Origin: Heyndrickxia coagulans 36D1
GTDB taxonomy: Bacteria; Bacillota; Bacilli; Bacillales; Bacillaceae_C
DNA: 64,000 bases
Assembly (NCBI RefSeq): GCF_000169195.2
Contig: NC_016023.1
Location: forward strand, 1,426,001 to 1,490,000
Reading direction: 5' to 3'
Part shown: positions 1 to 64,000 of the stretch, in pieces
Layout of the letters: each line of letters begins with the position of its first letter
Position numbering within the stretch: the first letter of the stretch is position 1
Translations under genes and position numbers: made by a program
The notes under the pieces: generated by a model
What the model was told of the DNA's origin: nothing
The model's input: the letters and a program-made list of their open reading frames with translations, nothing else
The model's database searches: none

Positions 1-2
1 GC

Positions 3-155
3 AGCCTCGGCTTAAGCCAAGCCGTTCTCAAGCGCGGCAATGAAAGCCTCTCTTTTTCGAAAATGACCTTCCCCCACCAGCTCATGCGGCTCATTTTAGT
101 CGAACAAATTTACCGCGCCTTCCGGATTATCCGGGGGGAACCGTATCATAAGTAG
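3..155 (+). CDS. C-terminal fragment of an unrecognised protein, cut by the window edge
   Basis: An open frame enters from the left edge and stops at 153-155, giving about 50 residues that end in EPYHK. The segment is basic and amphipathic ([20 protein letters not shown]), which resembles the tail of a DDE transposase but carries no diagnostic motif. The last five codons and the stop lie inside a 31-bp sequence repeated at 4791-4821. A stop codon inside a terminal repeat is common for transposases; the same arrangement is seen in the IS element ending at 63476. It could equally be a host gene used as an insertion site. Function unknown. Confidence 0.4.
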
Positions 156-168
156 ATGAGGTTTTCTC
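138..168 (+). repeat. 31-bp perfect direct repeat, left copy
   Basis: These 31 bases recur exactly, in the same orientation, at 4791-4821, and the flanking bases differ. The copy covers the stop codon of the partial upstream gene. The pair delimits the AT-rich 4.65-kb segment in between. A degenerate relative forms both arms of the hairpin at 6093-6148, so the sequence may belong to a dispersed palindromic family and not be a unique attachment site. Confidence 0.75.
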
Positions 169-266
169 AAATTTATAACAAAATAACAGTCCTCTCTTTT
201 TTAGGAGGGGCTATTTTATTGCGCATTATAAAATTAATAATTTTAAATCATTGCGCAATAAAATTG

Positions 267-295
267 TTGACTCTTTATTTTTGTGCGCATATAAT
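267..295 (+). promoter_or_regulatory. Strong sigma-A-type promoter facing the IS1380 element
   Basis: TTGACT at 267-272 and a perfect TATAAT at 290-295 are separated by exactly 17 bp. Transcription would start near 302 and run toward the remnant gene now interrupted by the IS1380 element. No convincing ribosome-binding site and start codon follow within 50 bp, so it probably drove the interrupted gene. Confidence 0.6.
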
Positions 296-411
296 AAATG
301 AACCCAAATTACGAAAGTGCAGCGATTTGATAGCTAAAATCCACACACGTGGAAGTAAATGTAAAATATGGAATCCAAATCTATAATTTCAGGTGGTTGA
401 AGGTATACTTT

Positions 412-1834
412 CCCCCTCCCCACCTTTGCGGGCTTTTTAATTTCCAGTATTCAGTTCCTGTCTCTCAATCAATCATGCGCACACTTTGAATCATTTTCCG
501 GAATGCCCATTTGTGGGCATATGTCTCACAAATGTTCAATGAGACCCTCCGGCTGTGAGACGTCAGCACGCCGGCCGAATAAATAAACTCTCTTCGAAAC
601 CGCCTGATGGTATAGGACTTGAACGCAGCCGGGCAATGGTCCTTTTTAAAGATCTCGAATAAATTGTACGCCAGTAATTTAATCAGAAGATCCATATGAT
701 TTGCCCCGAAAGAATCTGTTGGAATCTTGTCCATCGAAAAACCATATTTAGACTCTTTGATATAGTTTTCCAGACAGGCTCTCTGATTGTAAAATCTCCA
801 AATATCCATAGGTTCCCAGTCCATCGTTGTCACAATGGCTTCATAATCCCAGAGAAAATCAAACAATTGAAGCTGGTCTTCCTCATACTTGTCAGCTTTT
901 CGGATGACCGCAACTCTTCTTGGCTTTTCCCAGGAAGTTGCTTGGTAGTAGACTGTTTTTCCCTCTATAACAATCAGCTCATCATCAACATACCGGATCC
1001 ACGGAGAATTGTCGTTTTCAACATACTTTTTCAATCTTGATGTCCATTTCAGTTTGCCGGCGTAGTTAATCTTCTGCTGCTCCCAATAACTGTAAAAATT
1101 TTCTCCGCCAAATCCCTTGTCAAAACGGGCGTACCGGATAAGGTACTGAGCGGAAAGCAATCGATAGGTTTCCTCGGCAAATTCAATTCCGTTGTCAGCT
1201 GAATGGACGTTTCCCGGTCTTAGCACACCGTTTAAGCAAAGATGGGATTTTCCTTCAAAAACGAGAAGGGGGTGGTAGCTTTTTCTGCCCGGCTTATGGG
1301 GGTTCACCCCGATTTTCGCTCCCTCCTGGTTTCCATAAACCGTTTCGACACTTGAATCAAAGTCAAGAATGAGATCGGAATCCAGCCATGGTTCGATGAT
1401 GTCCATCACCCGTTCTTTGAATTCTATGGCAGCATCCTCGATTTTCTCCAACCTTAATAGATCCTTGCTTAAAAGCGTATAATGCGGGCATTTTCCTCCT
1501 AAGAAAGCACGAATCAAAGGGTCATTCTGGAGTGATTGAAAATGAAACATACGGGAGCAATCTGCCATCCAGCCCGCAATCAGATATACAAATATTTTAC
1601 TTAGAGGAAATTTGGCATTGTCTTTCTTTAAGCAATCAAACCCCCGGAAAGTCTGCTGGGTTTTCATCCGTTCCAGAAATTGCAGAAATGGGAGGATGCC
1701 ACTAAATTTTGTACTATTCTTTAAATTAAATTCATATTTAATTCTTGAGACAGGAATGATATAATTCACCTTAAAGGTGCCCCCTTTCTTGGTTATTGTT
1801 TTTTTTCAAAATCAATTATACCAAAGGATGGGGC
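412..1834 (-). mobile_element. IS1380-family insertion sequence
   Basis: The element holds one transposase gene on the minus strand. Imperfect inverted ends are visible as CCCCACCTTTG at 418-428 and CAAAGGATGGGG at 1822-1833. ACTTT occurs on both outer sides (407-411 and 1835-1839) and may be the target duplication. The length of about 1.4 kb fits the family. The exact ends are tentative because the inverted repeats differ by an indel. Confidence 0.65.
465..1769 (-). CDS. IS1380-family transposase
   Basis: A 434-residue DDE transposase. The family block LDFDSSVETVYGNQEG followed by NPHKPGRKSYHPLL is typical of IS1380 and carries the first catalytic Asp. A second Asp sits in RYARFDKGFG and the Glu in RACLENYIKE near residue 330. 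The frame is intact and the start lies just inside the element, so it may be active. It catalyses cut-and-paste movement of its own element. It separates the promoter at 267-295 from the downstream remnant gene. Confidence 0.9.
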   Translation of the reverse strand: MNYIIPVSRIKYEFNLKNSTKFSGILPFLQFLERMKTQQTFRGFDCLKKDNAKFPLSKIFVYLIAGWMADCSRMFHFQSLQNDPLIRAFLGGKCPHYTLLSKDLLRLEKIEDAAIEFKERVMDIIEPWLDSDLILDFDSSVETVYGNQEGAKIGVNPHKPGRKSYHPLLVFEGKSHLCLNGVLRPGNVHSADNGIEFAEETYRLLSAQYLIRYARFDKGFGGENFYSYWEQQKINYAGKLKWTSRLKKYVENDNSPWIRYVDDELIVIEGKTVYYQATSWEKPRRVAVIRKADKYEEDQLQLFDFLWDYEAIVTTMDWEPMDIWRFYNQRACLENYIKESKYGFSMDKIPTDSFGANHMDLLIKLLAYNLFEIFKKDHCPAAFKSYTIRRFRREFIYSAGVLTSHSRRVSLNICETYAHKWAFRKMIQSVRMID

Positions 1835-2106
1835 ACTTTTTTATTTTAAATTACTATTTTACTTTCGTAATCTGGGATGATGTAATAAAAGTTGAGGCAG
1901 TTTTGCGAGAGTTTACGGAAGGCAAGGAGTCTCTGTTTACTAAGAAAGAGCAAGAAGAGCTTGGTTTGACAGACGAAAATTTAGAGATAGAACAGATTTA
2001 CTAAAAATTGAGTAGTGATAAATAATGAGCGTCTTTCCACGAACTAAACGATGGAATAGTAATTGTGAGCTATTTTAAGAAGTAATAGAAACGGAGGAAG
2101 GTACCC

Positions 2107-3591
2107 TTGCTAGAACGAAGTAAATTATCCCAACATAAATTTGAAAAAGGGAAGTTAATTGCCCCATTTAATCAGCATTTTCAAGACTTACTTAAAGAGG
2201 AATCCTGGTACTATGGAAGAATGCCAGAGTATGTATGGTTAGGTTTAATAGTAAATGATGGAGATAGGAATAAACAGTTAGATAAATGCATTAGAATATT
2301 AAATTATATTCATGAATTAGCTGAAAGTGAAAAAGTTGATTTTCCAAAATTATCACTAATATTTAAACTTCCTGATGAGAAACAAAAGGCTATTTATGAG
2401 TTCATGAATAAGCTACAAGTCTTAGAACCACTCAGACCCCTATCCTTAATTTTCCCTGATCAGTCTGCTGAATTTTCAAAGGCAGTAAAGGGATATAATA
2501 TTCCTATTAAAAACCGTATTGGAATACTGAATGAGATTCTTGAAGATCTCTCCGACCAACATAGTAATTTAACTACTGATGTACGGTTTTTAATTCTCTA
2601 TAAATTTATGTTATCGGGTAAATTCCATGTTTCAACTGATAGTATTTTTCCTGAGATGATTTCTCGTTATGCCTATATTTCACATGATGATCCTGAAATG
2701 GCAATATACAGACCGAACATTCGTGCAACTGAAATGATGGTAAGTACAGGGGTAGGCGAAGAAGAGTCCGTGAATATTGAATTTGTTAGAGATTTTTGGA
2801 AGAGGTTAAGTTTATTAACTGATTGTGAGGCATTTTACGTGGATACTGAAAGTAAAGAAAATAAACCGATTAATCTTAAAAAGTATAAACAGCATGTATA
2901 CGAAGTTTTGAATTATTATACTAAATTATTTACAGAAACTAGACCACTAGATAATAGAATGCTAGTTCTCTTAGGAATTGCCACATATTCTTATAAAAGA
3001 CTAATTGAGCTAGTTGATCATGATTTAGAAAATACTATATCTGGTCGTACAATAATGAGATCCATCATTGAAAACTATATGATGACAAAATATTTGTTAT
3101 TAGAGGAACCAAATCATGATGATATATGGGGTGAGTATCAGGATTACGGTATTGGTCAATATAAAATGATATATGGACGCTATGCTGATGAAGGACCAAA
3201 AGTTGAAGGAAGCCATGTCCCTTTTGAATATATAAAATTATTAGTTTCAGAGTTTAAAAATGAAGAATTTATTGATATTGATACTAGCTATTTTGGCAAA
3301 GGGAATATTAGAAAAAAGTTTAAGGATGTTAATGAGGAAGACCTATGGAAATTTTACTATGATTATGATTCTATATATGAACATGGACTATGGGGGGCGA
3401 TAAGAGAAAGTTCTATTCTTAAATGTAATGCCCCTGGCCATCAATATCATGGTATACCTGACATAGATAATCTCCAAAAGCTCCCTAGCGTTGCCCACGA
3501 TTGTATAATGATAATGAATAGACATTTAAAGTTGTTGGAGGAACAATTTGGTCTTCCGGAGATACTCCAGGAGGGAGATCAAAATGAGTAA
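2107..3591 (+). CDS. Unknown protein with a DUF5677-like C-terminal region
   Basis: 494 residues, starting at TTG with GGAGGAAGG seven bases upstream. The first 280 residues match nothing I recognise. Residues about 285-480 look like DUF5677: a helical block with the RS..E-type motif (RSIIENYMMTKYL, 318-330), a W..Y motif (DIWGEYQDY) and a late YEHGLWG histidine motif. That family has no established reaction. There are no membrane segments or signal peptide. Codon use is strongly A/T-rich, unlike the chromosome on either side, which suggests transfer. The stop overlaps the start of the next gene by 8 bp, so the two are probably translationally coupled and work together. Confidence 0.7.
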   Translation: MLERSKLSQHKFEKGKLIAPFNQHFQDLLKEESWYYGRMPEYVWLGLIVNDGDRNKQLDKCIRILNYIHELAESEKVDFPKLSLIFKLPDEKQKAIYEFMNKLQVLEPLRPLSLIFPDQSAEFSKAVKGYNIPIKNRIGILNEILEDLSDQHSNLTTDVRFLILYKFMLSGKFHVSTDSIFPEMISRYAYISHDDPEMAIYRPNIRATEMMVSTGVGEEESVNIEFVRDFWKRLSLLTDCEAFYVDTESKENKPINLKKYKQHVYEVLNYYTKLFTETRPLDNRMLVLLGIATYSYKRLIELVDHDLENTISGRTIMRSIIENYMMTKYLLLEEPNHDDIWGEYQDYGIGQYKMIYGRYADEGPKVEGSHVPFEYIKLLVSEFKNEEFIDIDTSYFGKGNIRKKFKDVNEEDLWKFYYDYDSIYEHGLWGAIRESSILKCNAPGHQYHGIPDIDNLQKLPSVAHDCIMIMNRHLKLLEEQFGLPEILQEGDQNE

Positions 3592-4669
3592 CACATTATT
3601 TGAAGAGCTAAATATTGTTCAAAATAAATACCTTTCTTTACTAAAGGAAATAGGAAAGGTTCCAACGGAAGATATTTCTCTGTCTATGATAGATTCAGTT
3701 AATGTATTTTGGTATGAAAATAGGAATATCGTGAGATTAGTATTTGATTATCTTTTTAAAGCAAGGGATACGTATTGTTTTAGTGCTGCAACTATATTTG
3801 ATGTTGATGATAGGGGTCAGGACAGCTTCTTCCTTCTTGGAGAATATCATGTTTTTGATGATCCCATCCCAAGCTATCTAAATACTGTAAATGGTATTTC
3901 GGACAAAATATATTTGAAAAAAATGAAATCAATAATTTCTGACACAATTAAGGATAACATTCGAATATTAGAAGAAATGGGAAATCATTTATTTATTTTA
4001 CCATTGAGATACTCATCAGTAATAGTAAATCGACATGCTAAAGAACTCAATGAAATAGCAGAATATTTATTTTGTAATTTGTTTACTAATATCTCAAATA
4101 TTGAAGAATACAGAAGTAAAGTAGTAACGACCGACGATTTAGTGCAGCATTTTGATAAACATAATTCTGCATTCATTCTCCTATTTGAAGGCGACAATCC
4201 ATCGGAGTCCTGGGAAAATCGAATAGAAAAGTTTAAAGAAGAAAATGATTATCTTGATAAAAAGATGCTTTCTAATGGAGACCTTTTCTTTATGGCGGTA
4301 TATGGAAATCTCAGGCAAGCGTTAGCACTATTTGACATGGCAGACACTTTCGGAGTAATACCTTTTATTCGTTCTTTTATTCCACTTCACTATTATATAT
4401 TATTGGTATCTACACTCGAATCCAATCTAAAATCGAAGTCAGATATTACCGAAGTGAAGAATAGTTTATGGAAAACTAAAGTTTCTTACTTTTTATATCG
4501 TGAATTTAGGAAACGAGAATTTAATTATTCATTAGATGAATTAATACAAAAGGCTAGAGATATAGATTTTGAAAATGAGATCTTCAATGATTTAGATTAT
4601 CCAAACGACAATCAAGAAATTTCTGAGACTATTGACATTGTGAATAAATTCTTAGATAAATTTGTGTAA
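3584..4669 (+). CDS. Unknown partner protein of the AT-rich two-gene operon
   Basis: 361 residues from the ATG at 3584, which has GGAGGGAG eight bases upstream and overlaps the previous stop as ATGAGTAA; the longer frame from 3548 has no such signal. I recognise no domain. The protein is acidic and helical with no obvious membrane segment, no Walker motif and no metal-binding cluster. A hydrophobic stretch near FIPLHYYILLVSTLES is probably buried core. It shares the A/T-rich codon use of its partner. Two-gene operons of this sort, placed with an IS between repeats, are often defence or toxin-antitoxin modules; here that is only an inference. Confidence 0.65.
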   Translation: MSNTLFEELNIVQNKYLSLLKEIGKVPTEDISLSMIDSVNVFWYENRNIVRLVFDYLFKARDTYCFSAATIFDVDDRGQDSFFLLGEYHVFDDPIPSYLNTVNGISDKIYLKKMKSIISDTIKDNIRILEEMGNHLFILPLRYSSVIVNRHAKELNEIAEYLFCNLFTNISNIEEYRSKVVTTDDLVQHFDKHNSAFILLFEGDNPSESWENRIEKFKEENDYLDKKMLSNGDLFFMAVYGNLRQALALFDMADTFGVIPFIRSFIPLHYYILLVSTLESNLKSKSDITEVKNSLWKTKVSYFLYREFRKREFNYSLDELIQKARDIDFENEIFNDLDYPNDNQEISETIDIVNKFLDKFV

Positions 4670-4710
4670 CTTAATTCTTTTTACAAGAGAATTATCAGTC
4701 TGAATATAAA

Positions 4711-4760
4711 ATAAAACAGCATACATTCATTTAGAAAAGATTGACTGCATGCTGTTTTAT
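4711..4760 (+). terminator. Terminator of the unknown operon
   Basis: A perfect 12-bp inverted repeat (4711-4722 with 4749-4760, ending GCTGTTTTAT) begins about 40 bp after the second gene's stop. The 26-base loop is long, but the T-rich 3' arm fits an intrinsic terminator. Confidence 0.55.
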
Positions 4761-4790
4761 TATAAATCATTGCCTTTAAATCGTTACGGT

Positions 4791-4821
4791 GAACCGTATC
4801 ATAAGTAGATGAGGTTTTCTC
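4791..4821 (+). repeat. 31-bp perfect direct repeat, right copy
   Basis: Identical to 138-168. It sits directly before the terminator hairpin of the PadR/DUF1048 operon and marks the change from AT-rich to ordinary chromosomal sequence. A short palindrome (TACGGT-GA-ACCGTA) spans its left border. Confidence 0.75.
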
Positions 4822-4831
4822 CGGAAAAGAA

Positions 4832-4881
4832 AAAGCCAAAAAGGTGCAAATATCAAATAGGAACTTGCACCTTTTTGGCTT
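4832..4881 (-). terminator. Bidirectional terminator of the PadR/DUF1048 operon
   Basis: Perfect 18-bp arms (4832-4849 and 4864-4881) with a 14-base loop. On the minus strand the stem is followed by a T-rich run, ending the operon 44 bp upstream. Confidence 0.8.
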
Positions 4882-4924
4882 TGTTCATCTTACCTTTGGA
4901 AGAAAAGCATCTGCTCCTTTTGAT

Positions 4925-5173
4925 TTATGTGTGGAAAACCCCAGCCTGGAAAGTGATGCTTTGGCCGTCTGCTGATGCAACTTCAAGCAGTTCAAGCGCG
5001 CTTTCCAGAATCGGCATGAGATTACGGCCGGTGAAATCTCCGTAAACCCAGAGATTGTTTTTTATTTCGTTCCACGCTGTTTGATATTCTGCTGGCAAGA
5101 CTTTTGCCCTTGCTTCAAAACTTTTTATTGCTTTTGTCATATCGCTCCCGGTGATTTTTTCGAAAAAGTTCAT
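4925..5173 (-). CDS. DUF1048-family protein, C-terminally short copy
   Basis: 82 residues related to the neighbouring 110-residue DUF1048 protein over its first 70 positions (shared LP.EY, LW..G, ELLE.A...G). It lacks the conserved tail containing AFCDEL and instead ends ITFQAGVFHT. It is probably a truncated or frameshifted duplicate, although the frame from ATG is clean and a GGAGGGAG ribosome site precedes it. DUF1048 proteins are small helical proteins of unknown activity that usually sit behind a PadR regulator. It is the last gene of the operon, 29 bp after its paralogue. Confidence 0.6.
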   Translation of the reverse strand: MNFFEKITGSDMTKAIKSFEARAKVLPAEYQTAWNEIKNNLWVYGDFTGRNLMPILESALELLEVASADGQSITFQAGVFHT

Positions 5174-5202
5174 TGAAGTCTCCCTCCTTCAGCAAAGTGC
5201 TA

Positions 5203-5535
5203 TTATTTAATCGCATCGTTGAGTTTTTGGCGCTGCTTATCAACCCATGATTTTGCATCAATGGCGAGCTCGTCACAGAAAGCTGCTACGTTGCTGCCAG
5301 TCACTTCTTTAACGCGCTTGCCATTTGCTGCGGCTTCTTCAAGCAGTTCAATGATGTGGGTAAAGACAAATTTGGTTTCTTGCCAATCCATCACGCTGCC
5401 TGTATTCCAAAGATACTTTTGCATTGCTTTATAGGCGTTGTAGTAGTCTTCAGGCAAGGCTTTTGCGCGTTTTTCCATTTCACGCCATGCTTTCTTTTCG
5501 TTAAAATCGCCAAAAGTTTTATCCAAAATACTCAT
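5203..5535 (-). CDS. DUF1048-family protein
   Basis: 110 residues, the usual family length, with the conserved ELLEEAAANG and AFCDELA blocks. It is predicted to be helical and cytoplasmic. The start overlaps the end of padR by 17 bp, so the two are cotranslated. The family function is not established. The constant link to PadR suggests a role in the response that PadR controls, often to phenolics, antibiotics or envelope stress. Confidence 0.8.
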   Translation of the reverse strand: MSILDKTFGDFNEKKAWREMEKRAKALPEDYYNAYKAMQKYLWNTGSVMDWQETKFVFTHIIELLEEAAANGKRVKEVTGSNVAAFCDELAIDAKSWVDKQRQKLNDAIK

Positions 5536-5875
5536 TAGATGGCTTCTCCTTTTGATTAAATTTTTTTAGTTCATTCATTTTACCTGAGATGAATTCCCAT
5601 TTTCTCCAAAAAATTTCAAGCTGCTCTTGGCCTGTTTCGTTGAGTGTGTAAAATTTTCGCGGCGGACCCATTGTGGAGGGCTTTTTCTCGACGTTCACCA
5701 GACTTTTTTTCTCAAGCCGCATGGTAATCGTATAAACTGTGCCTTCAACCACATCGGTAAAGCCCAGTTTTCGCAGCCGTTGCGTAATTTCGTAGCCGTA
5801 GGTTTCACCACGGCTGATGATTTCAAGAACACAACCCTCAAGCACGCCTTTCAGCATTTCTGTGATATTTTCCAA
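5519..5875 (-). CDS. PadR-family transcriptional regulator
   Basis: 118 residues with the PadR winged helix-turn-helix: LEGCVLEIISRGETYGYEIT, then GTVYTITMRLEKKSLV and GPPRKFYTLNETG. PadR proteins are dimeric repressors released by ligand binding. It heads an operon with two DUF1048 genes. Upstream lies a perfect 16-bp inverted repeat overlapping the promoter (5947-5992), which strongly suggests autoregulation of the whole operon. The start is ATG at 5875, with GGGAGG in front. Confidence 0.9.
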   Translation of the reverse strand: MENITEMLKGVLEGCVLEIISRGETYGYEITQRLRKLGFTDVVEGTVYTITMRLEKKSLVNVEKKPSTMGPPRKFYTLNETGQEQLEIFWRKWEFISGKMNELKKFNQKEKPSNEYFG

Positions 5876-5946
5876 TATTGCACCTCCCTTTCTATTTTCC
5901 GTTTATTTGTTTAAAGTACGTTGTAGTGCATGTTTTTCGGATGTCT

Positions 5947-6004
5947 GGTATTCAGTATTACTAACTACAACTATATAGTAATACTGAATACCATCCTTTG
6001 TCAA
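5947..6004 (-). promoter_or_regulatory. padR promoter with palindromic operator
   Basis: On the minus strand, TTGACA (5999-6004) and TACTAT (5975-5980) are 18 bp apart. A perfect 16-bp inverted repeat (5947-5962 and 5977-5992, spacer 14) covers the spacer, the -10 box and the start site. Its size and position fit a PadR dimer operator that blocks RNA polymerase. Confidence 0.8.
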
Positions 6005-6092
6005 TAAATTTTCGATAAAGAGCTTTTTTTAAAACTTTAAGGGTGTGTTGATCCCATTTGGCAGACTGAATGGAAGTCCTGTGCAAAAAATA

Positions 6093-6148
6093 AAAAACCT
6101 CATTTAGATACCTCACGGAAAACCGTGTCATCAGTAAACAAGGTTTTT
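6093..6148 (-). terminator. Palindromic terminator related to the 31-bp repeat
   Basis: Imperfect 26-bp arms around an AAAA loop, with a perfect CACGG/CCGTG tip. On the minus strand a T-rich run follows, so it can end the ABC/two-component operon whose last gene stops at 6273. Each arm resembles the 31-bp repeat (138-168, 4791-4821). The rest of 6005-6272 shows no gene, only a 33-codon open stretch after ATG at 6170 with no recognisable product. Confidence 0.55.
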
Positions 6149-6272
6149 GAAATGAAAGGGCGGGACATGAGGGCCACTTGGCACTTCATCCCACAGCCGG
6201 TCTATTTAAAGGATGGACAACGGGTTGAATGGCTGAATGAAAGCAACGCGGCCTTTTTTGTCTCATGAAAGG

Positions 6273-6875
6273 CTAGATCCATCCTTTTTCTTCGGCGATG
6301 CTTGCTGCTTCCGTCCGGTTGTTTGCCCCCAGTTTGTGGATGATGTCAGAGATGTAGTTGCGGACCGTGCCGGAGGATAAATAAAGTTCTTCGGTAATCG
6401 CTTTTGTCGTTTTTCCTAAAGCTGCCAGGCGCAAAATTTGCTGTTCTCTTTCGGTGAGCGGATTTTCTTCCCGGATGGCATCAAACATAAGTTCCGGGCT
6501 GAATACCCGCTTGCCGGCCACACATTTGCGAATGGCATCTGCCAGTTCACGAATCTCGCCATCTTTCAGCAGGTAGCCATGTACCCCGCTTTTTACCGCC
6601 CTTTCAAAATAACCGGGGCGGGCAAAGGTTGTCAAAATGATGACTTTCGTTAAGGCATTTTTCTTTGCCAGCTCTCCTGCAACATCTAATCCACTTAATA
6701 CCGGCATTTCAATGTCCATTAAGCAAACATCAGGCTTCAGCTTGAGAATGGCCTCGAGCGCCTCCCTGCCATTCACTGCCTGGCCGATCACCTCCATATC
6801 TTCTTCCATGCCGAGCAAGGAGCCTAATGCACTTAAAAGCATTCTCTGATCTTCGGCAATAAAGATGCGAATCAT
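6273..6875 (-). CDS. NarL/LuxR-type response regulator (YvfU/DesR-like)
   Basis: 200 residues. An N-terminal receiver has the phospho-acceptor Asp in CLMDIEMPVLSG, the acidic pair in IAEDQ and the Lys in LLKDG. The C-terminal LuxR helix-turn-helix begins at NPLTEREQQILRLAALGKT. It is phosphorylated by the kinase encoded 4 bp upstream (overlapping) and probably controls the ABC exporter in the same operon. The order ATPase-permease-kinase-regulator is that of B. subtilis yvfRSTU. A palindrome at 9735-9748 upstream of the operon is a candidate binding site. Confidence 0.92.
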   Translation of the reverse strand: MIRIFIAEDQRMLLSALGSLLGMEEDMEVIGQAVNGREALEAILKLKPDVCLMDIEMPVLSGLDVAGELAKKNALTKVIILTTFARPGYFERAVKSGVHGYLLKDGEIRELADAIRKCVAGKRVFSPELMFDAIREENPLTEREQQILRLAALGKTTKAITEELYLSSGTVRNYISDIIHKLGANNRTEAASIAEEKGWI

Positions 6876-8017
6876 AAAACAGCCTCCTTCTGTTCTTCTT
6901 TCTTAATAATCGGAATGGACAATTCCAAAATCATGCCGTTTTGGTTGTAAAAGTTGAGCTCTCCGTTGATTAACTGCAATCTTTCTTCCATCCCCCGCAA
7001 ACCATTCCCCATTGGTTTATTTTCATCTATTCCCTTCCCGTTATCTTGAATGACGATTTTGACATGTTCAGCAGACTGTGAAATGGAAATGATACAATGC
7101 GTTGCCCTGCTGTGTTTCACGACATTCGTCACAGCTTCACGAATACACAAACTTACAATATTTTGCGTTAACGGGGGAATTTTTGAAAATTCAACGCCGG
7201 TATGGTATTGGTAAGTAATGTTTGCCGCTCTTAAAATCTGTTGAACTTGAATGAGTTCCTCTGCAATGGTAATCGTCCGCAGATCGGAAACAAGTTCCCT
7301 GACCTGCTTGAGGACTGCTCTTGAAGTTAATTCTATTTCTTTTGCCTCCTGCTGCGCACGGTCAGCGTCAATGGAAATGAGACGTTGCACCAACTGGCTT
7401 TTTAAAGTGAGCAGAGAGAGGGTATGGCCCAGTTTGTCATGGAGATCGCGGGAAATCCGCACGCGTTCCTCGCGCTTGATAAGCTCAGCGATACGCTGAT
7501 TTGCCTGGTCAAGCTTCCGTTCAAGCTCTCTCCTCTGTTCAATGGAGCGTAACCCGAAAGGCGAGATAAGCATGACGATAAGAAAGGGGATGAAAAATAA
7601 CAATTCTCCTGCCCGGGGCAAGGATGGCGCATTCCATATATGATAGAGGAACGGCACCAAAAGCACCAAAGCAAGACCTGTCAGTCCCCGGTAAAATTTT
7701 GTTGTTTCACGATAATAACCGGTAAAGTTCGCTGGGAAAAAGCCTAAGAAAATGTAACTTAAACCGTAAAACATACAATAAATGAAAATGATGGACAGCT
7801 GCAAAGCCAGCCAACAGGTGAAAGCTTTTTTCCCGATTGTAAAATAAAGCTGGCGATACGTCATAAAGAATAGCATAAGCATTCCATAGCCCACAAGCTG
7901 CTTCATTCCGGTTTCTTTTAATAACGAAAAAGCAGGGAACAGCATATAAATCAAAAAGACATAGGGAAAGAAGCCCAAACGGCTTGGAAACAGGCGGGGC
8001 ATTTTCATTTTGGTCAC
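6872..8017 (-). CDS. Sensor histidine kinase (YvfT/DesK-like)
   Basis: About 380 residues from the GTG at 8017, whose GTGA overlaps the permease stop; ATG at 8008 is an alternative and the longer frame to 8164 is unlikely. The N-terminal half has about five or six membrane helices and no large extracellular sensor. Then come a HisKA_3 dimerisation domain with the phospho-acceptor His in RISRDLHDKLGHT and an HATPase domain with NVVKHS and DNGKGID. It probably senses the membrane or the state of the transporter. It pairs with the response regulator whose start overlaps its stop. Confidence 0.9.
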   Translation of the reverse strand: MTKMKMPRLFPSRLGFFPYVFLIYMLFPAFSLLKETGMKQLVGYGMLMLFFMTYRQLYFTIGKKAFTCWLALQLSIIFIYCMFYGLSYIFLGFFPANFTGYYRETTKFYRGLTGLALVLLVPFLYHIWNAPSLPRAGELLFFIPFLIVMLISPFGLRSIEQRRELERKLDQANQRIAELIKREERVRISRDLHDKLGHTLSLLTLKSQLVQRLISIDADRAQQEAKEIELTSRAVLKQVRELVSDLRTITIAEELIQVQQILRAANITYQYHTGVEFSKIPPLTQNIVSLCIREAVTNVVKHSRATHCIISISQSAEHVKIVIQDNGKGIDENKPMGNGLRGMEERLQLINGELNFYNQNGMILELSIPIIKKEEQKEAVL

Positions 8018-8751
8018 ACCGTTTCTTGTTTTCTTTGAATATATTTTGATAGTAGCATGAACACAACAAAATAAGTGAGCAAAACCAAAATATTTTTCCA
8101 GCCCGGCATCCCGCCTTGAACAATTTCCCATGCGCCGCTTCCAAAATGATAGGATGGCAGCCAATGGGCGATATTTTGCATCGTTTTTGGCATCACTTCA
8201 ATCGGCATCCACATCCCGCCGCAAACGGCTAGCAACATATAGAGGACATTGCTGATTGCGGCTGCTGTTTCAACTTTTTTCATACAGCCGATTAAGGTTC
8301 CAATCGAGAGAAATGGAAGCGATCCAAGCAATATCCATCCACCGCTCATAGCCCATTCTGCCGGAGCCAATGAGACCCTGTTCAGAATGGCCCCTGCAAA
8401 GAAAATCATACATATGGAAAAAACATGAATTACGCTCTGTCCGGCCATCCGGGCTGATAAATAAATAGAATCAGGAAGGGGTGTGAGGCGCATAAATGCC
8501 GCCCATCCTTGTGCACGCTCCTGGACGATGCGGATTCCAAGGGTCATGATAGAGGAGCCCATCACACTAAAGGCGGTCATGGACATTAAGTAATGGGCTT
8601 TCCATGCGGCGGGATCCGGAGCATGGGTGTCCACCACTTTGGTAAAAATGTAATAAAAGACAATGGGCATGGCCAGCGACCAAAAAACAAAATAACGGTT
8701 CCGCAGCACGCGTTTTATCTCCATTTTGCATTGCAGTTGAAAAGCTTTCAT
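8014..8751 (-). CDS. ABC-2 type exporter permease (YvfS-like)
   Basis: 245 residues with six predicted membrane helices in the ABC-2 layout: an N-terminal helix after RVLRNRYFVFWSLAMP, then a large central block and a final helix near ILVLLTYFVVFML. It forms the membrane part of an exporter with the ATPase encoded one base upstream. The substrate is unknown; relatives export lipids, antibiotics or sodium. It overlaps the kinase gene by 4 bp. Confidence 0.88.
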   Translation of the reverse strand: MKAFQLQCKMEIKRVLRNRYFVFWSLAMPIVFYYIFTKVVDTHAPDPAAWKAHYLMSMTAFSVMGSSIMTLGIRIVQERAQGWAAFMRLTPLPDSIYLSARMAGQSVIHVFSICMIFFAGAILNRVSLAPAEWAMSGGWILLGSLPFLSIGTLIGCMKKVETAAAISNVLYMLLAVCGGMWMPIEVMPKTMQNIAHWLPSYHFGSGAWEIVQGGMPGWKNILVLLTYFVVFMLLSKYIQRKQETV

Positions 8752-8752
8752 T

Positions 8753-9655
8753 TTAATCGGCCTCCTGATTTTCTTTTGTTATCCGGCTGAATGCATCTTC
8801 CAGATTTCCATTGTCAATTTGAATATTGTACGCTCCGATTTTTTCCCGAAAAAGCAGTTCCAGTACGCTGTCTGTATTATCCGAGCAGATGTACACCCGG
8901 TTATTTTTCCGAAAGATTTGCCCGACTTCAGGATGATGATCAAGCAATTTCAGTGATTGTTCAGAATTCGTGCAAAAAGAAACGGTTTTCTTTGAAATGT
9001 TTGTTTTGATTTGTTCGGGCGTCCCGCCGGCAATGATTCCGCCGTCCTTAAAGAGCAGGATCCGGCGGGCATTGTCATCTGCTTCCTGTAAATAATGGGT
9101 GGAGAACACGATCGTCTTTCCCTGGTTTGCCATGAGGTTAATCGTTTCCCAAAAATGTTGTCTCGCGGTGATATCCATTCCAACGGTTGGTTCGTCAAAG
9201 ATCATGAACTCGGGGTTTCCGGCAAGTGCCAGTGCAAAGTTCAAGCGTCTTTTCTGGCCGCCGGATAATTTTTCCGTCCGTGTTTTTAAATCTTTTTCCG
9301 TCAGCCCCGTTAAACGGACCAGGTCCTTTAGCGGCAATGGACTAGGATAGTAACTTCTGACCAGCATAAGAAGTTCATTTATGGTCAGCCCCGGCATTAT
9401 GCTCACTTCCTGCAGCATGACGCCGGTTCTTTGGCGGGCCTGCAATGTGCCCGGCTCATTGTTGAAAAGTTTAATCTTGCCGGCTGTCGGTTTTAGTAAC
9501 CCTAAAATCATGGAAAGGGTGGTCGTCTTTCCCGCGCCATTCGGGCCAAGAATGGCTGTTACTTCCCCCTTGTGAATTGAAAAACTGACATCTTTGACCG
9601 CTGGTTTCTGTTTAAACATTTTTGTGACATTTTCCAGACATAAAACCTCATTCAT
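8753..9655 (-). CDS. ABC exporter ATP-binding protein (YvfR-like)
   Basis: 300 residues. Walker A GPNGAGKT at 37-44, signature LSGGQKRRL, Walker B FMIFDEPTVGMD and the H-loop STHYLQEAD are all present. The C-terminal 80 residues form the variable regulatory tail typical of drug- and lipid-export ATPases. It is the first gene of the four-gene operon, with AAGGAGG before its ATG. It powers the ABC-2 permease that follows. Confidence 0.92.
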   Translation of the reverse strand: MNEVLCLENVTKMFKQKPAVKDVSFSIHKGEVTAILGPNGAGKTTTLSMILGLLKPTAGKIKLFNNEPGTLQARQRTGVMLQEVSIMPGLTINELLMLVRSYYPSPLPLKDLVRLTGLTEKDLKTRTEKLSGGQKRRLNFALALAGNPEFMIFDEPTVGMDITARQHFWETINLMANQGKTIVFSTHYLQEADDNARRILLFKDGGIIAGGTPEQIKTNISKKTVSFCTNSEQSLKLLDHHPEVGQIFRKNNRVYICSDNTDSVLELLFREKIGAYNIQIDNGNLEDAFSRITKENQEAD

Positions 9656-9734
9656 TACCCGCGCCTCCTTGTATATACGATTATTGTATAAGGAGCATGG
9701 AGTGATTTTAAGTAAGGAATGTCACCATTTTGGC

Positions 9735-9748
9735 ATGACAATTGTCAT
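9735..9748 (-). promoter_or_regulatory. Palindromic candidate operator upstream of the exporter operon
   Basis: A perfect 14-bp palindrome, ATGACAATTGTCAT, lies 80 bp upstream of the ATPase start, and a related half-site TGGTGACATT follows about 7 bp nearer the gene. Two-fold TGAC/GTCA sites are typical for LuxR-type response regulators, so this may bind the operon's own regulator. A -10-like TTATAC lies between site and gene. Confidence 0.5.
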
Positions 9749-9847
9749 ATCATGATTTAGAAGCGAGGGCCAAGACGAGCGGTTTAACCGTGAGGATCGG
9801 GGAGAAAGGAACCGGGGTTTTTACTTGGCAGTGATTTTTTTGCACAA

Positions 9848-9880
9848 AAACAGCTGCAGCCTGCCACGCTGTAGCTGTTT
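9848..9880 (-). terminator. Terminator of the KgtP-like transporter gene
   Basis: A 12-bp stem with one G-T pair (9848-9859 with 9869-9880) directly after the gene's stop. Minus-strand sequence after it is T-rich. Confidence 0.7.
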
Positions 9881-9887
9881 GGCATTT

Positions 9888-11219
9888 TCAGGTGATAATT
9901 TTGTTTTTCGAATCCGGGCGGGATTGAAGTTCTGCTTCGATCCGGGAATGCTTCGAGGATTCGGCCATGAATAAGTAGGTGAGCAGGCTGATGGCAATAC
10001 AGCCGGCAACGTAGTAGAAAAAGGCGGATTCCACGCCGGCATTTTTCAGCCAAAGCGCGATAAATTCGGCTGTTCCGCCAAAGATTGCGACAGTTAATGA
10101 ATAGGGAAACCCGACACCAAGCGCGCGGATTTCAGTCGGGAACAGCTCAGCTTTCACAATGGCATTGATGGAAGTATAGCCGGTTACAATGATCAGCCCT
10201 GCCATCATGAGAAGAAAAGCAAAAACCGGGTTCTGCGTTTCTCTCAACCATAAAAATATCGGTACGGTCAAAAGGGTCCCGAGAATGCCGAAGCCGATTA
10301 ACAGCGGCCTGCGCCCGATCCGGTCGGACAGCTTTCCGGCAAGCGGCTGGAAAACAACAAAGATGAAAAGGGCAATAAAGTTGATCCAGCTGACGGTTTC
10401 TTTATCAATTCCGGACGTGTTCACCATAAATTTTTGCAGATAGGTGGTGAATGTGTAGAATGCGACAGTGCCGCCAAGTGTAAGGCCGACAACGGTCAGC
10501 ACCGCTTTCGGATAATTCAATAGGACCTTCAGCGTTCCGGCATTTTTCCGCGTTTCCGATCCCATCTCCTCGAATTGTTCGGACTCGTCCATCGTACGGC
10601 GCAGCCACAAGACCACCAATGCGCCAATCGCGCCGATCACAAACGGGATCCGCCATCCCCACGAGGTCATTTCGCTTTCATTTAATGCGAGTTGGAGCAC
10701 AATTTGGACACCAAGTGCGATCAACTGCCCCGATACAAGCGTGACATATTGGAAACTGGAATAGAAGCCGCGGCGGCCGCTGCTTGCCATTTCGGACAAA
10801 TAGGTAGCAGAAGTGCCGTATTCCCCGCCCAGCGAGATCCCCTGCACAAGCCGGGCCAGGACCAAAATAACCGGTGACAGCACACCAATCCTGCTGTATC
10901 CCGGTGTACAGGCAATGACAAGCGAACCGAGCGCCATAATGGCAACGGAAAGGGTCAGTGCAGCCCGGCGGCCGTACCGGTCTGCATACCGGCCCATGAT
11001 CAGGCTCCCGAGCGGCCGCATCAGAAAACCAATGGCAAAAATCCCGGCTGTATTCAATAACTGGACAGTTTGGTTCCCCTCCGGAAAAAACTCTGATGAA
11101 AAATAAACCGCAAACGCAGAATAAACATACCAATCATACCATTCGATCAGATTGCCAAGTGATCCTTTAAAGATGTTAGCAGTCACATGTCTGGATGTGC
11201 GTCCGGTTGTTTGTGCCAA
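9888..11219 (-). CDS. MFS metabolite:H+ symporter, KgtP-like (dicarboxylate/alpha-ketoglutarate)
   Basis: 443 residues, 12 predicted membrane helices. The N-terminus (GNLIEWYDWYVYS), MGRYADRYGRR, LGGEYGTSATYLSE and KAELFPTEIRALGVG follow E. coli KgtP closely, so it belongs to the metabolite:H+ symporter family. The likely substrate is 2-oxoglutarate or another dicarboxylate. The start is TTG at 11219 behind AAAGGGGGA. It is transcribed divergently from malate:quinone oxidoreductase, which suggests that uptake of a C4/C5 acid and its oxidation are coordinated. Substrate is inferred from family only. Confidence 0.85.
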   Translation of the reverse strand: MAQTTGRTSRHVTANIFKGSLGNLIEWYDWYVYSAFAVYFSSEFFPEGNQTVQLLNTAGIFAIGFLMRPLGSLIMGRYADRYGRRAALTLSVAIMALGSLVIACTPGYSRIGVLSPVILVLARLVQGISLGGEYGTSATYLSEMASSGRRGFYSSFQYVTLVSGQLIALGVQIVLQLALNESEMTSWGWRIPFVIGAIGALVVLWLRRTMDESEQFEEMGSETRKNAGTLKVLLNYPKAVLTVVGLTLGGTVAFYTFTTYLQKFMVNTSGIDKETVSWINFIALFIFVVFQPLAGKLSDRIGRRPLLIGFGILGTLLTVPIFLWLRETQNPVFAFLLMMAGLIIVTGYTSINAIVKAELFPTEIRALGVGFPYSLTVAIFGGTAEFIALWLKNAGVESAFFYYVAGCIAISLLTYLFMAESSKHSRIEAELQSRPDSKNKIIT

Positions 11220-11567
11220 TTTGTCTTCCCCCTTTGTAAAATGAAAATTCCGTCTTCAATCCGTGAAAAATATCTCCTGGCATCCCCCTTTGGCAAATGC
11301 AAGAAATATACCAGTAAAATTTCTATTTACAAGATTCATTATATTATATTTTTAAGCAAAATGAAGAATGAATCATTCAGCAAATAAAAAGCTTTCCTGA
11401 TATTTCCATTGTCAAATTGTGTATCATTATTCTAAAGAATTATCATAAAATATGATATTATGATATTAAGACTTGTAAAACGTTTTCCCGGGGACTGCCT
11501 TGTTCTGAAAAAGAGGCAGTGTGTCCGGAATAATATTAGCAAATATAGGGATAAGGAGAAGGTAATC
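11220..11567. promoter_or_regulatory. Divergent promoter region between kgtP-like gene and mqo
   Basis: 348 bp without a gene, AT-rich. TTGTCA near 11411 followed 17 bp later by CTAAAG is a weak promoter candidate for mqo. Next comes a small inverted repeat TATCAT-AAAAT-ATGATA near 11440-11460, and an AAAACGTTTT core near 11476 that partly resembles a CcpA cre site (about three mismatches). No site is certain. Confidence 0.35.
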
Positions 11568-13070
11568 ATGAGCATCAGACAGGGAAAGACAGACGTCATC
11601 TTAATTGGTGCCGGCATTATGAGCGCAACGCTGGGCACCTTGCTGAAAGAACTGACCCCGGATTGGGAAATCACCGTATATGAGAAGCTGGCAAAACCAG
11701 CGGAAGAAAGTTCGAATGAATGGAACAATGCGGGGACCGGGCATTCGGCATTATGTGAGCTGAATTATACGCCTGAAAAACCGGACGGCTCAATAGACAT
11801 TACAAAAGCTGTAAATGTAAATGAACAATTCCAGCTTTCAAGGCAGTTCTGGTCCTACCTGGTTAGCAAGGGGCTGATCCACAATCCACAGGACTTTATC
11901 CGGCCGATCCCGCATATGAGCCTCGTAGAAGGGGAGGCGAACGTTGCTTTTCTTAAAAAACGATTTAAAGCGCTGTCAGCCCATCCGCTTTTTGAAGGAA
12001 TGACGTTTTCCGACGACCCTGAACAATTAAAGGAATGGATTCCGCTTGTGATGGAAGGCCGGACGTCTAACGAACCGATTGCAGCAACGAAAAGCGATGC
12101 AGGGACGGACGTGAACTTCGGCGCCTTGACCCGCATACTGTTTGACCATTTGGAACGCCAAGATGTCGAAATAAACTACAAGCATGCTGTTCAAGATATT
12201 CAACGCACCCCGGAAGGAAACTGGGAAGTGAAAGTGCATGATATTGAGCACAACAGAATCGAATACCATACGGCGAAATTCATTTTTATCGGGGCCGGTG
12301 GTGGAAGCCTGCCGTTGCTTCAAAAAACCGGTATTCCGGAGTCCAAACATATTGGAGGGTTTCCGGTAAGCGGGTTATTTATGGTGTGCAACAATCCTGA
12401 AGTCATCAACCGCCACCATGCAAAAGTGTACGGGAAAGCGAAAGTCGGTGCGCCGCCGATGTCTGTGCCGCATTTGGACACAAGATATATTGACCATAAA
12501 AAATGTTTGCTGTTCGGCCCGTTTGCCGGCTTCTCGCCGAAGTTTTTAAAAACAGGGTCAAATTTAGACCTGATTGGTTCTGTGAAGCCAAATAATGTCG
12601 TGACCATGCTTGCGTCCGGAGCAAAAAATGTGCCGCTTGTGAAATACTTGATCGGGCAGCTTCTCTTGTCAGACGAAAAACGGCTGGAGACGCTGCAGGA
12701 ATTCATTCCGGATGCGAGATTGGAAGACTGGGATGTTGTCGTAGCCGGGCAGCGGGTCCAAGTGATTAAAGATACGGAAGCAGGCGGAAAAGGCACGCTT
12801 CAGTTCGGCACGGAGGTGGTAACGGCTGCTGACGGTTCAGTCGCAGCATTGCTCGGCGCTTCGCCAGGTGCTTCTACTGCTGTCCATGTTATGCTCGAAG
12901 TCATTGAAAAATGCTTCCCGGACCGGAAAAATGCATGGGCACCAAAAATAAAAGAAATGATCCCATCTTATGGCGTGCGGCTCGCGGAAAATCCGGAACT
13001 GCTGCATCAAATTCACGCTGAAACGGCAGAGACGCTCGGCCTGACGGAAAAAGAACCGGCCTACCGGTAA
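11568..13070 (+). CDS. mqo: Malate:quinone oxidoreductase
   Basis: 500 residues from ATG 11568, with AAGGAGAAGG upstream; the longer frame from 11460 has no ribosome site. The N-terminal FAD-binding fold ([15 protein letters not shown]) and the Mqo block [20 protein letters not shown] are diagnostic. The enzyme is a peripheral membrane flavoprotein that oxidises malate to oxaloacetate and passes electrons to quinone. It lies divergent to a KgtP-like carrier and is monocistronic, ending at a strong terminator. Confidence 0.95.
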
Positions 13071-13089
13071 CACGCTTGAGCGCTAAAAT

Positions 13090-13131
13090 GAAAGGTCTTT
13101 GATCCTAAAGCGGATTGAAGGCCTTTTTTTT
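13090..13131 (+). terminator. Intrinsic terminator of mqo
   Basis: A stem of about 15 bp (13091-13105 with 13111-13126) followed by eight T residues, 20 bp after the stop. From here to 13540 I see no gene or clear signal. Confidence 0.8.
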
Positions 13132-13540
13132 GGCTGTAACGCAGGCTCAATCAGCACTCCTGTTGCAGGCAGCCGGAAAACAGCACAGGTGCAAGCGAAG
13201 GGACAATTTCGGCATGCTGTTTTCTTTTTTGGGTGCCATCCAAAGAAAACCCTATCAAGTCGATAGGAATATATTGATTTTTGCCCCGGCGTTCAGTAAA
13301 ATAAAGATGTTGCTAAAATGCTGAATATTTCTTATCCCGGGCGGCAGAAGGGCTCTCTTTGGAAACCGGCATCCTAATATATAAGTTGAACTCTATTCCT
13401 TTTTCATGCCATGTCTATTCTGATCGTCATGGATTTTGCCGCGAAAAACTTAAGTTCATTTTATATAGCTACAGTTCATGATCGTCTATCAAGATAAGAA
13501 AACCGCAGCAATACCTGAAAAAGGGCAGTCGTTTTCTTAG

Positions 13541-13696
13541 GAAACGGCTTTTTGTCGTCCGGCCTTTGAAATGCACTGGGTCCTGAATCGGGACAGCAAC
13601 GTATACATATCGGGCGGCTGGTGCAAGCCCGCCTGGATTGAAGAGAATTTTTCAAAAAAGTCCTACGGTGTGATGTCAAGGGTTAAAAACAAGTGA
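13541..13696 (+). pseudogene. C-terminal remnant of an unrecognised gene
   Basis: A 51-codon open stretch with protein-like composition ends at TGA 13694-13696; a possible ATG is at 13571. It reads through NVYISGGWCKPAWIEENF and a lysine-rich end. There is no ribosome site before the ATG and no upstream continuation, so it is probably the tail of a decayed gene left next to the IS110 element. Product not recognised. Confidence 0.3.
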
Positions 13697-13815
13697 ATTG
13701 GAAATTTTGTTGGCTCTATGTCGTAAAAATGGCAATACTGAACTAAGCCTCCAGATAATTGGAATAATCTGGAAGTTTTCAAGTTCAGGCTATCGATGAT
13801 GGTTACCTGGTTACC

Positions 13816-15039
13816 TCATCGCGTCACCTTCTTTTTCGGCGCATAAATTTGATCGTTGCGGAGCAGCGCATCGATCAGGCGCACCAGTTTTCTTGCCGTT
13901 AAGACGAGGGCGCGTTTGTGTGAGTGCTTATGCACCTCACGATATTTCTTTTGGTAAAAGGCGCGGTACTCAGGTTCGTGTCGCCGGACCAGATTGGCAG
14001 CCTCAACCAGGTAATACCGGAGATAACGATTGCCTGTACGCGCAAGCATTTTGTCATCAGCCTCAAAATCACCCGATTGGTGGCGGGGCCAGAACAATCC
14101 AGCAAATTTTGCGATCGCGGCTTGGTCGTCAAAGCGCTCAATGTCGCCGATTTCAGCGAGAATCCCAGCACAGCTCACCGGGCCTATTCCCGGAATGGTC
14201 TGGAGGGTATTCGGGATTCCATCAAGAACGCGGGCAATCGCCTTATCCAAATCCTTGATTTGGCGTTTAAGATGCCGGATGATCTCAATAGAACTGCCCA
14301 GGACCAAGTCAATCGAATCCTCCACACATTTAGAAAGCCGGTAAGAGGACCGGGCAGCTTTTTGGATGGATGCGGCCAAATCCTCGGGATCGCTAAAGCG
14401 GCCATGGCCTTTGGTCTGGAGATACATCGCTAAGTCCTCTAGAGGCATTTGGGCAATTTCATCGAGGCTATAGGCCTCAAGCAAAAATTCCGTTATGGCA
14501 TGGCCGAAGACCGGTGTATCCACTTCAAGGTTAAAGGCACTGAATTTGAAAAACAGATGATTCAAAAATACCTGTTGTTCCCGGGTTAAACTTTGAATCA
14601 GGTGATAGCGCATCCGTGTTAACCGTTGAAGGGCAAGGTATTGTTCTGACTGAATCACGGATTTCGGCAATCTCCCGAAACGCAAGCGGTCCGCAATTAC
14701 CCAGGCATCTTTGGGATCGGTCTTGTCCATCTCGGCATAAGCCTTTTTGAAATTTCTCACCAGCTTCGGATTCAGGGTAAACACCTTTGTACGACGCTGT
14801 TTCAGCTCGGGATCTTCATGGAAAAACATTGCCGGGTGCCAACTATACACAGATGTGGCCTCCATGGCGATCTGGATGGTGTCATCCGCCTCCGCATGTT
14901 GGAGGATGGCGTCTCTTAACTCAGAGGCACCGGGAAGATTGTTTGTCACCGTTTGGGTGGCCAACGTTTCCCCCATTCCATCCATCAGGCAGGCATCGAG
15001 GTTTTTGGAGCTCACGTCAATACCGACAAATAAGGGCAT
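13816..15039 (-). CDS. IS110-family DEDD transposase/recombinase
   Basis: 407 residues. The N-terminal RuvC-like domain starts PLFVGIDVSSKNLDACL (first Asp), with the Glu in IAMEATSVYSW and the Asp pair in MDKTDPKDAWVIADRL. The C-terminal Transposase_20 domain carries TIPGIGPVSCAGILAEIGD and a catalytic-Ser region (KFAGL...SGDFEADDKM). The frame is complete. IS110 enzymes work with an RNA made from the element's non-coding end that pairs with donor and target DNA. Confidence 0.92.
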   Translation of the reverse strand: MPLFVGIDVSSKNLDACLMDGMGETLATQTVTNNLPGASELRDAILQHAEADDTIQIAMEATSVYSWHPAMFFHEDPELKQRRTKVFTLNPKLVRNFKKAYAEMDKTDPKDAWVIADRLRFGRLPKSVIQSEQYLALQRLTRMRYHLIQSLTREQQVFLNHLFFKFSAFNLEVDTPVFGHAITEFLLEAYSLDEIAQMPLEDLAMYLQTKGHGRFSDPEDLAASIQKAARSSYRLSKCVEDSIDLVLGSSIEIIRHLKRQIKDLDKAIARVLDGIPNTLQTIPGIGPVSCAGILAEIGDIERFDDQAAIAKFAGLFWPRHQSGDFEADDKMLARTGNRYLRYYLVEAANLVRRHEPEYRAFYQKKYREVHKHSHKRALVLTARKLVRLIDALLRNDQIYAPKKKVTR

Positions 15040-15256
15040 ATGATTTCCTCCTCTCTGTATTGGGATCGATGGAATCGGACGCTTCGGGATATCCCCAGAT
15101 GGCTTGCCGATCTGTCAGCCTCGCGTATGAGAACTCATCCGGGCCGTGGGCTGCCTGGAACTGCTCATTTCCAGCACGGAGATCCGGAGGAACGGCCTAC
15201 GGGTTAGACGTTCAAGCAAGAACCTGGGGATGCAGACTTTTCGAGTAGTCAGGCTA
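15040..15256 (-). ncRNA. Candidate bridge-RNA region of the IS110 element
   Basis: About 215 bp upstream of the transposase has no gene but several inverted segments, such as GAACTGCTCATTTCCAGC near 15160 and GGAACGGCC near 15190. In the IS110 group the long left end encodes the bridge RNA that guides recombination. This call rests on the position, length and family of the element; I did not derive the guide loops. Confidence 0.45.
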
Positions 15257-15331
15257 CAAGGAGGGGAAGCATTGACCCAAACGATCCTAAGACCATTATC
15301 CGGGAACATCGCGAAGCGTCCAAGTCCGAAC

Positions 15332-15359
15332 TTGTATTCCGGGCGAGCCCGGAATACAA
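15332..15359. promoter_or_regulatory. 28-bp perfect palindrome before the amino-acid ABC operon
   Basis: Perfect 13-bp arms (15332-15344 and 15347-15359) around GA, centred on TTCCGGGC-GA-GCCCGGAA. No T-run follows on either strand, so a terminator is unlikely and a dimeric-regulator operator is more plausible. A TTGACA about 46 bp downstream, with TATTAT 19 bp further, could be the operon promoter, although that -10 lies very close to the first gene's ribosome site. Confidence 0.5.
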
Positions 15360-15449
15360 AATCTTATATTCACTTGTCAATGAGCAGCAGAATGAACTGG
15401 AAATTGACATCCACTTTGGATTTAAACTTATTATACGAGGAGGGGTGAG

Positions 15450-16109
15450 ATGGACTGGACCGTTGTGCAAAACAGCCTGCCCATGTTTGAAAAAGGATTC
15501 TGGCTCACTTTGCGGCTTTCCTTTTTCGGCATTATCGGGGCAGGTGTTCTTGGCTTGATATGCAGTTTTATCCAGTATTTTAAGGTGCCGGTTTTACGGA
15601 AACTTGTAACGGCTTATGTGGAACTGTCCCGCAATACGCCTTTATTGATCCAGTTATTTTTCCTTTTTTACGGGCTTCCGCAAGTCGGGATCAAATTTTC
15701 TGCCGAGGTTTGCGGGATTATCGGGATTATTTTTCTTGGCGGCAGTTATATGGCAGAAGGGTTTTCCGGAGGGCTTGCGGGCGTTTCCAAAACGCAGATT
15801 GAGTCCGGGCTTGCGATCGGTCTGAGCCGGTTCCAGCTGGCACGCTACGTCATCTTTCCGCAGGGATTGATGCTCAGTGTCCCGGCATTCGCCGCAAATA
15901 TTATTTTTTTAATCAAGGAAACATCCATCTTTACCGTGCTGGCGATTCCGGAACTAACCAACACGGCACTTGACTTGATCGGGATGTATTACAACACGAA
16001 TGAGTATCTGTTTATGCTCGTTGTGGCTTATGCCATCATTTTAATTCCATTGTCCATCTTGCTGACATGGCTGGAGAAGAAGGTGCGTTATGGGACATTC
16101 GGGAATTAG
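15450..16109 (+). CDS. Polar amino-acid ABC transporter permease 1
   Basis: 219 residues, about five membrane helices, HisMQ/GlnP family. The cytoplasmic EAA loop is visible as GLAGVSKTQIESGLAIGLS with GLSRFQLARYVIFPQ. ELSRNTPLLIQLFFLFYGLP is the usual N-terminal family block. It pairs with the next gene to form a heterodimeric channel. GAGGAGGGG precedes ATG 15450. Operon order is permease, permease, ATPase, binding protein. Confidence 0.9.
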   Translation: MDWTVVQNSLPMFEKGFWLTLRLSFFGIIGAGVLGLICSFIQYFKVPVLRKLVTAYVELSRNTPLLIQLFFLFYGLPQVGIKFSAEVCGIIGIIFLGGSYMAEGFSGGLAGVSKTQIESGLAIGLSRFQLARYVIFPQGLMLSVPAFAANIIFLIKETSIFTVLAIPELTNTALDLIGMYYNTNEYLFMLVVAYAIILIPLSILLTWLEKKVRYGTFGN

Positions 16110-16779
16110 TATCTTTTTTGAAGGAGCCAATTTTTTACGTTTATTGGGCGGATTATATGTATCGGCAAAAATTGCTTTTCTGTCCATCTTTTTCGGCGGT
16201 ATCCTCGGCATCGTGCTGGGGGTTTTAAGGACATTGCACAATCCGTTGCTCCGCCTTTTGCTTAGGCTGTATCTGGAGTTCTTTCGCATTGTGCCGACGA
16301 TTGTCCTGTTATTTTTGTTTTACTATATTCTGCCGCAAAGCTTTAACATCAACTATAAGGCGGATACGGTCGGGACCATTGTTTTCAGCCTGTGGATGGC
16401 TGCCGAAATGAGCGATATCGTCCGTGGCGCGCTGATTTCTGTTCCGATGCATCAGGTGGAATCTGGAAAAGCGATCGGTTTAAGCACGGTCCAGCTTTAC
16501 CGGTACGTGCTTGTGCCGCAATCGGTCCACTTAATGATTCCGGCGACCATTAACCTGATGACCAGAATAATTAAGACGACTTCCCTTTTGCTATTGATCA
16601 GCGTCGTGGATGTCATCAATGTCGGCCAGCAAATTATCGAAGCGAACAGCCACCGTTATCAGGACGGCGCGTTTTGGGTATACGGTTTTATCTTTATCCT
16701 GTATTTCATTTTATGCTATCCGCTTTCCCGGCTGGCAAGGCGATTAGAAAGGAGGGGCAAGGCAGGGGCTAATGGCTGA
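16090..16779 (+). CDS. Polar amino-acid ABC transporter permease 2
   Basis: 229 residues, overlapping the first permease by 20 bp. It has the same family marks: LEFFRIVPTIVLLFLFYYILP and the EAA loop GALISVPMHQVESGKAIGLS. Five membrane helices are predicted. With the preceding permease it forms the pore for a small amino acid, probably glutamine, glutamate/aspartate or cystine; sequence alone does not decide which. Confidence 0.9.
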   Translation: MGHSGISIFFEGANFLRLLGGLYVSAKIAFLSIFFGGILGIVLGVLRTLHNPLLRLLLRLYLEFFRIVPTIVLLFLFYYILPQSFNINYKADTVGTIVFSLWMAAEMSDIVRGALISVPMHQVESGKAIGLSTVQLYRYVLVPQSVHLMIPATINLMTRIIKTTSLLLLISVVDVINVGQQIIEANSHRYQDGAFWVYGFIFILYFILCYPLSRLARRLERRGKAGANG

Positions 16780-17509
16780 ACCTTTACTGAAAGTCGAACA
16801 TTTAAAAAAGTCGTACGGCGAAAAACGGGTGCTGGAGGATATCTCTTTCGAAGTGGAGGAAGGCAGTGTCGTTGTTCTCCTCGGGCCGTCCGGATCGGGA
16901 AAAAGTACATTGATCCGCTGCTTAAACGGTCTCGAAGCCTTCCAGGGTGGCACCATTATGTTTAATGGGGAAACCGTACGGCCGTCGCCGAAAAACTGGC
17001 GCAGGCTCAGGCAGCAGATCGGAATGGTTTTCCAGAGCTATGATTTATTTCCGAATATGACGGTGTTGGAGAACATCCTGCTCGGTGCAGTGAAAGTCCA
17101 GAAACGGAAAAGAGACGAAGCAGCGCGCCAGGCCATGAGCCTGTTAAAGGAAGTCGGCATGGAGCAGTATGCCAATGCCTACCCGCGCCAGCTTTCCGGC
17201 GGGCAGAAACAGCGGGTGGCGATTGTCCGCGCGCTTGAGCTGAACCCGAAGCTGATGCTGTTTGATGAAGTGACCGCCTCGCTTGACCCGGAAATGGTGC
17301 GCGGCGTGCTCGAGATCATCCTGCGGTTGGCAAGAGAAAAGATGACAATGATTGTCGTCACGCATGAAATGAATTTTGCCCGGCAAATCGGGGATAAAAT
17401 CTTGTTTTTGGAAGACGGGAAGATTCTCGAAGAAACCCCGGGGCGCCAATTTTTCACTAAACCGCAGACAGAGCGGGCGAAAAGCTTTTTGGAAAGCATG
17501 GATTTTTAA
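16772..17509 (+). CDS. Polar amino-acid ABC transporter ATPase (GlnQ-like)
   Basis: 245 residues with Walker A GPSGSGKST, signature LSGGQKQRVA, Walker B LMLFDEVTASLD and the H-loop VTHEMNFAR. The linker GMVFQSYDLFPNMTVLENI is typical of PAAT-family importers. Walker B has DEV in place of the usual DEP, which some members of the family share. It overlaps the upstream permease by 8 bp. Confidence 0.93.
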   Translation: MAEPLLKVEHLKKSYGEKRVLEDISFEVEEGSVVVLLGPSGSGKSTLIRCLNGLEAFQGGTIMFNGETVRPSPKNWRRLRQQIGMVFQSYDLFPNMTVLENILLGAVKVQKRKRDEAARQAMSLLKEVGMEQYANAYPRQLSGGQKQRVAIVRALELNPKLMLFDEVTASLDPEMVRGVLEIILRLAREKMTMIVVTHEMNFARQIGDKILFLEDGKILEETPGRQFFTKPQTERAKSFLESMDF

Positions 17510-17536
17510 AAGAAAAATATTTTGGAGGGTTAGACT

Positions 17537-18379
17537 ATGAAAAAGCATCGTTTGTTTGGTTTGGTTTCAGCACTTTTATTGATTTTGTCGCTGGCGCTTG
17601 CAGGCTGCGGCAAAAGTTCCGGCAATTCTTCAAGCAGCAATCCGTCCAGTGTTTCAGCAATTAAGAAAAACGGCACGATCAAAATTGCCGTATTTGGAGA
17701 TCTTCCGCCGTACGGATGGGTCGATAAAAACGGGGGACGGCAAGGATATGATGTTGCGCTCGCCAAACAGGTTGCCAAAGATCTTGGGGTAAAAGTGAAA
17801 TTCGTGCAAGTGAACGCCAACAGCCGTGTGGATGCATTGAAATCGAATAAAGTGGATCTTGTTCTGGCAAATTTCACAATCACACCGGAACGGAAGCAAG
17901 TTGTTGATTTTGCCAAGCCATACATGAAAGTTTCCATCGGTGTCGTTTCACCGAAGAAAAACCCGATCACAAATGTCAGCCAATTAAAGGGCAAGTCTTT
18001 GATCGTCAACAAGGGCACTACTGCGGAAAACTATTTTACAAGCAAGCAAAAAGATGTGAAATTGCAAAAGTACGATTCCAAAACAGAACAGTTCAATGCG
18101 CTTAAAAACGGGCGGGCCGTTGCACTGGCGGACGACAATTCCTATCTGTATGCTTGGGTGAAAAACCATCCGGATTATACGGTCGGCATTAAAACGCTCG
18201 GGCCGAACCAATATATTGCCCCTGCTGTGAAAAAAGGCAACAAATCGCTCCTTAATTGGATGAACAAAGAAATTACGAAGTTAAACAACAATGGCTTTTT
18301 CAAAAATGATTACAACAACAATCTGGCGCCATACTTTGGCAGTGATATCCGCGCGGAAGATATTATTATAACGAAGTAA
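17537..18379 (+). CDS. Amino-acid ABC transporter substrate-binding lipoprotein
   Basis: 280 residues. A lipoprotein signal peptide ends at the lipobox LALAGC, and a Ser/Asn-rich linker follows. The SBP_bac_3 domain has GTIKIAVFGDLPPYGWVD, GYDVALAKQVAKDLG and VDLVLANFTITPERKQVVDFAKPY. It captures an amino acid outside the membrane and hands it to the two permeases encoded upstream. TTGGAGGG precedes the ATG. The ligand cannot be fixed from the sequence. Confidence 0.92.
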   Translation: MKKHRLFGLVSALLLILSLALAGCGKSSGNSSSSNPSSVSAIKKNGTIKIAVFGDLPPYGWVDKNGGRQGYDVALAKQVAKDLGVKVKFVQVNANSRVDALKSNKVDLVLANFTITPERKQVVDFAKPYMKVSIGVVSPKKNPITNVSQLKGKSLIVNKGTTAENYFTSKQKDVKLQKYDSKTEQFNALKNGRAVALADDNSYLYAWVKNHPDYTVGIKTLGPNQYIAPAVKKGNKSLLNWMNKEITKLNNNGFFKNDYNNNLAPYFGSDIRAEDIIITK

Positions 18380-18381
18380 AA

Positions 18382-18416
18382 AAAGGCAGGCTGTGCTCGC
18401 AGCCTGTCTTTCTTTA
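18382..18416 (+). terminator. Terminator after the amino-acid ABC operon
   Basis: GCAGGCTG and CAGCCTGT arms followed by TTTCTTT, directly after the binding-protein gene. The stem abuts the convergent racemase gene. Confidence 0.75.
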
Positions 18417-19574
18417 ATTTGCAGGGTTTTTTTCGGTTTCTGGGGGACGGTTTTGCCTTGTTCCGCGCGAAAGCAGAAACTGTTGTTTGTAAGGCTCGGT
18501 TGTGGCCGCGCCATGGACATACGTTTTATAAACATACGGGGACGTCATGGCTCTCAGCATCGCGCCGTAGTTCATATAAAACCTTACTTCATCGCCCGGC
18601 ACGAGAACCGCATCCTTTGTATCCAAAATGATATGGTCGCTGCTTGAGCCAATGATATGGAACGGCCGGACAGGGGTAAGGCCTGAAACAAGCACATCAT
18701 GCCGGCCCGCACTGATAATGGTCCGCCGTCTGTTGCCCCTGTCGATAAAGGTGACTTGTTCCCCAAATGCATTTTTGCCAATTGTCCCATATGGCACGGA
18801 AGGTTTGATTTTTGATTCGATGACTTCGGCAACAAAGCAAAAGGCATCCTGATATAATGACGGAATGATATGCCCGCCTGATGTTTCGCGGCCCAGCAAA
18901 ATGGACTCGCCGAGCCGTACATTGTTTACGGCCTCGGCATCTTTTGTTTTCACGGCCCAGTTGTAATTGGCGGAGTTGCCGCCGGAAACATAAGGAAGTT
19001 TGAGGGAAAACAGCTCCTGCATAGCTTGGACAAACCGGGAAAACGTCTGCATCTTCTGTTCGGTCGGGAGCACGCCTCCAAAGCAGGCAAAGTTCGTCCC
19101 GATTCCGGCCAGTTCAATCCCGGGGCAGGTGAATATTTCTCTGATCATCGCAGGGGCATCTTTTAATAATATGCCTTCCCTCAAATCTCCCATTTCCACC
19201 ATCAGGATGATTTTATGGGTTTTCTGTTGCCGCACCGCTTCAGCGGATAATGCACGGATCGTATCCAGCTCCGTGTTCATGCTGATATCCGCATACCGGA
19301 CCGTTTTTTCTACTTCGCTGATCCCGGGGGAACGAAGCAAAATCAAATCTGCTTTGATCCCCGCTTTTCTCATTTTTTCGATATTTGCAATCTTCGAGTC
19401 TGCGAGGCTTGTGATGCCTGCCTCCACCAGGGCGCCGGCAATGTTTAAATCGGCTGTAACGCCTTTCACAACGCCTGTAATGCTGATTCCTTTCCTCCCA
19501 AATAATTGTTTTAACGTTTTGGCATTGTGCCGGATCTTCTCCAGATTGATTTCCACCCGTGGAAGAACGGCCAT
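18414..19574 (-). CDS. Alanine/ornithine racemase-family PLP enzyme
   Basis: 386 residues with an alanine-racemase-type barrel. The PLP lysine is probably in ITGVVKGVTAD (about residue 37), and YVSGGNSANYNWAV plus NNVRLGESILLGRE match the ornithine-racemase subgroup. It should interconvert D- and L-forms of an amino acid, ornithine being the best family guess. The ATG shares one base with the stop of the DUF1611 gene, so the two are translationally coupled. A basic, Pro-rich C-terminal tail of about 25 residues is unusual. Confidence 0.8.
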   Translation of the reverse strand: MAVLPRVEINLEKIRHNAKTLKQLFGRKGISITGVVKGVTADLNIAGALVEAGITSLADSKIANIEKMRKAGIKADLILLRSPGISEVEKTVRYADISMNTELDTIRALSAEAVRQQKTHKIILMVEMGDLREGILLKDAPAMIREIFTCPGIELAGIGTNFACFGGVLPTEQKMQTFSRFVQAMQELFSLKLPYVSGGNSANYNWAVKTKDAEAVNNVRLGESILLGRETSGGHIIPSLYQDAFCFVAEVIESKIKPSVPYGTIGKNAFGEQVTFIDRGNRRRTIISAGRHDVLVSGLTPVRPFHIIGSSSDHIILDTKDAVLVPGDEVRFYMNYGAMLRAMTSPYVYKTYVHGAATTEPYKQQFLLSRGTRQNRPPETEKNPAN

Positions 19575-20656
19575 CAGGAAACCACTGCCTTTTTCAGGGA
19601 AGGGAAGAAATCGAGCAAGGCGTTTATAATTTTGTCTGTGCCGGTTTTTAACACATCCGTAACCGGAAGATGGTAAGTTTCTTCATAGCGGCGGATGGTT
19701 TCTTCCAGTTCGCGCTCTGACATCCCATCGTGGTTGAGCGTAATGCCGATGACTTTTGTCTTTCCGAAATGTTCAATCAGGCTGATTTCATCTTCCACTT
19801 TCGGCACTTCGGCAAATGGAAAATCGGATAAATATTTTCGTTTCGGGGCGTGTTGTAAAATGACTGCTTGCGGCCTTGCCCCTTTTAAAATGCCGGTTGA
19901 GCTTGCATATGCCGGATGGCTGAGCGCGCCCTGGCCTTCCACGATGATCATATCCGGATGTTCTTCTTTATTGGCCCGCAAAATTTCGCGCTCCAGTTCA
20001 CCGATTAAATATTGGAGTGGGAAAGCATCCATCGCAAACCCGTACTTGGCGCCCTGGATCAAGCCTGTCTGCCCGGTTGCGATAAATGCCGGGCGGTAGC
20101 CTTTTTCCATGAATGCCTCTTCAATGCATTTGGCAGTTGTCCGTTTTCCGCAGGCCCCGTCTGTTCCGAGCACGGCAACGACAGGGGTGTTCATTTTCAA
20201 AATTTCTCCGGTAAACAAAGTCCATTCTTTTTTCGGCCGCGGTTTGCGGATATCGCGGATCGTGACACCGCAAGCCTGTGCGTGGGCCGCCATTTCTTCA
20301 TCTTCTGTTAAAAATTCCTGGAGCGGGTTGATGATGTTCAATCCGGCTTCCATTGCCTGCAGAATGACTTTTCTTTCTTCCGGTTTTAAAAAGGCGTTCG
20401 CCGGCGCGATGCCGAAAATGAAGTCATCCGTTTTCGGGCCGGAGTGGATGAGTGCGTCTTCCAGGTCTTTGCAAACCGGAATGCCGCTCCATTTGTTGTC
20501 GAGGAGCATGCCGGCATCCTGCCCGTGTTTGCTGCTGTCAATGACAGCCGTAATGGTGTAATTCCCGGGTTCACGGATGAGTCCGTTTGCTGTTTTGCCA
20601 TCTGTTGTGCCAAATTGGTTTTCGCAATATACAATTGCCCGCTTTTTCATTGCCAT
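19574..20656 (-). CDS. DUF1611-family P-loop protein (DgcN-like)
   Basis: 360 residues. An N-terminal NAD-fold-like domain precedes a P-loop domain with GTDGACGKRTTA (about 170) and a VEGQGALSHPAYA block, which are characteristic of DUF1611. Some members are reported as D-glutamate N-acetyltransferases (DgcN), and others sit beside dipeptide epimerases. Here its partner is an amino-acid racemase, consistent with a role in D-amino-acid handling. GGAGGGATGGCA precedes the start. Exact activity uncertain. Confidence 0.8.
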   Translation of the reverse strand: MAMKKRAIVYCENQFGTTDGKTANGLIREPGNYTITAVIDSSKHGQDAGMLLDNKWSGIPVCKDLEDALIHSGPKTDDFIFGIAPANAFLKPEERKVILQAMEAGLNIINPLQEFLTEDEEMAAHAQACGVTIRDIRKPRPKKEWTLFTGEILKMNTPVVAVLGTDGACGKRTTAKCIEEAFMEKGYRPAFIATGQTGLIQGAKYGFAMDAFPLQYLIGELEREILRANKEEHPDMIIVEGQGALSHPAYASSTGILKGARPQAVILQHAPKRKYLSDFPFAEVPKVEDEISLIEHFGKTKVIGITLNHDGMSERELEETIRRYEETYHLPVTDVLKTGTDKIINALLDFFPSLKKAVVS

Positions 20657-20776
20657 CCCTCCATTTATTGAAATTCAGGCAACACAAAAAGAACACCTAA
20701 TGGCTTCAAATAGTAAAATACTAAAGAAGTTAGCTGTCCGCGTTTACGTATGGGCATGCCGGAAAACCTGAGGTTA

Positions 20777-20801
20777 TTGGAAGCTTCCAAATATTATTAT
20801 A
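20777..20801 (-). promoter_or_regulatory. Promoter/operator before the DUF1611-racemase pair
   Basis: On the minus strand TATAAT (20796-20801) is followed directly by a perfect 14-bp palindrome TTGGAAGCTTCCAA (20777-20790) covering the expected transcription start. The -35 region is weak. The position suggests a repressor site. Confidence 0.5.
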
Positions 20802-20849
20802 ACAATGACGGAGTAAAAAGGGAAGCAGGAAGCATGCAACCAGGACAGC

Positions 20850-20896
20850 AAAAAAAGGGGCAATTCCGCTGCCAATCCGGCATTTGGAAAAGCCCC
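20850..20896 (-). terminator. Terminator of the carboxyspermidine genes
   Basis: GGGGC/GCCCC outer arms with an inner TTCC/GGAA pairing, followed on the minus strand by six T residues. It lies 30 bp after the decarboxylase stop and separates the two operons. Confidence 0.7.
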
Positions 20897-20925
20897 TTGC
20901 ATTTGGAACGGCGGGCATTCGGCAT

Positions 20926-22053
20926 TCACCCGAGTCTCATTTTAAAGTCGTGATAACCGAACTCACGGACAATTGTGCAATCGCCGTTTTTGTATTGGAT
21001 CGCGATGGCCGGAAGCGGCATGCCATTAAAGGTGGTGTTTTTCACCATGGTGTAGATGGCCATATCGTCAAATACAAGGCGGTCGCCTTCTTTAAGCGGC
21101 TTATCGAAGGAATAATCGCCGATCGTATCGCCGGCGAGGCATGTCTGGCCGCCAAGCCGGTACGTATACGGTTTTTCGCCCGGCTCCCCAGCCCCGATGA
21201 GCGGCGGGCGGTACGGCATTTCCAGCACATCCGGCATATGGCACGAAGCGGAGGTATCGAGGATCGCGATGTCCATGCCGTTTTTCACCGTGTCAAGCAC
21301 TGTTGTGACAAGATAGCCGGCATTTAAAGCAACAGCTTCGCCCGGCTCAAGGTAGACTTCCAAACCGTATTTGTCCTGCATCCGCTTGATGCATTTTTCG
21401 AGGAGCGGAATGTCATAGTCTTCCCTCGTAATATGGTGGCCGCCGCCGAAATTGATCCATTCCATTTGCGGCAGCCATTCCCCGAACTTTTCTTCGACGG
21501 CATCCAACGTTGTCTCCAGATCGTCCGCATTTTGCTGGCAGAGCGTGTGGAAATGGAGGCCGGTGACGCCGTCCAGAAGCGCAGGGCGGAACTGTGCCTG
21601 CGTCACACCGAAGCGCGAGCCTGGCGAACAAGGGTCATAAATCGCATGCCCGGTCTGTGTCGAGCATTCCGGATTGATGCGCAGGCCCACCTTTTTTCCG
21701 CCTGCAAGCACACGGCCTTTGAATTTCTCAAGCTGTGAAAATGAATTAAAAATAATATGGTCGCAAATCGAGACGATCTCATCGATTTCACCTTCACGGT
21801 AAGCGGCGGAAAAAATATGGTTTTCTTTTCCCATTTCCTCATGCCCGAGGCGTGCTTCATACAAGCCGCTTGCTGTTGTCCCGCTCAAGTATTTGCCGAT
21901 GAGCGGGTACAAAGCAAACATCGAAAAAGCTTTTTGCGCTAAAACAATTTTACATCCGGTCCGTTTCATCACGCCGTTTAAAACTTTCAAATTGTCTTCG
22001 AGCTTTTGTTCATCAATCACATAGCAAGGCGTCGGCAGTTCTTCAAATCTCAT
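20926..22053 (-). CDS. nspC: Carboxy(nor)spermidine decarboxylase
   Basis: 375 residues, an alanine-racemase/ornithine-decarboxylase-fold PLP enzyme. It begins MRFEELPTPCYVIDEQKLE; the PLP Lys is in KIVLAQKAFSMF; and GLHFHTLCQQ, INFGGGHHITRED and SCHMPDVLEMPYRP match the carboxynorspermidine decarboxylase family. It removes CO2 from carboxyspermidine or carboxynorspermidine to give the triamine. The start shares one base with the stop of the dehydrogenase gene. Together they form the alternative polyamine route that needs no S-adenosylmethionine decarboxylase. Confidence 0.92.
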   Translation of the reverse strand: MRFEELPTPCYVIDEQKLEDNLKVLNGVMKRTGCKIVLAQKAFSMFALYPLIGKYLSGTTASGLYEARLGHEEMGKENHIFSAAYREGEIDEIVSICDHIIFNSFSQLEKFKGRVLAGGKKVGLRINPECSTQTGHAIYDPCSPGSRFGVTQAQFRPALLDGVTGLHFHTLCQQNADDLETTLDAVEEKFGEWLPQMEWINFGGGHHITREDYDIPLLEKCIKRMQDKYGLEVYLEPGEAVALNAGYLVTTVLDTVKNGMDIAILDTSASCHMPDVLEMPYRPPLIGAGEPGEKPYTYRLGGQTCLAGDTIGDYSFDKPLKEGDRLVFDDMAIYTMVKNTTFNGMPLPAIAIQYKNGDCTIVREFGYHDFKMRLG

Positions 22054-23252
22054 CAGTCGACAAGCTCCGGATTAAAGCTTTCTTTCCACGGCAGGCCCCA
22101 TTTGTTCAGGGCTTCCATGAACGGATCGGGATCAAATTCTTCCACATTATAAACGCCTTTTCTGTCCCATTTACCCTGGATCAGCATCATCGCGCCGATC
22201 ATTGCCGGCACGCCGGTTGTGTACGATACCGCCTGCGAGCCGACTTCTTTATAGCAGGCTTCATGATCGCACACATTGTAAAGGTAATAGGTTTTGTCCT
22301 TGCCGTCTTTTTTGCCGTGAAAAATGCAGCCGATATTCGTTTTCCCTTTTGTGCGCGGGCCGAGGGAAGCCGGGTCCGGCAGCACAGCTTTCAAAAACTG
22401 CAGCGGCACGATTTGCTTGCCTTCAAATTCAATCGGCTCAATCGAAGTCATGCCGACGTTTTCCAGGCATTTCAAATGGGTCAGGTAACTTTCGCCAAAC
22501 GTCATGAAGAAACGGATCCGTTTAATGCCAGGGATGTTTACAGCAAGCGACTCCAGCTCTTCATGGTGCAATAAGTACATATCGCGTTCGCCGATTTCAG
22601 GAAAATCATATACGCGTTTGATCTCCATCGGCTTTGTTTCGACCCATTTGCCGTTTTCCCAGTAGCTGCCATTGGCGGAAACTTCACGGATGTTGATTTC
22701 CGGGTTGAAGTTTGTTGCGAACGGATAGCCATGGTCGCCGGCATTGCAGTCCAAAATATCAATATAATTGATTTCATCAAAATGGTGTTTCAGGGCATAA
22801 GCGGAAAATACGCCTGTTACGCCCGGGTCAAAGCCGCTGCCGAGAAGGGCGGTAATGCCGGCTTCTTCAAAACGTTCGCGGTACGCCCATTGCCATTTGT
22901 ATTCAAATTTTGCCGTGTCTTTCGGCTCATAGTTCGCGGTGTCGAGATAGTTTGTTTTGGTTTGAAGACAGGCTTCCATGATGGTTAAATCCTGATAAGG
23001 CAGCGCCAGGTTCATGACGACATCCGGTTTCACTTTTTCAATTAAAGCAACCAGTTCATCGACATGATTGGCATCGACCTGTGCAGTCGTCACTTTCGTT
23101 TTGCCGCCGTCAAGCTTTGCTTTTAACGCATCGCATTTTGATTTCGTACGGCTTGCGATGCAGATTTCTTCAAAGACTTCGCTGTTTTGGACACATTTAT
23201 GCGCAGCGACCGATGCTACGCCGCCGGCCCCGATAATCAACGCTTTTCCCAT
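22053..23252 (-). CDS. Carboxy(nor)spermidine dehydrogenase (saccharopine-dehydrogenase family)
   Basis: 399 residues from the ATG at 23252, which has GGAG nearby; the frame extends further upstream without a ribosome site. N-terminal Rossmann motif KALIIGAGGVASVAAHK, then MNLALPYQDLTIMEACL, LLGSGFDPGVTGVFSAY and DCNAGDHGYPFATNF identify it. It reductively joins aspartate semialdehyde to a diamine, giving carboxyspermidine (from putrescine) or carboxynorspermidine (from diaminopropane). It is coupled to the decarboxylase gene. Which diamine is used here is unknown. Confidence 0.92.
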   Translation of the reverse strand: MGKALIIGAGGVASVAAHKCVQNSEVFEEICIASRTKSKCDALKAKLDGGKTKVTTAQVDANHVDELVALIEKVKPDVVMNLALPYQDLTIMEACLQTKTNYLDTANYEPKDTAKFEYKWQWAYRERFEEAGITALLGSGFDPGVTGVFSAYALKHHFDEINYIDILDCNAGDHGYPFATNFNPEINIREVSANGSYWENGKWVETKPMEIKRVYDFPEIGERDMYLLHHEELESLAVNIPGIKRIRFFMTFGESYLTHLKCLENVGMTSIEPIEFEGKQIVPLQFLKAVLPDPASLGPRTKGKTNIGCIFHGKKDGKDKTYYLYNVCDHEACYKEVGSQAVSYTTGVPAMIGAMMLIQGKWDRKGVYNVEEFDPDPFMEALNKWGLPWKESFNPELVD

Positions 23253-23858
23253 TCTTCTGTCTCCTTCAAAAAGAATTTTTGCATAATAAAAAGCAAGTGC
23301 AATCCGCATACGTGCGCACAACACTTGCTTGAAATCATCATCCTAAAAAAGCATGCATATCTGCAAAAAAACGGATATACGCCTGCCATAAAAGTCCGTG
23401 GACAATATGGAAGAAAGCTTTATATTCCTATAGGATCAGAGTCTATATAGCAAATAATTACTTTTACCACTCTTATTGATCGTTTCACAAGTTGATGTGC
23501 ACAAGCACCGGTTGTAAAGTAACCAACTTATAAAATTTGAGTTTCCCACTCAATCAATAAGGCAACCAAAAGTTGCCGATTCGGCATTTGGCCCGGCACA
23601 CCGATGCCTTTACTCCACTGGCCAAAATTATCTGCTTGGAAAGACTCCTGATGCTCTATATATGCTTTCCAAATCATGCTCTTCTATCGTATCAGCACGA
23701 ACTTAAAATAGCAAGAAGAAAATTTTTCATGGCGCCTTGGCTCATCGTTTTTTTACCCTGTTCCTATGAAAATAATCATAAGCGGGCGGTTGGGGAAACA
23801 GCAAAAAGGATGCAACGCTCTGTTGCATCCTTTTTGCAGTAGATTGATAGATTTTTCA
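23253..23858 (-). promoter_or_regulatory. Long structured leader of the polyamine operon with attenuator-like hairpin
   Basis: 606 bp without a gene. On the minus strand an AAGCAAGTG/CACTTGCTT stem (23330-23322 with 23299-23291) followed by TTTATT sits just before the dehydrogenase ribosome site and can act as a terminator. A second T-run hairpin (ACGGA/TCCGT, about 23370-23402) precedes it. Further upstream are stacked hairpins: GGCAAC/GTTGCC near 23560-23580 and a TTGGCC/GGCCAA pair near 23590-23625. This is the layout of a riboswitch or attenuator, but it matches no class I know. Confidence 0.45.
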
Positions 23859-24737
23859 TCATTCCGGCATGAGTTCCAGTTTGGAGTGGATCGTTACATC
23901 ATTAAAATCAATGCCCAATTGAATGGCAGTTTGTGCTACTTCCGGCCGGATGCCGGAAAGAATGCATTTTACCCCGATTAACCGCAGCGTCTCAATCAGC
24001 CGGAAAATTTGCTGGGCGACCATCGTATCGATGACGACCACGCCGGATAAATCAATGTACAGAAGGAGAACGCTTTTTTCTGCGCATTGTTCAAGGGTTT
24101 TTTCCAGAATGATTTTCGCACGGTTGGAATCAATTTCCCCGACAAGCGGCAGCAGCGCGGTATTTTTGCCGACCATAATGACAGGGGAACTTAGCTCTTT
24201 AATCGTTTCTTGCTGGGACTCCAGCCGCTTTAAGGAATAGTGGTGGTTTTCTTTCATAAACCAGATCATGACATGTTCGAATGTACGGATGATCGCCCTG
24301 CGCCAAAAATTCAATTCCTCATATGTATAATCTCCTTCGTGAGCTGCAACAAATGAATCGAACAGGTCGAGATACTGTTCCTGCGTGTGGAAGAACTCAC
24401 GCAAAATGAAGTGGTTCGGTGTGGCAAGATGCTCTTCATCTTGTGCAACGCTCATTACCCACTTTTCAAAATGGTGTAAAAAGGTATCTTCATCTTTTAA
24501 AAACACTTCACAAAACTGGACGTGGAACTCGTGGTTCTGCTCTTTCAGTCTTGCAACCACTTCGGGGTCGGTGGACGCATAAACCCCCTGCACGCTGTTT
24601 TTGTCGAGAGATGCGTACCAGTCTTCCGTCAATTGCCATGTTTTTTCAAGGAAAAAATGATGCAATGCCTGTCTTAGCTCCATTTTATCACCCGCATGAT
24701 GTAAGATTGAATTGATGGTCATGATCGTTTTCGCCAT
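23859..24737 (-). CDS. RsbR-type STAS-domain stressosome protein
   Basis: 292 residues as drawn; a start at ATG 24683 would give 274, the size of B. subtilis RsbRA, and has the better ribosome site. An N-terminal helical sensor domain precedes a STAS domain (about 180-290) with KNTALLPLVGEIDSNRAK and YIDLSGVVVIDTMVAQQ. Compared with RsbRA, the Thr171-type residue is kept (KNTALLP), but the Thr205 position is Ser (DLSG). RsbR proteins form the stressosome that controls sigma-B. This is an orphan paralogue with no rsbS, rsbT or sigB nearby. Confidence 0.85.
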   Translation of the reverse strand: MAKTIMTINSILHHAGDKMELRQALHHFFLEKTWQLTEDWYASLDKNSVQGVYASTDPEVVARLKEQNHEFHVQFCEVFLKDEDTFLHHFEKWVMSVAQDEEHLATPNHFILREFFHTQEQYLDLFDSFVAAHEGDYTYEELNFWRRAIIRTFEHVMIWFMKENHHYSLKRLESQQETIKELSSPVIMVGKNTALLPLVGEIDSNRAKIILEKTLEQCAEKSVLLLYIDLSGVVVIDTMVAQQIFRLIETLRLIGVKCILSGIRPEVAQTAIQLGIDFNDVTIHSKLELMPE

Positions 24738-24830
24738 TTCTTGTCTTTCTATTTTAAAATAAAATTCTATTTATTGAAATAGAAATGTTGGATTTGGAAA
24801 AGAAAAAACCCGTTTTCTCTATAGAATGAA

Positions 24831-24872
24831 AAAACGGTGGGACACGATTCATGATGGTGTCCCGCCGTTTTA
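24831..24872 (-). terminator. Strong bidirectional terminator
   Basis: AAAACGGTGGGACAC (24831-24845) and a complementary arm ending CCGCCGTTTT. It lies after the phosphoketolase gene on the minus strand and before the RsbR gene. Confidence 0.8.
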
Positions 24873-24926
24873 TATTTCATTGGTTTTTTCAGCGGTTTCG
24901 ATACGTCCGCCCGGTTTTTCTTGCTG

Positions 24927-27311
24927 TTATTTTATCGCTTGCCACTGCCAGTTTTCGATTTCCGGCAGATCTGTGCCTTCTTCGCGGATGTACGCATGAT
25001 GTTTTTGCAGCATGCTGTCCATTTCGCTGATGAGGGCTGCGTGCCGGGCTGTATCAGGCAGGCTTGACACCACTTCTTTTACAAGGTCAAACCGATCCAT
25101 CTGGTTCATCACGCGCATGTCAAACGGCGTTGTGATATCCCCGTTTTCACGGTAGCCGTGCACATGCAGATTGTGGTTTGCACGGTCAAAAAACAAGTCT
25201 TTGATCAGGCCTTCGTAACCGTGGAAGGCAAAAACAACCGGTTTGTCCTTTGTAAAATAGGCGTCGAACGCTTCATCCGAAAGGCCGCGCGGATCCAATG
25301 CCGGGCTTCTTAATTTCAAAATATCGAGCACATTGATCATGCGAATCTTCAATTTCGGCAGTTTTTCGTGCAAAATCGAAACAGCAGCGAGGCTTTCAAG
25401 CAACGGTTCTGTCCCGCATGCGGCAATGACAATATCCGGATTGCCGCCTTCGTCCGTGCTTGCCCAGTCAATGATTTTCAGTCCGCGGTCTGCCAGCTCT
25501 TCCGCTTCTTCAACGGTAAACCATTGCGGGCGTGGGTGTTTGGACGAAACAATCAGATTGATTTTCCCACGGTCGTTCAGGATTTTGTCAAATACAGCGA
25601 GCAGCGTATTGGCATCGGCCGGCAAATATTCCCGGATAAATTCCGGTTTTTTATCAGCCAGGTGGCCAAGAATACCCGGATCCTGATGGGTATAGCCGTT
25701 ATGATCTTGTTGGAATACAGTGGAAGTGGCGACCACATTCAATGACGGGATATCCGCACGCCACTTTTGTTCTGCTGCTTTCCGCAGCCATTTGAAATGC
25801 TGGGTGATCATCGAATCGACGACACGCAGGAACGCTTCGTAACTTGCAAAGAAACCGTGGCGGCCGGTTAAAACATAGCCTTCCAAAAATCCTTCCGCCT
25901 GGTGCTCAGACAGTTGCGAGTCAATGACACGGCCGTCCGGTGCCAAAAATTCATCATTCGGTTCTTTGATTTTTCCCACCCATTGCCGCTTTGTGGCCTC
26001 AAATACTGGCGCCAGGCGGTTCGACATCGTTTCATCCGGGCCGAAAATCCGGAAGTTGCGTTTGGCTTCATTTTTTAAAATCACGTCTTTTAAATATGTC
26101 CCTAAAACGGTCATATCCTGCGCCATCTGTTTTCCATGTTCCTTGTTGTCCAGCGCATAATCGCGGAAATCCGGCAGATCAAGGTCTTTGATATGGAAGC
26201 CGGCATTGGTGGCAGGATTCATCGCCATTCGTTTGCTGCCTTTCGGGGCGATCTTGGCAATTTCCGGTCTCAGCCGCCCGTTTTCATTGAATAATTCTTC
26301 CGGCCTGTAACTTTTCATCCAGTTGATTAAAACATCGAGATGTTCCATATGGTCCTGGTCGACCGGCACCGGAATCTGGTGGGCGCGGAATGAATGTTCA
26401 ACCGGCTTCTCGTCCCATTCCTTAGGGCCGGTCCACCCTTTTGGCGCACGGAAAACAAGCATTGGCCAAGCGGGGCGGGTGGTGTCACCGGTTTTCCGGG
26501 CATGTGACTGGATGGCTTGGATCTGTTCGATCATTTGGTCCATTACATACGCCATATCGCGGTGCATTTCTTCCGGGTCTTCTCCTTCAACGAAATACGG
26601 CCGCCAGCCGATCCCTTCAAAATAAAGCGCCAGTTGTTCATCAGACATACGGGAGAGCATGGTCGGATTGCTGATTTTAAAACCGTTTAAAAGCAAAATT
26701 GGCAGAACGGCGCCGTCCGTTACCGGGTTGATGAACCGGTTGGACAACCAGGAAGTGGCAAGCGGCCCGGTTTCCGCTTCCCCGTCGCCGACGACAACAG
26801 CGGCCATTAAATCGGGCTGGTCCAAAATGGCGCCGGTGCCGTGTGAAAGGGAATAGCCCAGTTCGCCGCCTTCATGGATCGATCCCGGCGTTTCCGGTGC
26901 CGCGTGGGAAGCAATGCCGCCCGGGAATGAAAACTGTTTAAACAGTCTCTTCATCCCTTCTATGTCCTGTGTTACATTCGGATAAATTTCAGTATAACTG
27001 CCGTCAAGATAAGAATTGGATACCATCACCTGGCCGCCGTGCCCCGGCCCTTCAATATAAAACATATTTAAATCGTATTTGTTGATCACTCGGTTCAGAT
27101 GGGCGTAAATAAAGTTCTGCCCTGAAATCGTCCCCCAGTGCCCGATCGGTTTTGCTTTCAGATCAGAAGGCTTTACGGGTTCTTTTAATAACGGATTGTC
27201 TTTTAAATAAAGCTGGCCAACCGAAATATAGTTGGCTGCACGCCAGTATACATCTAAATTTTTCAGATAAGCAGGGGAGGAATAAGCGACTTGCGAAGCT
27301 GCCATTTCCAT
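24927..27311 (-). CDS. xfp: Xylulose-5-phosphate/fructose-6-phosphate phosphoketolase
   Basis: 794 residues, the usual length. Family markers are [18 protein letters not shown], the GPGHGG motif, [20 protein letters not shown] and the thiamin-diphosphate site [16 protein letters not shown]. It cleaves xylulose 5-phosphate (and often fructose 6-phosphate) with phosphate into acetyl phosphate and a shorter sugar phosphate, the key step of pentose fermentation. AAAGGAAA precedes ATG 27311. A GntR regulator lies directly upstream in the same direction, but a terminator separates the two. Confidence 0.96.
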
Positions 27312-27427
27312 TTCAACCGTTTCCTTTCATTTATCATCTACGTTCATCATACCGCTTACACCTAAAAAATCAATCTTTTTACAAATTAATACGGTCCAAA
27401 TTCGTGAAATTATGAACATATCATGTC

Positions 27428-27452
27428 TAAAAAAGCTGAAATGCATTCAGCC
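27428..27452 (-). terminator. Terminator of the GntR gene
   Basis: GCTGAA-TGCA-TTTCAGC followed by six T residues on the minus strand, touching the gene's stop codon. Confidence 0.8.
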
Positions 27453-28177
27453 TACTCTGACACCGATACAAATGTATTGAACTTTAAATATTGATAGTGG
27501 AGCCGCATATGGGAAAACTCAAACGGCGTGCCGTTGTCGAGAAAAAAGATGCCTTCCATAATACCGACCGGTTCATGTTCTTTTAAACGCAAAAGTTCAC
27601 GGTCCTTCGCGTTGGACGGTTCTGCAAAAATAGATAAAAAAGATTTCGTTACGGCCATATTGTGGACATCTTCCAGATAGTTGAAAATGGAGCCTTCAAT
27701 GATTTCGGGCGTTAAATTTTGGACGATTTTTATCGGAATATAACCGGTCTCGATCATAAACGGATCCTCATCAAACAAGCGGAGCCGGCGTATTTTATAA
27801 ACAAAATCATGGGGGTTCAAAAACAAATTCCGCTGCAATTCTTCTGTCGGCGGAATGACCTCAAAACAGAGCACTTTTGTGGCCGGCTTTTGGCCATACA
27901 TGTGAAAATTGTCGGTGACACCGAGGTTTGTGCCTTCGTAATTAAAAATGGACGCGTTTTTTATATACAAAGGATTGATGAATGTTCCGGAACCGCGTTT
28001 TTTAAAAATAATGCCGTCGTTGGCCATTTTCGAGAGCGCCCGCTTAATGGAACTGCGGCTGACCTGATAGGCTTCACTCAGGCTTCGTTCATCCGGCAGT
28101 TTCATATCGGGGAACTGTCCGGCAAAAATTTTTTGTTTCAAATCATCGATAATTTGCTTGTATACGAATTGTGCCAT
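27452..28177 (-). CDS. GntR/HutC-family transcriptional regulator with UTRA domain
   Basis: 241 residues. The N-terminal winged helix (YKQIIDDLKQKIFAGQFPD ... SLSEAYQVSRSSIKRALS) is followed by a UTRA ligand-binding domain with IRRLRLFDEDPFMIETGYIP. Members usually bind sugar phosphates or amino-acid derivatives and repress adjacent catabolic genes. The nearest target is phosphoketolase, 140 bp downstream behind a terminator, which is only an inference from position. AGAAGGGAT precedes the ATG. Confidence 0.88.
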   Translation of the reverse strand: MAQFVYKQIIDDLKQKIFAGQFPDMKLPDERSLSEAYQVSRSSIKRALSKMANDGIIFKKRGSGTFINPLYIKNASIFNYEGTNLGVTDNFHMYGQKPATKVLCFEVIPPTEELQRNLFLNPHDFVYKIRRLRLFDEDPFMIETGYIPIKIVQNLTPEIIEGSIFNYLEDVHNMAVTKSFLSIFAEPSNAKDRELLRLKEHEPVGIMEGIFFLDNGTPFEFSHMRLHYQYLKFNTFVSVSE

Positions 28178-28233
28178 GGCGTATCCCTTCTAAAGGTTTC
28201 TGTATGAACAGTTTACCACAGATTCTTTTTGGT

Positions 28234-28464
28234 TCAATGAATCACAACAGGCGCCAAGTTTTGACCGCGTTGCAAAACCGGATGGTGGAAGCGTTCAGCC
28301 GCCCGTTCCAAATCGGCCCCCACTCAATAGAAGCAACAGGCAGCATCGGGATCAGTTTGTATCCGGACCATTGCAGCGATGAAGAAACCTTGATTGCAAA
28401 AGCGGATGAAACGATGTACGAAATTAAAAAACGCGGCAAAAACAGCTATAAGCTGAAAGAATGA
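28234..28464 (+). pseudogene. C-terminal fragment of a GGDEF (diguanylate cyclase) domain
   Basis: The reading frame encodes only the last third of a GGDEF domain: ATGSIGISLYPDHCSDEE, then IAKADETMYEIKKRGKNSY, which are the conserved final motifs. The catalytic GGDEF loop and everything before it are missing, and the frame runs back into GntR's upstream region. It is a 5'-deleted remnant without enzymatic function. Confidence 0.8.
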
Positions 28465-28468
28465 AATA

Positions 28469-28497
28469 AGCACCGTTCCGGAAGATGGAACAGTGCC
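28469..28497 (-). terminator. Terminator of the alpha-amylase gene
   Basis: GCACTGTTCC/GGAACGGTGC stem with a 7-base loop on the minus strand, six bases after the stop, then a T-rich stretch. Confidence 0.65.
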
Positions 28498-28502
28498 CCT
28501 CC

Positions 28503-29966
28503 TTAGTTTTCATCCGTTTCCTGTACCCAGACAGAAACGCTGCCGCCGTTAACCGGAAATCCTGCATAGCCGTCTTCGCCAATTGTAACTTTTTCCTGCC
28601 GGTTGCCGGTAGCGTCCACCCAAACCTCGCCAGCGCGCTCTTTTCCGACAAGCATTCTTTTTTCGCCGTTCTCGCCGTTTGAGATGACGACGGCACAGCC
28701 GGAATGCGGCATTTCCGGAACGCCGCGGCGTACCCAGCCGATTGTGTTCGGATGGTCAAAATAATCATCCTGCTCGCCGTACGCTTTTTCCCGCCGGACA
28801 GATAAAAGCGGGGAAAGGGCGTCTTTTTTTCCGGGAATCGGATTGTCGCCGCCGATGCCGTACATATCCCCGTAAAAGACGCACGGATAACCGTCTTTCC
28901 GCAGCAAGATCAAAGCATAGGCGCTCTGTTTAAACCAGTCGTCCACCCATGATTCCAGCGATTCGTTCGGCTGTGAATCATGGTTATCGACAAACGTAAC
29001 AGCATTCAGCGGGTGCGTTTGAACGAGTGTATCATGAAAAATCGTCGGGAGGTCAAACGCGCGCCCTTTTTTAGATGCTTCATGCAATTTATAATGGAGT
29101 GCAACATCGAACAAATCGATTTTAAACTGTACATGGTCGAGGTATTTTTGGCACGCTTCCAGCTGCGGATTCCAGAACTCGCCGACAAAATAAAAATGGT
29201 CTCCGCGGTGTTCCATTAAGGCAGCGGCAAAGTCGCGGATAAAGTCATGGTTGATATGCTTAATGGCATCGAGCCGGTAGCCGTCGCAACCGGTCGTATC
29301 GGCCAGCCATTTTCCCCATTCGATCATTTCTTTTTTTACATCCGGATGGTTGTAATCAATGTCCGCGTACATCAAATAATCGAAGTTTCCAAATTCGTTG
29401 TCGACATGCTCACTCCAATGCTTATTTTCCCCGACAATACGGAAAATGCCGTTCCGCCCTGTCCGGTTGTCGTAATCGACGCCACTGAAATGGGTATGAT
29501 TCCACGTAAAATCAGAATACTTGCCTTTCCGGTTTGTAAAATTGAACTTTGTCCAGCCTTCTATTTCAAACGGTTCGGAAATTTCTTTGTTGCGGTCCAT
29601 CGGGTCGACCTCCACCACTTGGAAAGATTCGGTTTCATCCGCGCCCGCTTTATGGTTCATGACGACATCGATATAGACCTGGATATCGTGCTCGTGGCAG
29701 GCGTTGATCGCTTCATGTAATTGCTGTTTTGTCCCGTACTTTGTCCTGACGGTGCCTTTCTGGTCAAACTCCCCGAGGTCGTAATGGTCGTACACCCCGT
29801 AACCATTGTCCATGTCTGACTGTCCTTTTGTCACCGGCGGAAGCCAGACGGCATCAATCCCGGTTTTCTTTAATTCAGGCGCCATTTCTTTCAGCCGGTT
29901 CCAATGGCTGCCGTCTGCCGGCGTATTCCATTCAAAAAACTGCAGAATCGTATGATTTCGTTCCAA
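28503..29966 (-). CDS. Cytoplasmic alpha-amylase (GH13)
   Basis: 487 residues from the TTG at 29966 behind GGAAGGGG; the longer frame to 30038 has no ribosome site. The barrel begins ILQFFEWNTPADGSHWNRL. Catalytic residues are visible as the nucleophile Asp in GYRLDAIKHI, the acid Glu in FVGEFW and the Asp in FVDNHDSQ. There is no signal peptide, so it acts inside the cell on maltodextrins or glycogen, not on external starch. It resembles the liquefying-type GH13_5 amylases in length and domain order. Confidence 0.93.
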   Translation of the reverse strand: MERNHTILQFFEWNTPADGSHWNRLKEMAPELKKTGIDAVWLPPVTKGQSDMDNGYGVYDHYDLGEFDQKGTVRTKYGTKQQLHEAINACHEHDIQVYIDVVMNHKAGADETESFQVVEVDPMDRNKEISEPFEIEGWTKFNFTNRKGKYSDFTWNHTHFSGVDYDNRTGRNGIFRIVGENKHWSEHVDNEFGNFDYLMYADIDYNHPDVKKEMIEWGKWLADTTGCDGYRLDAIKHINHDFIRDFAAALMEHRGDHFYFVGEFWNPQLEACQKYLDHVQFKIDLFDVALHYKLHEASKKGRAFDLPTIFHDTLVQTHPLNAVTFVDNHDSQPNESLESWVDDWFKQSAYALILLRKDGYPCVFYGDMYGIGGDNPIPGKKDALSPLLSVRREKAYGEQDDYFDHPNTIGWVRRGVPEMPHSGCAVVISNGENGEKRMLVGKERAGEVWVDATGNRQEKVTIGEDGYAGFPVNGGSVSVWVQETDEN

Positions 29967-30253
29967 GAAAAATACCCCTTCCAAAAGAACTAGGTTGATG
30001 CGTTTAGTATAAGTGAATGTGGAAAAATTTTCAATCAATTATGATTTTAAGCATGCCAAAAAGCGAATAGAACAAGGGCACTATTCCCGCTTTTTATCCG
30101 GAAAAACCTGTTTTTACAGGCAGGCTTTTCTTTCGCTTTCAAAAATACGGTTCAAATCCGGCTCCCGGCATGGGACTGCCCGCCCAATTTGGTTGTTTTG
30201 CCGTTTCATCTATTATAAAATAGTGATAAGTCTGTAAAAAGGGTGGGAAACCG

Positions 30254-32458
30254 ATGAAGAATGTGCTGGAAAAGTTTACGGGAGCATGCGCCGGAAGGAG
30301 AGGGAGATGGGTAACGCTTGCTGTATGGATCCTGGCCGTGGCCGTTTTGTCTGCCGTTTTTCCGAATGTGAATAAAGTAACGGATAACAGCGCAGCAAAT
30401 CTGCCGGCTTCAGCCATGTCCGCCCGGGCTGAAAAGGTGGCCGAAAAACAGTTTCCGGATGCAGGCACGCCGCTTCTTATCGCCTGGTACCGCGAAGGCG
30501 GACTCACGCAGCAGGATTACGGAACGATTGCTAAATTGTACGGGGATTTAAAGAAAAACCCGCTTCCCGCACAAAGTTTTATCCCACCGTACGAAAAAAT
30601 GCCGCCGCAGGCACTAGGCGGGCAGGCTTCAAAAGACGGCACTACGATGGTTACGCCGGTATTTATGGAAAAAAGTGCAGGAACGGATGAACTCGCTGAT
30701 AACTTGAAAGAATTGAAAAAGAGAGTGACATCCCTCGAATCGAAAGCCGTTTTGAATAAGAAACTGGCGGATACCGGCCTGCATGTCCGCTTCACAGGGC
30801 CTGCGGGCATATCCACGGATGCGGTGTCCCTATTTAGCAAAGCGGATATCACCCTGTTGATTTCTACCGTGCTGCTTGTGCTAGTGCTCTTGATTGTATT
30901 GTACCGGTCGCCGATTTTGGCGCTTGTTCCGCTTATCGGTGTCGTATTTGCTTATGGGGCAATCGGGCCGATATTGGGTTTTCTTGCAAAAGAAGGCATC
31001 ATTACAGTGGATTCCCAGGCCACTTCGATCATGACTGTCCTCTTATTCGGGGCCGGCACGGATTACTGTTTATTTCTTGTTTCGAAATACCGTGAATGTT
31101 TGCTGGAAGAAGAAGATAAGATAAAAGCGCTGCACACGGCCATCCGGCATTCAGGCGGCGCGATCATGGTCAGTGCGATTACGGTCGTGCTCAGCCTGTT
31201 CACATTGCTTTTTGCGCACTACGGGACGTATCAGCGGTTTGCCGTTCCGTTCAGCCTTGCCATTTTTATCATGGGCATTGCTGCATTGACACTGCTGCCG
31301 GCGCTGCTTTCCATTTTAGGCCGGGCTTCTTTCTTTCCGTTTATCCCGAGAACAGAACAAATGGCCCGCGCCCTGGAAGCGAAAAAAGGGAAAAAGATCC
31401 GCCGTCATGCTGCGCATGGGAAATGGAGCCGGAAAGTGGGAGAAGCGGTCACAAGAAAGCCGTGGCTGATCATTGTGCTGAGCGTCATCATTCTCGGCGG
31501 GCTCGCTTCCTTCGCACCTAAAATCGCGTATACGCAGAACTTGATTGAGTCGTTCCCGAAAGATATGCCATCGCGTGAAGGCTATGAAATCATCGCAGAC
31601 CATTTTTCGCCGGGCGAGCTGGCGCCTGTCCAGGTAATCGCAAATACGGAAGGAAAAGGCGCGAATGTAAAGGCAGCGCTTGAAAAACTGCCGTTTGTTG
31701 ACACCGTAACCGGGCCGCAATACGGGAAAAAAAATAAACAATATGAATCTTACAATGTAAGATTAAAAGATAACCCGTACAGTGAAAAAGCAATTCAATC
31801 CATCCCGATGATACAAAAGCAATTGCAAAAGGCCGGCCTGTCCAAAAACCAAATCTGGATCGGCGGCGTTACCTCTTCCCTTTATGATACGGCAAAGGTG
31901 ACTGAAAGGGATATGAAGGTCATTGTCCCGTCTGTCATTTTCATCATTGCCATTTTGTTGCTGCTGTATTTGCGGTCACTCGTTGCCATGGTTTACTTGA
32001 TTGTGACAGTTCTGCTTTCCTATGTGGCGGCATTGGGCGCAGGCTGGCTGCTGATCCATTATGGGTTGGGCATTTCTGCCATCCAGGACCTTATTCCGCT
32101 CTATGCATTTGTATTTCTTGTCGCTCTTGGGGAAGACTACAATATTTTCATGATCTCGGGCATTTGGAAAAACAAACAGCATTTGCCGCACAGGCGCGCG
32201 ATTGCCCTTGGCGTAACAGAAACAGGTGCCGTCATTACCTCAGCCGGGCTGATTTTAGCCGGAACGTTTGCGGTTTTAACGGTGCTCCCGATCCAAATAT
32301 TGGTCCAGTTCGGCATTGTAACCGCGATTGGCGTTCTGCTGGATACCTTTGTCGTCCGCCCGCTGCTCGTGCCGGCGATTACCACCGTGCTCGGCCGCTA
32401 TGCCTTCTGGCCGGGAAAATTATTTGCGAAAGCGGAACCTGTAAAAAGTGAAGACTGA
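30254..32458 (+). CDS. MMPL/RND-family transporter (YdfJ-like)
   Basis: 734 residues with twelve predicted membrane helices in two repeats. Each repeat starts with a long outside loop (residues about 40-190 and 420-540). The MMPL signature region contains LLFGAGTDYCLFLVSKYRE in the first half and ALGEDYNIFMISG in the second. It is a proton-driven exporter of lipids or drugs. GGGTGGGAAACCG precedes the ATG. It is monocistronic; the next genes belong to the preQ1 regulon. Confidence 0.9.
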   Translation: MKNVLEKFTGACAGRRGRWVTLAVWILAVAVLSAVFPNVNKVTDNSAANLPASAMSARAEKVAEKQFPDAGTPLLIAWYREGGLTQQDYGTIAKLYGDLKKNPLPAQSFIPPYEKMPPQALGGQASKDGTTMVTPVFMEKSAGTDELADNLKELKKRVTSLESKAVLNKKLADTGLHVRFTGPAGISTDAVSLFSKADITLLISTVLLVLVLLIVLYRSPILALVPLIGVVFAYGAIGPILGFLAKEGIITVDSQATSIMTVLLFGAGTDYCLFLVSKYRECLLEEEDKIKALHTAIRHSGGAIMVSAITVVLSLFTLLFAHYGTYQRFAVPFSLAIFIMGIAALTLLPALLSILGRASFFPFIPRTEQMARALEAKKGKKIRRHAAHGKWSRKVGEAVTRKPWLIIVLSVIILGGLASFAPKIAYTQNLIESFPKDMPSREGYEIIADHFSPGELAPVQVIANTEGKGANVKAALEKLPFVDTVTGPQYGKKNKQYESYNVRLKDNPYSEKAIQSIPMIQKQLQKAGLSKNQIWIGGVTSSLYDTAKVTERDMKVIVPSVIFIIAILLLLYLRSLVAMVYLIVTVLLSYVAALGAGWLLIHYGLGISAIQDLIPLYAFVFLVALGEDYNIFMISGIWKNKQHLPHRRAIALGVTETGAVITSAGLILAGTFAVLTVLPIQILVQFGIVTAIGVLLDTFVVRPLLVPAITTVLGRYAFWPGKLFAKAEPVKSED

Positions 32459-32583
32459 TCGCTTTTATTTCGAATGAATGAAAGATTCTCTCGTTCAAAG
32501 GGTTTACAGGCGCCTCACCATTTTCTAAAATGGTAAGGAACACCTACCCGACCGGGAGAGGTATTGAACAGTTGCATAAGCAT

Positions 32584-32615
32584 GAGGTTCATAGCAAACC
32601 CTCTATAAAAAACTA
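32584..32615 (+). promoter_or_regulatory. preQ1-I riboswitch
   Basis: GAGGTTCATAGC, AAACCCTCTATAAAAAACTA reproduces the class I preQ1 aptamer: a five-base-pair stem GAGG(G)/CCCTC, the conserved loop and the A-rich tail that folds back as a pseudoknot. A terminator follows 16 bp later, so binding of preQ1 should stop transcription of queF and the transporter. An inverted repeat ACCATTTT/AAAATGGT at about 32518-32535 lies upstream of it. Confidence 0.9.
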
Positions 32616-32630
32616 TGGATAAATGGATCA

Positions 32631-32664
32631 AAAAGCCATGTCCATACGGGATGTGGCTTTTTTC
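32631..32664 (+). terminator. Riboswitch-controlled terminator
   Basis: AAAAGCCA ... TGGCTTTTTT stem directly downstream of the preQ1 aptamer and 73 bp before queF. Confidence 0.8.
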
Positions 32665-32736
32665 ATCTTATTCTGGCACGGGTCTGCGCCTCTCTTGGAA
32701 AAAATGAGGGGAACATTTTTGACAGGAGGTTTTTTT

Positions 32737-33237
32737 ATGGCTGGAAGAAAACAAGAAGAAGGATTGCAGGACTTAACGTTGCTCGGCAACCAAAAAACAA
32801 GATACCCGGCGGATTACGATCCCGGGGTATTGGAGGCGGTTGACAATCTGCATGCGGACCGTGACTATTTTGTAAAATTCAATTGTCCGGAATTTACAAG
32901 TCTGTGCCCGCTTACCGGACAACCGGATTTTGCAACCATGTATATTTCTTATATACCGGACAAAAAAATTGTCGAAAGCAAATCTCTGAAACTGTATCTT
33001 TTCAGTTTCCGCAACCATGGCGATTTTCATGAAGACTGCGTCAATATCATCATGGACGATCTCATCAAGCTGCTTGATCTCCGCTACATTGAAGTGTGGG
33101 GAAAATTTACGCCGCGCGGGGGTATTTCCATCGATCCGTGGTGCAATTACGGGAAGCCGGGCACCAAATATGAAGACATGGCCCATTTTCGCCTGATGCA
33201 TCACGATCTGTATCCTGAAAAAGTGGATAACCGGTGA
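32737..33237 (+). CDS. queF: NADPH-dependent 7-cyano-7-deazaguanine reductase
   Basis: 166 residues from ATG 32737 after AGGAGG; the frame from 32623 would read through the riboswitch terminator. The catalytic Cys is in [13 protein letters not shown], and the QueF motif [20 protein letters not shown] is complete, with the substrate-binding Glu and His. It reduces the nitrile preQ0 to preQ1 in the queuosine pathway. Its stop is 11 bp from the transporter gene, so both form one preQ1-regulated operon. Confidence 0.96.
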
Positions 33238-33248
33238 GGGGGATACAG

Positions 33249-33905
33249 ATGAATGCATACTTAAATGGCATGTTTGTCGGGCTGCTGATTTTATCGAATA
33301 TCATTTCTGTGAAGCTGTTTCATATTGGCGATGCGATTGTGCTGCCCGCTGCCGCCATCATTTACATTTTTACGTATCCCCTTGTTGATGTTACAGTGGA
33401 AGTTTACGGGAAAAAGGCGGGCCGGGCAACGGTCCAGGCAGGTTTTCTCACCCAAATCCTTGCCCTGGTTTTTATCGTGGCCGCCATCCATCTCCCGGCT
33501 GCCCCTTCTTTTCAGCACCAAGATGCCTTTAAAACGATTTTAAGCGGCAGTTTCCGCGTCGTGTTGGCCAGCCTGATTTCGTATTGGGTCAGCCAAAATC
33601 TCGATGTTTTTGTATTTCATAAGCTGAAAACAAGGCACGGCAGAAAAAAACTGTGGCTGCGCAACAATGCTTCCACGATGTTCAGCCAGTTGATCGATAC
33701 GTCTATTTTTATCGTGATTGCTTTTTACGGAACGGTGCCGCCTGGGATGATTGGAACGCTGATTCTCACCCAGTATATTTTTAAATTTGCAGCTTCGATC
33801 ATCATGACCCCGGTTGTCTATTTGCTTGTCGGCCTGATCCGCAAAACCCGGAGCGAAAATGGGTTGCAAACCGTCCCGGAAGCAGTGGAAAAAGGAAACG
33901 CATAA
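33249..33905 (+). CDS. Queuosine precursor transporter (YhhQ/COG1738 family)
   Basis: 218 residues from ATG 33249 behind GAGGGGG. Six membrane helices are predicted, with the family blocks VDVTVEVYGKKAGR and WLRNNASTMFSQLIDTSIF. Members import preQ0 or preQ1 for queuosine synthesis, which fits its place behind a preQ1 riboswitch and queF. Confidence 0.9.
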   Translation: MNAYLNGMFVGLLILSNIISVKLFHIGDAIVLPAAAIIYIFTYPLVDVTVEVYGKKAGRATVQAGFLTQILALVFIVAAIHLPAAPSFQHQDAFKTILSGSFRVVLASLISYWVSQNLDVFVFHKLKTRHGRKKLWLRNNASTMFSQLIDTSIFIVIAFYGTVPPGMIGTLILTQYIFKFAASIIMTPVVYLLVGLIRKTRSENGLQTVPEAVEKGNA

Positions 33906-33923
33906 AACTTTACACGAACGGAA

Positions 33924-33968
33924 GTGGCTTCTTTTGTGCCCGGCCTGGTCGGGTATGAAAGAAGCCGC
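33924..33968 (+). terminator. Hairpin after the queuosine operon
   Basis: GTGGCTTCTTT (33924-33934) pairs with AAAGAAGCCGC (33958-33968), with an inner CCCG/CGGG. No pure T-run follows, so it is a weak terminator. Confidence 0.5.
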
Positions 33969-34092
33969 AACTGTTTCCGGCGAAATTAACGGGTTGCGAA
34001 TGCCGATTTACCGATAAAAAAATCTTCAACCAGAAACGAAATGTTGCAACATAAAAAGCAACACATACCTATCTTGCTAATTACCAGAATGA

Positions 34093-34203
34093 GGAAAAGT
34101 CACGACAATCAGCGGGACAACTATTGCCCAGTATGAATATGACGAAAACGGACTGCGGAACCAAACGAACACTACTATGATAAGGGCAACAATTTGTCCA
34201 TGA
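34093..34203 (+). pseudogene. RHS/YD-repeat protein remnant
   Basis: The frame encodes VTTISGTTIAQYEYDENGLR, which is one YD repeat of the RHS/WapA type, followed by drift and a stop at 34201. No start or further repeats are visible. It is the debris of a large polymorphic-toxin or cell-wall RHS gene. The surrounding 33906-34416 region holds no intact gene. Confidence 0.55.
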
Positions 34204-34286
34204 ACGTGGTATTATAGTTGGAAAATGAGGAAACAAGTATGCTTTATATAAAATTGGTTAAAAAATCATTTTAGCTCACCATTTAG

Positions 34287-34316
34287 CTCCAGCTGCCTAC
34301 ACAGAGGCAGCTGGAG
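34287..34316 (-). terminator. Perfect hairpin downstream of the ABC exporter
   Basis: CTCCAGCTGCCT and AGGCAGCTGGAG (12 bp, six-base loop) lie 100 bp after the exporter's stop. No strong T-run adjoins it; it may terminate transcription from either side. Confidence 0.5.
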
Positions 34317-34416
34317 GATTATATTTGGCTTGGGAGAGAAGCAGATCCTAACATTTTTGGGAATAAGGCAGATGCGAGAACTTTTTCATTTTAAACTTCT
34401 ATTTTTCTTTCGAAAT

Positions 34417-36162
34417 TCAGGCTTGATTCTTATTCAATCCTTGATGCTGAATCAAATTTCTATAATAAGCGTTGGTTTGATATAAAGTCTCATGACTGCC
34501 ATCACCAGTTATTTTACCATTTTCCAATACCAAAATCCGGTCTGTATTCATGATGGTTGATAAACGATGGGCAATTAAAATGACGCCCACATGTTCAGAT
34601 AAATGTTTCAAAGAATCTTGTAATAAATATTCAGATTCTGAATCTAAATTGGCGGTTGATTCATCCATTAGTATAAAATCAGGTTTTCTTAGAAAAGCCC
34701 TGGCAATTGCAATTCTTTGTTTTTGCCCGCTTGATAGACGATTCCCGTACTCCCCTATCTCGCTTCCATATCCATCAGGAAGTGCTAATATAAAATCATG
34801 TGCATTGGCAAGTTTTGCTGCATGAACAATTTCTTCTTCCGTTACTGATGATAAACCATAAGTGATATTATCTTTTACCGTGCCGTCAAAAAGTTGTGAA
34901 TCCTGTGGTACATAACTAAAGGACTGTCTCCATAATCCCGGCTCCACTTCTCTAAAAGAAACATGATCTAAGTACATTTCTCCTGATTGCGGTTCATAAA
35001 AGCGTTCAATAAGATTAAAGATTGTTGATTTTCCAGCCCCACTTTCTCCGATTAATGCAACGATCTCTCCTTTATTGACATGAAAAGAGATATCTTTTAA
35101 AACTTGCTCCTCATGATAAGAGAATGTAATATGAGACAATATTAAGGTGTTAAATGAATTTTTATTCTTAACGGAATTTGTTAAGAAGTGATCAGGTTCA
35201 ACATCCTCATTTAGGATTTCAAAAATCCTTTTTAGAGAGCCTTTTGCTTCCTGATAAGATGTAAAAAACATATTGATATTTATAAATGGGGCAATCACTT
35301 GGAATAAGTAAATAATAAATGCTACTAATTTTCCAATTGAAATATCCCCGTTGCTGACCCGCAAGGCCCCTAATCCGACAACTGAAATGAGTAATAAGAA
35401 ACCAAATGTACCCAGAAATGGACCAATAACAGCATTAAGAATCGAACTTTTAACTCCCAGTTTGTAAAGTGAATAAAATTTATCTTTCCCACTTTGCAAC
35501 TCTTTTGTTTCGGCTCCAAATGACTTTACTATTTTAATATTCCTCAATATTTGTGAAGAGAACATTGTAAGTTCAGATATTCTGTCTTGTGATTTGTAGG
35601 CAATCTCCCCAAAACGTTTACCAAATGGAATAATAATAAAAAGGGATAGCGGGACAACAATAATGAGAGCAAGCGTCATTGGAATATCTAAAAACAACAA
35701 AATGACGATAGAAACACAGAGCGTAAAAAATGAGGATATTAGATCAACCATCTCATCCGTTACAATCGACGCTACAGTAGTTGTATCATTTGTTAATCTA
35801 CTCACAAGCTCTTCAGATTTATTTTTCTGGTAGTATTTCATGGGCAATTGTAATGTTTTATTCCACAGTGCTTCCCGTAGATTAAATATTACTTTTTCTG
35901 CAGATACGGAAAGTAAAAATTGTGAAATTGAAGATGCCACACTCTCTAATAATGAAAAGGCAATAATCCAAACGATCAGTTTGATGTCTATATTTGATTT
36001 TAACTGATCAATTAATCTTTCAATAAGCAGAGGGACAGTAAGACTGATCACACATCCCAAAAGGGAAAGAACAGATGCTGAAAAAAAGAGAATCTTAGAT
36101 GGTTTAGTTGTCTTAATTATATCTACGAACGAAAGGCTGCTTCCGTTGTTATTATCATTCAT
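34417..36162 (-). CDS. ABC multidrug/peptide exporter, fused membrane and ATPase domains
   Basis: 581 residues: six membrane helices (20-310) then an ATPase domain with Walker A GESGAGKST, Walker B FILMDESTANLD and the H-loop LIAHRLSTI. The signature is LSSGQKQRIA, with Ser for the first Gly of LSGGQ. It works as a homodimer exporting drugs, lipids or peptides. The gene is strikingly A/T-rich compared with deoC and the pyruvate oxidase gene beside it and lies next to an RHS remnant, so it was probably acquired. No peptide precursor gene is visible nearby. Confidence 0.88.
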   Translation of the reverse strand: MNDNNNGSSLSFVDIIKTTKPSKILFFSASVLSLLGCVISLTVPLLIERLIDQLKSNIDIKLIVWIIAFSLLESVASSISQFLLSVSAEKVIFNLREALWNKTLQLPMKYYQKNKSEELVSRLTNDTTTVASIVTDEMVDLISSFFTLCVSIVILLFLDIPMTLALIIVVPLSLFIIIPFGKRFGEIAYKSQDRISELTMFSSQILRNIKIVKSFGAETKELQSGKDKFYSLYKLGVKSSILNAVIGPFLGTFGFLLLISVVGLGALRVSNGDISIGKLVAFIIYLFQVIAPFININMFFTSYQEAKGSLKRIFEILNEDVEPDHFLTNSVKNKNSFNTLILSHITFSYHEEQVLKDISFHVNKGEIVALIGESGAGKSTIFNLIERFYEPQSGEMYLDHVSFREVEPGLWRQSFSYVPQDSQLFDGTVKDNITYGLSSVTEEEIVHAAKLANAHDFILALPDGYGSEIGEYGNRLSSGQKQRIAIARAFLRKPDFILMDESTANLDSESEYLLQDSLKHLSEHVGVILIAHRLSTIMNTDRILVLENGKITGDGSHETLYQTNAYYRNLIQHQGLNKNQA

Positions 36163-36230
36163 ATATTTAAATTGTCTCCTTTTTAAATATACGGATAGTT
36201 TAGAAATAAATCTCTAATGAACTAAAAGGA

Positions 36231-36269
36231 GCATATCTTTTTTAAAGGATGGCTTTAAAAAAGATATGC
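36231..36269. terminator. Perfect 16-bp inverted repeat between deoC and the exporter
   Basis: Arms at 36231-36246 and 36254-36269 match completely and have A/T-rich outer ends (TTTTTTAAA/TTTAAAAAA). It probably ends deoC transcription on the minus strand before the acquired exporter. Confidence 0.7.
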
Positions 36270-36304
36270 GAAATGAATCTATAACTAAGGCTCTAGATTT
36301 ACCA

Positions 36305-37009
36305 TTATTCGATCGTCATCACGCCATCTGTTTCTTTTGTCTGGAGACTGGCCATGATTTGTACGCCTGACCTTGTGCCGATCCGTTCGGCGCCTGCTTC
36401 AATCATTGCCAGGAACGTTTCAGCGTCGCGTATACCGCCTGCAGCTTTCACTTTTACATCGTCCCCGACAATTTCTTTCATAAACCGGACATCTTCTATT
36501 GTGGCCCCGCCTGTTCCGAACCCGGTAGAAGTCTTAATAAAATCGGGCTTTACCTTTCTGGCAATCCGGGCCAGCGCCTCGATTTCATCTTTTTCCAAAT
36601 AGCAGTTTTCAAAGATCACTTTTGAAATGACACCTTCTTCCCTGCAAATGTCCGTAATGGTTTCCATCTCTTTTTCGATATAACGGTAGTTCTTATTTTT
36701 TACTTCGGACAGATTCACGACATAGTCAATTTCGTCTGCCCCGTCTTCGATCGCATCTTGTGTTTCGAACACTTTGGTTTCAAGCGTGGTCTGCCCGAGC
36801 GGAAAAGAAATGGCTGCGCCGACATGGATATCTGTACCCTCCAGCAAGTGTTTGCAAAGGGCAGTTTGGACGGAGTTAATTGCCACCATTTTAAAATGGA
36901 ACTGCTGCGCCTCCCTGCAAAGTGATTCCATTGCCGCTTGATCCGCAAACGGTTTTAAATTGGTATGGTCAATCATTTGTGCCAGCTGGTCAATTGTATA
37001 ACGTTTCAT
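36305..37009 (-). CDS. deoC: Deoxyribose-phosphate aldolase
   Basis: 234 residues from ATG 37009, eight bases after AAAGGA. It begins [18 protein letters not shown]. The Schiff-base lysine lies in [14 protein letters not shown] and the second lysine in VKAAGGIRD. It splits deoxyribose 5-phosphate into glyceraldehyde 3-phosphate and acetaldehyde during deoxynucleoside breakdown. It stands alone here, without deoB, pdp or nupC. Confidence 0.95.
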
Positions 37010-37435
37010 ATTCTTCATTCCTTTCATCATACATCAATACCATCATAACGCAAATTGCATGAAAAAGGGTTTGTCTGTTTTGCGGACGCGAAAAAATGCA
37101 ACCGCTTTAAAAATGTGTATTAATATCTTTTGCATATGGACTAATACAGTTTTGTGCAAAACAAGCATTTTATAAATTTTTTCATGCAAAAACCTTGTTT
37201 TCACCGCATATATAGGTTTAATATATAAATGTGAACTTTTTATGAACAAATATAGTACAGATTCATTTTTTACTATAACAGTTTGTATGCCAAATGCCGA
37301 AGGGTGCAAGAACAGCGGAGAAAGAAGGGATCATTGGCCAGGTTTGCCGCAATGCGGATAAAGGAATTAGGAGATTGAAAGCCGGCATTTAGGGGATACT
37401 AACGAAAAATAAATGGAAAAGAAGGGGATTGACAA
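37010..37435 (+). promoter_or_regulatory. AT-rich upstream region of pyruvate oxidase
   Basis: 426 bp with no gene. TTGTTT near 37193 and TTAATATAT about 17 bp downstream form a possible promoter. The segment TGTGAACTTTTTATGAACA near 37231 loosely resembles Fnr/Rex-type half-sites, but the right half does not match well. Long A/T runs suggest intrinsic curvature. Nothing here is certain. Confidence 0.3.
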
Positions 37436-39160
37436 ATGGCAAAAACGATAGCGGATTTGCTGATTGATTCATTATTAAATGCAGGTGTAAAAAGAATTTA
37501 TGGGATCGTCGGGGACTCTTTAAATGCAGTGCTCGACTCCATCCGGCGTTCCGGGCGGATTGAATGGGTCGGCGTGCGCCATGAAGAAGTGGCCGCTTTT
37601 GCAGCCGGCGCAGAGGCTACCTTAAATAACAGCATTGCGGTTTGCGCAGGCAGCAGCGGCCCTGGAAACTTGCACCTTATCAATGGGCTGTATGACTGCA
37701 ACCGTTCGCGTGTGCCGGTATTGGCGATTGCCGCCCATATTCCGAGCAGTGAAATCGGAAGCGAGTATTTCCAACAAACACGGCCTGAATTGATTTTCAA
37801 AGACTGTGCGCATTTTATTGAAACAGTACAACGCCCGGAACAAATGCCTTTAATGGTAAATATGGCGATGCAACAGGCGGTCGCAAACCAAGGCGTTTCC
37901 GTTCTTGTTTTGCCTGGTGATGTTGCAGGCCTGGATGACAACGTAGCAGTGCCGCAAGTACCGGTCCATGTTGCCAAACCGGTCGTGAAACCGTCAGAAG
38001 AAGATTTAACACAGCTTGCTTCTTACTTAAACGACGGGAAAAAAGTAACGCTGCTTTGCGGTGCGGGTTGCCAGGGTGCCCATGACGAAATTATGGAACT
38101 GTGCAACAAACTGAAATCGCCAATGGTCGTTGCACTGCGCGGTAAGGAGTTTTTGGAATACGATAATCCTTACTTTGCAGGGTTGACAGGCTTGATCGGA
38201 TATTCTTCCGGCTATGACGCCATGATGGAATGCGATACGCTGCTGATGCTCGGCACAGACTTCCCGTACCGCCAATTCTATCCGAAAAACGCAAAAGTGT
38301 TGCAGGTCGACATCCGTTCCGAACATTTGGGACGCCGGACACCGCTGACACTCGGCGTTGTCGGAGATGTAAAAGATACAGTTGAAGCTTTGCTGCCAAT
38401 GATTCAGGAAAAAGACAACAGCAAGCATCTTGAAAAACATGTCAAAGCTTATCAAAAAGTAAGAGAAGATCTCGATGAATTGGCTGTTGGCAAACCGGGA
38501 CGCAAACCGATCCACCCGCAATATTTGACAAAACTGGTCAGTGATCTGGCAGATGAAGATGCTATCTTCACTTGCGATGTGGGTACACCAACGTTGTGGG
38601 CAGCACGTTATGTGCAAATGAACGGCAAACGCCGCCTGCTCGGTTCATTTAACCACGGTACGATGGCTAATGCGCTTCCACAAGCGATCGGCGCGGCTGT
38701 TGCACAACCTGGCAAGCAAGTTGTTTCGCTCAGCGGGGACGGCGGCCTGTCGATGCTGATGGGTGACATGTTAACGCTCCGCCAGCATAAGCTGCCAGTT
38801 AAAGTCGTTGTCTTTAACAACACGGCATTAAGCTTTGTTGAACTGGAAATGAAAGCAGCCGGCTATCCGGAAACTGGAACAGGCCTTGACAGCCCGAACT
38901 ATGCAGCGATTGCTGAAGCGATGGGCATGAAAGGGATCCGTGTGGAAGACCCAGCTGATCTGGAAGGGGCACTCCGTGAATCATTCGAACATGACGGACC
39001 GGCCGTTATTGACGTTGCCGTAAACCGCCAGGAATTGTCCTTGCCGCCTAAAATTACGTATGAACAAGCACACGGCTTTACGCTGTGGATGCTGAAAGCC
39101 GTATTAAACGGCCGTGCCAATGAATTAATTGATTTGGCTAAAACAAACTTGATTCGATAA
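37436..39160 (+). CDS. Pyruvate oxidase / quinone-linked pyruvate dehydrogenase (PoxB/YdaP type)
   Basis: 574 residues, colinear with E. coli PoxB. Visible blocks are RHEEVAAFAAGAEA, CAGSSGPGNLHLINGLYDC, HIPSSEIGSEYFQ and LIGYSSGYDAMMECDTLLM. The thiamin-diphosphate motif is GDGGLSMLMGDML...VVVFNN, and the C-terminus (FTLWMLKAVLNGRANELIDL) matches the PoxB lipid-binding tail. It converts pyruvate to acetate and CO2, with FAD passing electrons to quinone at the membrane. AAGGGG precedes the ATG. Synonymous codons look optimised, consistent with high expression. An acetyl-phosphate-forming oxidase is the alternative but fits less well. Confidence 0.93.
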   Translation: MAKTIADLLIDSLLNAGVKRIYGIVGDSLNAVLDSIRRSGRIEWVGVRHEEVAAFAAGAEATLNNSIAVCAGSSGPGNLHLINGLYDCNRSRVPVLAIAAHIPSSEIGSEYFQQTRPELIFKDCAHFIETVQRPEQMPLMVNMAMQQAVANQGVSVLVLPGDVAGLDDNVAVPQVPVHVAKPVVKPSEEDLTQLASYLNDGKKVTLLCGAGCQGAHDEIMELCNKLKSPMVVALRGKEFLEYDNPYFAGLTGLIGYSSGYDAMMECDTLLMLGTDFPYRQFYPKNAKVLQVDIRSEHLGRRTPLTLGVVGDVKDTVEALLPMIQEKDNSKHLEKHVKAYQKVREDLDELAVGKPGRKPIHPQYLTKLVSDLADEDAIFTCDVGTPTLWAARYVQMNGKRRLLGSFNHGTMANALPQAIGAAVAQPGKQVVSLSGDGGLSMLMGDMLTLRQHKLPVKVVVFNNTALSFVELEMKAAGYPETGTGLDSPNYAAIAEAMGMKGIRVEDPADLEGALRESFEHDGPAVIDVAVNRQELSLPPKITYEQAHGFTLWMLKAVLNGRANELIDLAKTNLIR

Positions 39161-39169
39161 TCAAAAATA

Positions 39170-39207
39170 AGCCCGGTATCCGTATGGGAAACCGGGCTTT
39201 TTCTTTT
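39170..39207 (+). terminator. Terminator of pyruvate oxidase
   Basis: AGCCCGGTATCC pairs with GGGAAACCGGGCT, followed by TTTTTCTTTT. Confidence 0.85.
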
Positions 39208-39320
39208 AAACAAAGGTTTTTTCATATTTTGGAGTGGTGTTTGTGGCTGCTATAAGCTATCGGAAAAGCGGGCCGGGCAAATGGTATGCGGGCTCTCGCG
39301 CACCCCGTCCAATATTACAG

Positions 39321-39365
39321 AAGGGGCGTCCCATCCGCCAGTTTCCGGCTTTTGGGGCGCCCCTT
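39321..39365 (-). terminator. Hairpin after uracil permease
   Basis: AAGGGGCG and CGCCCCTT arms with a long loop, just after the permease stop on the minus strand. The T-run is poor. Confidence 0.5.
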
Positions 39366-39367
39366 AT

Positions 39368-40648
39368 TTATTCGTTTTCCAAATGGAGCACGTTCAGCAG
39401 TTTAAAGAACAGGCTTACGATAATGGCAACGACTGTTGCAAGCCCCATCCCGCTTAATGAGGCGGTGCCGATATTGATCGTTGCGCCGCTTAAGCCAACA
39501 GCGAGAACAAGGCAGGTGAGAATCAAATTTTGCGATTTTCCGTAATCCACTTTTTGTTCGACCAGCATCCTGAGTCCGCTTGCCGCAATGACACCGAACA
39601 AGAGGAGAGAGATGCCGCCCATAACCGGCTGCGGAATCGATGATATGAGCGCCGCCAATTTTCCGCAGAAGGAAAGGATAATGGCGAGAACCGCAGCGCC
39701 GCCGATCACCCATGTGGAGTAGACACGCGTAATCGCGAGCACACCGATATTTTCACCGTACGTCGTATTTGGTGTGGCACCGACAAAACTGGACAGAATC
39801 GTGGAAATGCCGTTTCCGAGCAAAGACCGGTCAAGCCCAGGGTCCTTGGTTAAATCTTTTTTGACAATATTGCCTGTGACGATTAAGTGGCCGATATGTT
39901 CCGGAATGATGACGAGCGCTGCCGGCACGATCATCATGATATCGGACCAGTTCAGTTTGATCGGATAGTACGTCGGCAATGAGATCCAGGCTGCTTCCTG
40001 GACGGGTTTGAGGTCGACAATCCCGAATGCCAGGGAAATCAGGTAGCCGCAAATGATCCCGATTAAGATCGGAATGATTTTAAGAAAGCCGCGCAGGGTA
40101 ACCCAGCAGACCACTGTAATTGCAAGTGTTAATAAGGAAACCGTGATGGTATCAGGGTCCGGGCTCCAGTGTTTTACGGAAGCATCCGTCTGGACAAGGC
40201 CTGCCATCTGTGCCGCAGTCGGGACAAGCTGGAGCCCGATCACGGCCACGATCGCGCCCATTGCAGCAGGCGGAAAGACAACCTCAATCCAGCCCGTGCC
40301 GGCAATTTTAACGATAAGTGCAATGATGACAAGAATAATGCCGACTGCAAGGAATCCGCCCAATGCGTAACTGTATCCGGTAAGGCCCGCATGTTTTGCA
40401 AGAACGGCAAATACCGGCGAGATAAAAGCAAAGCTGGACCCGAGATAGGCCGGGATTTTTCCTTTTGTGATCAGGATATAAAGTAGCGTCCCGATCCCGT
40501 TCATGAATAAAATGGTCGCAGGATCAATTTTAAACAGGACAGGAACGAGAACGGTTGAACCGAACATGGCAAACAAATGCTGAAAACTTAGCGGCAGGCT
40601 TTTGAGAAAAGGTAGTTTTTGGTTAACTTGAATTTCATGCTGTTCCAT
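39368..40648 (-). CDS. uraA: Uracil permease (NCS2 family)
   Basis: 426 residues from the ATG at 40648; the frame runs further upstream through the attenuator and is not coding there. Fourteen membrane segments are predicted. The nucleobase-transporter motifs AMFGSTVLVPVLF, YLGSSFAFISP, VIIPEHIGHL and the substrate region GATPNTTYGENIG are present. It imports uracil with protons. A PyrR-type attenuator precedes it, which assigns it to pyrimidine control and away from xanthine. Confidence 0.92.
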   Translation of the reverse strand: MEQHEIQVNQKLPFLKSLPLSFQHLFAMFGSTVLVPVLFKIDPATILFMNGIGTLLYILITKGKIPAYLGSSFAFISPVFAVLAKHAGLTGYSYALGGFLAVGIILVIIALIVKIAGTGWIEVVFPPAAMGAIVAVIGLQLVPTAAQMAGLVQTDASVKHWSPDPDTITVSLLTLAITVVCWVTLRGFLKIIPILIGIICGYLISLAFGIVDLKPVQEAAWISLPTYYPIKLNWSDIMMIVPAALVIIPEHIGHLIVTGNIVKKDLTKDPGLDRSLLGNGISTILSSFVGATPNTTYGENIGVLAITRVYSTWVIGGAAVLAIILSFCGKLAALISSIPQPVMGGISLLLFGVIAASGLRMLVEQKVDYGKSQNLILTCLVLAVGLSGATINIGTASLSGMGLATVVAIIVSLFFKLLNVLHLENE

Positions 40649-40710
40649 ATTTCTCCCCCTCAATGGATTGGTAAAATGCGAGGCAGGGGTTTTCCAGGAA
40701 GTGCCCTTTT

Positions 40711-40796
40711 GGCAAAAAAAAGCACCTTGCCCGAATGAAAGCAAGGTGCATGGAAGTGCACATTTATCCGGAACCTTGCCAGCCTCACGGGACTGT
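40711..40796 (-). promoter_or_regulatory. PyrR-binding attenuator before uraA
   Basis: On the minus strand, AGTCCCGTGAGGCT (about 40781-40794) matches the PyrR-binding loop consensus. It is followed by GCACCTTGC...GCAAGGTGC (40749-40721) and eight T residues, a strong terminator. The GGCAAGGTTCC next to the PyrR loop can pair with the terminator's 5' arm as an antiterminator. UMP-loaded PyrR would therefore stop uraA transcription. Confidence 0.88.
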
Positions 40797-40963
40797 TTTA
40801 AAGGCATTCATTCATCTTTTGTCCTTGCTATTATGGCAGTTCCAACCGGGTTTGTCAATTCTTATTTTGCATTTGCCAGCTTTGGGACCGCGGGTGCGCC
40901 AAGTATTGTCACCACCGCGCCCCTCTTTCCAGATGCTTTATCGGGTCTGGTTCTGGTTATTTA

Positions 40964-41132
40964 GGGCTTGCTGAATAAGAAAAATTCCTAGCTTTGGCAA
41001 AAATTTAAGTTTGCATTTGAAAGCTGATTCAATGTATAGAGAAGACAGAATCACGCATTTTCGTCGACGAATTCTTCTATATTTTGCTGACAAATGAGTG
41101 CAAATTCAGAATCGGATTCGTTCAGCAAGCCC
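40964..41132. mobile_element. MITE-like element, copy 1 (169 bp)
   Basis: Terminal inverted repeats GGGCTTGCTGAA/TTCAGCAAGCCC, flanked by TA on both sides (40962-40963 and 41133-41134). The subterminal sequences match copy 2 at 43702-43935 in the opposite orientation (TATAGAAGAAT and AAATTCCTAG blocks). It has no gene. The right end joins the first unit of the 52-bp array. Confidence 0.7.
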
Positions 41133-41597
41133 TAACATAGACGGGCTCTATGTGAAGGAAGGCCATCTTTTTTCGTGTTTCCTTAACGTAGCCGGGCTCT
41201 ATGTGAAGAAAGGTTTTCGTTTTTCCTCGCTTTCTTAACGTAGACGCCCTCTATGTTAAGAAAGGGCCTCGTTTTTGCTTGCTTCCTTAACGTAGACAGG
41301 CTCTATGTGAAGAAAGATTGCCTTTTTTCCACGCTTCCTTAACGTAGCCGGGTTCTATGTGGAGGAAGGCCTTCGTTTTTGAGCGTTTCCTTAACATAGA
41401 TGGGCTCTATGTGAAGGAAGGCCGTCAATTTTCCACGCTTCCTTAACATAGCCGGGTTCCATGTAAAGGAAGGCTTTCGTTTTTGCTTGCTTCCTTAACG
41501 TAGACGCATTCTATGTTAAGAAAGACCATCTTTTTTTCGTGTTTCCTTAACATAGCCGGGCTCTATGTGAAGGAAGGCCTTCAACTTTCCACGCTCC
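41130..41597. repeat. Nine-unit tandem array of a 52-bp palindromic repeat
   Basis: Units start near 41130, 41181, 41233, 41285, 41337, 41389, 41441, 41493 and 41545; from the second on the period is exactly 52. Each has an imperfect palindrome of about 33 bp (CTTAACRTAG ... CTATGTKAAG around a GC-rich NCGGGC-type loop) and a 19-base T-rich linker that is itself partly conserved. Units differ by scattered substitutions, many keeping the stem paired. There is no open reading frame through it. A second block lies at 59722-59900. Confidence 0.9.
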
Positions 41598-41819
41598 TTT
41601 AAAATCTTAACATACTGTGATCGCATTTTGATTTCCATCATTGATATTACATCTGTTAATCGCGAAACCAGCCCTGTTAAAATGCTCCCCCGCTTTTGCT
41701 TGTCTTTGATTGCAAAAAAGATTGATTACCGAATGTAACGGTAATTCTACCCGGTAAAATTTTGATGGGCAGCGCTTTTTCCGCAATCGCACTTTGCCCT
41801 AATTAAGTAAACTTTTCTC

Positions 41820-41926
41820 TTGACTTCAGGCTTAAAATGAATAAAATAGTTAGAGTACCGAAAGTTTACCCTCTCTAAATAATCGAAACGCTTTCTTTCT
41901 CCCGCTTGAGTGGCGGGAGTTTTCTT
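41820..41926 (+). ncRNA. Possible short transcript or attenuated leader before the DHA2 transporter
   Basis: TTGACT (41820-41825), a 16-bp spacer and TAAAAT (41842-41847) form a promoter. About 50-75 bp later a CTCCCGC/GCGGGAG hairpin (41899-41919) followed by TTTTCTT is a good terminator. The transporter gene starts 90 bp further on. It could be a small RNA or a leader whose terminator is relieved by the drug the transporter exports. Confidence 0.4.
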
Positions 41927-42015
41927 CAAAACTTCTGCCAAAAGAAAACCATCTGCATTTCCGGCATAGTTCCGGTATACAACGTTTACACTAACATCAT
42001 GAATGGGGGATTGGA

Positions 42016-43518
42016 ATGGAAACAATGAATACAAAAAATAGTTCTATCAGGATTGTCCCTTTTTTTGCGGTGATGATGGCTGGCGCACTGGTGGCGTTTT
42101 TAAACCAGACGCTGATTAATGTTGCCCTCCCGCAAATTATGAATCATTTACACATTTCCGCTTCTACGGCAAACTGGCTTTCTACGATTTACATGCTCAC
42201 AAACGGGATTGTCATTCCGGTCACGGCGTACCTTATGAGCCGATTTACAACAAGACAGCTGTTTTTGTTTTCCATTGGGCTGTTTGCGGTGGGGACGCTG
42301 ATTTGTGCAGTCGCACCAGGGTTTTCTGTGCTGCTCATTGGCCGGGTGGTCCAGGCGGCCGGAGCGGGGATTATTTTTCCGCTGGTGACAAACGTCATTT
42401 TCGTGCTATTTCCACCTGACCGGCGCGGTTTTGTAATGGGGATTTTCGGTGTCGCCATGAACTTTGCACCGGCAATCGGGCCGACGCTTTCCGGGTGGAT
42501 TGTGGAAAACCACTCGTGGCGGACACTGTTTTTCATTATTTTGCCGATCGCAATCATTGACTTGATCTTCGCTTTTGTTTTTGTAAAAAATGTGACGGAA
42601 ACGAGCCGGCCGAAACTTGATAAAATCGGTGTTATTTTGTCTTCGCTCGGTTTCGGCGGTATTTTATACGGATTTTCAACCGGCGGCACGAAAGGCTGGG
42701 ACAGTGTGGAAGTAATGACGACGCTGGCAGTCGGGGTGATTGCTTTCGGCTTGTTTGTCTGGCGCCAGTGGGTCATAGACCATCCTATTTTGGAATTCCG
42801 CATTTTTCGTTATCCGGTGTTTACGTTAACGATGGTGATTAATATTATTGTGACGATGGCATTGTTTTCGGGTATGATTTTAATGCCGATTTATATGCAA
42901 AACGTGCGCGGTTTCTCGCCGCTTATGTCCGGGCTGATGCTTTTGCCGGGCGGGGTCATCATGGGAATTATGTCGCCGATTACAGGTCGGCTGTTTGACC
43001 GCTATGGTGCAAAATGGCTTGCTTTAATCGGGCTTGCCATTACCATTGTGACTACTGTTGCATTGACCCGTCTGAAATTGGATACCTCTTTTACTTATGT
43101 CGTCACTATTTATACGATCCGTAGTTTCGGGATTTCTATTTTGATGATGCCAATCTTTACGGCCGGGTTGAATGACCTGCCGCTTGCGATGAATAAATAC
43201 GGCACTGCGATGGTGAACACCTTCAGGATGGTAGCAGGCGCTGTCGGGACGGCCTTTTTTGTCTCGGTCATGACGAATAAAGGGATTGCGCATACGAAGG
43301 ATATTATGGTCTCCAGTCAAATTTCCCCTGCGGATAAAATTCATGCGGCGCTTGCTGCAAGGCAGGGAACGGTGATGGGGATCAATGATGCCTTTATGGT
43401 TGCCACCTACCTGGCTGTGATTGCCTTTATTCTTGCTTTCTTTATCCGGAAAACCATCCCGCGCGACAGCCTTCCGGAAAATACAGCCCAGCAGGTAAAA
43501 CCGATAACGGAATCATAA
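42016..43518 (+). CDS. DHA2-family MFS drug:H+ antiporter (LmrB/EmrB-like)
   Basis: 500 residues with fourteen predicted membrane helices. The first helix carries FLNQTLINVALPQIM, a variant of motif D1. Motif C-type AMNFAPAIGPTLSGWIV is in helix 5, as in antiporters. It exports lipophilic drugs, lincosamide-like in the nearest relatives I recall. GGGGGA precedes ATG 42016; an ATG three codons downstream is possible. A promoter-terminator pair upstream may control it. Confidence 0.9.
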   Translation: METMNTKNSSIRIVPFFAVMMAGALVAFLNQTLINVALPQIMNHLHISASTANWLSTIYMLTNGIVIPVTAYLMSRFTTRQLFLFSIGLFAVGTLICAVAPGFSVLLIGRVVQAAGAGIIFPLVTNVIFVLFPPDRRGFVMGIFGVAMNFAPAIGPTLSGWIVENHSWRTLFFIILPIAIIDLIFAFVFVKNVTETSRPKLDKIGVILSSLGFGGILYGFSTGGTKGWDSVEVMTTLAVGVIAFGLFVWRQWVIDHPILEFRIFRYPVFTLTMVINIIVTMALFSGMILMPIYMQNVRGFSPLMSGLMLLPGGVIMGIMSPITGRLFDRYGAKWLALIGLAITIVTTVALTRLKLDTSFTYVVTIYTIRSFGISILMMPIFTAGLNDLPLAMNKYGTAMVNTFRMVAGAVGTAFFVSVMTNKGIAHTKDIMVSSQISPADKIHAALAARQGTVMGINDAFMVATYLAVIAFILAFFIRKTIPRDSLPENTAQQVKPITES

Positions 43519-43526
43519 TCAAAATG

Positions 43527-43570
43527 CGGTGTCCTAAAGCCGGCAGTAGCTGGCGAAAGGACACCTTTTT
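43527..43570 (+). terminator. Terminator of the DHA2 transporter gene
   Basis: GGTGTCCT and AGGACACC arms followed by TTTTT, 10 bp after the stop. Confidence 0.85.
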
Positions 43571-43701
43571 ATCTTGTCCAACGGCATGAAAGAGGCCTGC
43601 CTTTTTATTCTGGTGCAGCGGGGTGTTCAAACTAGCCCTCTCTGAAATGATTTTAAAATCTCTGCAAATGCCTGTTTGGTTTTGGTGGAAAAATATAAAT
43701 A

Positions 43702-43935
43702 GGGCTTGCTGAACGAATCCGACGCTGAGTTTGTGCCCAATTTATCTGCAACCTCTGTCTCAAAATATAGAAGAATCCATTTGCGAAAAGGGGTGATTTG
43801 ATCTTCTCCGGACGTTGAATCGGCTTTCGCGTGCAGGCATTTCCCTGGATTTGTTGTAAACCCCTTGCATTTAATGATCGCCAAAGCTGTCAGCATCCTT
43901 TCCAAATCTAGGAATTTCGCTTATTCAGCAAGCCC
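43702..43935. mobile_element. MITE-like element, copy 2 (234 bp)
   Basis: The same terminal inverted repeats as copy 1 (GGGCTTGCTGAA), TA on both flanks, opposite orientation and about 65 bp longer inside. An open frame on the minus strand (43627-43905) runs through it but has no homology I recognise. It could be derived from an IS with TA target preference, such as the IS630/Tc1 type. Confidence 0.7.
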
Positions 43936-43944
43936 TAAATACAA

Positions 43945-43982
43945 AAAAACCGTTGGAAATTCACCTATTCCAACGGTTTTAT
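43945..43982 (-). terminator. Terminator of pepT
   Basis: AAACCGTTGGAA/TTCCAACGGTTT with a short loop and seven T residues on the minus strand. Confidence 0.85.
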
Positions 43983-44037
43983 TCGTTTTTGGCTTTTTTA
44001 AAAGCCCTAGCAGTCGAAATATCGGCCGCTGTTTTGT

Positions 44038-45270
44038 TTACGTTCTTGCTTCAAAACGTTTTGCAATTTCGACAATGACCTGGACGGCTTTTTCCATTGT
44101 TTCCACTGAAACGTATTCGTATTTGCCGTGCATGTTTTCCCCGCCGGCAAAAATGTTTGGTGTCGGTAGCCCCATGTAAGACAGCTGTGATCCGTCCGTG
44201 CCGCCGCGGACAGGAGAGATAACCGGTTCAATGCCAAGGCTCTTCATGGCATCATGCGCAATATCGACAATTTCTTTCACCGGTTCAATTTTTTCTTTCA
44301 TGTTGTAATATTGGTCGGCCAACTCCAGCGTAATATTTTCTTCACCGTATTTTTCTTTTAAGCGGTTGACAATCGACTGGAGGTTTGCCTTTTTTGCCTC
44401 AAATTTTTCGCGGTCGTGGTCGCGGATAATGTAATACAGTTTTGTTTGCTCGACATCTCCGTGGATGGACAGGAGATGATAAAATCCTTCATAACCTTCC
44501 GTCCGTTCCGGTACCTCATCCTCGGGCAGGAGGCTGTGCAGTTCCATCGCAATTTTTGCCGAATGGACCATTTTCCCCTTTGCACTCCCCGGGTGGATAT
44601 TATTGCCGCGGACCGTAATTTTGGCGGAAGCGGCGTTAAACGTTTCGTATTCGAGTTCACCGAGCGGGCCGCCATCCATCGTATAGGCAAAATCGGCACC
44701 GAACGCTTTCACATCAAATTTATGCGGCCCTCTGCCGATCTCTTCATCCGGGGTAAAAGCGACTCTGATTTTGCCGTGTTTGATTTCAGGGTGCTTAAGC
44801 AAATAGTCCATGGCCGTCACAATCTCCGCCACGCCGGCTTTGTCATCGGCGCCGAGCAGGGTCGTGCCGTCCGTTGTAATCAAAGTTTGGCCGATATAAT
44901 TTTTTAAGTTCGGGTATTCATCCGGAGACAGGACAACCCCTTGTTCTTTGTTCAAAACGATGGCTTTCCCGTCATAGTTTTCGACAATCTGCGGATTGAC
45001 GTTTTTCCCTGTAAAATCTGTCGCCGTGTCGACATGTGCCAAAAATCCAATTACCGGGACTTCTTTATCGGTATTGCTTGGCAAAGTGGCAAAAAGATAG
45101 CCGTTTTCATCCAGATGGACTTCTTCCATGCCGATTGATTCCAGCTCATCGCGAAGCATGCGGAGGAGTGTCCATTGCCCGTCAGTAGAAGGACAGGTTT
45201 CACTGTCTTCGTTAGACTGGGTGTCCACTTTCACGTATGTAGTAAATCTTTTCATTAACGCTTCTTTCAT
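44038..45270 (-). CDS. pepT: Peptidase T (tripeptide aminopeptidase)
   Basis: 410 residues from ATG 45270 (GAGGAG eight bases upstream), the same length as B. subtilis PepT. It belongs to the M20 metallopeptidases: the zinc ligands lie in [12 protein letters not shown] and [12 protein letters not shown], with the general base in [15 protein letters not shown] and a late [21 protein letters not shown]. It releases N-terminal residues from tripeptides in the cytoplasm. Confidence 0.95.
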
Positions 45271-45332
45271 CATCTTCACTCCTCATTTTTAGTATGTCTA
45301 TATTTTACCAAACCCAGCCCAAAAGCTTGTAT

Positions 45333-46127
45333 TTATTCGCAATATTTTTGGTAAAAAGTGCCGAGCGCGTATTTATAATTCGGGTGCCACGGTTTGTCTT
45401 TTCCGCAATAATGGATAAATACGGTGTGTTTTTTGATCGACTCTAAATCTTGTTTTTTGATTAGCGCGGCACGTTCAAAAAACCGGGCATCATAGTTATA
45501 CCGGTAGCTTTCGGCAGGTTTTATTTTGTTCCAGAACAAGGCATTGAATACGTCCTGATCGGGTAGGAGCAGTTTCAGTTTATTTTCTTCAATGAATTGA
45601 AAGATCTCCTCCACTTTAACATGCTGCCGGATCAGTTCCAAATTCATGAGAAGAACGCCGGTGTTAAAATATCCTTTTGCATTCGGTGTCCGCAGGCGCA
45701 TTTTATTGATCAGGCGGGCCTTTTTTGCCGAGTGTTCATGTTCGCATGCAATAAAAAAATGCCCTTCAAAATCTGTATAATAAAATGCGGAAGCAGGGTT
45801 GATACAGACAATGTCAGGATCGAGGTAAAGAATTCTGTCAAGATGCGCCGGCAAAAACAAGTGGGCAGTAAGCCGGTAGTACATTTCTGAAGTGTAATGC
45901 CTGAGGACAGGCGCATCTTTAAACAGATCCGGCGGAATCCGGATCGGGAAAAAATGGTGTCCTTTCTCTTCAACATAGTGATGTAACTCGGAAAGCTTTT
46001 CTTCAGAAATGGTGGAATGCAGCAGGTAGATCGAAAACGCTTCTTCAGGATTGTTTTGGACAAGAGAGTTTATTAACACTTTTAGGGGAGGAAGGTAATT
46101 TTCATTTAATGTAACAAGGATATTCAT
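45333..46127 (-). CDS. Family 8 glycosyltransferase
   Basis: 264 residues from ATG 46127 after AAGGTGG. It opens with MNILVTLNENYLPPLKVLINS, and the metal-binding DxD motif is in RILYLDPDIVCINP. GYFNTGVLLMNLE and HYCGKDKPWHPNYK are the usual GT8 acceptor and C-terminal blocks. It transfers a hexose from a nucleotide sugar in the cytoplasm, probably in cell-wall or lipid glycosylation. It stands alone, so the acceptor cannot be inferred. Confidence 0.88.
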   Translation of the reverse strand: MNILVTLNENYLPPLKVLINSLVQNNPEEAFSIYLLHSTISEEKLSELHHYVEEKGHHFFPIRIPPDLFKDAPVLRHYTSEMYYRLTAHLFLPAHLDRILYLDPDIVCINPASAFYYTDFEGHFFIACEHEHSAKKARLINKMRLRTPNAKGYFNTGVLLMNLELIRQHVKVEEIFQFIEENKLKLLLPDQDVFNALFWNKIKPAESYRYNYDARFFERAALIKKQDLESIKKHTVFIHYCGKDKPWHPNYKYALGTFYQKYCE

Positions 46128-46299
46128 GGCTTTTCCACCTTTTGGCTGTAGTTTCAACTACTTCCATGATACAGGTTTCTTTTTCCGCTAACAATCCTTT
46201 TGGGTTCCGGGTATGGGCCTTTTTCATCGTACAATCATGGCTGCTTGCTTGTGCCCTTATAGGTGAGAAAACATTGCACCCTCTGGCGTTTCCACAGAA

Positions 46300-46327
46300 A
46301 AAAGCCTGCCATAAAAATGGTCAGGCT
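46300..46327 (-). terminator. Terminator of the MATE gene
   Basis: GCCTGACCAT-TTTT-ATGGCAGGC followed by TTTTTT on the minus strand, overlapping the stop region. Confidence 0.85.
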
Positions 46328-47673
46328 CTGAGAAGCGACAGTCTTTCCCAAGGCTTTGAAAGCCAGCGCCGAGTGGCAAAGATGCCTCGGAACCATTCAT
46401 CAATGCCCTGGGCAATCCAAATACCGAGCAGCCCAAGCCCGAAATGCACCCCAAGGACATAGCTTAAGCTGGCTGCAAATACCCACATGGAAAAAATGCC
46501 AATCATGACCGGGAAGCGGACATCGCCTGCTGATTTCAGCGAACTCATCAGCACGATATTCATCGCTCTCCCTGGTTCTGTAAAAACAATGGCCCAAAGA
46601 ATCGGGATGCTGACGGCGAGAATGTCTTCGCTTTTCGTAAATATGTGCAAAACAGGTGAGCCGATGAGCGCAATCACCAGCGAAGTAAAGAAAGAAGCCA
46701 TCATGGCAATCTTTAAAGTTTTCATCCCGCGTTTCAAGGCGCGTTCATACGTTTTTGCACCGACATACCGGGCGATAAGCAGCTGGGTGCCGGATGCAAT
46801 GGCGAGGGTAAACAAATAACAGACCATCGAAATATTATTTAAATAAACGCGCGCTGCCAGGGATGCTTCCCCGAGTACGGCGATAAACCCGGTAATCACC
46901 AGCTGGGAAAACTGGTAGGAAAAATTTTCACCGGCTGAGGGGATTCCAATCTCAAGCAATGCACGGATGTCTTCTTTCTTTATGGTGACGATATCGCGGA
47001 TGCCCATTTTCAATGCAAGCCTGCGGTAGACAAGGAAAAGAAGCGCCGATACCGCAAAAACGCGTGCAACAACAATGGCCCACGATACCCCGATGACGCC
47101 GGTAACCGGGAGCCCGAAAATCCCCGTAATGGCCAAAATGTTCCCAAAGATGCTAATTAAATCCATTAAAACGGTGACAAGCATCGATTCTTTTGTAAAA
47201 CCGTGGCTCCTCAGTACTGCGCTTAAAGCGAGGGAGATGGACTCGAGAAAAAGGGAAGCCCCGCAAATTTTGACAAATGTCAGCGCGTATTGATAAACCT
47301 TGCCGTGAATGTCGAAAAACCCGAGAAGCAGTTGCCCGAACAGAAAAACAAAAAGCCCGACGGCAAGGCCGAACCAACAATTGAGACCGAAAGCGGAATG
47401 GGCGACCTGGCGCGCCTCTTTCATTTTCCCTGCGCCAAGATTTTGCCCGATCAGGATAATCGCGCCGACGGATGTGACATTAAAAATGAGTATAAACATA
47501 TTCAACAGCTGGTTGGCCACGCCCACCCCGGCAGCCGCATCATCGGCGTAGTGGCCGAGCATAAGGGTTGCGATGATCCCGATTCCCATATGCAAAGAAA
47601 GCTCAATAAAGAGCGGCCAAGAAATTTGAAACAGGGTCTGGTCTTTGTAATATTGCTGTTGTGCTGTCAACAC
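46321..47673 (-). CDS. MATE-family efflux transporter
   Basis: 450 residues, twelve predicted membrane helices in two similar halves. The N-terminal block FQISWPLFIELSLHMGIGI and the mid-protein GIPSAGENFSYQFSQLVITG are typical of MatE domains. It exchanges drugs or metabolites for Na+ or H+. The start is GTG at 47673 (or TTG one codon later) behind AAAGGGGG. Confidence 0.9.
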   Translation of the reverse strand: MLTAQQQYYKDQTLFQISWPLFIELSLHMGIGIIATLMLGHYADDAAAGVGVANQLLNMFILIFNVTSVGAIILIGQNLGAGKMKEARQVAHSAFGLNCWFGLAVGLFVFLFGQLLLGFFDIHGKVYQYALTFVKICGASLFLESISLALSAVLRSHGFTKESMLVTVLMDLISIFGNILAITGIFGLPVTGVIGVSWAIVVARVFAVSALLFLVYRRLALKMGIRDIVTIKKEDIRALLEIGIPSAGENFSYQFSQLVITGFIAVLGEASLAARVYLNNISMVCYLFTLAIASGTQLLIARYVGAKTYERALKRGMKTLKIAMMASFFTSLVIALIGSPVLHIFTKSEDILAVSIPILWAIVFTEPGRAMNIVLMSSLKSAGDVRFPVMIGIFSMWVFAASLSYVLGVHFGLGLLGIWIAQGIDEWFRGIFATRRWLSKPWERLSLLRA

Positions 47674-47840
47674 TTTTCCCCCTTTATCTGATACCCCAGC
47701 CTTTTAAACCGGTTATATTGCCGGGTCTGGCGGATGTTCATTCTTCAATACTATGAAACATTGTAGTCTTTATTGTCGTGCTGTCAATTGGAATCTTAAA
47801 AAAACCCGTGAATTTTTTATGGATGAGGGATATTGGCTGT

Positions 47841-47992
47841 GTTTGCGTATTTGTTTACATGTTTTCAAAGCTGTTTGCATGTTTACACAAACGCAAACAT
47901 TTGTAAACAAAAACGCAAACATGTTTGCAAACCTGTAAGCATGGCTTTATAACAACACTTTTCAAAAGTTTACAAGCCGCAAACAAGTTTAC
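47841..47992. repeat. Centromere-like iteron field upstream of parM
   Basis: About a dozen GTTTGC/GTTTAC hexamers and their complements are packed into 150 bp, many in a 12-base GTTTRCATGTTT context and in both orientations. The field lies directly before the promoter of the actin-like gene. Type II partition systems place their ParR-binding centromere exactly there. The rest of 47674-48086 has no gene. Confidence 0.65.
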
Positions 47993-48017
47993 ATTTTCGT
48001 TAAAAAAGTTCAGAGTA

Positions 48018-48046
48018 TTGATTATTTTTATAGACTCAGATATTCT
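48018..48046 (+). promoter_or_regulatory. Promoter of the parM-parR operon
   Basis: TTGATT (48018-48023) and TATTCT (48041-48046) with a 17-bp spacer, 40 bp before the parM start and just downstream of the iterons, so ParR bound there could repress it. Confidence 0.55.
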
Positions 48047-48086
48047 TAGAGTAAGCCAAAGAAAGCGATACAGGGAGGAAAAGTGA

Positions 48087-49265
48087 ATGGGGAAGACCCG
48101 GATTGCCGCAGTCGATGTAGGCAACGATTCTTTAAAAGGCATTTTTGGAAAAATGGAGTATGAACTCAATATCCCGAACGTCATTGCACGGGATATTGAA
48201 GACCGGCCGGTAATTGGCATTGAGGAACTGGACAGCAAAGATCCGCTTGAAGGCATCCATGTAAAAGTCCACTCCCCTGCTTTAAAGGAAAATAACGTGA
48301 TTTACCGTGTCGGGGATCTCGCAACCAAAAGCGATAATGCAACCGAACTTGACCCGGGAAGCAGCAAGTCGGAAGAGGATCAGACCCTCGTCCTGCTTTT
48401 TACAAGCCTTGCGCTTGACGCAGTAAGGGAGGAAAACGCCAAAGTTTTTACCCGCAACCAGAATGTCATTGATGCCAATTACACGCTTGGGACAGGCCTG
48501 CCGCTCCGCGAAGTAAAAGAGGGAAAAGATGCGGGCTACCGCTCGCAGCTGCTTGGATCCGTCCACCAGGTGGAATTTCTTGTCACACCGAAATATCAGG
48601 GGTTGAAAGTCAATCTGAAATTTGACGAAATCAAAGTGTATCCGGAAGGCTTTGCCGCTTTTATCAATCTTGTCATGGATAACGATTTAAACATTATTAA
48701 CCGCGAATTGATTGACAAACGCATTTTAATCCAGGATATCGGCGGCCTCTCAACGGATATCGCCGTGATCAAAAACAGGACAGTCGATGATGACCGGGCG
48801 CAGGGATTTAATCTCGGCGTATCAGAAGCGCTTGAACAGATCCGTGAAGAAATCCGCGTCAAATACGGGGTCGAATTGGACAGCCGCCGTGATGTGGTCG
48901 ATATTATCACGAAAAAGCATGACCGCAACCATATTATGGTAAAAGGCAGCCGGACAAGCGTGCACGACATTACAGACCGGATTCTGTTTGACCTTGCAAA
49001 GAAACAATACCGCCTGCTCCGGAACGTGTGGCAGAAAAACTCACAAACAGAGATTTGCTATTTTGTCGGCGGCGGTTCTGTTGTCCTGAAAGATTACTTA
49101 AAAACGCTGAACAACAGCCTTGACGGCTACAATATTGATTTCTTTGAAGATGAAAAAGAGAGCATCTGGATGATGGCCAATGCTTACTACAAATTAATTT
49201 CGGATTATGTGAGGAAAAACAATAAACCGGAAGACAAAGGAAAGAAACCGGTCGAATCCAAATAA
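48087..49265 (+). CDS. Actin-like segregation ATPase (ParM/StbA family)
   Basis: 392 residues. Actin-fold nucleotide motifs are visible: phosphate-1 RIAAVDVGNDSLKG at the N-terminus, phosphate-2 LIQDIGGLSTDIAVI near residue 215 and the adenosine motif CYFVGGGSVVLKDY near 325. ParM proteins polymerise into dynamic filaments that push replicons apart when capped by ParR bound to the centromere. GGGAGG precedes the ATG. The iteron field upstream and the RHH-type gene downstream complete a type II partition cassette, although the surroundings are chromosomal. Confidence 0.88.
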   Translation: MGKTRIAAVDVGNDSLKGIFGKMEYELNIPNVIARDIEDRPVIGIEELDSKDPLEGIHVKVHSPALKENNVIYRVGDLATKSDNATELDPGSSKSEEDQTLVLLFTSLALDAVREENAKVFTRNQNVIDANYTLGTGLPLREVKEGKDAGYRSQLLGSVHQVEFLVTPKYQGLKVNLKFDEIKVYPEGFAAFINLVMDNDLNIINRELIDKRILIQDIGGLSTDIAVIKNRTVDDDRAQGFNLGVSEALEQIREEIRVKYGVELDSRRDVVDIITKKHDRNHIMVKGSRTSVHDITDRILFDLAKKQYRLLRNVWQKNSQTEICYFVGGGSVVLKDYLKTLNNSLDGYNIDFFEDEKESIWMMANAYYKLISDYVRKNNKPEDKGKKPVESK

Positions 49266-49276
49266 GGTGAAAAAAT

Positions 49277-49849
49277 ATGGAAAAACAAAGCGGGATGAAG
49301 CGGGGCCAGACGATTGCGTTCCGGATCCCCCAGGATACGCCCGATCATATTTTAAAAGAACTGTCAAAGTTAAAAGAAAAAGAGAAACGGAACTTCTCCG
49401 CCAAAATAGCCGGATATGTGATACAAGGTGTTAACCAGTCGCTCGTAAAGGACAAAGAAACCATTACAATCCCGCTGCCGCGCAAACTGACAAAAGTGCA
49501 ACATGACTGGCTGAAGCATGAACATTCGGAAGCGATGCTCGGCAGCATTGTTTACGAACTGATTCAGGATCCACTCCGGGCGACTTCGCTCTTTGCGGCC
49601 CTTTCGAAACAACCTGTATCTATGGATGAGACGCTTTTTTTACAGGAAGACGAATTGCCGCAAACCAGCGAAGAAGCGGACGGGAAACCGGTTCGATCCG
49701 GTGGTGAGCCGCCTGGATCGGATGATCTTGATGCATTCGACTGGAGAACTGCCGCCGCCGAACCGGCACCGCCCGAAACGGGAGCGCCGGAAAAAGAAGA
49801 AGATGCGGAAGACCTGCTCGGGGATTTTCTCGCCAGCATGAATAAATGA
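49277..49849 (+). CDS. ParR-like DNA-binding adaptor
   Basis: 190 residues starting 12 bp after parM. Residues about 8-55 (KRGQTIAFRIPQDTPDHIL ... NFSAKIAGYVIQG) resemble a ribbon-helix-helix domain as in ParR/AlfB. A middle helical region follows, then about 60 acidic, Pro/Gly-rich residues and a short amphipathic end, AEDLLGDFLASMNK. In ParR proteins the extreme C-terminus docks on the end of the ParM filament, so that end peptide is the likely contact. Similarity is structural and contextual, not strong in sequence. Confidence 0.7.
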   Translation: MEKQSGMKRGQTIAFRIPQDTPDHILKELSKLKEKEKRNFSAKIAGYVIQGVNQSLVKDKETITIPLPRKLTKVQHDWLKHEHSEAMLGSIVYELIQDPLRATSLFAALSKQPVSMDETLFLQEDELPQTSEEADGKPVRSGGEPPGSDDLDAFDWRTAAAEPAPPETGAPEKEEDAEDLLGDFLASMNK

Positions 49850-49910
49850 AGTGCGCAGGGTGAACCCCTGTGTGTCTAAAACTTGTACGAAATGTAAGGG
49901 GATGGCACAG

Positions 49911-50690
49911 ATGGAAAATATAATCGAAGTTGCCGGTGTGAGCCTGATGCGCGACGGCAAAAAACTGCTCTCGGACATTCACTGGACGGTCAAAAAAGGG
50001 GAGCATTGGGCTGTCCTCGGCTTAAACGGTTCCGGCAAAACCACTTTGCTCAATATGATCAACGGGTATATTTGGCCGACAAAGGGGAGCATCAAGGTGC
50101 TCGGGAAAGCGTTCGGAAAAACAAGCCTGCCGGAACTGCGGAAATCAATCGGCTGGGTCAGCTCCTCCATCCAGGAAAGGATACCGCGCACCCAACTTGC
50201 ACGCGATGTGGTCATCAGCGGCAAATATGCATCCATCGGGCTGTATGAAGCGGTGGATGCACAAGACGAAGAGAAAGCCCTGCGCTTGATGGAACAATTA
50301 CATTGTGCTTCCCTTTTTAGCCGTGCTTATGAACATTGTTCGCAAGGAGAGCGGCAGAAGCTTTTAATTGCGCGCGCGTTAATGGCGGAACCGCGCATCT
50401 TAATTTTGGACGAGCCTTGCAACGGGCTGGATTTGTTTGCCCGGGAAATTTTGCTAGAAAGTGTGGAAGAGCTGGCGAAAGATAAGAACGGACCGACGCT
50501 TGTATATGTCACGCACCATCCGGAAGAAATTTCTCCCGTTTTCCAAAAAACATTGCTGATCAGAAACGGGGAAGTTTTCCGGCAGGGCCGGACTTCCGAG
50601 ATGATTGAAAAACAAGTGCTTTCCCGCTTTTTTGAGCATGAAATTCACGTGGAGTGGCGCGGAAACCGGGCATTGTTTCAAGTTGTCTGA
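49911..50690 (+). CDS. ABC transporter ATP-binding protein (YlmA-like)
   Basis: 259 residues from ATG 49911, nine bases after AAGGGG; an ATG at 49902 is too close to that site. Walker A LNGSGKTT, signature CSQGERQKL (Cys-Ser-Gln-Gly in place of LSGGQ), Walker B ILILDEPCNGLD and H-loop VTHHPEEI are present. No permease gene adjoins, as for B. subtilis YlmA, so its partner and substrate are unknown. It follows the partition genes by 61 bp. Confidence 0.85.
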   Translation: MENIIEVAGVSLMRDGKKLLSDIHWTVKKGEHWAVLGLNGSGKTTLLNMINGYIWPTKGSIKVLGKAFGKTSLPELRKSIGWVSSSIQERIPRTQLARDVVISGKYASIGLYEAVDAQDEEKALRLMEQLHCASLFSRAYEHCSQGERQKLLIARALMAEPRILILDEPCNGLDLFAREILLESVEELAKDKNGPTLVYVTHHPEEISPVFQKTLLIRNGEVFRQGRTSEMIEKQVLSRFFEHEIHVEWRGNRALFQVV

Positions 50691-50770
50691 CGATTGAAAA
50701 ACAAAAAAATATAAAATAATGAATTGACAAATCCCGAGCCGTCCACTAATATTTAAATATAACAAATGAA

Positions 50771-50880
50771 TAACTTATCCAGAGAGACTGAGGGACAGGC
50801 CCGATGACGTCCAGCAACCTTCAAATCTTTTTTTGAAAGGTGCTAATTCCTGCAGAATGGTTCATTCTGAGAGATAAGTC
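50771..50880 (+). promoter_or_regulatory. SAM-I (S-box) riboswitch
   Basis: The S-box core is clear: the P1 arm TAACTTATC with GATAAGT at the far end, AGAGAGACTGAGGGAC, GGCCCGATGACGTCCAGCAACC split across stems, the AAAGGTGCTAATTCC segment and TCTGAGAGATAAG. With SAM bound, the terminator 13 bp downstream forms and the methionine transporter is shut off. Confidence 0.95.
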
Positions 50881-50892
50881 ACTTGACCGGCA

Positions 50893-50925
50893 AACCTCTT
50901 TCGAATGAAAGAAGGTTTTTTTTTG
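50893..50925 (+). terminator. SAM-riboswitch terminator
   Basis: AACCTCTTTC-GAAT-GAAAGAAGGTT followed by nine T residues, 28 bp before metN. Confidence 0.92.
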
Positions 50926-50952
50926 CCAAAAGGAACAGAAGGAGTTTTCAAC

Positions 50953-51993
50953 ATGCTGGTATTAGAAGATATTCATAAGGTATACGGAAAAGGGAAGGAC
51001 AAAAAGGTTGAAGCGTTAAAAGGCATCAACCTGCGTGTTGAAAAAGGGGAAATCTTCGGGGTGGTTGGTTACAGTGGTGCCGGGAAAAGCACACTGATTC
51101 GGTGCGTCAATCTGCTCGAGCGGCCGACTTCCGGGAAAGTGCTCGTTAACGGGGTCGACCTTGTGCGCCTGCCGCCTGCCAAGCTACGTCAAGAGCGAAA
51201 AAAAATCGGCATGATTTTCCAGCAGTTCAATCTGCTTCAGTCAAAGACGATTTTTCAAAATGTGGCCATGCCGCTTGTGCTGGAACATCGCCCGAAGGAA
51301 GAAATAAAGGCAAAAGTGGCAGAATTATTGTCTTTTGTCGGGCTGGAAGAGAGAATGCATCACTACCCTGACCAGTTGTCAGGCGGCCAGAAACAAAGGG
51401 TCGGTATTGCAAGAGCCCTTGCGACAGATCCGGACATCTTGCTTTGTGACGAGGCAACGTCTGCCCTTGACCCGAATACGACCGAAGCCGTGTTGGACCT
51501 TTTGCGGAAAGTCCGGGACGAGCTGGGCATTACGATCCTGATGATTACCCACGAAATGAATGTCATTCGTGATATTTGTGATAAAGTGGCGGTGCTGGAC
51601 GGCGGAAAAATTGTGGAGCAGGGCCCTGTAATCGACCTTTTCACAGAACCGAAAACGCAAATTGCGAGAAGCTTTGTGAAAACTGTGCTGAATGATTCGA
51701 TTCCGCCATCGGTGCAAAAACTGATCGATGAAAGCAGCAAAGACAACCCGCACGGCATTTACCGGATTCTGTTTAAGGGAGCTTCCACCAATATGCCGCT
51801 GTTATCCAATACAGCAAAACAATTTTCAATCGACCTGAATGTGCTTCATGGCATGATCACCGAACTTCAGGGAATCCCTTTTGGCAACCTGCTTGTCGAA
51901 TTGAAAGGCGACCCGGAAGAAATGAAGCGGGCCATTCAGTACATCAACGATCACGAAGCGATCATTCGGGAGGTGGAGAAAAATGGCATTTGA
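50953..51993 (+). CDS. metN: Methionine ABC transporter ATPase
   Basis: 346 residues from ATG 50953 behind GAAGGAG; the frame from 50905 overlaps the terminator. Walker A GYSGAGKST, signature LSGGQKQRVG, Walker B ILLCDEATSALD, H-loop ITHEMNVIR. Residues about 270-346 form the NIL domain that binds methionine and feedback-inhibits import. It overlaps metP by 11 bp and lies under an S-box riboswitch, which fixes the substrate as methionine or a close analogue. Confidence 0.95.
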   Translation: MLVLEDIHKVYGKGKDKKVEALKGINLRVEKGEIFGVVGYSGAGKSTLIRCVNLLERPTSGKVLVNGVDLVRLPPAKLRQERKKIGMIFQQFNLLQSKTIFQNVAMPLVLEHRPKEEIKAKVAELLSFVGLEERMHHYPDQLSGGQKQRVGIARALATDPDILLCDEATSALDPNTTEAVLDLLRKVRDELGITILMITHEMNVIRDICDKVAVLDGGKIVEQGPVIDLFTEPKTQIARSFVKTVLNDSIPPSVQKLIDESSKDNPHGIYRILFKGASTNMPLLSNTAKQFSIDLNVLHGMITELQGIPFGNLLVELKGDPEEMKRAIQYINDHEAIIREVEKNGI

Positions 51994-52645
51994 TTGGTCA
52001 TGGTTTTGGCCGCAATTTTTCACGGCAATGGGCCAGACGCTGTATATGGTGGCTGTATCATTACTCATTTCCATCATCATCGGCATCCCGGTTGGCGTCA
52101 TTCTCGTTATTACCCGGGAAAACGGCATATGGGAAAACAAATGGATTTTTAATATTTTAAATGTGATTATCAATATTTTTCGGTCGATCCCGTTTATTAT
52201 TCTCGTTGTCGCGATCATTCCGTTTACGCGCTGGGTTGTCGGGACAGCGATCGGAACAACCGCAGCGATTGTGCCGCTTGTGTTGTACACTGCTTTTTAC
52301 ATCGGGAGGCTCATTGAAAGTTCACTGCTTGAAGTCGACAAAGGGACAATCGAACTTGCGCAGTCAATGGGGGCGACGAACTGGCAGATTATTTGGCGGT
52401 TTTTGCTTCCGGAAGCAAAGGCATCCATGGTGCTCAATTTAACGATTGCCACCATCGGGCTGATTGGGGCTTCCGCGATGGCGGGCGCGGTCGGTGCCGG
52501 CGGGATCGGGGATTTGGCGATCACGTACGGGTACAACCAGTTTCAGACAGGCGTCATGATCGTTACCGTTATCACGCTGGTCATTTTCACCCAGCTTGTC
52601 CAGACATTGGGCAACTTTCTCTCCAAAAAAATCCGGAGAAAATAA
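51983..52645 (+). CDS. metP: Methionine ABC transporter permease
   Basis: 220 residues, five membrane helices, MetI family. The EAA loop reads LLEVDKGTIELAQSMGATN with the following IIWRFLLPEAKA. GGGAGGTGGAG precedes the ATG, which overlaps the metN stop. It forms the channel of the MetNPQ importer as a dimer. Confidence 0.94.
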   Translation: MAFDWSWFWPQFFTAMGQTLYMVAVSLLISIIIGIPVGVILVITRENGIWENKWIFNILNVIINIFRSIPFIILVVAIIPFTRWVVGTAIGTTAAIVPLVLYTAFYIGRLIESSLLEVDKGTIELAQSMGATNWQIIWRFLLPEAKASMVLNLTIATIGLIGASAMAGAVGAGGIGDLAITYGYNQFQTGVMIVTVITLVIFTQLVQTLGNFLSKKIRRK

Positions 52646-52706
52646 TATTGGGAAAAAGGGTTACACCTTTTTTATAAAAAATTCAATTCAGGGGGACTTA
52701 GCAGCG

Positions 52707-53549
52707 ATGAAAAAATTTGCGATTCTATTATTGGGGCTCATCCTGGTTTTGGCAGGATGCGGGGCCAAAAACAATTCGAGCAGTACAAGCACAAAAACAA
52801 TCAAAGTCGGGACAACCACTTCTGAAGTGCCGACATGGAATTTAATCCAGAAACTCGCGAAAAAGAAAAATATTAATATTAAGATTGTCCGCTTTGACGA
52901 CTATGTTCAGCCGAACCTCGCATTAAGCGACGGGGAAATTGATATTAACGCGTTCCAGACGGTTGTTTATTTCGATGATTTTATCAAACAACGCAATCTG
53001 AAGCTTTCGGCGATCGGCACAACGAATATTTGGCCGATGGGGATCTACTCGAAAAGATATAAAAAGGTCAGCGAAGTGAAAGATGGCGACCAAGTTGTGA
53101 TTCCGAAAGACCCGACAAACCTCGGCAGGGCTTTGCTTTTGCTGCAAAAAGCCGGATTGATTACGACGAAAAAAGGTTTCACAGGCAAAGGCGGGCTTGA
53201 AAATGTCGCTTCAAACCCGAAACATTTGAAAATTACTGCCGTGGATGCCGCCCAAACACCGCGCGGCCTGGATGATTCGGCACTCGCTGTGATCAATTGC
53301 GATATGGCCATTAATGCCGGCTTAAACCCGACGAATGACTCCATCTTCCGTGAAGATGCGGGCAACAAAGCGTATATCAATATTATTGCGGCCCGGACAA
53401 AAGACAAGAATGACAAAACGTTGAAAGAAATCGTAAACATTTATCATTCAAAAGAAGTCTCTGACTTTATCAAAAAGCATTATAAAGGTGCAGCCGTCCC
53501 GGTCAATAAACCGGTATCGTATTTAAAAGATTATAAGCAAACACAATGA
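52707..53549 (+). CDS. metQ: Methionine-binding lipoprotein (NlpA/MetQ family)
   Basis: 280 residues from ATG 52707 behind AGGGGG; the upstream extension overlaps metP and is not coding. The signal peptide ends at the lipobox LVLAGC. The NlpA domain includes VRFDDYVQPNLALSDGEIDIN (split), IPKDPTNLGRALLLLQKAG and the C-terminal AVPVNKPVSYLKDY. It delivers methionine to MetNP. Last gene of the S-box operon. Confidence 0.94.
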   Translation: MKKFAILLLGLILVLAGCGAKNNSSSTSTKTIKVGTTTSEVPTWNLIQKLAKKKNINIKIVRFDDYVQPNLALSDGEIDINAFQTVVYFDDFIKQRNLKLSAIGTTNIWPMGIYSKRYKKVSEVKDGDQVVIPKDPTNLGRALLLLQKAGLITTKKGFTGKGGLENVASNPKHLKITAVDAAQTPRGLDDSALAVINCDMAINAGLNPTNDSIFREDAGNKAYINIIAARTKDKNDKTLKEIVNIYHSKEVSDFIKKHYKGAAVPVNKPVSYLKDYKQTQ

Positions 53550-53626
53550 TGGCAAATAGTTTCATAGCAGCCCCCTAAAAAACAGCGGGCATAGAGACAG
53601 GCGGTTTATCCGCCCCATAGCAGAAA

Positions 53627-53670
53627 AAAACGGCGGGATACAGTTCGAACGGTATCCCGCCGTTTTTTTT
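53627..53670 (+). terminator. Terminator of metNPQ
   Basis: A 14-bp perfect stem (AAACGGCGGGATAC with its complement) followed by eight T residues. Confidence 0.92.
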
Positions 53671-53784
53671 AGGGCTGGGCTTTTTGAAACACTGCTTTTT
53701 TGCTTTCCTAAAACCGGTGAAGTCTTTTATAATAAAAGAAAGGGTTTTCAATACGGACGGGTGGAAAACAAAGGGGGATCCTTT

Positions 53785-55566
53785 ATGGCAACACTTTTGC
53801 CGGTAATGCTTGAGCGGGCCGGGATTCTTGTCATTGCTGCTTTTTTACTCTCGCGGCTGAAGACATTCCGGCAAATTATCCATCAGGAATACGGACGGAA
53901 AGAAAAATTGGTGCTGATTATTGTTTTTGGAATTTTTGGTATCATTAGTAACTATACCGGCATCGTTATTGAGCATGGGAAAGTCTCGCATGCTTTCGGG
54001 CAGGGGCATTTATCGGTTGAAAGTGCGATTGCCAATACCCGAATCATGGGCGTCGGGATTGCAGGCCTTTTGGGCGGGCCGGTTGTCGGCATCGGCGCAG
54101 GCCTGCTTGCTAGCATCCACCGCCTCTCTCTCGGCGGCTATACGGATATTGCCTGCAGCCTGTCGACGATGATTGCCGGCATTATCATGGGCTTTATTGG
54201 CAGACGCTTTAACGTGCGCGGGAAGTATGCTGCGCTTGAAGCGGTCGCTGCTGGGGTTTTAATGGAAATGCTGCAGATGGGCATCATCTTGGCAGTAGCA
54301 AAACCTTTTGAAGAGGCAGTGGCGCTCGTCCGCCTGATCGCGGTACCGATGATTTCGATTAACGGCTTTGGTACGTTTATTTTTATCTTGATTATCCAGA
54401 CGATTTTACTGGAAGAAGAACGGACAAGAGCGGTGCAGACCCATAAAGCGCTGCAGATTGCACAGGAAACGCTGGTCCATTTTCGGAAAGGGCTGAACAT
54501 GGAATCATGCAAAGAAGCGGCAGAAATTATTTTGAAGCATACAGCAGCTGATGCCGTCGCTATTACGGACCGGGAAAAAGTGCTGACGCATGCAGGGGTA
54601 GCATCGGACCATCATATTCCGCTTGAGAGCATGTCGACAAAGCTGACGGAAAGGGTGCTTTTGCACGGGAAAATCATGGTCGCGAGAACGGCTAAGGAAA
54701 TCCAGTGCAACCATGAAGGCTGCCCGCTCCAGGCGGCGATCGTGCTGCCGCTGTTTGTCCGCGAACAAGTTGCGGGCACGTTAAAACTTTACTTTACATC
54801 AGCATCACAATTAAGCGCGGTCGAACAGGAGTTGGCGGAAGGTTTGAGCAAGTTGTTTTCCAACCAGCTTGAACTGGCGGAGGCGGAACTGCAAAGAAAA
54901 CTTTTGAAAGATGCCGAGATTAAAGCGCTCCAGGCCCAGGTTCACCCGCATTTTTTCTTTAATGCGATTAACACGATTACATGCCTGGTCCGGACAGATG
55001 CGGATAAAGCAAGGGAACTGCTCGTGCAGCTCGCGGCCTTTTTCCGCAGCAACCTGCAGGGGGCGGGAAAAATGCTGATCCCCCTTGAAAAAGAACTGGA
55101 ACATGTGAAAGCTTATTTGGCCATTGAACAGGCGCGGTTCCCGGGGAGGTATCATGTTCATTTTGATATTGATCCGCTTTTACACACAGCGATGGTGCCG
55201 CCGTTTACACTGCAGCCCTTGGTGGAAAACGCCGTCCGCCATGCCTTTACACAACAATTTACGAAAAATCCGTATATTGTTGTCCGCGCACGTGTAAAAA
55301 GCGGAAAATTTATCATGGAAACGGAGGACAACGGAAAAGGCATTTCTAAAGAACAGGTGCAGTCGCTTGGCAATGTGGCTGTCGACTCAGCCGAGGGGAC
55401 TGGGACAGCCTTGTGGAACATCCGGAAAAGAATTGAGGAAATCTACGGGCATAGTGCTGTATTCCGGATTGAAAACAGAAAAACCGGCGGAACCAAAGTG
55501 GCCATTTCGATACCATTAGAGGAAATATGGGGGGGAGAATATGCTGAAGGCATTTGTAGTGGATGA
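53785..55566 (+). CDS. lytS: LytS-type sensor histidine kinase
   Basis: 593 residues from ATG 53785 (AAAGGGGG upstream), equal to B. subtilis LytS; the GTG at 53761 is less likely. A 5TMR_LYT membrane sensor (about 1-220) is followed by a GAF-like domain (about 225-355). The His_kinase domain has the phospho-acceptor His in AQVHPHFFFNAINTI, then an HATPase with PLVENAVRHAF and ETEDNGKG. It signals to the LytTR regulator overlapping its end. Kinases of this class respond to extracellular pyruvate or changes in membrane potential. Confidence 0.93.
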   Translation: MATLLPVMLERAGILVIAAFLLSRLKTFRQIIHQEYGRKEKLVLIIVFGIFGIISNYTGIVIEHGKVSHAFGQGHLSVESAIANTRIMGVGIAGLLGGPVVGIGAGLLASIHRLSLGGYTDIACSLSTMIAGIIMGFIGRRFNVRGKYAALEAVAAGVLMEMLQMGIILAVAKPFEEAVALVRLIAVPMISINGFGTFIFILIIQTILLEEERTRAVQTHKALQIAQETLVHFRKGLNMESCKEAAEIILKHTAADAVAITDREKVLTHAGVASDHHIPLESMSTKLTERVLLHGKIMVARTAKEIQCNHEGCPLQAAIVLPLFVREQVAGTLKLYFTSASQLSAVEQELAEGLSKLFSNQLELAEAELQRKLLKDAEIKALQAQVHPHFFFNAINTITCLVRTDADKARELLVQLAAFFRSNLQGAGKMLIPLEKELEHVKAYLAIEQARFPGRYHVHFDIDPLLHTAMVPPFTLQPLVENAVRHAFTQQFTKNPYIVVRARVKSGKFIMETEDNGKGISKEQVQSLGNVAVDSAEGTGTALWNIRKRIEEIYGHSAVFRIENRKTGGTKVAISIPLEEIWGGEYAEGICSG

Positions 55567-56257
55567 TGAAGCCCCGGCCCGAGATGAATTGATTTACTTG
55601 CTGAAAAAAACGGGGCAGGTGGAATTGGCGGGCGAAGCTGGATCCGTAAAAGAAGCGCTTGCGAAGCTGAAAGAAACAGAGGCGGATATTGTGTTTGTCG
55701 ATATGATGCTGACAAACGAGCACGGCATAGATCTCGTGAAGGAAATCAGCCGCCATCCGCAGCATCCGGCCGTTGTATTTGCGACTGCTTATGATGAATA
55801 TGCCGTAAAAGCGTTTGAACTCAATGCTGCAGACTATATTTTAAAACCGTTTGAAGAAAAAAGGGTGGCGCAGACAGTCGCAAAGGTGAAAAAAATGTTG
55901 GAAGGGGACCGTCCTGCTGTTCCGAAAAATCCCGGCAAACTGGCGGTCACAACAGATGAGCGCATTGTCATCATCCCGGTTGAAAAACTGTTGTACGCGG
56001 AGTCGGTTGACGGGCGGACAGTCATTGCGACAGATGATAAAAAATATACCATAACAGAATCACTGGTAAATGTAGAAAAGAAACTGCCATCTACGTCGAT
56101 TGCCCGCGTCCACCGCGCTTATCTCGTCAATCTCGATGGCATTGTCGAGATCCGGCCATGGTTCCATTCCACTTATAATCTAATCATGCGGGACGGGGCG
56201 AAAATTCCGGTCAGCCGAACTTACAAGCATGTGTTAAAACAGTTTATTCGAATTTAA
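55541..56257 (+). CDS. lytT: LytTR-family response regulator
   Basis: 238 residues overlapping lytS by 26 bp, with GGGGGGGAG before the ATG. The receiver domain has the Asp in DIVFVDMMLTNEHG and the Lys in YILKPFEEK. The C-terminal LytTR DNA-binding domain includes LLYAESVDGRTVI and IARVHRAYLVNLDGI. It probably activates the CstA-family gene 130 bp downstream, since LytTR systems typically control an adjacent pyruvate-linked transporter. Confidence 0.93.
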   Translation: MLKAFVVDDEAPARDELIYLLKKTGQVELAGEAGSVKEALAKLKETEADIVFVDMMLTNEHGIDLVKEISRHPQHPAVVFATAYDEYAVKAFELNAADYILKPFEEKRVAQTVAKVKKMLEGDRPAVPKNPGKLAVTTDERIVIIPVEKLLYAESVDGRTVIATDDKKYTITESLVNVEKKLPSTSIARVHRAYLVNLDGIVEIRPWFHSTYNLIMRDGAKIPVSRTYKHVLKQFIRI

Positions 56258-56387
56258 AATGCATTTCATCCTCTGGATTCGCCCTCTTATCCTAGGATAT
56301 TTGCATTTTGCCGGAAAACAGCTTTTACAGCGTGCAAAACTTATAAAATATAAGCGATGAGAATGACAAAAAGGAGGCTTTCACCAA

Positions 56388-58190
56388 ATGAATGCGATTA
56401 CAATTGTAATCGGCTCCATCTGTATCTTAATGATTGCTTATCGTTTATATGGCACGTTTATGGCCGTAAAGGTTTTAAAGCTGAATAATGATACGCCGAC
56501 GCCGGCACATGAGTTTAACGACGGGAAAGATTATGTGCCGACCAATAAATGGGTGACGTTCGGCCACCATTTTGCGGCGATTGCGGCTGCAGGCCCGCTT
56601 GTCGGACCGATTTTGGCAGCGCAGTTCGGCTATTTGCCGGGCCTCTTATGGCTTTTGATCGGCGCTGTTATCGGCGGTGCCGTACACGATGCTGTCGTGC
56701 TCTTTGCCTCCATGCGCCGGAAAGGGAAATCACTTTCCGAAGTGGCGAAAGAGGAAATGGGGCCGGTTGCCGGGTTCTGTACAGGCCTTGCCATGCTGTT
56801 TATTATTGTAATTACAATGGCCGGTCTTTCCATGGTTGTCGTAAATGCCCTGCAAAATAACCCATGGGGCACCTTTTCCGTGGGGATCACCATTCCGGTT
56901 GCAATGGGCGTTGGCTTGTTTTACAAAAAAACCGGCAATTTGAAGCTGACGACAACGATCGGGTTCCTCCTAATCGTAGCGGGCGTTTTTGCCGGGCCGT
57001 GGATCCGACATACTGTGATTGGCGAATGGCTTACGTTTGATCCGAAAACATTGGCCATTATTCTTCCAGCTTATGCATTTTTTGCCGCGGCGCTTCCGGT
57101 ATGGCTGCTGTTGGCACCGCGTGATTATTTGAGCAGTTTTATGAAAATCGGCGTGTTTATTGCCCTCATTATTGGTGTCTTTATCATCAATCCGCCGATT
57201 CATATGCCAGCGCTGTCGCAATTTATCCACGGCGGCGGCCCGACGATGACAGGACCGGTTTGGCCGTTTATTTCGATCACGATTGCCTGCGGTGCGATTT
57301 CCGGTTTCCATGCCTTTATCGGCTCCGGCACAACGCCGAAAATGCTTGATAAATGGACGGATATCAAGCCGGTTGCATTTGGTGCCATGCTTGTCGAATC
57401 GCTTGTCGGCGTAATGGCACTTGTCGCTGCGACCGCCCTGCAGCCTGCCGACTATTTTGCCATCAACTCCACGCCGGAAGTCTTTAAGACGCTCGGCATG
57501 CATGTTGTCAACCTTCCGCATTTAAGCAGTGAAATCGGAATGGACCTGGCCGGCAGAACTGGGGGCGCAGTAACGCTTGCAGTCGGCATGACGTATATTT
57601 TTACAAAAATCCACTGGTTTAGCAATCTTGCACCCTATTTCTATCAATTTGTTATCTTGTTTGAGGCCGTGTTTATTTTGACGGCGATCGATTCGGGGAC
57701 AAGGGTGGCACGCTACCTGCTGCAGGACTTTTTAGGAGAATTGTATAAACCACTCAAAAAGACCGACTGGCTGCCAGGATCGATTCTCACAAGTGCTGCG
57801 GCTTGCTTTATGTGGGGCTATTTGCTCTACTCCGGCGATATCGGTTCCGTCTGGGCGTTGTTTGGCGTATCGAACCAGCTGATGGCCTCGATTGGGCTGA
57901 TTGTCGGGGCAACTGTCATTTTGAAAATTGCCGATAAAAAGCGGTATATGTTCACTTGCCTGATTCCGCTTGCGTATTTGTATGTTACGGTGAACTATGC
58001 CGGTTATTGGATGGTAAAAAATGTTTACTTGAACCATGCCGCAGCGGGATACAATGTACTGAACGGCATTTTGTCGATCATTATGCTCATTCTCGGGATC
58101 GTCATTATGATCTCCGCTTTAAAGAACTGGTACGACCTGCTGAGAACGCCTGCCATGCCGGATTTGGAGGTATCGGCAAGGAAAGCTTGA
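56388..58190 (+). CDS. cstA: CstA-family transporter, probably pyruvate:H+ symporter
   Basis: 600 residues, about sixteen membrane helices. The CstA block DYVPTNKWVTFGHHFAAIAAAGPLVGPILAAQFGYLPG (positions about 48-85) and FHAFIGSGTTPKML are diagnostic. CstA and BtsT of E. coli are now understood as peptide- or pyruvate-uptake proteins. BtsT is controlled by LytS/LytTR-type BtsSR, and here LytST lies immediately upstream, so pyruvate uptake is the best inference. AAGGAGG precedes the ATG. Confidence 0.9.
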   Translation: MNAITIVIGSICILMIAYRLYGTFMAVKVLKLNNDTPTPAHEFNDGKDYVPTNKWVTFGHHFAAIAAAGPLVGPILAAQFGYLPGLLWLLIGAVIGGAVHDAVVLFASMRRKGKSLSEVAKEEMGPVAGFCTGLAMLFIIVITMAGLSMVVVNALQNNPWGTFSVGITIPVAMGVGLFYKKTGNLKLTTTIGFLLIVAGVFAGPWIRHTVIGEWLTFDPKTLAIILPAYAFFAAALPVWLLLAPRDYLSSFMKIGVFIALIIGVFIINPPIHMPALSQFIHGGGPTMTGPVWPFISITIACGAISGFHAFIGSGTTPKMLDKWTDIKPVAFGAMLVESLVGVMALVAATALQPADYFAINSTPEVFKTLGMHVVNLPHLSSEIGMDLAGRTGGAVTLAVGMTYIFTKIHWFSNLAPYFYQFVILFEAVFILTAIDSGTRVARYLLQDFLGELYKPLKKTDWLPGSILTSAAACFMWGYLLYSGDIGSVWALFGVSNQLMASIGLIVGATVILKIADKKRYMFTCLIPLAYLYVTVNYAGYWMVKNVYLNHAAAGYNVLNGILSIIMLILGIVIMISALKNWYDLLRTPAMPDLEVSARKA

Positions 58191-58300
58191 TGCCATTTTA
58201 AAGGGAAAACTTTGCATGCACCAGCTAGTAATGGAGCCCTTTTTCTACATGCATTCTTGTATAATCTGGCAAATTTGCTCAGCGCAAGGAAGAATATTAG

Positions 58301-58344
58301 AAAAAAGCGGCGAGACACGATTTTCCGTGGTCTCTCCGCTTTTA
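58301..58344 (+). terminator. Terminator after cstA
   Basis: AAAAGCGG...GAGACAC pairs with GTGGTCTCTCCGCTTTT. It lies 110 bp after the stop. Confidence 0.75.
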
Positions 58345-58529
58345 ATGTATACAGCCCTTTGCTGCAGTCTATTTTACAAGGGGGCTAAGGTTGCATCTGC
58401 TATTGATTCGGAAAGTGCTTCACTCAAAAAATTTTAAAAATTTTATAAAGCCTCTGGTCTTTTCTTCATAAAGTTGTTATAATAGATCGAAAATAATAAT
58501 TTCACGTATTGGAAAGGGATGCTATCGGT

Positions 58530-59603
58530 TTGAATCAGGTTATCGAATTCGTTAAAGCAGATGTGAAAAAAGAAAAACCGGCTGTTGAATCATTGGGGTT
58601 TGGCAAACATTTTACGGACTATATGTTTGTCATGGACTATAATGAGGAAGAAGGCTGGCACCAACCAAGAATAACACCGTATGCACCGCTTGTATTGGAA
58701 CCGGCGGCAATGGTATTCCATTACAGCCAGTCTGTATTCGAAGGATTAAAAGCCTATCGCGCAAAGGACGGCAGGGTTCTGTTGTTCAGGCCTGAAAAAA
58801 ATGTTGCCCGGATGAATGTGTCTTGCGCGAGATTAAGCATCCCGCAAATAGACGAGACCATTGTGCTTGATGCCATTAAGCAGCTTGTTGAACTTGAAAA
58901 AGACTGGATTCCGGACGGGGAAGGGACATCGCTTTACATTCGCCCGTTCATTATTGCGACAGAGCCTAGCCTTGGCGTACATCCGGCACATGAATATAAA
59001 TTTATGATCATCCTTTCTCCTGTTGGTTCGTATTACGGCGACCAGCTGAAACCTGTCCGCATTTATGTGGAAGATGAATATGTCCGAGCTGTCCCAGGGG
59101 GCGTCGGATTTACAAAAACAGGCGGCAATTATGCAGCAAGCTTGAAAGCACAGGAAAAAGCAGAGGAGTTGGGCTACGACCAGGTGCTTTGGCTGGACGG
59201 TGTTGAAAGAAAATATATTGAAGAAGTCGGCAGCATGAACATCTTCTTTAAAATCAACGGAGAAGTCGTCACCCCGAAACTGAACGGCAGTATTCTCGGT
59301 GGTGTCACAAGAGACTCCGTTATCGAGTTGCTGAAATACTGGAACGTCCCTGTAAAGGAAACGAAAATTTCCATAGACGAAATTTATAATGCTTATAAAA
59401 ATGGACAGCTGGAAGAAGTGTTCGGCACAGGAACGGCAGCTGTAATTTCTCCTGTTGGCGAACTCGGCTGGAAGGATGTTGCGATGCAGCTTCCACATGC
59501 TGAAGCGCCGGATTCGATTGCAAACCGGCTTTATGATGCTTTAACCGGCATCCAGCTCGGAAAAACGGAAGACCCGCTCAATTGGACGGTCGAAATAAAA
59601 TAA
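58530..59603 (+). CDS. ilvE: Branched-chain amino-acid aminotransferase
   Basis: 357 residues from TTG 58530 (AAAGGGA about ten bases upstream); TTG 58509 is possible. Fold-type IV PLP enzyme colinear with B. subtilis YbgE: FVMDYNEEEGWHQPRI, VFHYSQSVFEGLKAYRA, TSLYIRPFIIATEP, the PLP-Lys segment with GGNYAASLKAQ, and EEVGSMNIFFKINGE. It exchanges amino groups between Leu/Ile/Val and 2-oxoglutarate. A TATAAT lies about 45 bp upstream of the start. Monocistronic. Confidence 0.93.
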   Translation: MNQVIEFVKADVKKEKPAVESLGFGKHFTDYMFVMDYNEEEGWHQPRITPYAPLVLEPAAMVFHYSQSVFEGLKAYRAKDGRVLLFRPEKNVARMNVSCARLSIPQIDETIVLDAIKQLVELEKDWIPDGEGTSLYIRPFIIATEPSLGVHPAHEYKFMIILSPVGSYYGDQLKPVRIYVEDEYVRAVPGGVGFTKTGGNYAASLKAQEKAEELGYDQVLWLDGVERKYIEEVGSMNIFFKINGEVVTPKLNGSILGGVTRDSVIELLKYWNVPVKETKISIDEIYNAYKNGQLEEVFGTGTAAVISPVGELGWKDVAMQLPHAEAPDSIANRLYDALTGIQLGKTEDPLNWTVEIK

Positions 59604-59721
59604 TGATGATCGTAAAGATGGCGCATTTAGCCAGCTTTTCATCGGAAATGGAATTCTTATATCAAATACAAGGGCATCACGCCCATTTATTTTCAGCGCA
59701 ATGAAACGTCCATGCCGCAAG

Positions 59722-59900
59722 TTTAAGCTGTATGGACTTTACATTAAGAAAGCGGAGGAAATGGGGTCACTTTCTTGACCTAGAGCGCGTCTACGTTGAG
59801 GAAGCGGTGGGAAATGAGGTTCTTCCTTAACCTAGAGGCCGTCTACGTTAAGAAAGCGAATGAAACCGAAGTTCTTCCTTAACATAAATATAGACCGTTT
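59722..59900. repeat. Second block of the 52-bp palindromic repeat (about four units)
   Basis: CTTRAC cores at 59774, 59826 and 59878 are exactly 52 bp apart, and a weaker unit begins near 59722. Each carries the same palindrome as the array at 41130-41597 (CTTAACCTAG ... CTACGTTAAG) but a GAAA/GGAAA-rich linker in place of a T-rich one, as if the block were inverted relative to the first. The last unit decays after its first arm. Confidence 0.8.
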
Positions 59901-59967
59901 GAAAATTCGTTTGTTCAGCATAAGCGGGTGACCTCGAAATTCGCTGCGTTAAAGGAAATGATTTAAG

Positions 59968-60001
59968 AAGCCGGCCCTGAAAAATGGCCCGGCTATTTTA
60001 T
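59968..60001 (+). terminator. Terminator-like hairpin before the ThrE genes
   Basis: AGCCGGCCC pairs with GGCCCGGCT, followed by ATTTTATT. It may end ilvE transcription or readthrough across the repeats. Confidence 0.6.
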
Positions 60002-60056
60002 TGACCGGCAAACTGTGGTTAAATAATTGCAGGTGAATCGATAGGGAGAAATGAGC

Positions 60057-60806
60057 ATGTATCAGAATGAAGCCCAGCAGGTCATGAGGGTTTGCTTATT
60101 AGCCGGAAAAATCATGCTGATGAGCGGCGCGGAAACGTACCGTGTGGAAGATACGATGTCGAGAATTGCTGCGGCTGCCGGGATCAGTGGGTCACACAGC
60201 TTTGTCACCCCGACTGCCATTATTTTTTCACTGGACGGGGCGGAGCTGACAAAGCTGATCCGCATCTCCGAACGTTCAACGGATTTGAGAAAAGTCGACC
60301 AGGTCAACAGCATCTCGCGGCAAATCAGCAACCGGGGCATTACCCTTAAGGAAGCGTATGGACAGTTGAAAAAAATTGAAACGGAAGAGGAAGCTTACCC
60401 TCTCTGGCTACAATTTGTGGCTGCGGCGATTTCAAGTGGCTGTTTTGTCATCATTTTTTTAGGCGGCTGGATTGACTTTCTGCCCGCATGTATTGCAGGC
60501 GGCCTTGGCTTCCTCAGCACGCATTACATTCACCGGTTCGTAAAGGTGCGTTTCTTTGCTGAATTTGTCGCTTCGCTTGTGATCGGGATTACAGCTTACA
60601 TCCTTGTCCATGCAGGCATCGGCCGGGAACTGGATAAAATCATTATCGGTTCTGTCATGCCGCTTGTTCCGGGGCTGGCGATTACCAACGCACTGCGCGA
60701 TCTGATGGCGGGACATCTTTTTTCCGGTGTCACAAAAGGCGCAGAAGCTTTTTTAACCTCATTTGCCATCGGTTCCGGGATCGCGATTATACTCACGATT
60801 TTTTAA
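60057..60806 (+). CDS. Threonine/serine exporter, ThrE N-terminal-type subunit (DUF1212)
   Basis: 249 residues from ATG 60057, eight bases after AGGGAG; the ATG at 60051 is too close. The family block GAETYRVEDTMSRIAAAAG and VTPTAIIFSLDGA lies in the N-terminal cytoplasmic domain, followed by five membrane helices (about 118-249) with GSVMPLVPGLAITNALRDL. In this split architecture it pairs with the small membrane protein encoded next. Members export threonine, serine or dicarboxylates. Confidence 0.88.
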   Translation: MYQNEAQQVMRVCLLAGKIMLMSGAETYRVEDTMSRIAAAAGISGSHSFVTPTAIIFSLDGAELTKLIRISERSTDLRKVDQVNSISRQISNRGITLKEAYGQLKKIETEEEAYPLWLQFVAAAISSGCFVIIFLGGWIDFLPACIAGGLGFLSTHYIHRFVKVRFFAEFVASLVIGITAYILVHAGIGRELDKIIIGSVMPLVPGLAITNALRDLMAGHLFSGVTKGAEAFLTSFAIGSGIAIILTIF

Positions 60807-60881
60807 AAGGCCGCCTGCTTTTTAAGGCCCCTGCGTTTTTTACACATCAAAGATTACAGTTTTTTAAAAGGGTGACGGAAG

Positions 60882-61328
60882 TTGTTCCAACAGCTATTAA
60901 CCAGCTTTTTTGCTTCGGCGGGATTTGGCATTCTTTTCAATGCACCGAGAAAATTGTTGATCCAGTGCGGGATTACCGGCATGATCGGGTGGGGTATTTA
61001 TTTTCTATTTTACATGTATGAGCAGAACGTCGTGTATGGCACGTTTATTGCAGCTTTTTTCGTCGGGGTGATCAGCCAGGTGTTTGCCCGTTTTTATAAG
61101 ACGCCGATCTTGATTTTTACGGTCGGCGGGATTATTCCGCTTGTGCCAGGCGGCCTTGCGTATGACGCCATGCGGCACTTTGTCCAAAACGATTATAACG
61201 GCGCCGTATCGCTTGCCGCTAAAGTGCTGCTTCTATCTATTGCAATTGCGATCGGGCTGGTGGCTTCGGAAGTGGCGAACCAGTTTATCAAAAAACTACC
61301 GGATAGACGGCCAAAAAGAATGAAGTAG
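60882..61328 (+). CDS. Threonine/serine exporter, ThrE C-terminal-type subunit (DUF3815)
   Basis: 148 residues with four to five membrane helices and the block GGIIPLVPGGLAYDAMRHFV, which parallels the GSVMPLVPG motif of its partner. The start is TTG at 60882 behind GGGTGACGG. It completes the two-gene ThrE-type exporter; single-chain ThrE proteins contain both halves. Confidence 0.85.
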   Translation: MFQQLLTSFFASAGFGILFNAPRKLLIQCGITGMIGWGIYFLFYMYEQNVVYGTFIAAFFVGVISQVFARFYKTPILIFTVGGIIPLVPGGLAYDAMRHFVQNDYNGAVSLAAKVLLLSIAIAIGLVASEVANQFIKKLPDRRPKRMK

Positions 61329-61330
61329 CC

Positions 61331-61362
61331 TTAAGCCGGGTTTGCCTGACAGCCCGGCTAAC
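61331..61362 (+). terminator. Terminator of the ThrE-type operon
   Basis: AGCCGGG/CCCGGCT-type stem (TTAAGCCGGG with CCCGGCTAA) directly after the stop. Confidence 0.6.
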
Positions 61363-61520
61363 GCTTGTTATTCTGCTCGTTTTTCTGCGAACGATGTCGA
61401 ATATTGACGGTAAGAGTATTAGGGATATCCCGTATATTTGCAAAATCGGCGGCAGGCTGCTTGTTGGCAGCATGATTTCCCGATTGCAGCCAGTTTTTTT
61501 GCGAGATAAAATTAGAAAAC

Positions 61521-61567
61521 AGTATCTTTAAAAAGATAACTTTAAAACGTTTAGATAACGTTTTAAA
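61521..61567. promoter_or_regulatory. Two adjacent perfect palindromes
   Basis: TATCTTT-AA-AAAGATA (about 61522-61537) is followed by 11-bp arms TTTAAAACGTT (61541-61551) and AACGTTTTAAA (61557-61567). They lie in decayed AT-rich sequence upstream of an open hydrophobic reading frame. They could be operators of a lost gene. Confidence 0.35.
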
Positions 61568-61702
61568 AATTTAGTGAGAGCACTTCAAGAAATCCACACT
61601 ACAGATAACTCTTTACTTTGAGGAAAACTTTTAAAAAAAGCTATCTGCAAACAGCCCCTTCAAATATTAATCAAAACGCTTGGCAAATTCCCAAAATCCT
61701 GA

Positions 61703-61933
61703 AGAGTTCCAGAAGTTGATCAACAGGGGAATCTTGTTAGTGAAAAGGTATATAATGACCAGCATGCCGTACACCTTAGCGCGTCAGGTATTAATAAGGC
61801 AGCATTTAAATGGGCTTGTATTTTTTTCAGTTATATAGCATGTATTTCGGTAGCGCTTGCCGCTGGTGCAGCTTGCTGGTATTTAATCCAAACAGCAGTT
61901 GAAAATATGGAAGCAAAGTGCTTTTTTAAATAG
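61703..61933 (+). pseudogene. Degenerate gene for a small hydrophobic protein
   Basis: A 76-codon open stretch without ATG, GTG or TTG in frame encodes HAVHLSASGINKAAFKW, then a strongly hydrophobic, Cys-containing helix of about 25 residues (ACIFFSYIACISVALAAGA) and ends at 61931. The preceding frame (reading NPEEFQKLINRG) also looks protein-like, so a frameshift near 61725 may have split one gene. A bacteriocin-like or small membrane peptide is conceivable. The next feature is an IS4 element. Confidence 0.3.
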
Positions 61934-62043
61934 TTTAGTTAAGTACTCAACTTTCGCACCTAGAAAATCATAATAAATTCAGTGCTGGCTAATGTCTATT
62001 ACGTCTCAGATACAGCACTTGACAGTAAAATTAATATATGAAA

Positions 62044-62108
62044 AAACACCTCTACTTTTGGTATAGTTGATTTATCGAAAATCACTACCAAATAGAAGAG
62101 GTGTCTCC
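62044..62108 (+). other. Hairpin ahead of the IS4 transposase
   Basis: ACACCTCT...TTTTGGTA (from 62047) pairs imperfectly with TACCAAATAGAAGAGGTGT (62086-62104). The arm covers the region just before the transposase start. Such stems commonly block translation of transcripts entering from outside the element. Confidence 0.5.
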
Positions 62109-62112
62109 TACT

Positions 62113-63474
62113 ATGATAGCGAAAAACAGCCTGAATAATCAACTACCAAATGAAATAAAATCAACATTTAAAGAGTTGAATGTGTTGAAACACTTGCGAA
62201 TCGCCGGTATTACGAAGTCCTTTGGTTTTTCTTGTGCCTACATTTTTCAATTGATTTTTTGTATGATCTTTGAAAACAAAAACTGGTTCAGGATGTTGGA
62301 AAGTAAGAAAGCTACAGACATTCCAGCCAAAGATACCGTTTATCGGTTTCTCAACCAATCAACGTTCAACTGGCGTCGTTTCCTCCTTTCACTGGTTGCC
62401 TCAGTGATTGGAAAAGTTTCGAAATTGACACGTCATGACCGTCCGAAAGTATTGATTTTAGATGATTCATCTTATGACCGGAACCGAAGCAAACACGTTG
62501 AGCTCCTGGCTCGCTGCTTTGATCATGCATCTCAAAAAATGCGTTTTTACAAAGGATTCCGCATGTTGACATTAGGATGATCTGATGGCGCAACATTCCT
62601 ACCCGTTGACTTCTCATTATTGAGTTCGAAAAAGAGCCAGATCAACGGCATATCCGAAAATATCGATAAACGCAGCTCCGGTTATAAGCGCCGAAAAGAA
62701 GCATTACAAACGGCACCAGAACAGATTCCCGGCATGATTGCCCGGGCGATGAATTCTGGTATCGATGCTTCCTATGTTCTAATGGATTCGTGGTTCACCC
62801 AACAACCTCTCATCAAGGAGATTACAGAACAAGGTCTTGACGTAATTGGTATGGTCAAAAAATTAAAACAACGCTATTTTGTCGATGGTAAGCGTGTTAG
62901 CCTAGATGAATTGTATCGTCTAGCTAAACCGACTAGTGGAAAGAAAGGAATCTTGCGTTCCATCCATACAACGCAGGCCAATGGCGTGCCAATTAAAGTT
63001 GTCTTTGTTCGCAACCGCAACAAGAAAAGCGACTGGTTGGCGATTTTGAGTACAGACTGTACACTGAGTGACCAGGAAATCATCCGTATTTACGGGATGC
63101 GTTGGGATATTGAGGTTTTCTTCAAAACAACAAAGTCCCTATTAAAACTACAAAAGGAATTCCAGAGTCGTTCATATGACGCGCTTATCAGCCACACGAC
63201 CATTGTGTTTGCAAGGTATATTGTCTTGTCATGGCAAAACCGTTGCAGTGTAGATGACAGAACATTAAGTGGCATGTTTTATGAATTATGTGATGAAATA
63301 GATGACCTTGATTGGGCTGTTGCATTGCAGCAGTTAGTCGAGATTCTTGAAGATACTCTGGATAAAAGTAATAAGAAAATTCAACAACTGATCAAAAGTC
63401 AACTACAACAATGGATTGCGGGTCTGCCGAATTATATCAAGGTATACCTACCTGTTTCAGTCTGCGAAAGTTGA
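62113..63474 (+). pseudogene. IS4-family transposase broken by one nonsense codon
   Basis: The frame from ATG 62113 to 63474 is continuous except for TGA at 62578-62580, where the context (MLTLG-stop-SDGATFLP) expects a Trp codon, so a single TGG-to-TGA change is likely. The catalytic Asp residues lie in LILDDSSYDRNR and SYVLMDSWFTQQ, and the Y-R-E-K signature is YGMRWDIEVFFKTTK. Both halves are otherwise clean, so inactivation is recent. Intact copies elsewhere could still mobilise its ends. Confidence 0.88.
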
Positions 63475-63500
63475 GTGATTGAAATCAAGTGTTTTTTGCG

Positions 63501-63577
63501 TTAAAGTAACCATATAAAGAATCCTTTCTGTTTGGTTTTTGTTTTGGTTACTTTAACTTTAACAGAAATGGATTCTT
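63501..63577 (+). promoter_or_regulatory. Interleaved inverted repeats with a terminator-like second stem
   Basis: Stem 1: a 12-bp perfect pair (63501-63512 with 63545-63556). Stem 2: 63517-63532 with 63561-63577, one unpaired base, ending in TTCTTTTTT. The 5' arm of stem 2 lies in the loop of stem 1, so the two form a pseudoknot or compete. Stem 2 has the shape of an intrinsic terminator. A small membrane-protein gene starts 110 bp downstream. Confidence 0.5.
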
Positions 63578-63686
63578 TTTTCATTTTTTTAATGAATTAC
63601 AATAAAGCCGAAAAGACTTGGTAATCCATAAGTTATAATAAGTTTCTGAATTTCTGTGAATAATTCAGGTTAAAGTTTCCTTTTTT

Positions 63687-63935
63687 ATGTTTATCCTTGG
63701 GCTTATTCTTTTTATAATTGCTATTACCCTATTTTTAACAGGCCAAGATATAAAATATTATACTCGTTTTCACCATTGGGGTTGGTTTGCTTGGGGTATT
63801 AGCTTCTTAGCAAGTATTGTTTCTTTTATTAGAAAAGAGCCTGGAAAGTTAAAAATGATTCCTTATATTGGCGCTCTTATTTTCGGAGTTATTATAGTAA
63901 TATGTCTTCTGTACTGGAGCTTTCATTTTGTATAG
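63687..63935 (+). CDS. Small membrane protein of unknown function
   Basis: 82 residues with three predicted membrane helices (about 2-18, 30-46 and 58-80) separated by QDIKYYTRFHHWGW and a basic RKEPGKLK loop. No family is recognised. The ribosome site is weak (CAGGTTAAAG about 15 bases upstream), so expression is uncertain, but the amphipathic layout and clean frame support a real gene. From 63936 to the edge another open frame (GTG at 63942) leaves the window and cannot be judged. Confidence 0.5.
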   Translation: MFILGLILFIIAITLFLTGQDIKYYTRFHHWGWFAWGISFLASIVSFIRKEPGKLKMIPYIGALIFGVIIVICLLYWSFHFV

Positions 63936-64000
63936 AATTTGTGGAGGGAACCAGCATTGTCCTTCACAATGGCGATGAGGATACCGCCATGCAACCTGTC

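Follow-up and report, generated by a model that had tools for sequence, protein, structure and literature searches.

REP and REPIN sequences depend on a RAYT (Y1) transposase and consist of a palindrome with a GTAG-type tetranucleotide at the hairpin foot. Dispersed intergenic minisatellites of variable unit number are represented by MIRU-VNTR in mycobacteria and STAR in staphylococci, which are not known to have a two-fold site architecture common to unrelated sequence families. Repeated protein sites make up iterons, parS/ParB-type centromere arrays and mycobacteriophage stoperators, which keep a fixed helical register or are dispersed in many copies. In the Bacillus cereus group, interspersed repeats are known as bcr1-bcr18, to which PMC4666352 refers. 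The spore-forming lactic acid bacterium Heyndrickxia coagulans 36D1 harbours dozens of non-coding arrays of dyads at a 52-bp spacing, which like bcr1-bcr18 are interspersed repeats of Bacillaceae, and of which no description was found in the open-access literature searched, including passages of PMC3368420, PMC8954581, PMC4892684 and PMC4666352.

The window, i.e., the whole 64,000-nucleotide stretch of 36D1 DNA that was analysed, contains one such array of nine 52-bp units at 41131..41597 on the forward strand, with the consensus CTTYCTTAACRTAGACGSGCTCTATGTKAAGRAAG followed by a linker with a T5 tract. Exemplified by unit 2 (41182..41208, forward strand), the 27-bp dyad is composed of a 10-bp half-site, a 7-bp centre and a second 10-bp half-site, and recurs at 52-bp steps up to unit 9. 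The nine palindromic units of the preliminary description were borne out by the fixed point T[CT][CT]ATGT, located at 41147, 41198, 41250, 41302, 41354, 41406, 41458, 41510 and 41562. The period, which had been called exact, is 52 bp in the last seven of the eight intervals and 51 bp in the first, where the end of a MITE adjoins (40961..41135, forward strand, with TTAGGGCTTGCTGAA ... TTCAGCAAGCCCTAA ends). Unit 1 is incomplete, its left half-site being formed in part by this MITE end. Tandem Repeats Finder reported the array at 41133-41582 with a period of 52, 0% indels and a score of 459. No ORF of at least 80 aa covers 41131-41597, in agreement with the non-coding character claimed earlier.

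The array occupies a divergent gap between an ORF for a uracil/xanthine permease on the reverse strand (39368..40807, the true start being probably further in) and an MFS transporter gene on the forward strand (42016..43518), identified from the ORF list and a Pfam scan. A PyrR binding site lies ahead of the permease, at 40715-40808. Together with a SAM riboswitch at 50772-50880, it was the only Rfam match at gathering score in the whole window, and the array itself had none. A second array of the same family, of about three units, two of which pass the unit matrix, is found in the opposite orientation at 59740..59883 on the reverse strand.

As had been proposed in the preliminary description, further units were sought in the 36D1 genome (3,552,226 bases), and their number far exceeds chance. 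A DNA search with the array returned at least 98 matches (40 of 67 candidates scored), and the core pattern of this family, termed family A, gave 347/365 matches against 0/0 for the reversed-pattern control. In total, 319/335 of the 347/365 matches fell inside 41 loci that were fetched, in which an iterated unit matrix detected 373 units, compared with 0 in the reversed sequence. These units form 43 clusters, the largest with 20 units and the smallest with a single one above threshold. Two further diverged arrays outside these 41 loci, at 2578.8k (L107, 16 units counted) and 1145.9k (L108, 7 units), keep the 52-bp spacing throughout, bringing the family-A arrays of 36D1 to at least 45, with more possible beyond the fetched loci. 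The fixed period therefore recurs elsewhere in the genome, and the array was not found inside a coding gene; the outcomes named in advance as speaking against the preliminary description did not occur, apart from a lack of covariation (see below).

The family-A unit has the consensus CTTYCTTAACRTAG ACGSGCT CTATGTKAAGRAAG followed by a linker with T5, and its core dyad is CTTAACRTAG-N7-CTAYGTNAAG with a linker of 25 bp. Conservation per column spans from more than 98% down to about 35%. Within the half-site, GTAG or ATAG lies at the inward-facing end, near the dyad centre, and the foot reads CTTYCTT. The T5 tract occupies the middle of the linker in most family-A arrays and is missing from the diverged ones and from the linkers of families B and C introduced below, indicating that phased A-tract bending is not general.

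Selection on spacing, proposed at first for the window array, was corroborated across the genome. Among adjacent family-A spacings of 40-65 bp (43 arrays, 373 units; ten others of 37 and 86-142 bp excluded), 310 of 320 were exactly 52 bp and 318 of 320 were within 1 bp of it. A unit departs from the consensus of its array at about 6.6 of 52 positions, divided into 2.2 of the 30 arm positions and 4.4 of the 22 loop-plus-linker positions (313 units from arrays of at least five units). The indel rate in 19 MITE copies from the same loci was 0.16 events per substitution, a ratio that would predict roughly one indel in each family-A unit. Furthermore, 39 array consensuses retain 16-20 of the 20 core positions; outside the core, the two most diverged consensuses retain 15-16 of the other 32. 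Spacing and half-sites of family A are thus under constraint, and with their conserved half-sites and their constant centre and spacing the arrays have the features expected of protein-binding dyads.

The same pitch is kept with other half-sites. After removal of duplicates from overlapping loci, 17 non-redundant non-A tandem arrays with a period of at least 40 bp were uncovered in the fetched 36D1 loci, of which six had a period of 52, one a period of 53 and another a period of 104 (twice 52), while the other nine had nine different periods. All the 52-type arrays but one belong to family B (TGTCYTTTTG-N7-CAAAARGACA) or family C (TGTCYTTCAT-N7-ATGAARGACA), both of which are present in 36D1 and in H. 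coagulans DSM 1 (G002). Arrays of B and C, some of them mixed, were located at L026 5330-6196, L047 3209-3919, L049 2905-3976, L109 6563-7272, L124 982-1274 and L052 8199-8389. Among B/C spacings of 50-53 bp, 146 of 159 were exactly 52, larger ones of 83, 96 and 103 bp being excluded. The one array left over represents a possible family D (TGTCYAATTA, 52-53 bp; L018 3523-3655 and L131 1613-1718), known from two Tandem Repeats Finder consensus units only, and a matrix seeded for it converged on B/C. Some MITEs are inserted beside the same TCTAATTA sequence as possible family D. Other tandem repeats, with periods of 46, 47 and 119, are located at L023 2484-2696, L051 2506-2846 and L018 165-654.

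The two halves of a B or C unit agree with each other. Typed at the inner three bases by a 2-of-3 rule, 174 of 175 units from 36D1 and DSM 1 had halves of one type (BB 104, CC 70, CB 1), and strict typing of the same units gave 94 BB, 62 CC and no B/C hybrid, the other 19 deviating by a base. Four units with unlike halves from the relative G003, comprising a three-unit 52-bp array and one stray unit, were left out of the 175. At the Y position, by contrast, the two halves vary freely (TC 54, CC 54, TT 38, CT 27, GC 2), the pair following independence, and from one family to the other the inner bases change together as a block. Matching halves with a freely varying Y are as the degenerate recognition of a homodimer would give, rather than RNA pairing. 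Each of B and C may descend from one symmetric founder, in which case the matching halves would not be 174 independent events. At L026 of 36D1, a block of nine B units is followed by a block of eight C units with the 52-bp register unbroken, and in its DSM 1 counterpart (L132, flank 94.8% identical) eight B units switch to at least 14 C units, again in register. The junction of a second mixed locus measures 50 bp in 36D1 (L109) and is interrupted at 96 bp in DSM 1 (L138). No unit of A, B or C passed the unit-matrix scan in the examined stretches of G001 and G004.

Comparison of unit numbers between strains, another check suggested at the outset, revealed differences at orthologous arrays, namely the B and C blocks of L026/L132 (9 versus 8 and 8 versus at least 14) and L044/L099 (5 versus 4). 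As dispersed tandem units of strain-variable number, the arrays are intergenic minisatellites, sharing their dispersed intergenic location and variable unit number with MIRU-VNTR and STAR. They might have been built neutrally by slippage and unequal exchange, with the length of 52 merely inherited, which would agree with the different orthologous unit numbers and with the higher identity of units within arrays (0.81 at lag 1, 0.75-0.81 at longer lags) than between arrays (0.72). Such an origin is quite improbable in view of the indel deficit relative to the MITE copies, the uneven conservation of the columns and the 52-bp length common to three half-site families.

The arrays are intergenic. 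They are located between convergent genes in 17 of 43 cases, compared with 21 of 126 other gaps at the same loci (p 0.003; gaps from naive ORF calling, the 126 control gaps derived by subtraction), while 21 of the 43 are in co-directional gaps and five, including that of the window, in divergent ones. No function was common to the 30 flanking proteins scanned with Pfam (of 86 listed), several of which had no match, and an NCBIfam scan of eight flanking proteins, three of them new, likewise yielded no shared function. The idea of a shared regulon was dropped on the basis of these sampled proteins. Two neighbours of 1065 aa, considered as a shared mobile gene, turned out to be unrelated, one being an SMC-like ATPase and the other an RND permease.

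The position at gene 3' ends raises the question whether the palindromes act as DNA or as transcribed hairpins, for instance as terminators, sponges or stabilisers of mRNA. Folding of either strand is better than that of shuffled sequences (z -6.3 and -5.3), convergent gaps are favoured, and G-T predominates at pair 10-24 (174 of 373 units), which alone would suit RNA. Low folding energy is nevertheless expected from any palindrome. The preliminary description held that many changes keep the stem, which the 373 family-A units contradict, as the Watson-Crick counts of 14 of 15 arm pairs lie within 11 of the independent-column expectation and pair 3-31 has fewer than expected (145 versus 189). 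At the latter pair (CG 119, CA 109, TG 97, TA 26), C.A is as common as U.G. The covariation anticipated for units outside the window is consequently absent, and compensatory stem changes were found neither in A nor in B/C, where the Y pair is independent. The window array contains no terminator-like site and lacks an Rfam match, and array orientation in co-directional gaps shows no bias (11 same, 10 opposite). With arms free of covariation and orientation unbiased, an RNA-level element is unlikely. The family-A unit appears to be a two-fold protein site on DNA, which fits better than an RNA hairpin; the hairpin or two-fold symmetry suggested earlier is thus retained as a DNA dyad and abandoned as a hairpin.

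The arrays were further compared with DSM 1, whose sequence flanking the window array is about 94-95% identical to that of 36D1. Since the DSM 1 assembly is a draft of 310 contigs, absence was called only where both flanks share one contig. Among 16 family-A loci, the array is absent in DSM 1 at 12 (the window, 261k, 267k, 485k, 495k, 1031k, 1043k, 1805k, 1815k, 2001k, 2228k and 2627k), decayed at two (867k and 2578k) and held at two (1690k, split across two contigs, and 2054k, with four units versus five in 36D1); 1990k, which has no match in DSM 1, and 2631k, which runs off a contig end, were left out of the 16. No unit above 0 bits was detected in the 11 DSM 1 stretches spanning the 12 absent arrays. 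At most absent sites, DSM 1 carries other DNA or lacks part of a flank, so that either strain may have changed, and a clean empty site exists only at 1031k (nearly so at 495k). The arrays turn over fast and are dispensable, and the absence of 12 of 16 implies that any role is not essential. This absence from the DSM 1 draft weakens the nucleoid or chromosome-organising housekeeping role that the preliminary description had considered.

A DNA search for family A in 60 relatives, 36D1 itself counted, gave matches in three (G000, G002 and G003). The core pattern with up to two mismatches occurred in eight of 149 genomes, including 36D1 (G000), G002 (12/12) and G003 (1), and the other five had a single match, a number that the reversed control also reached elsewhere. 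In a further scan, in which each species was represented by a single genome and records near the 36D1 genome may be missing, the exact family-A core was found in nine stretches; three of these belong to DSM 1, and the six lone sites in unrelated bacteria were judged to be chance. No match was found in plasmids searched for A, B and C, in phages searched for family A only, or in viral contigs searched with the A and B patterns. G003 is 95% identical to DSM 1 in the stretch L095 (G003:C20; DSM 1 counterpart L096) and only 81% identical to 36D1 at the locus of the window array, a contrast that may reflect a mosaic genome, recent exchange or an assembly mixture.

MITEs with TTAGGGCTTGCTGAA ends, about 124-238 bp long, are represented in the fetched loci by the window copy and 18 others with both ends. 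MITE sequence occurs within 45 bp of 20 of the 43 arrays, and the junction is often the TA of a half-site; as the other 23 arrays have none within 45 bp, array and MITE are distinct elements. At 1031k the array is carried inside a MITE as cargo, with terminal inverted repeats (TIR) and a target duplication read as AA or AAAT, and DSM 1 shows the empty site. Whether arrays next to a MITE are more often missing from DSM 1 was also considered (8 of 9 MITE-adjacent arrays absent versus 4 of 7 others). Such a link is not claimed, the p value being 0.077 with 1690k counted as MITE-free and weaker with 1690k on the MITE side.

The arrays resemble REP, BIME and REPIN sequences as extragenic palindromes that occur in several families per genome, at gene 3' ends and in tandem clusters. 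They differ from them in their exact 52-bp register, in arms free of pairing constraint and in a foot without GTAG, which the B and C consensus units also lack at that place. The rapid loss of dispensable arrays makes selfish amplification with the same dyads the main rival to a protein-bound array; here dyad and spacing would serve recognition by a copying enzyme, with no role for the host. The spacing would also be kept by an amplifying enzyme that measures out 52 bp, and the preference for convergent gaps, the absence or decay in DSM 1, the several site families in one genome and the matching halves within units could all be accommodated. No near-identical pairs of donor and copy arrays were found. 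The 19 pairs of identical units all lie inside one array each, and the highest array-to-array identity is 90% over five units (overlaps of at least four units compared), demonstrating that the arrays are not recent copies of each other, even though the best match lies in another array for 134 of 368 units. With GTAG or ATAG near the dyad centre instead of the hairpin foot, the selfish repeat is a possible explanation that we regard as somewhat doubtful.

The regularity of the repeats also recalls orphan CRISPR arrays, calls of which are published for 36D1 in PMC8954581. Linker and loop are 69% identical between neighbouring units within an array and are therefore not unique spacers, which leaves a CRISPR origin hardly credible. 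Some of the published calls might in part be miscalled 52-bp arrays.

We give an even chance to the reading that the arrays are operator-like, with putative dimeric DNA-binding proteins as their readers, and that they are dispensable and spread as extragenic repeats. Fixed dyads and a 52-bp pitch in three families, matching halves and a register maintained through a switch of family point to dimers docking on one face of the DNA. Judging from the sequence pattern, a homodimer would bind each 27-bp dyad, its subunits reading the 10-bp half-site and its inverted copy across the 7-bp centre, and the 25-bp linker would place each dimer 52 bp from the next, a distance of about five helical turns, on the same face, where they could contact each other in cooperative stacking. 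Families A (CTTAACRTAG), B (TGTCYTTTTG) and C (TGTCYTTCAT) would presumably have related proteins of equal size as their readers, and the consequence may be that nucleoprotein forms a local block or clamp near gene ends, with any benefit to the host equally conjectural. As extragenic repeats, the arrays vary in unit number between strains, decay in place and, in at least one case, have moved as MITE cargo. The off-register second mixed locus (50 and 96 bp) and the G003 array with unlike halves speak against the operator reading. Unlike iterons, parS sites and stoperators, the arrays are present in dozens on the chromosome, have several specificities and vary between strains, and their protein is putative.

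More tentatively, in-register dyad arrays may constitute a new class of repeat, in which paralogous putative dimers of the same size with different half-sites would form a 52-bp coat, the pitch being inherited while the sequence switches in blocks within an array. Bacterial extragenic repeats are usually defined by sequence, and in the present arrays a geometry, the 10-7-10 dyad at 52-bp pitch, persists longer than the sequence does. For practical purposes, the arrays are candidates for strain markers. They can also interrupt assemblies made from short reads, as in DSM 1, where the relative of the 1690k array forms the end of one contig and the start of another. If a protein family does read them, they would offer a tractable case of co-evolution between site specificity and repeat arrays, and a nucleoprotein structure built from repeats in an industrial and probiotic species.
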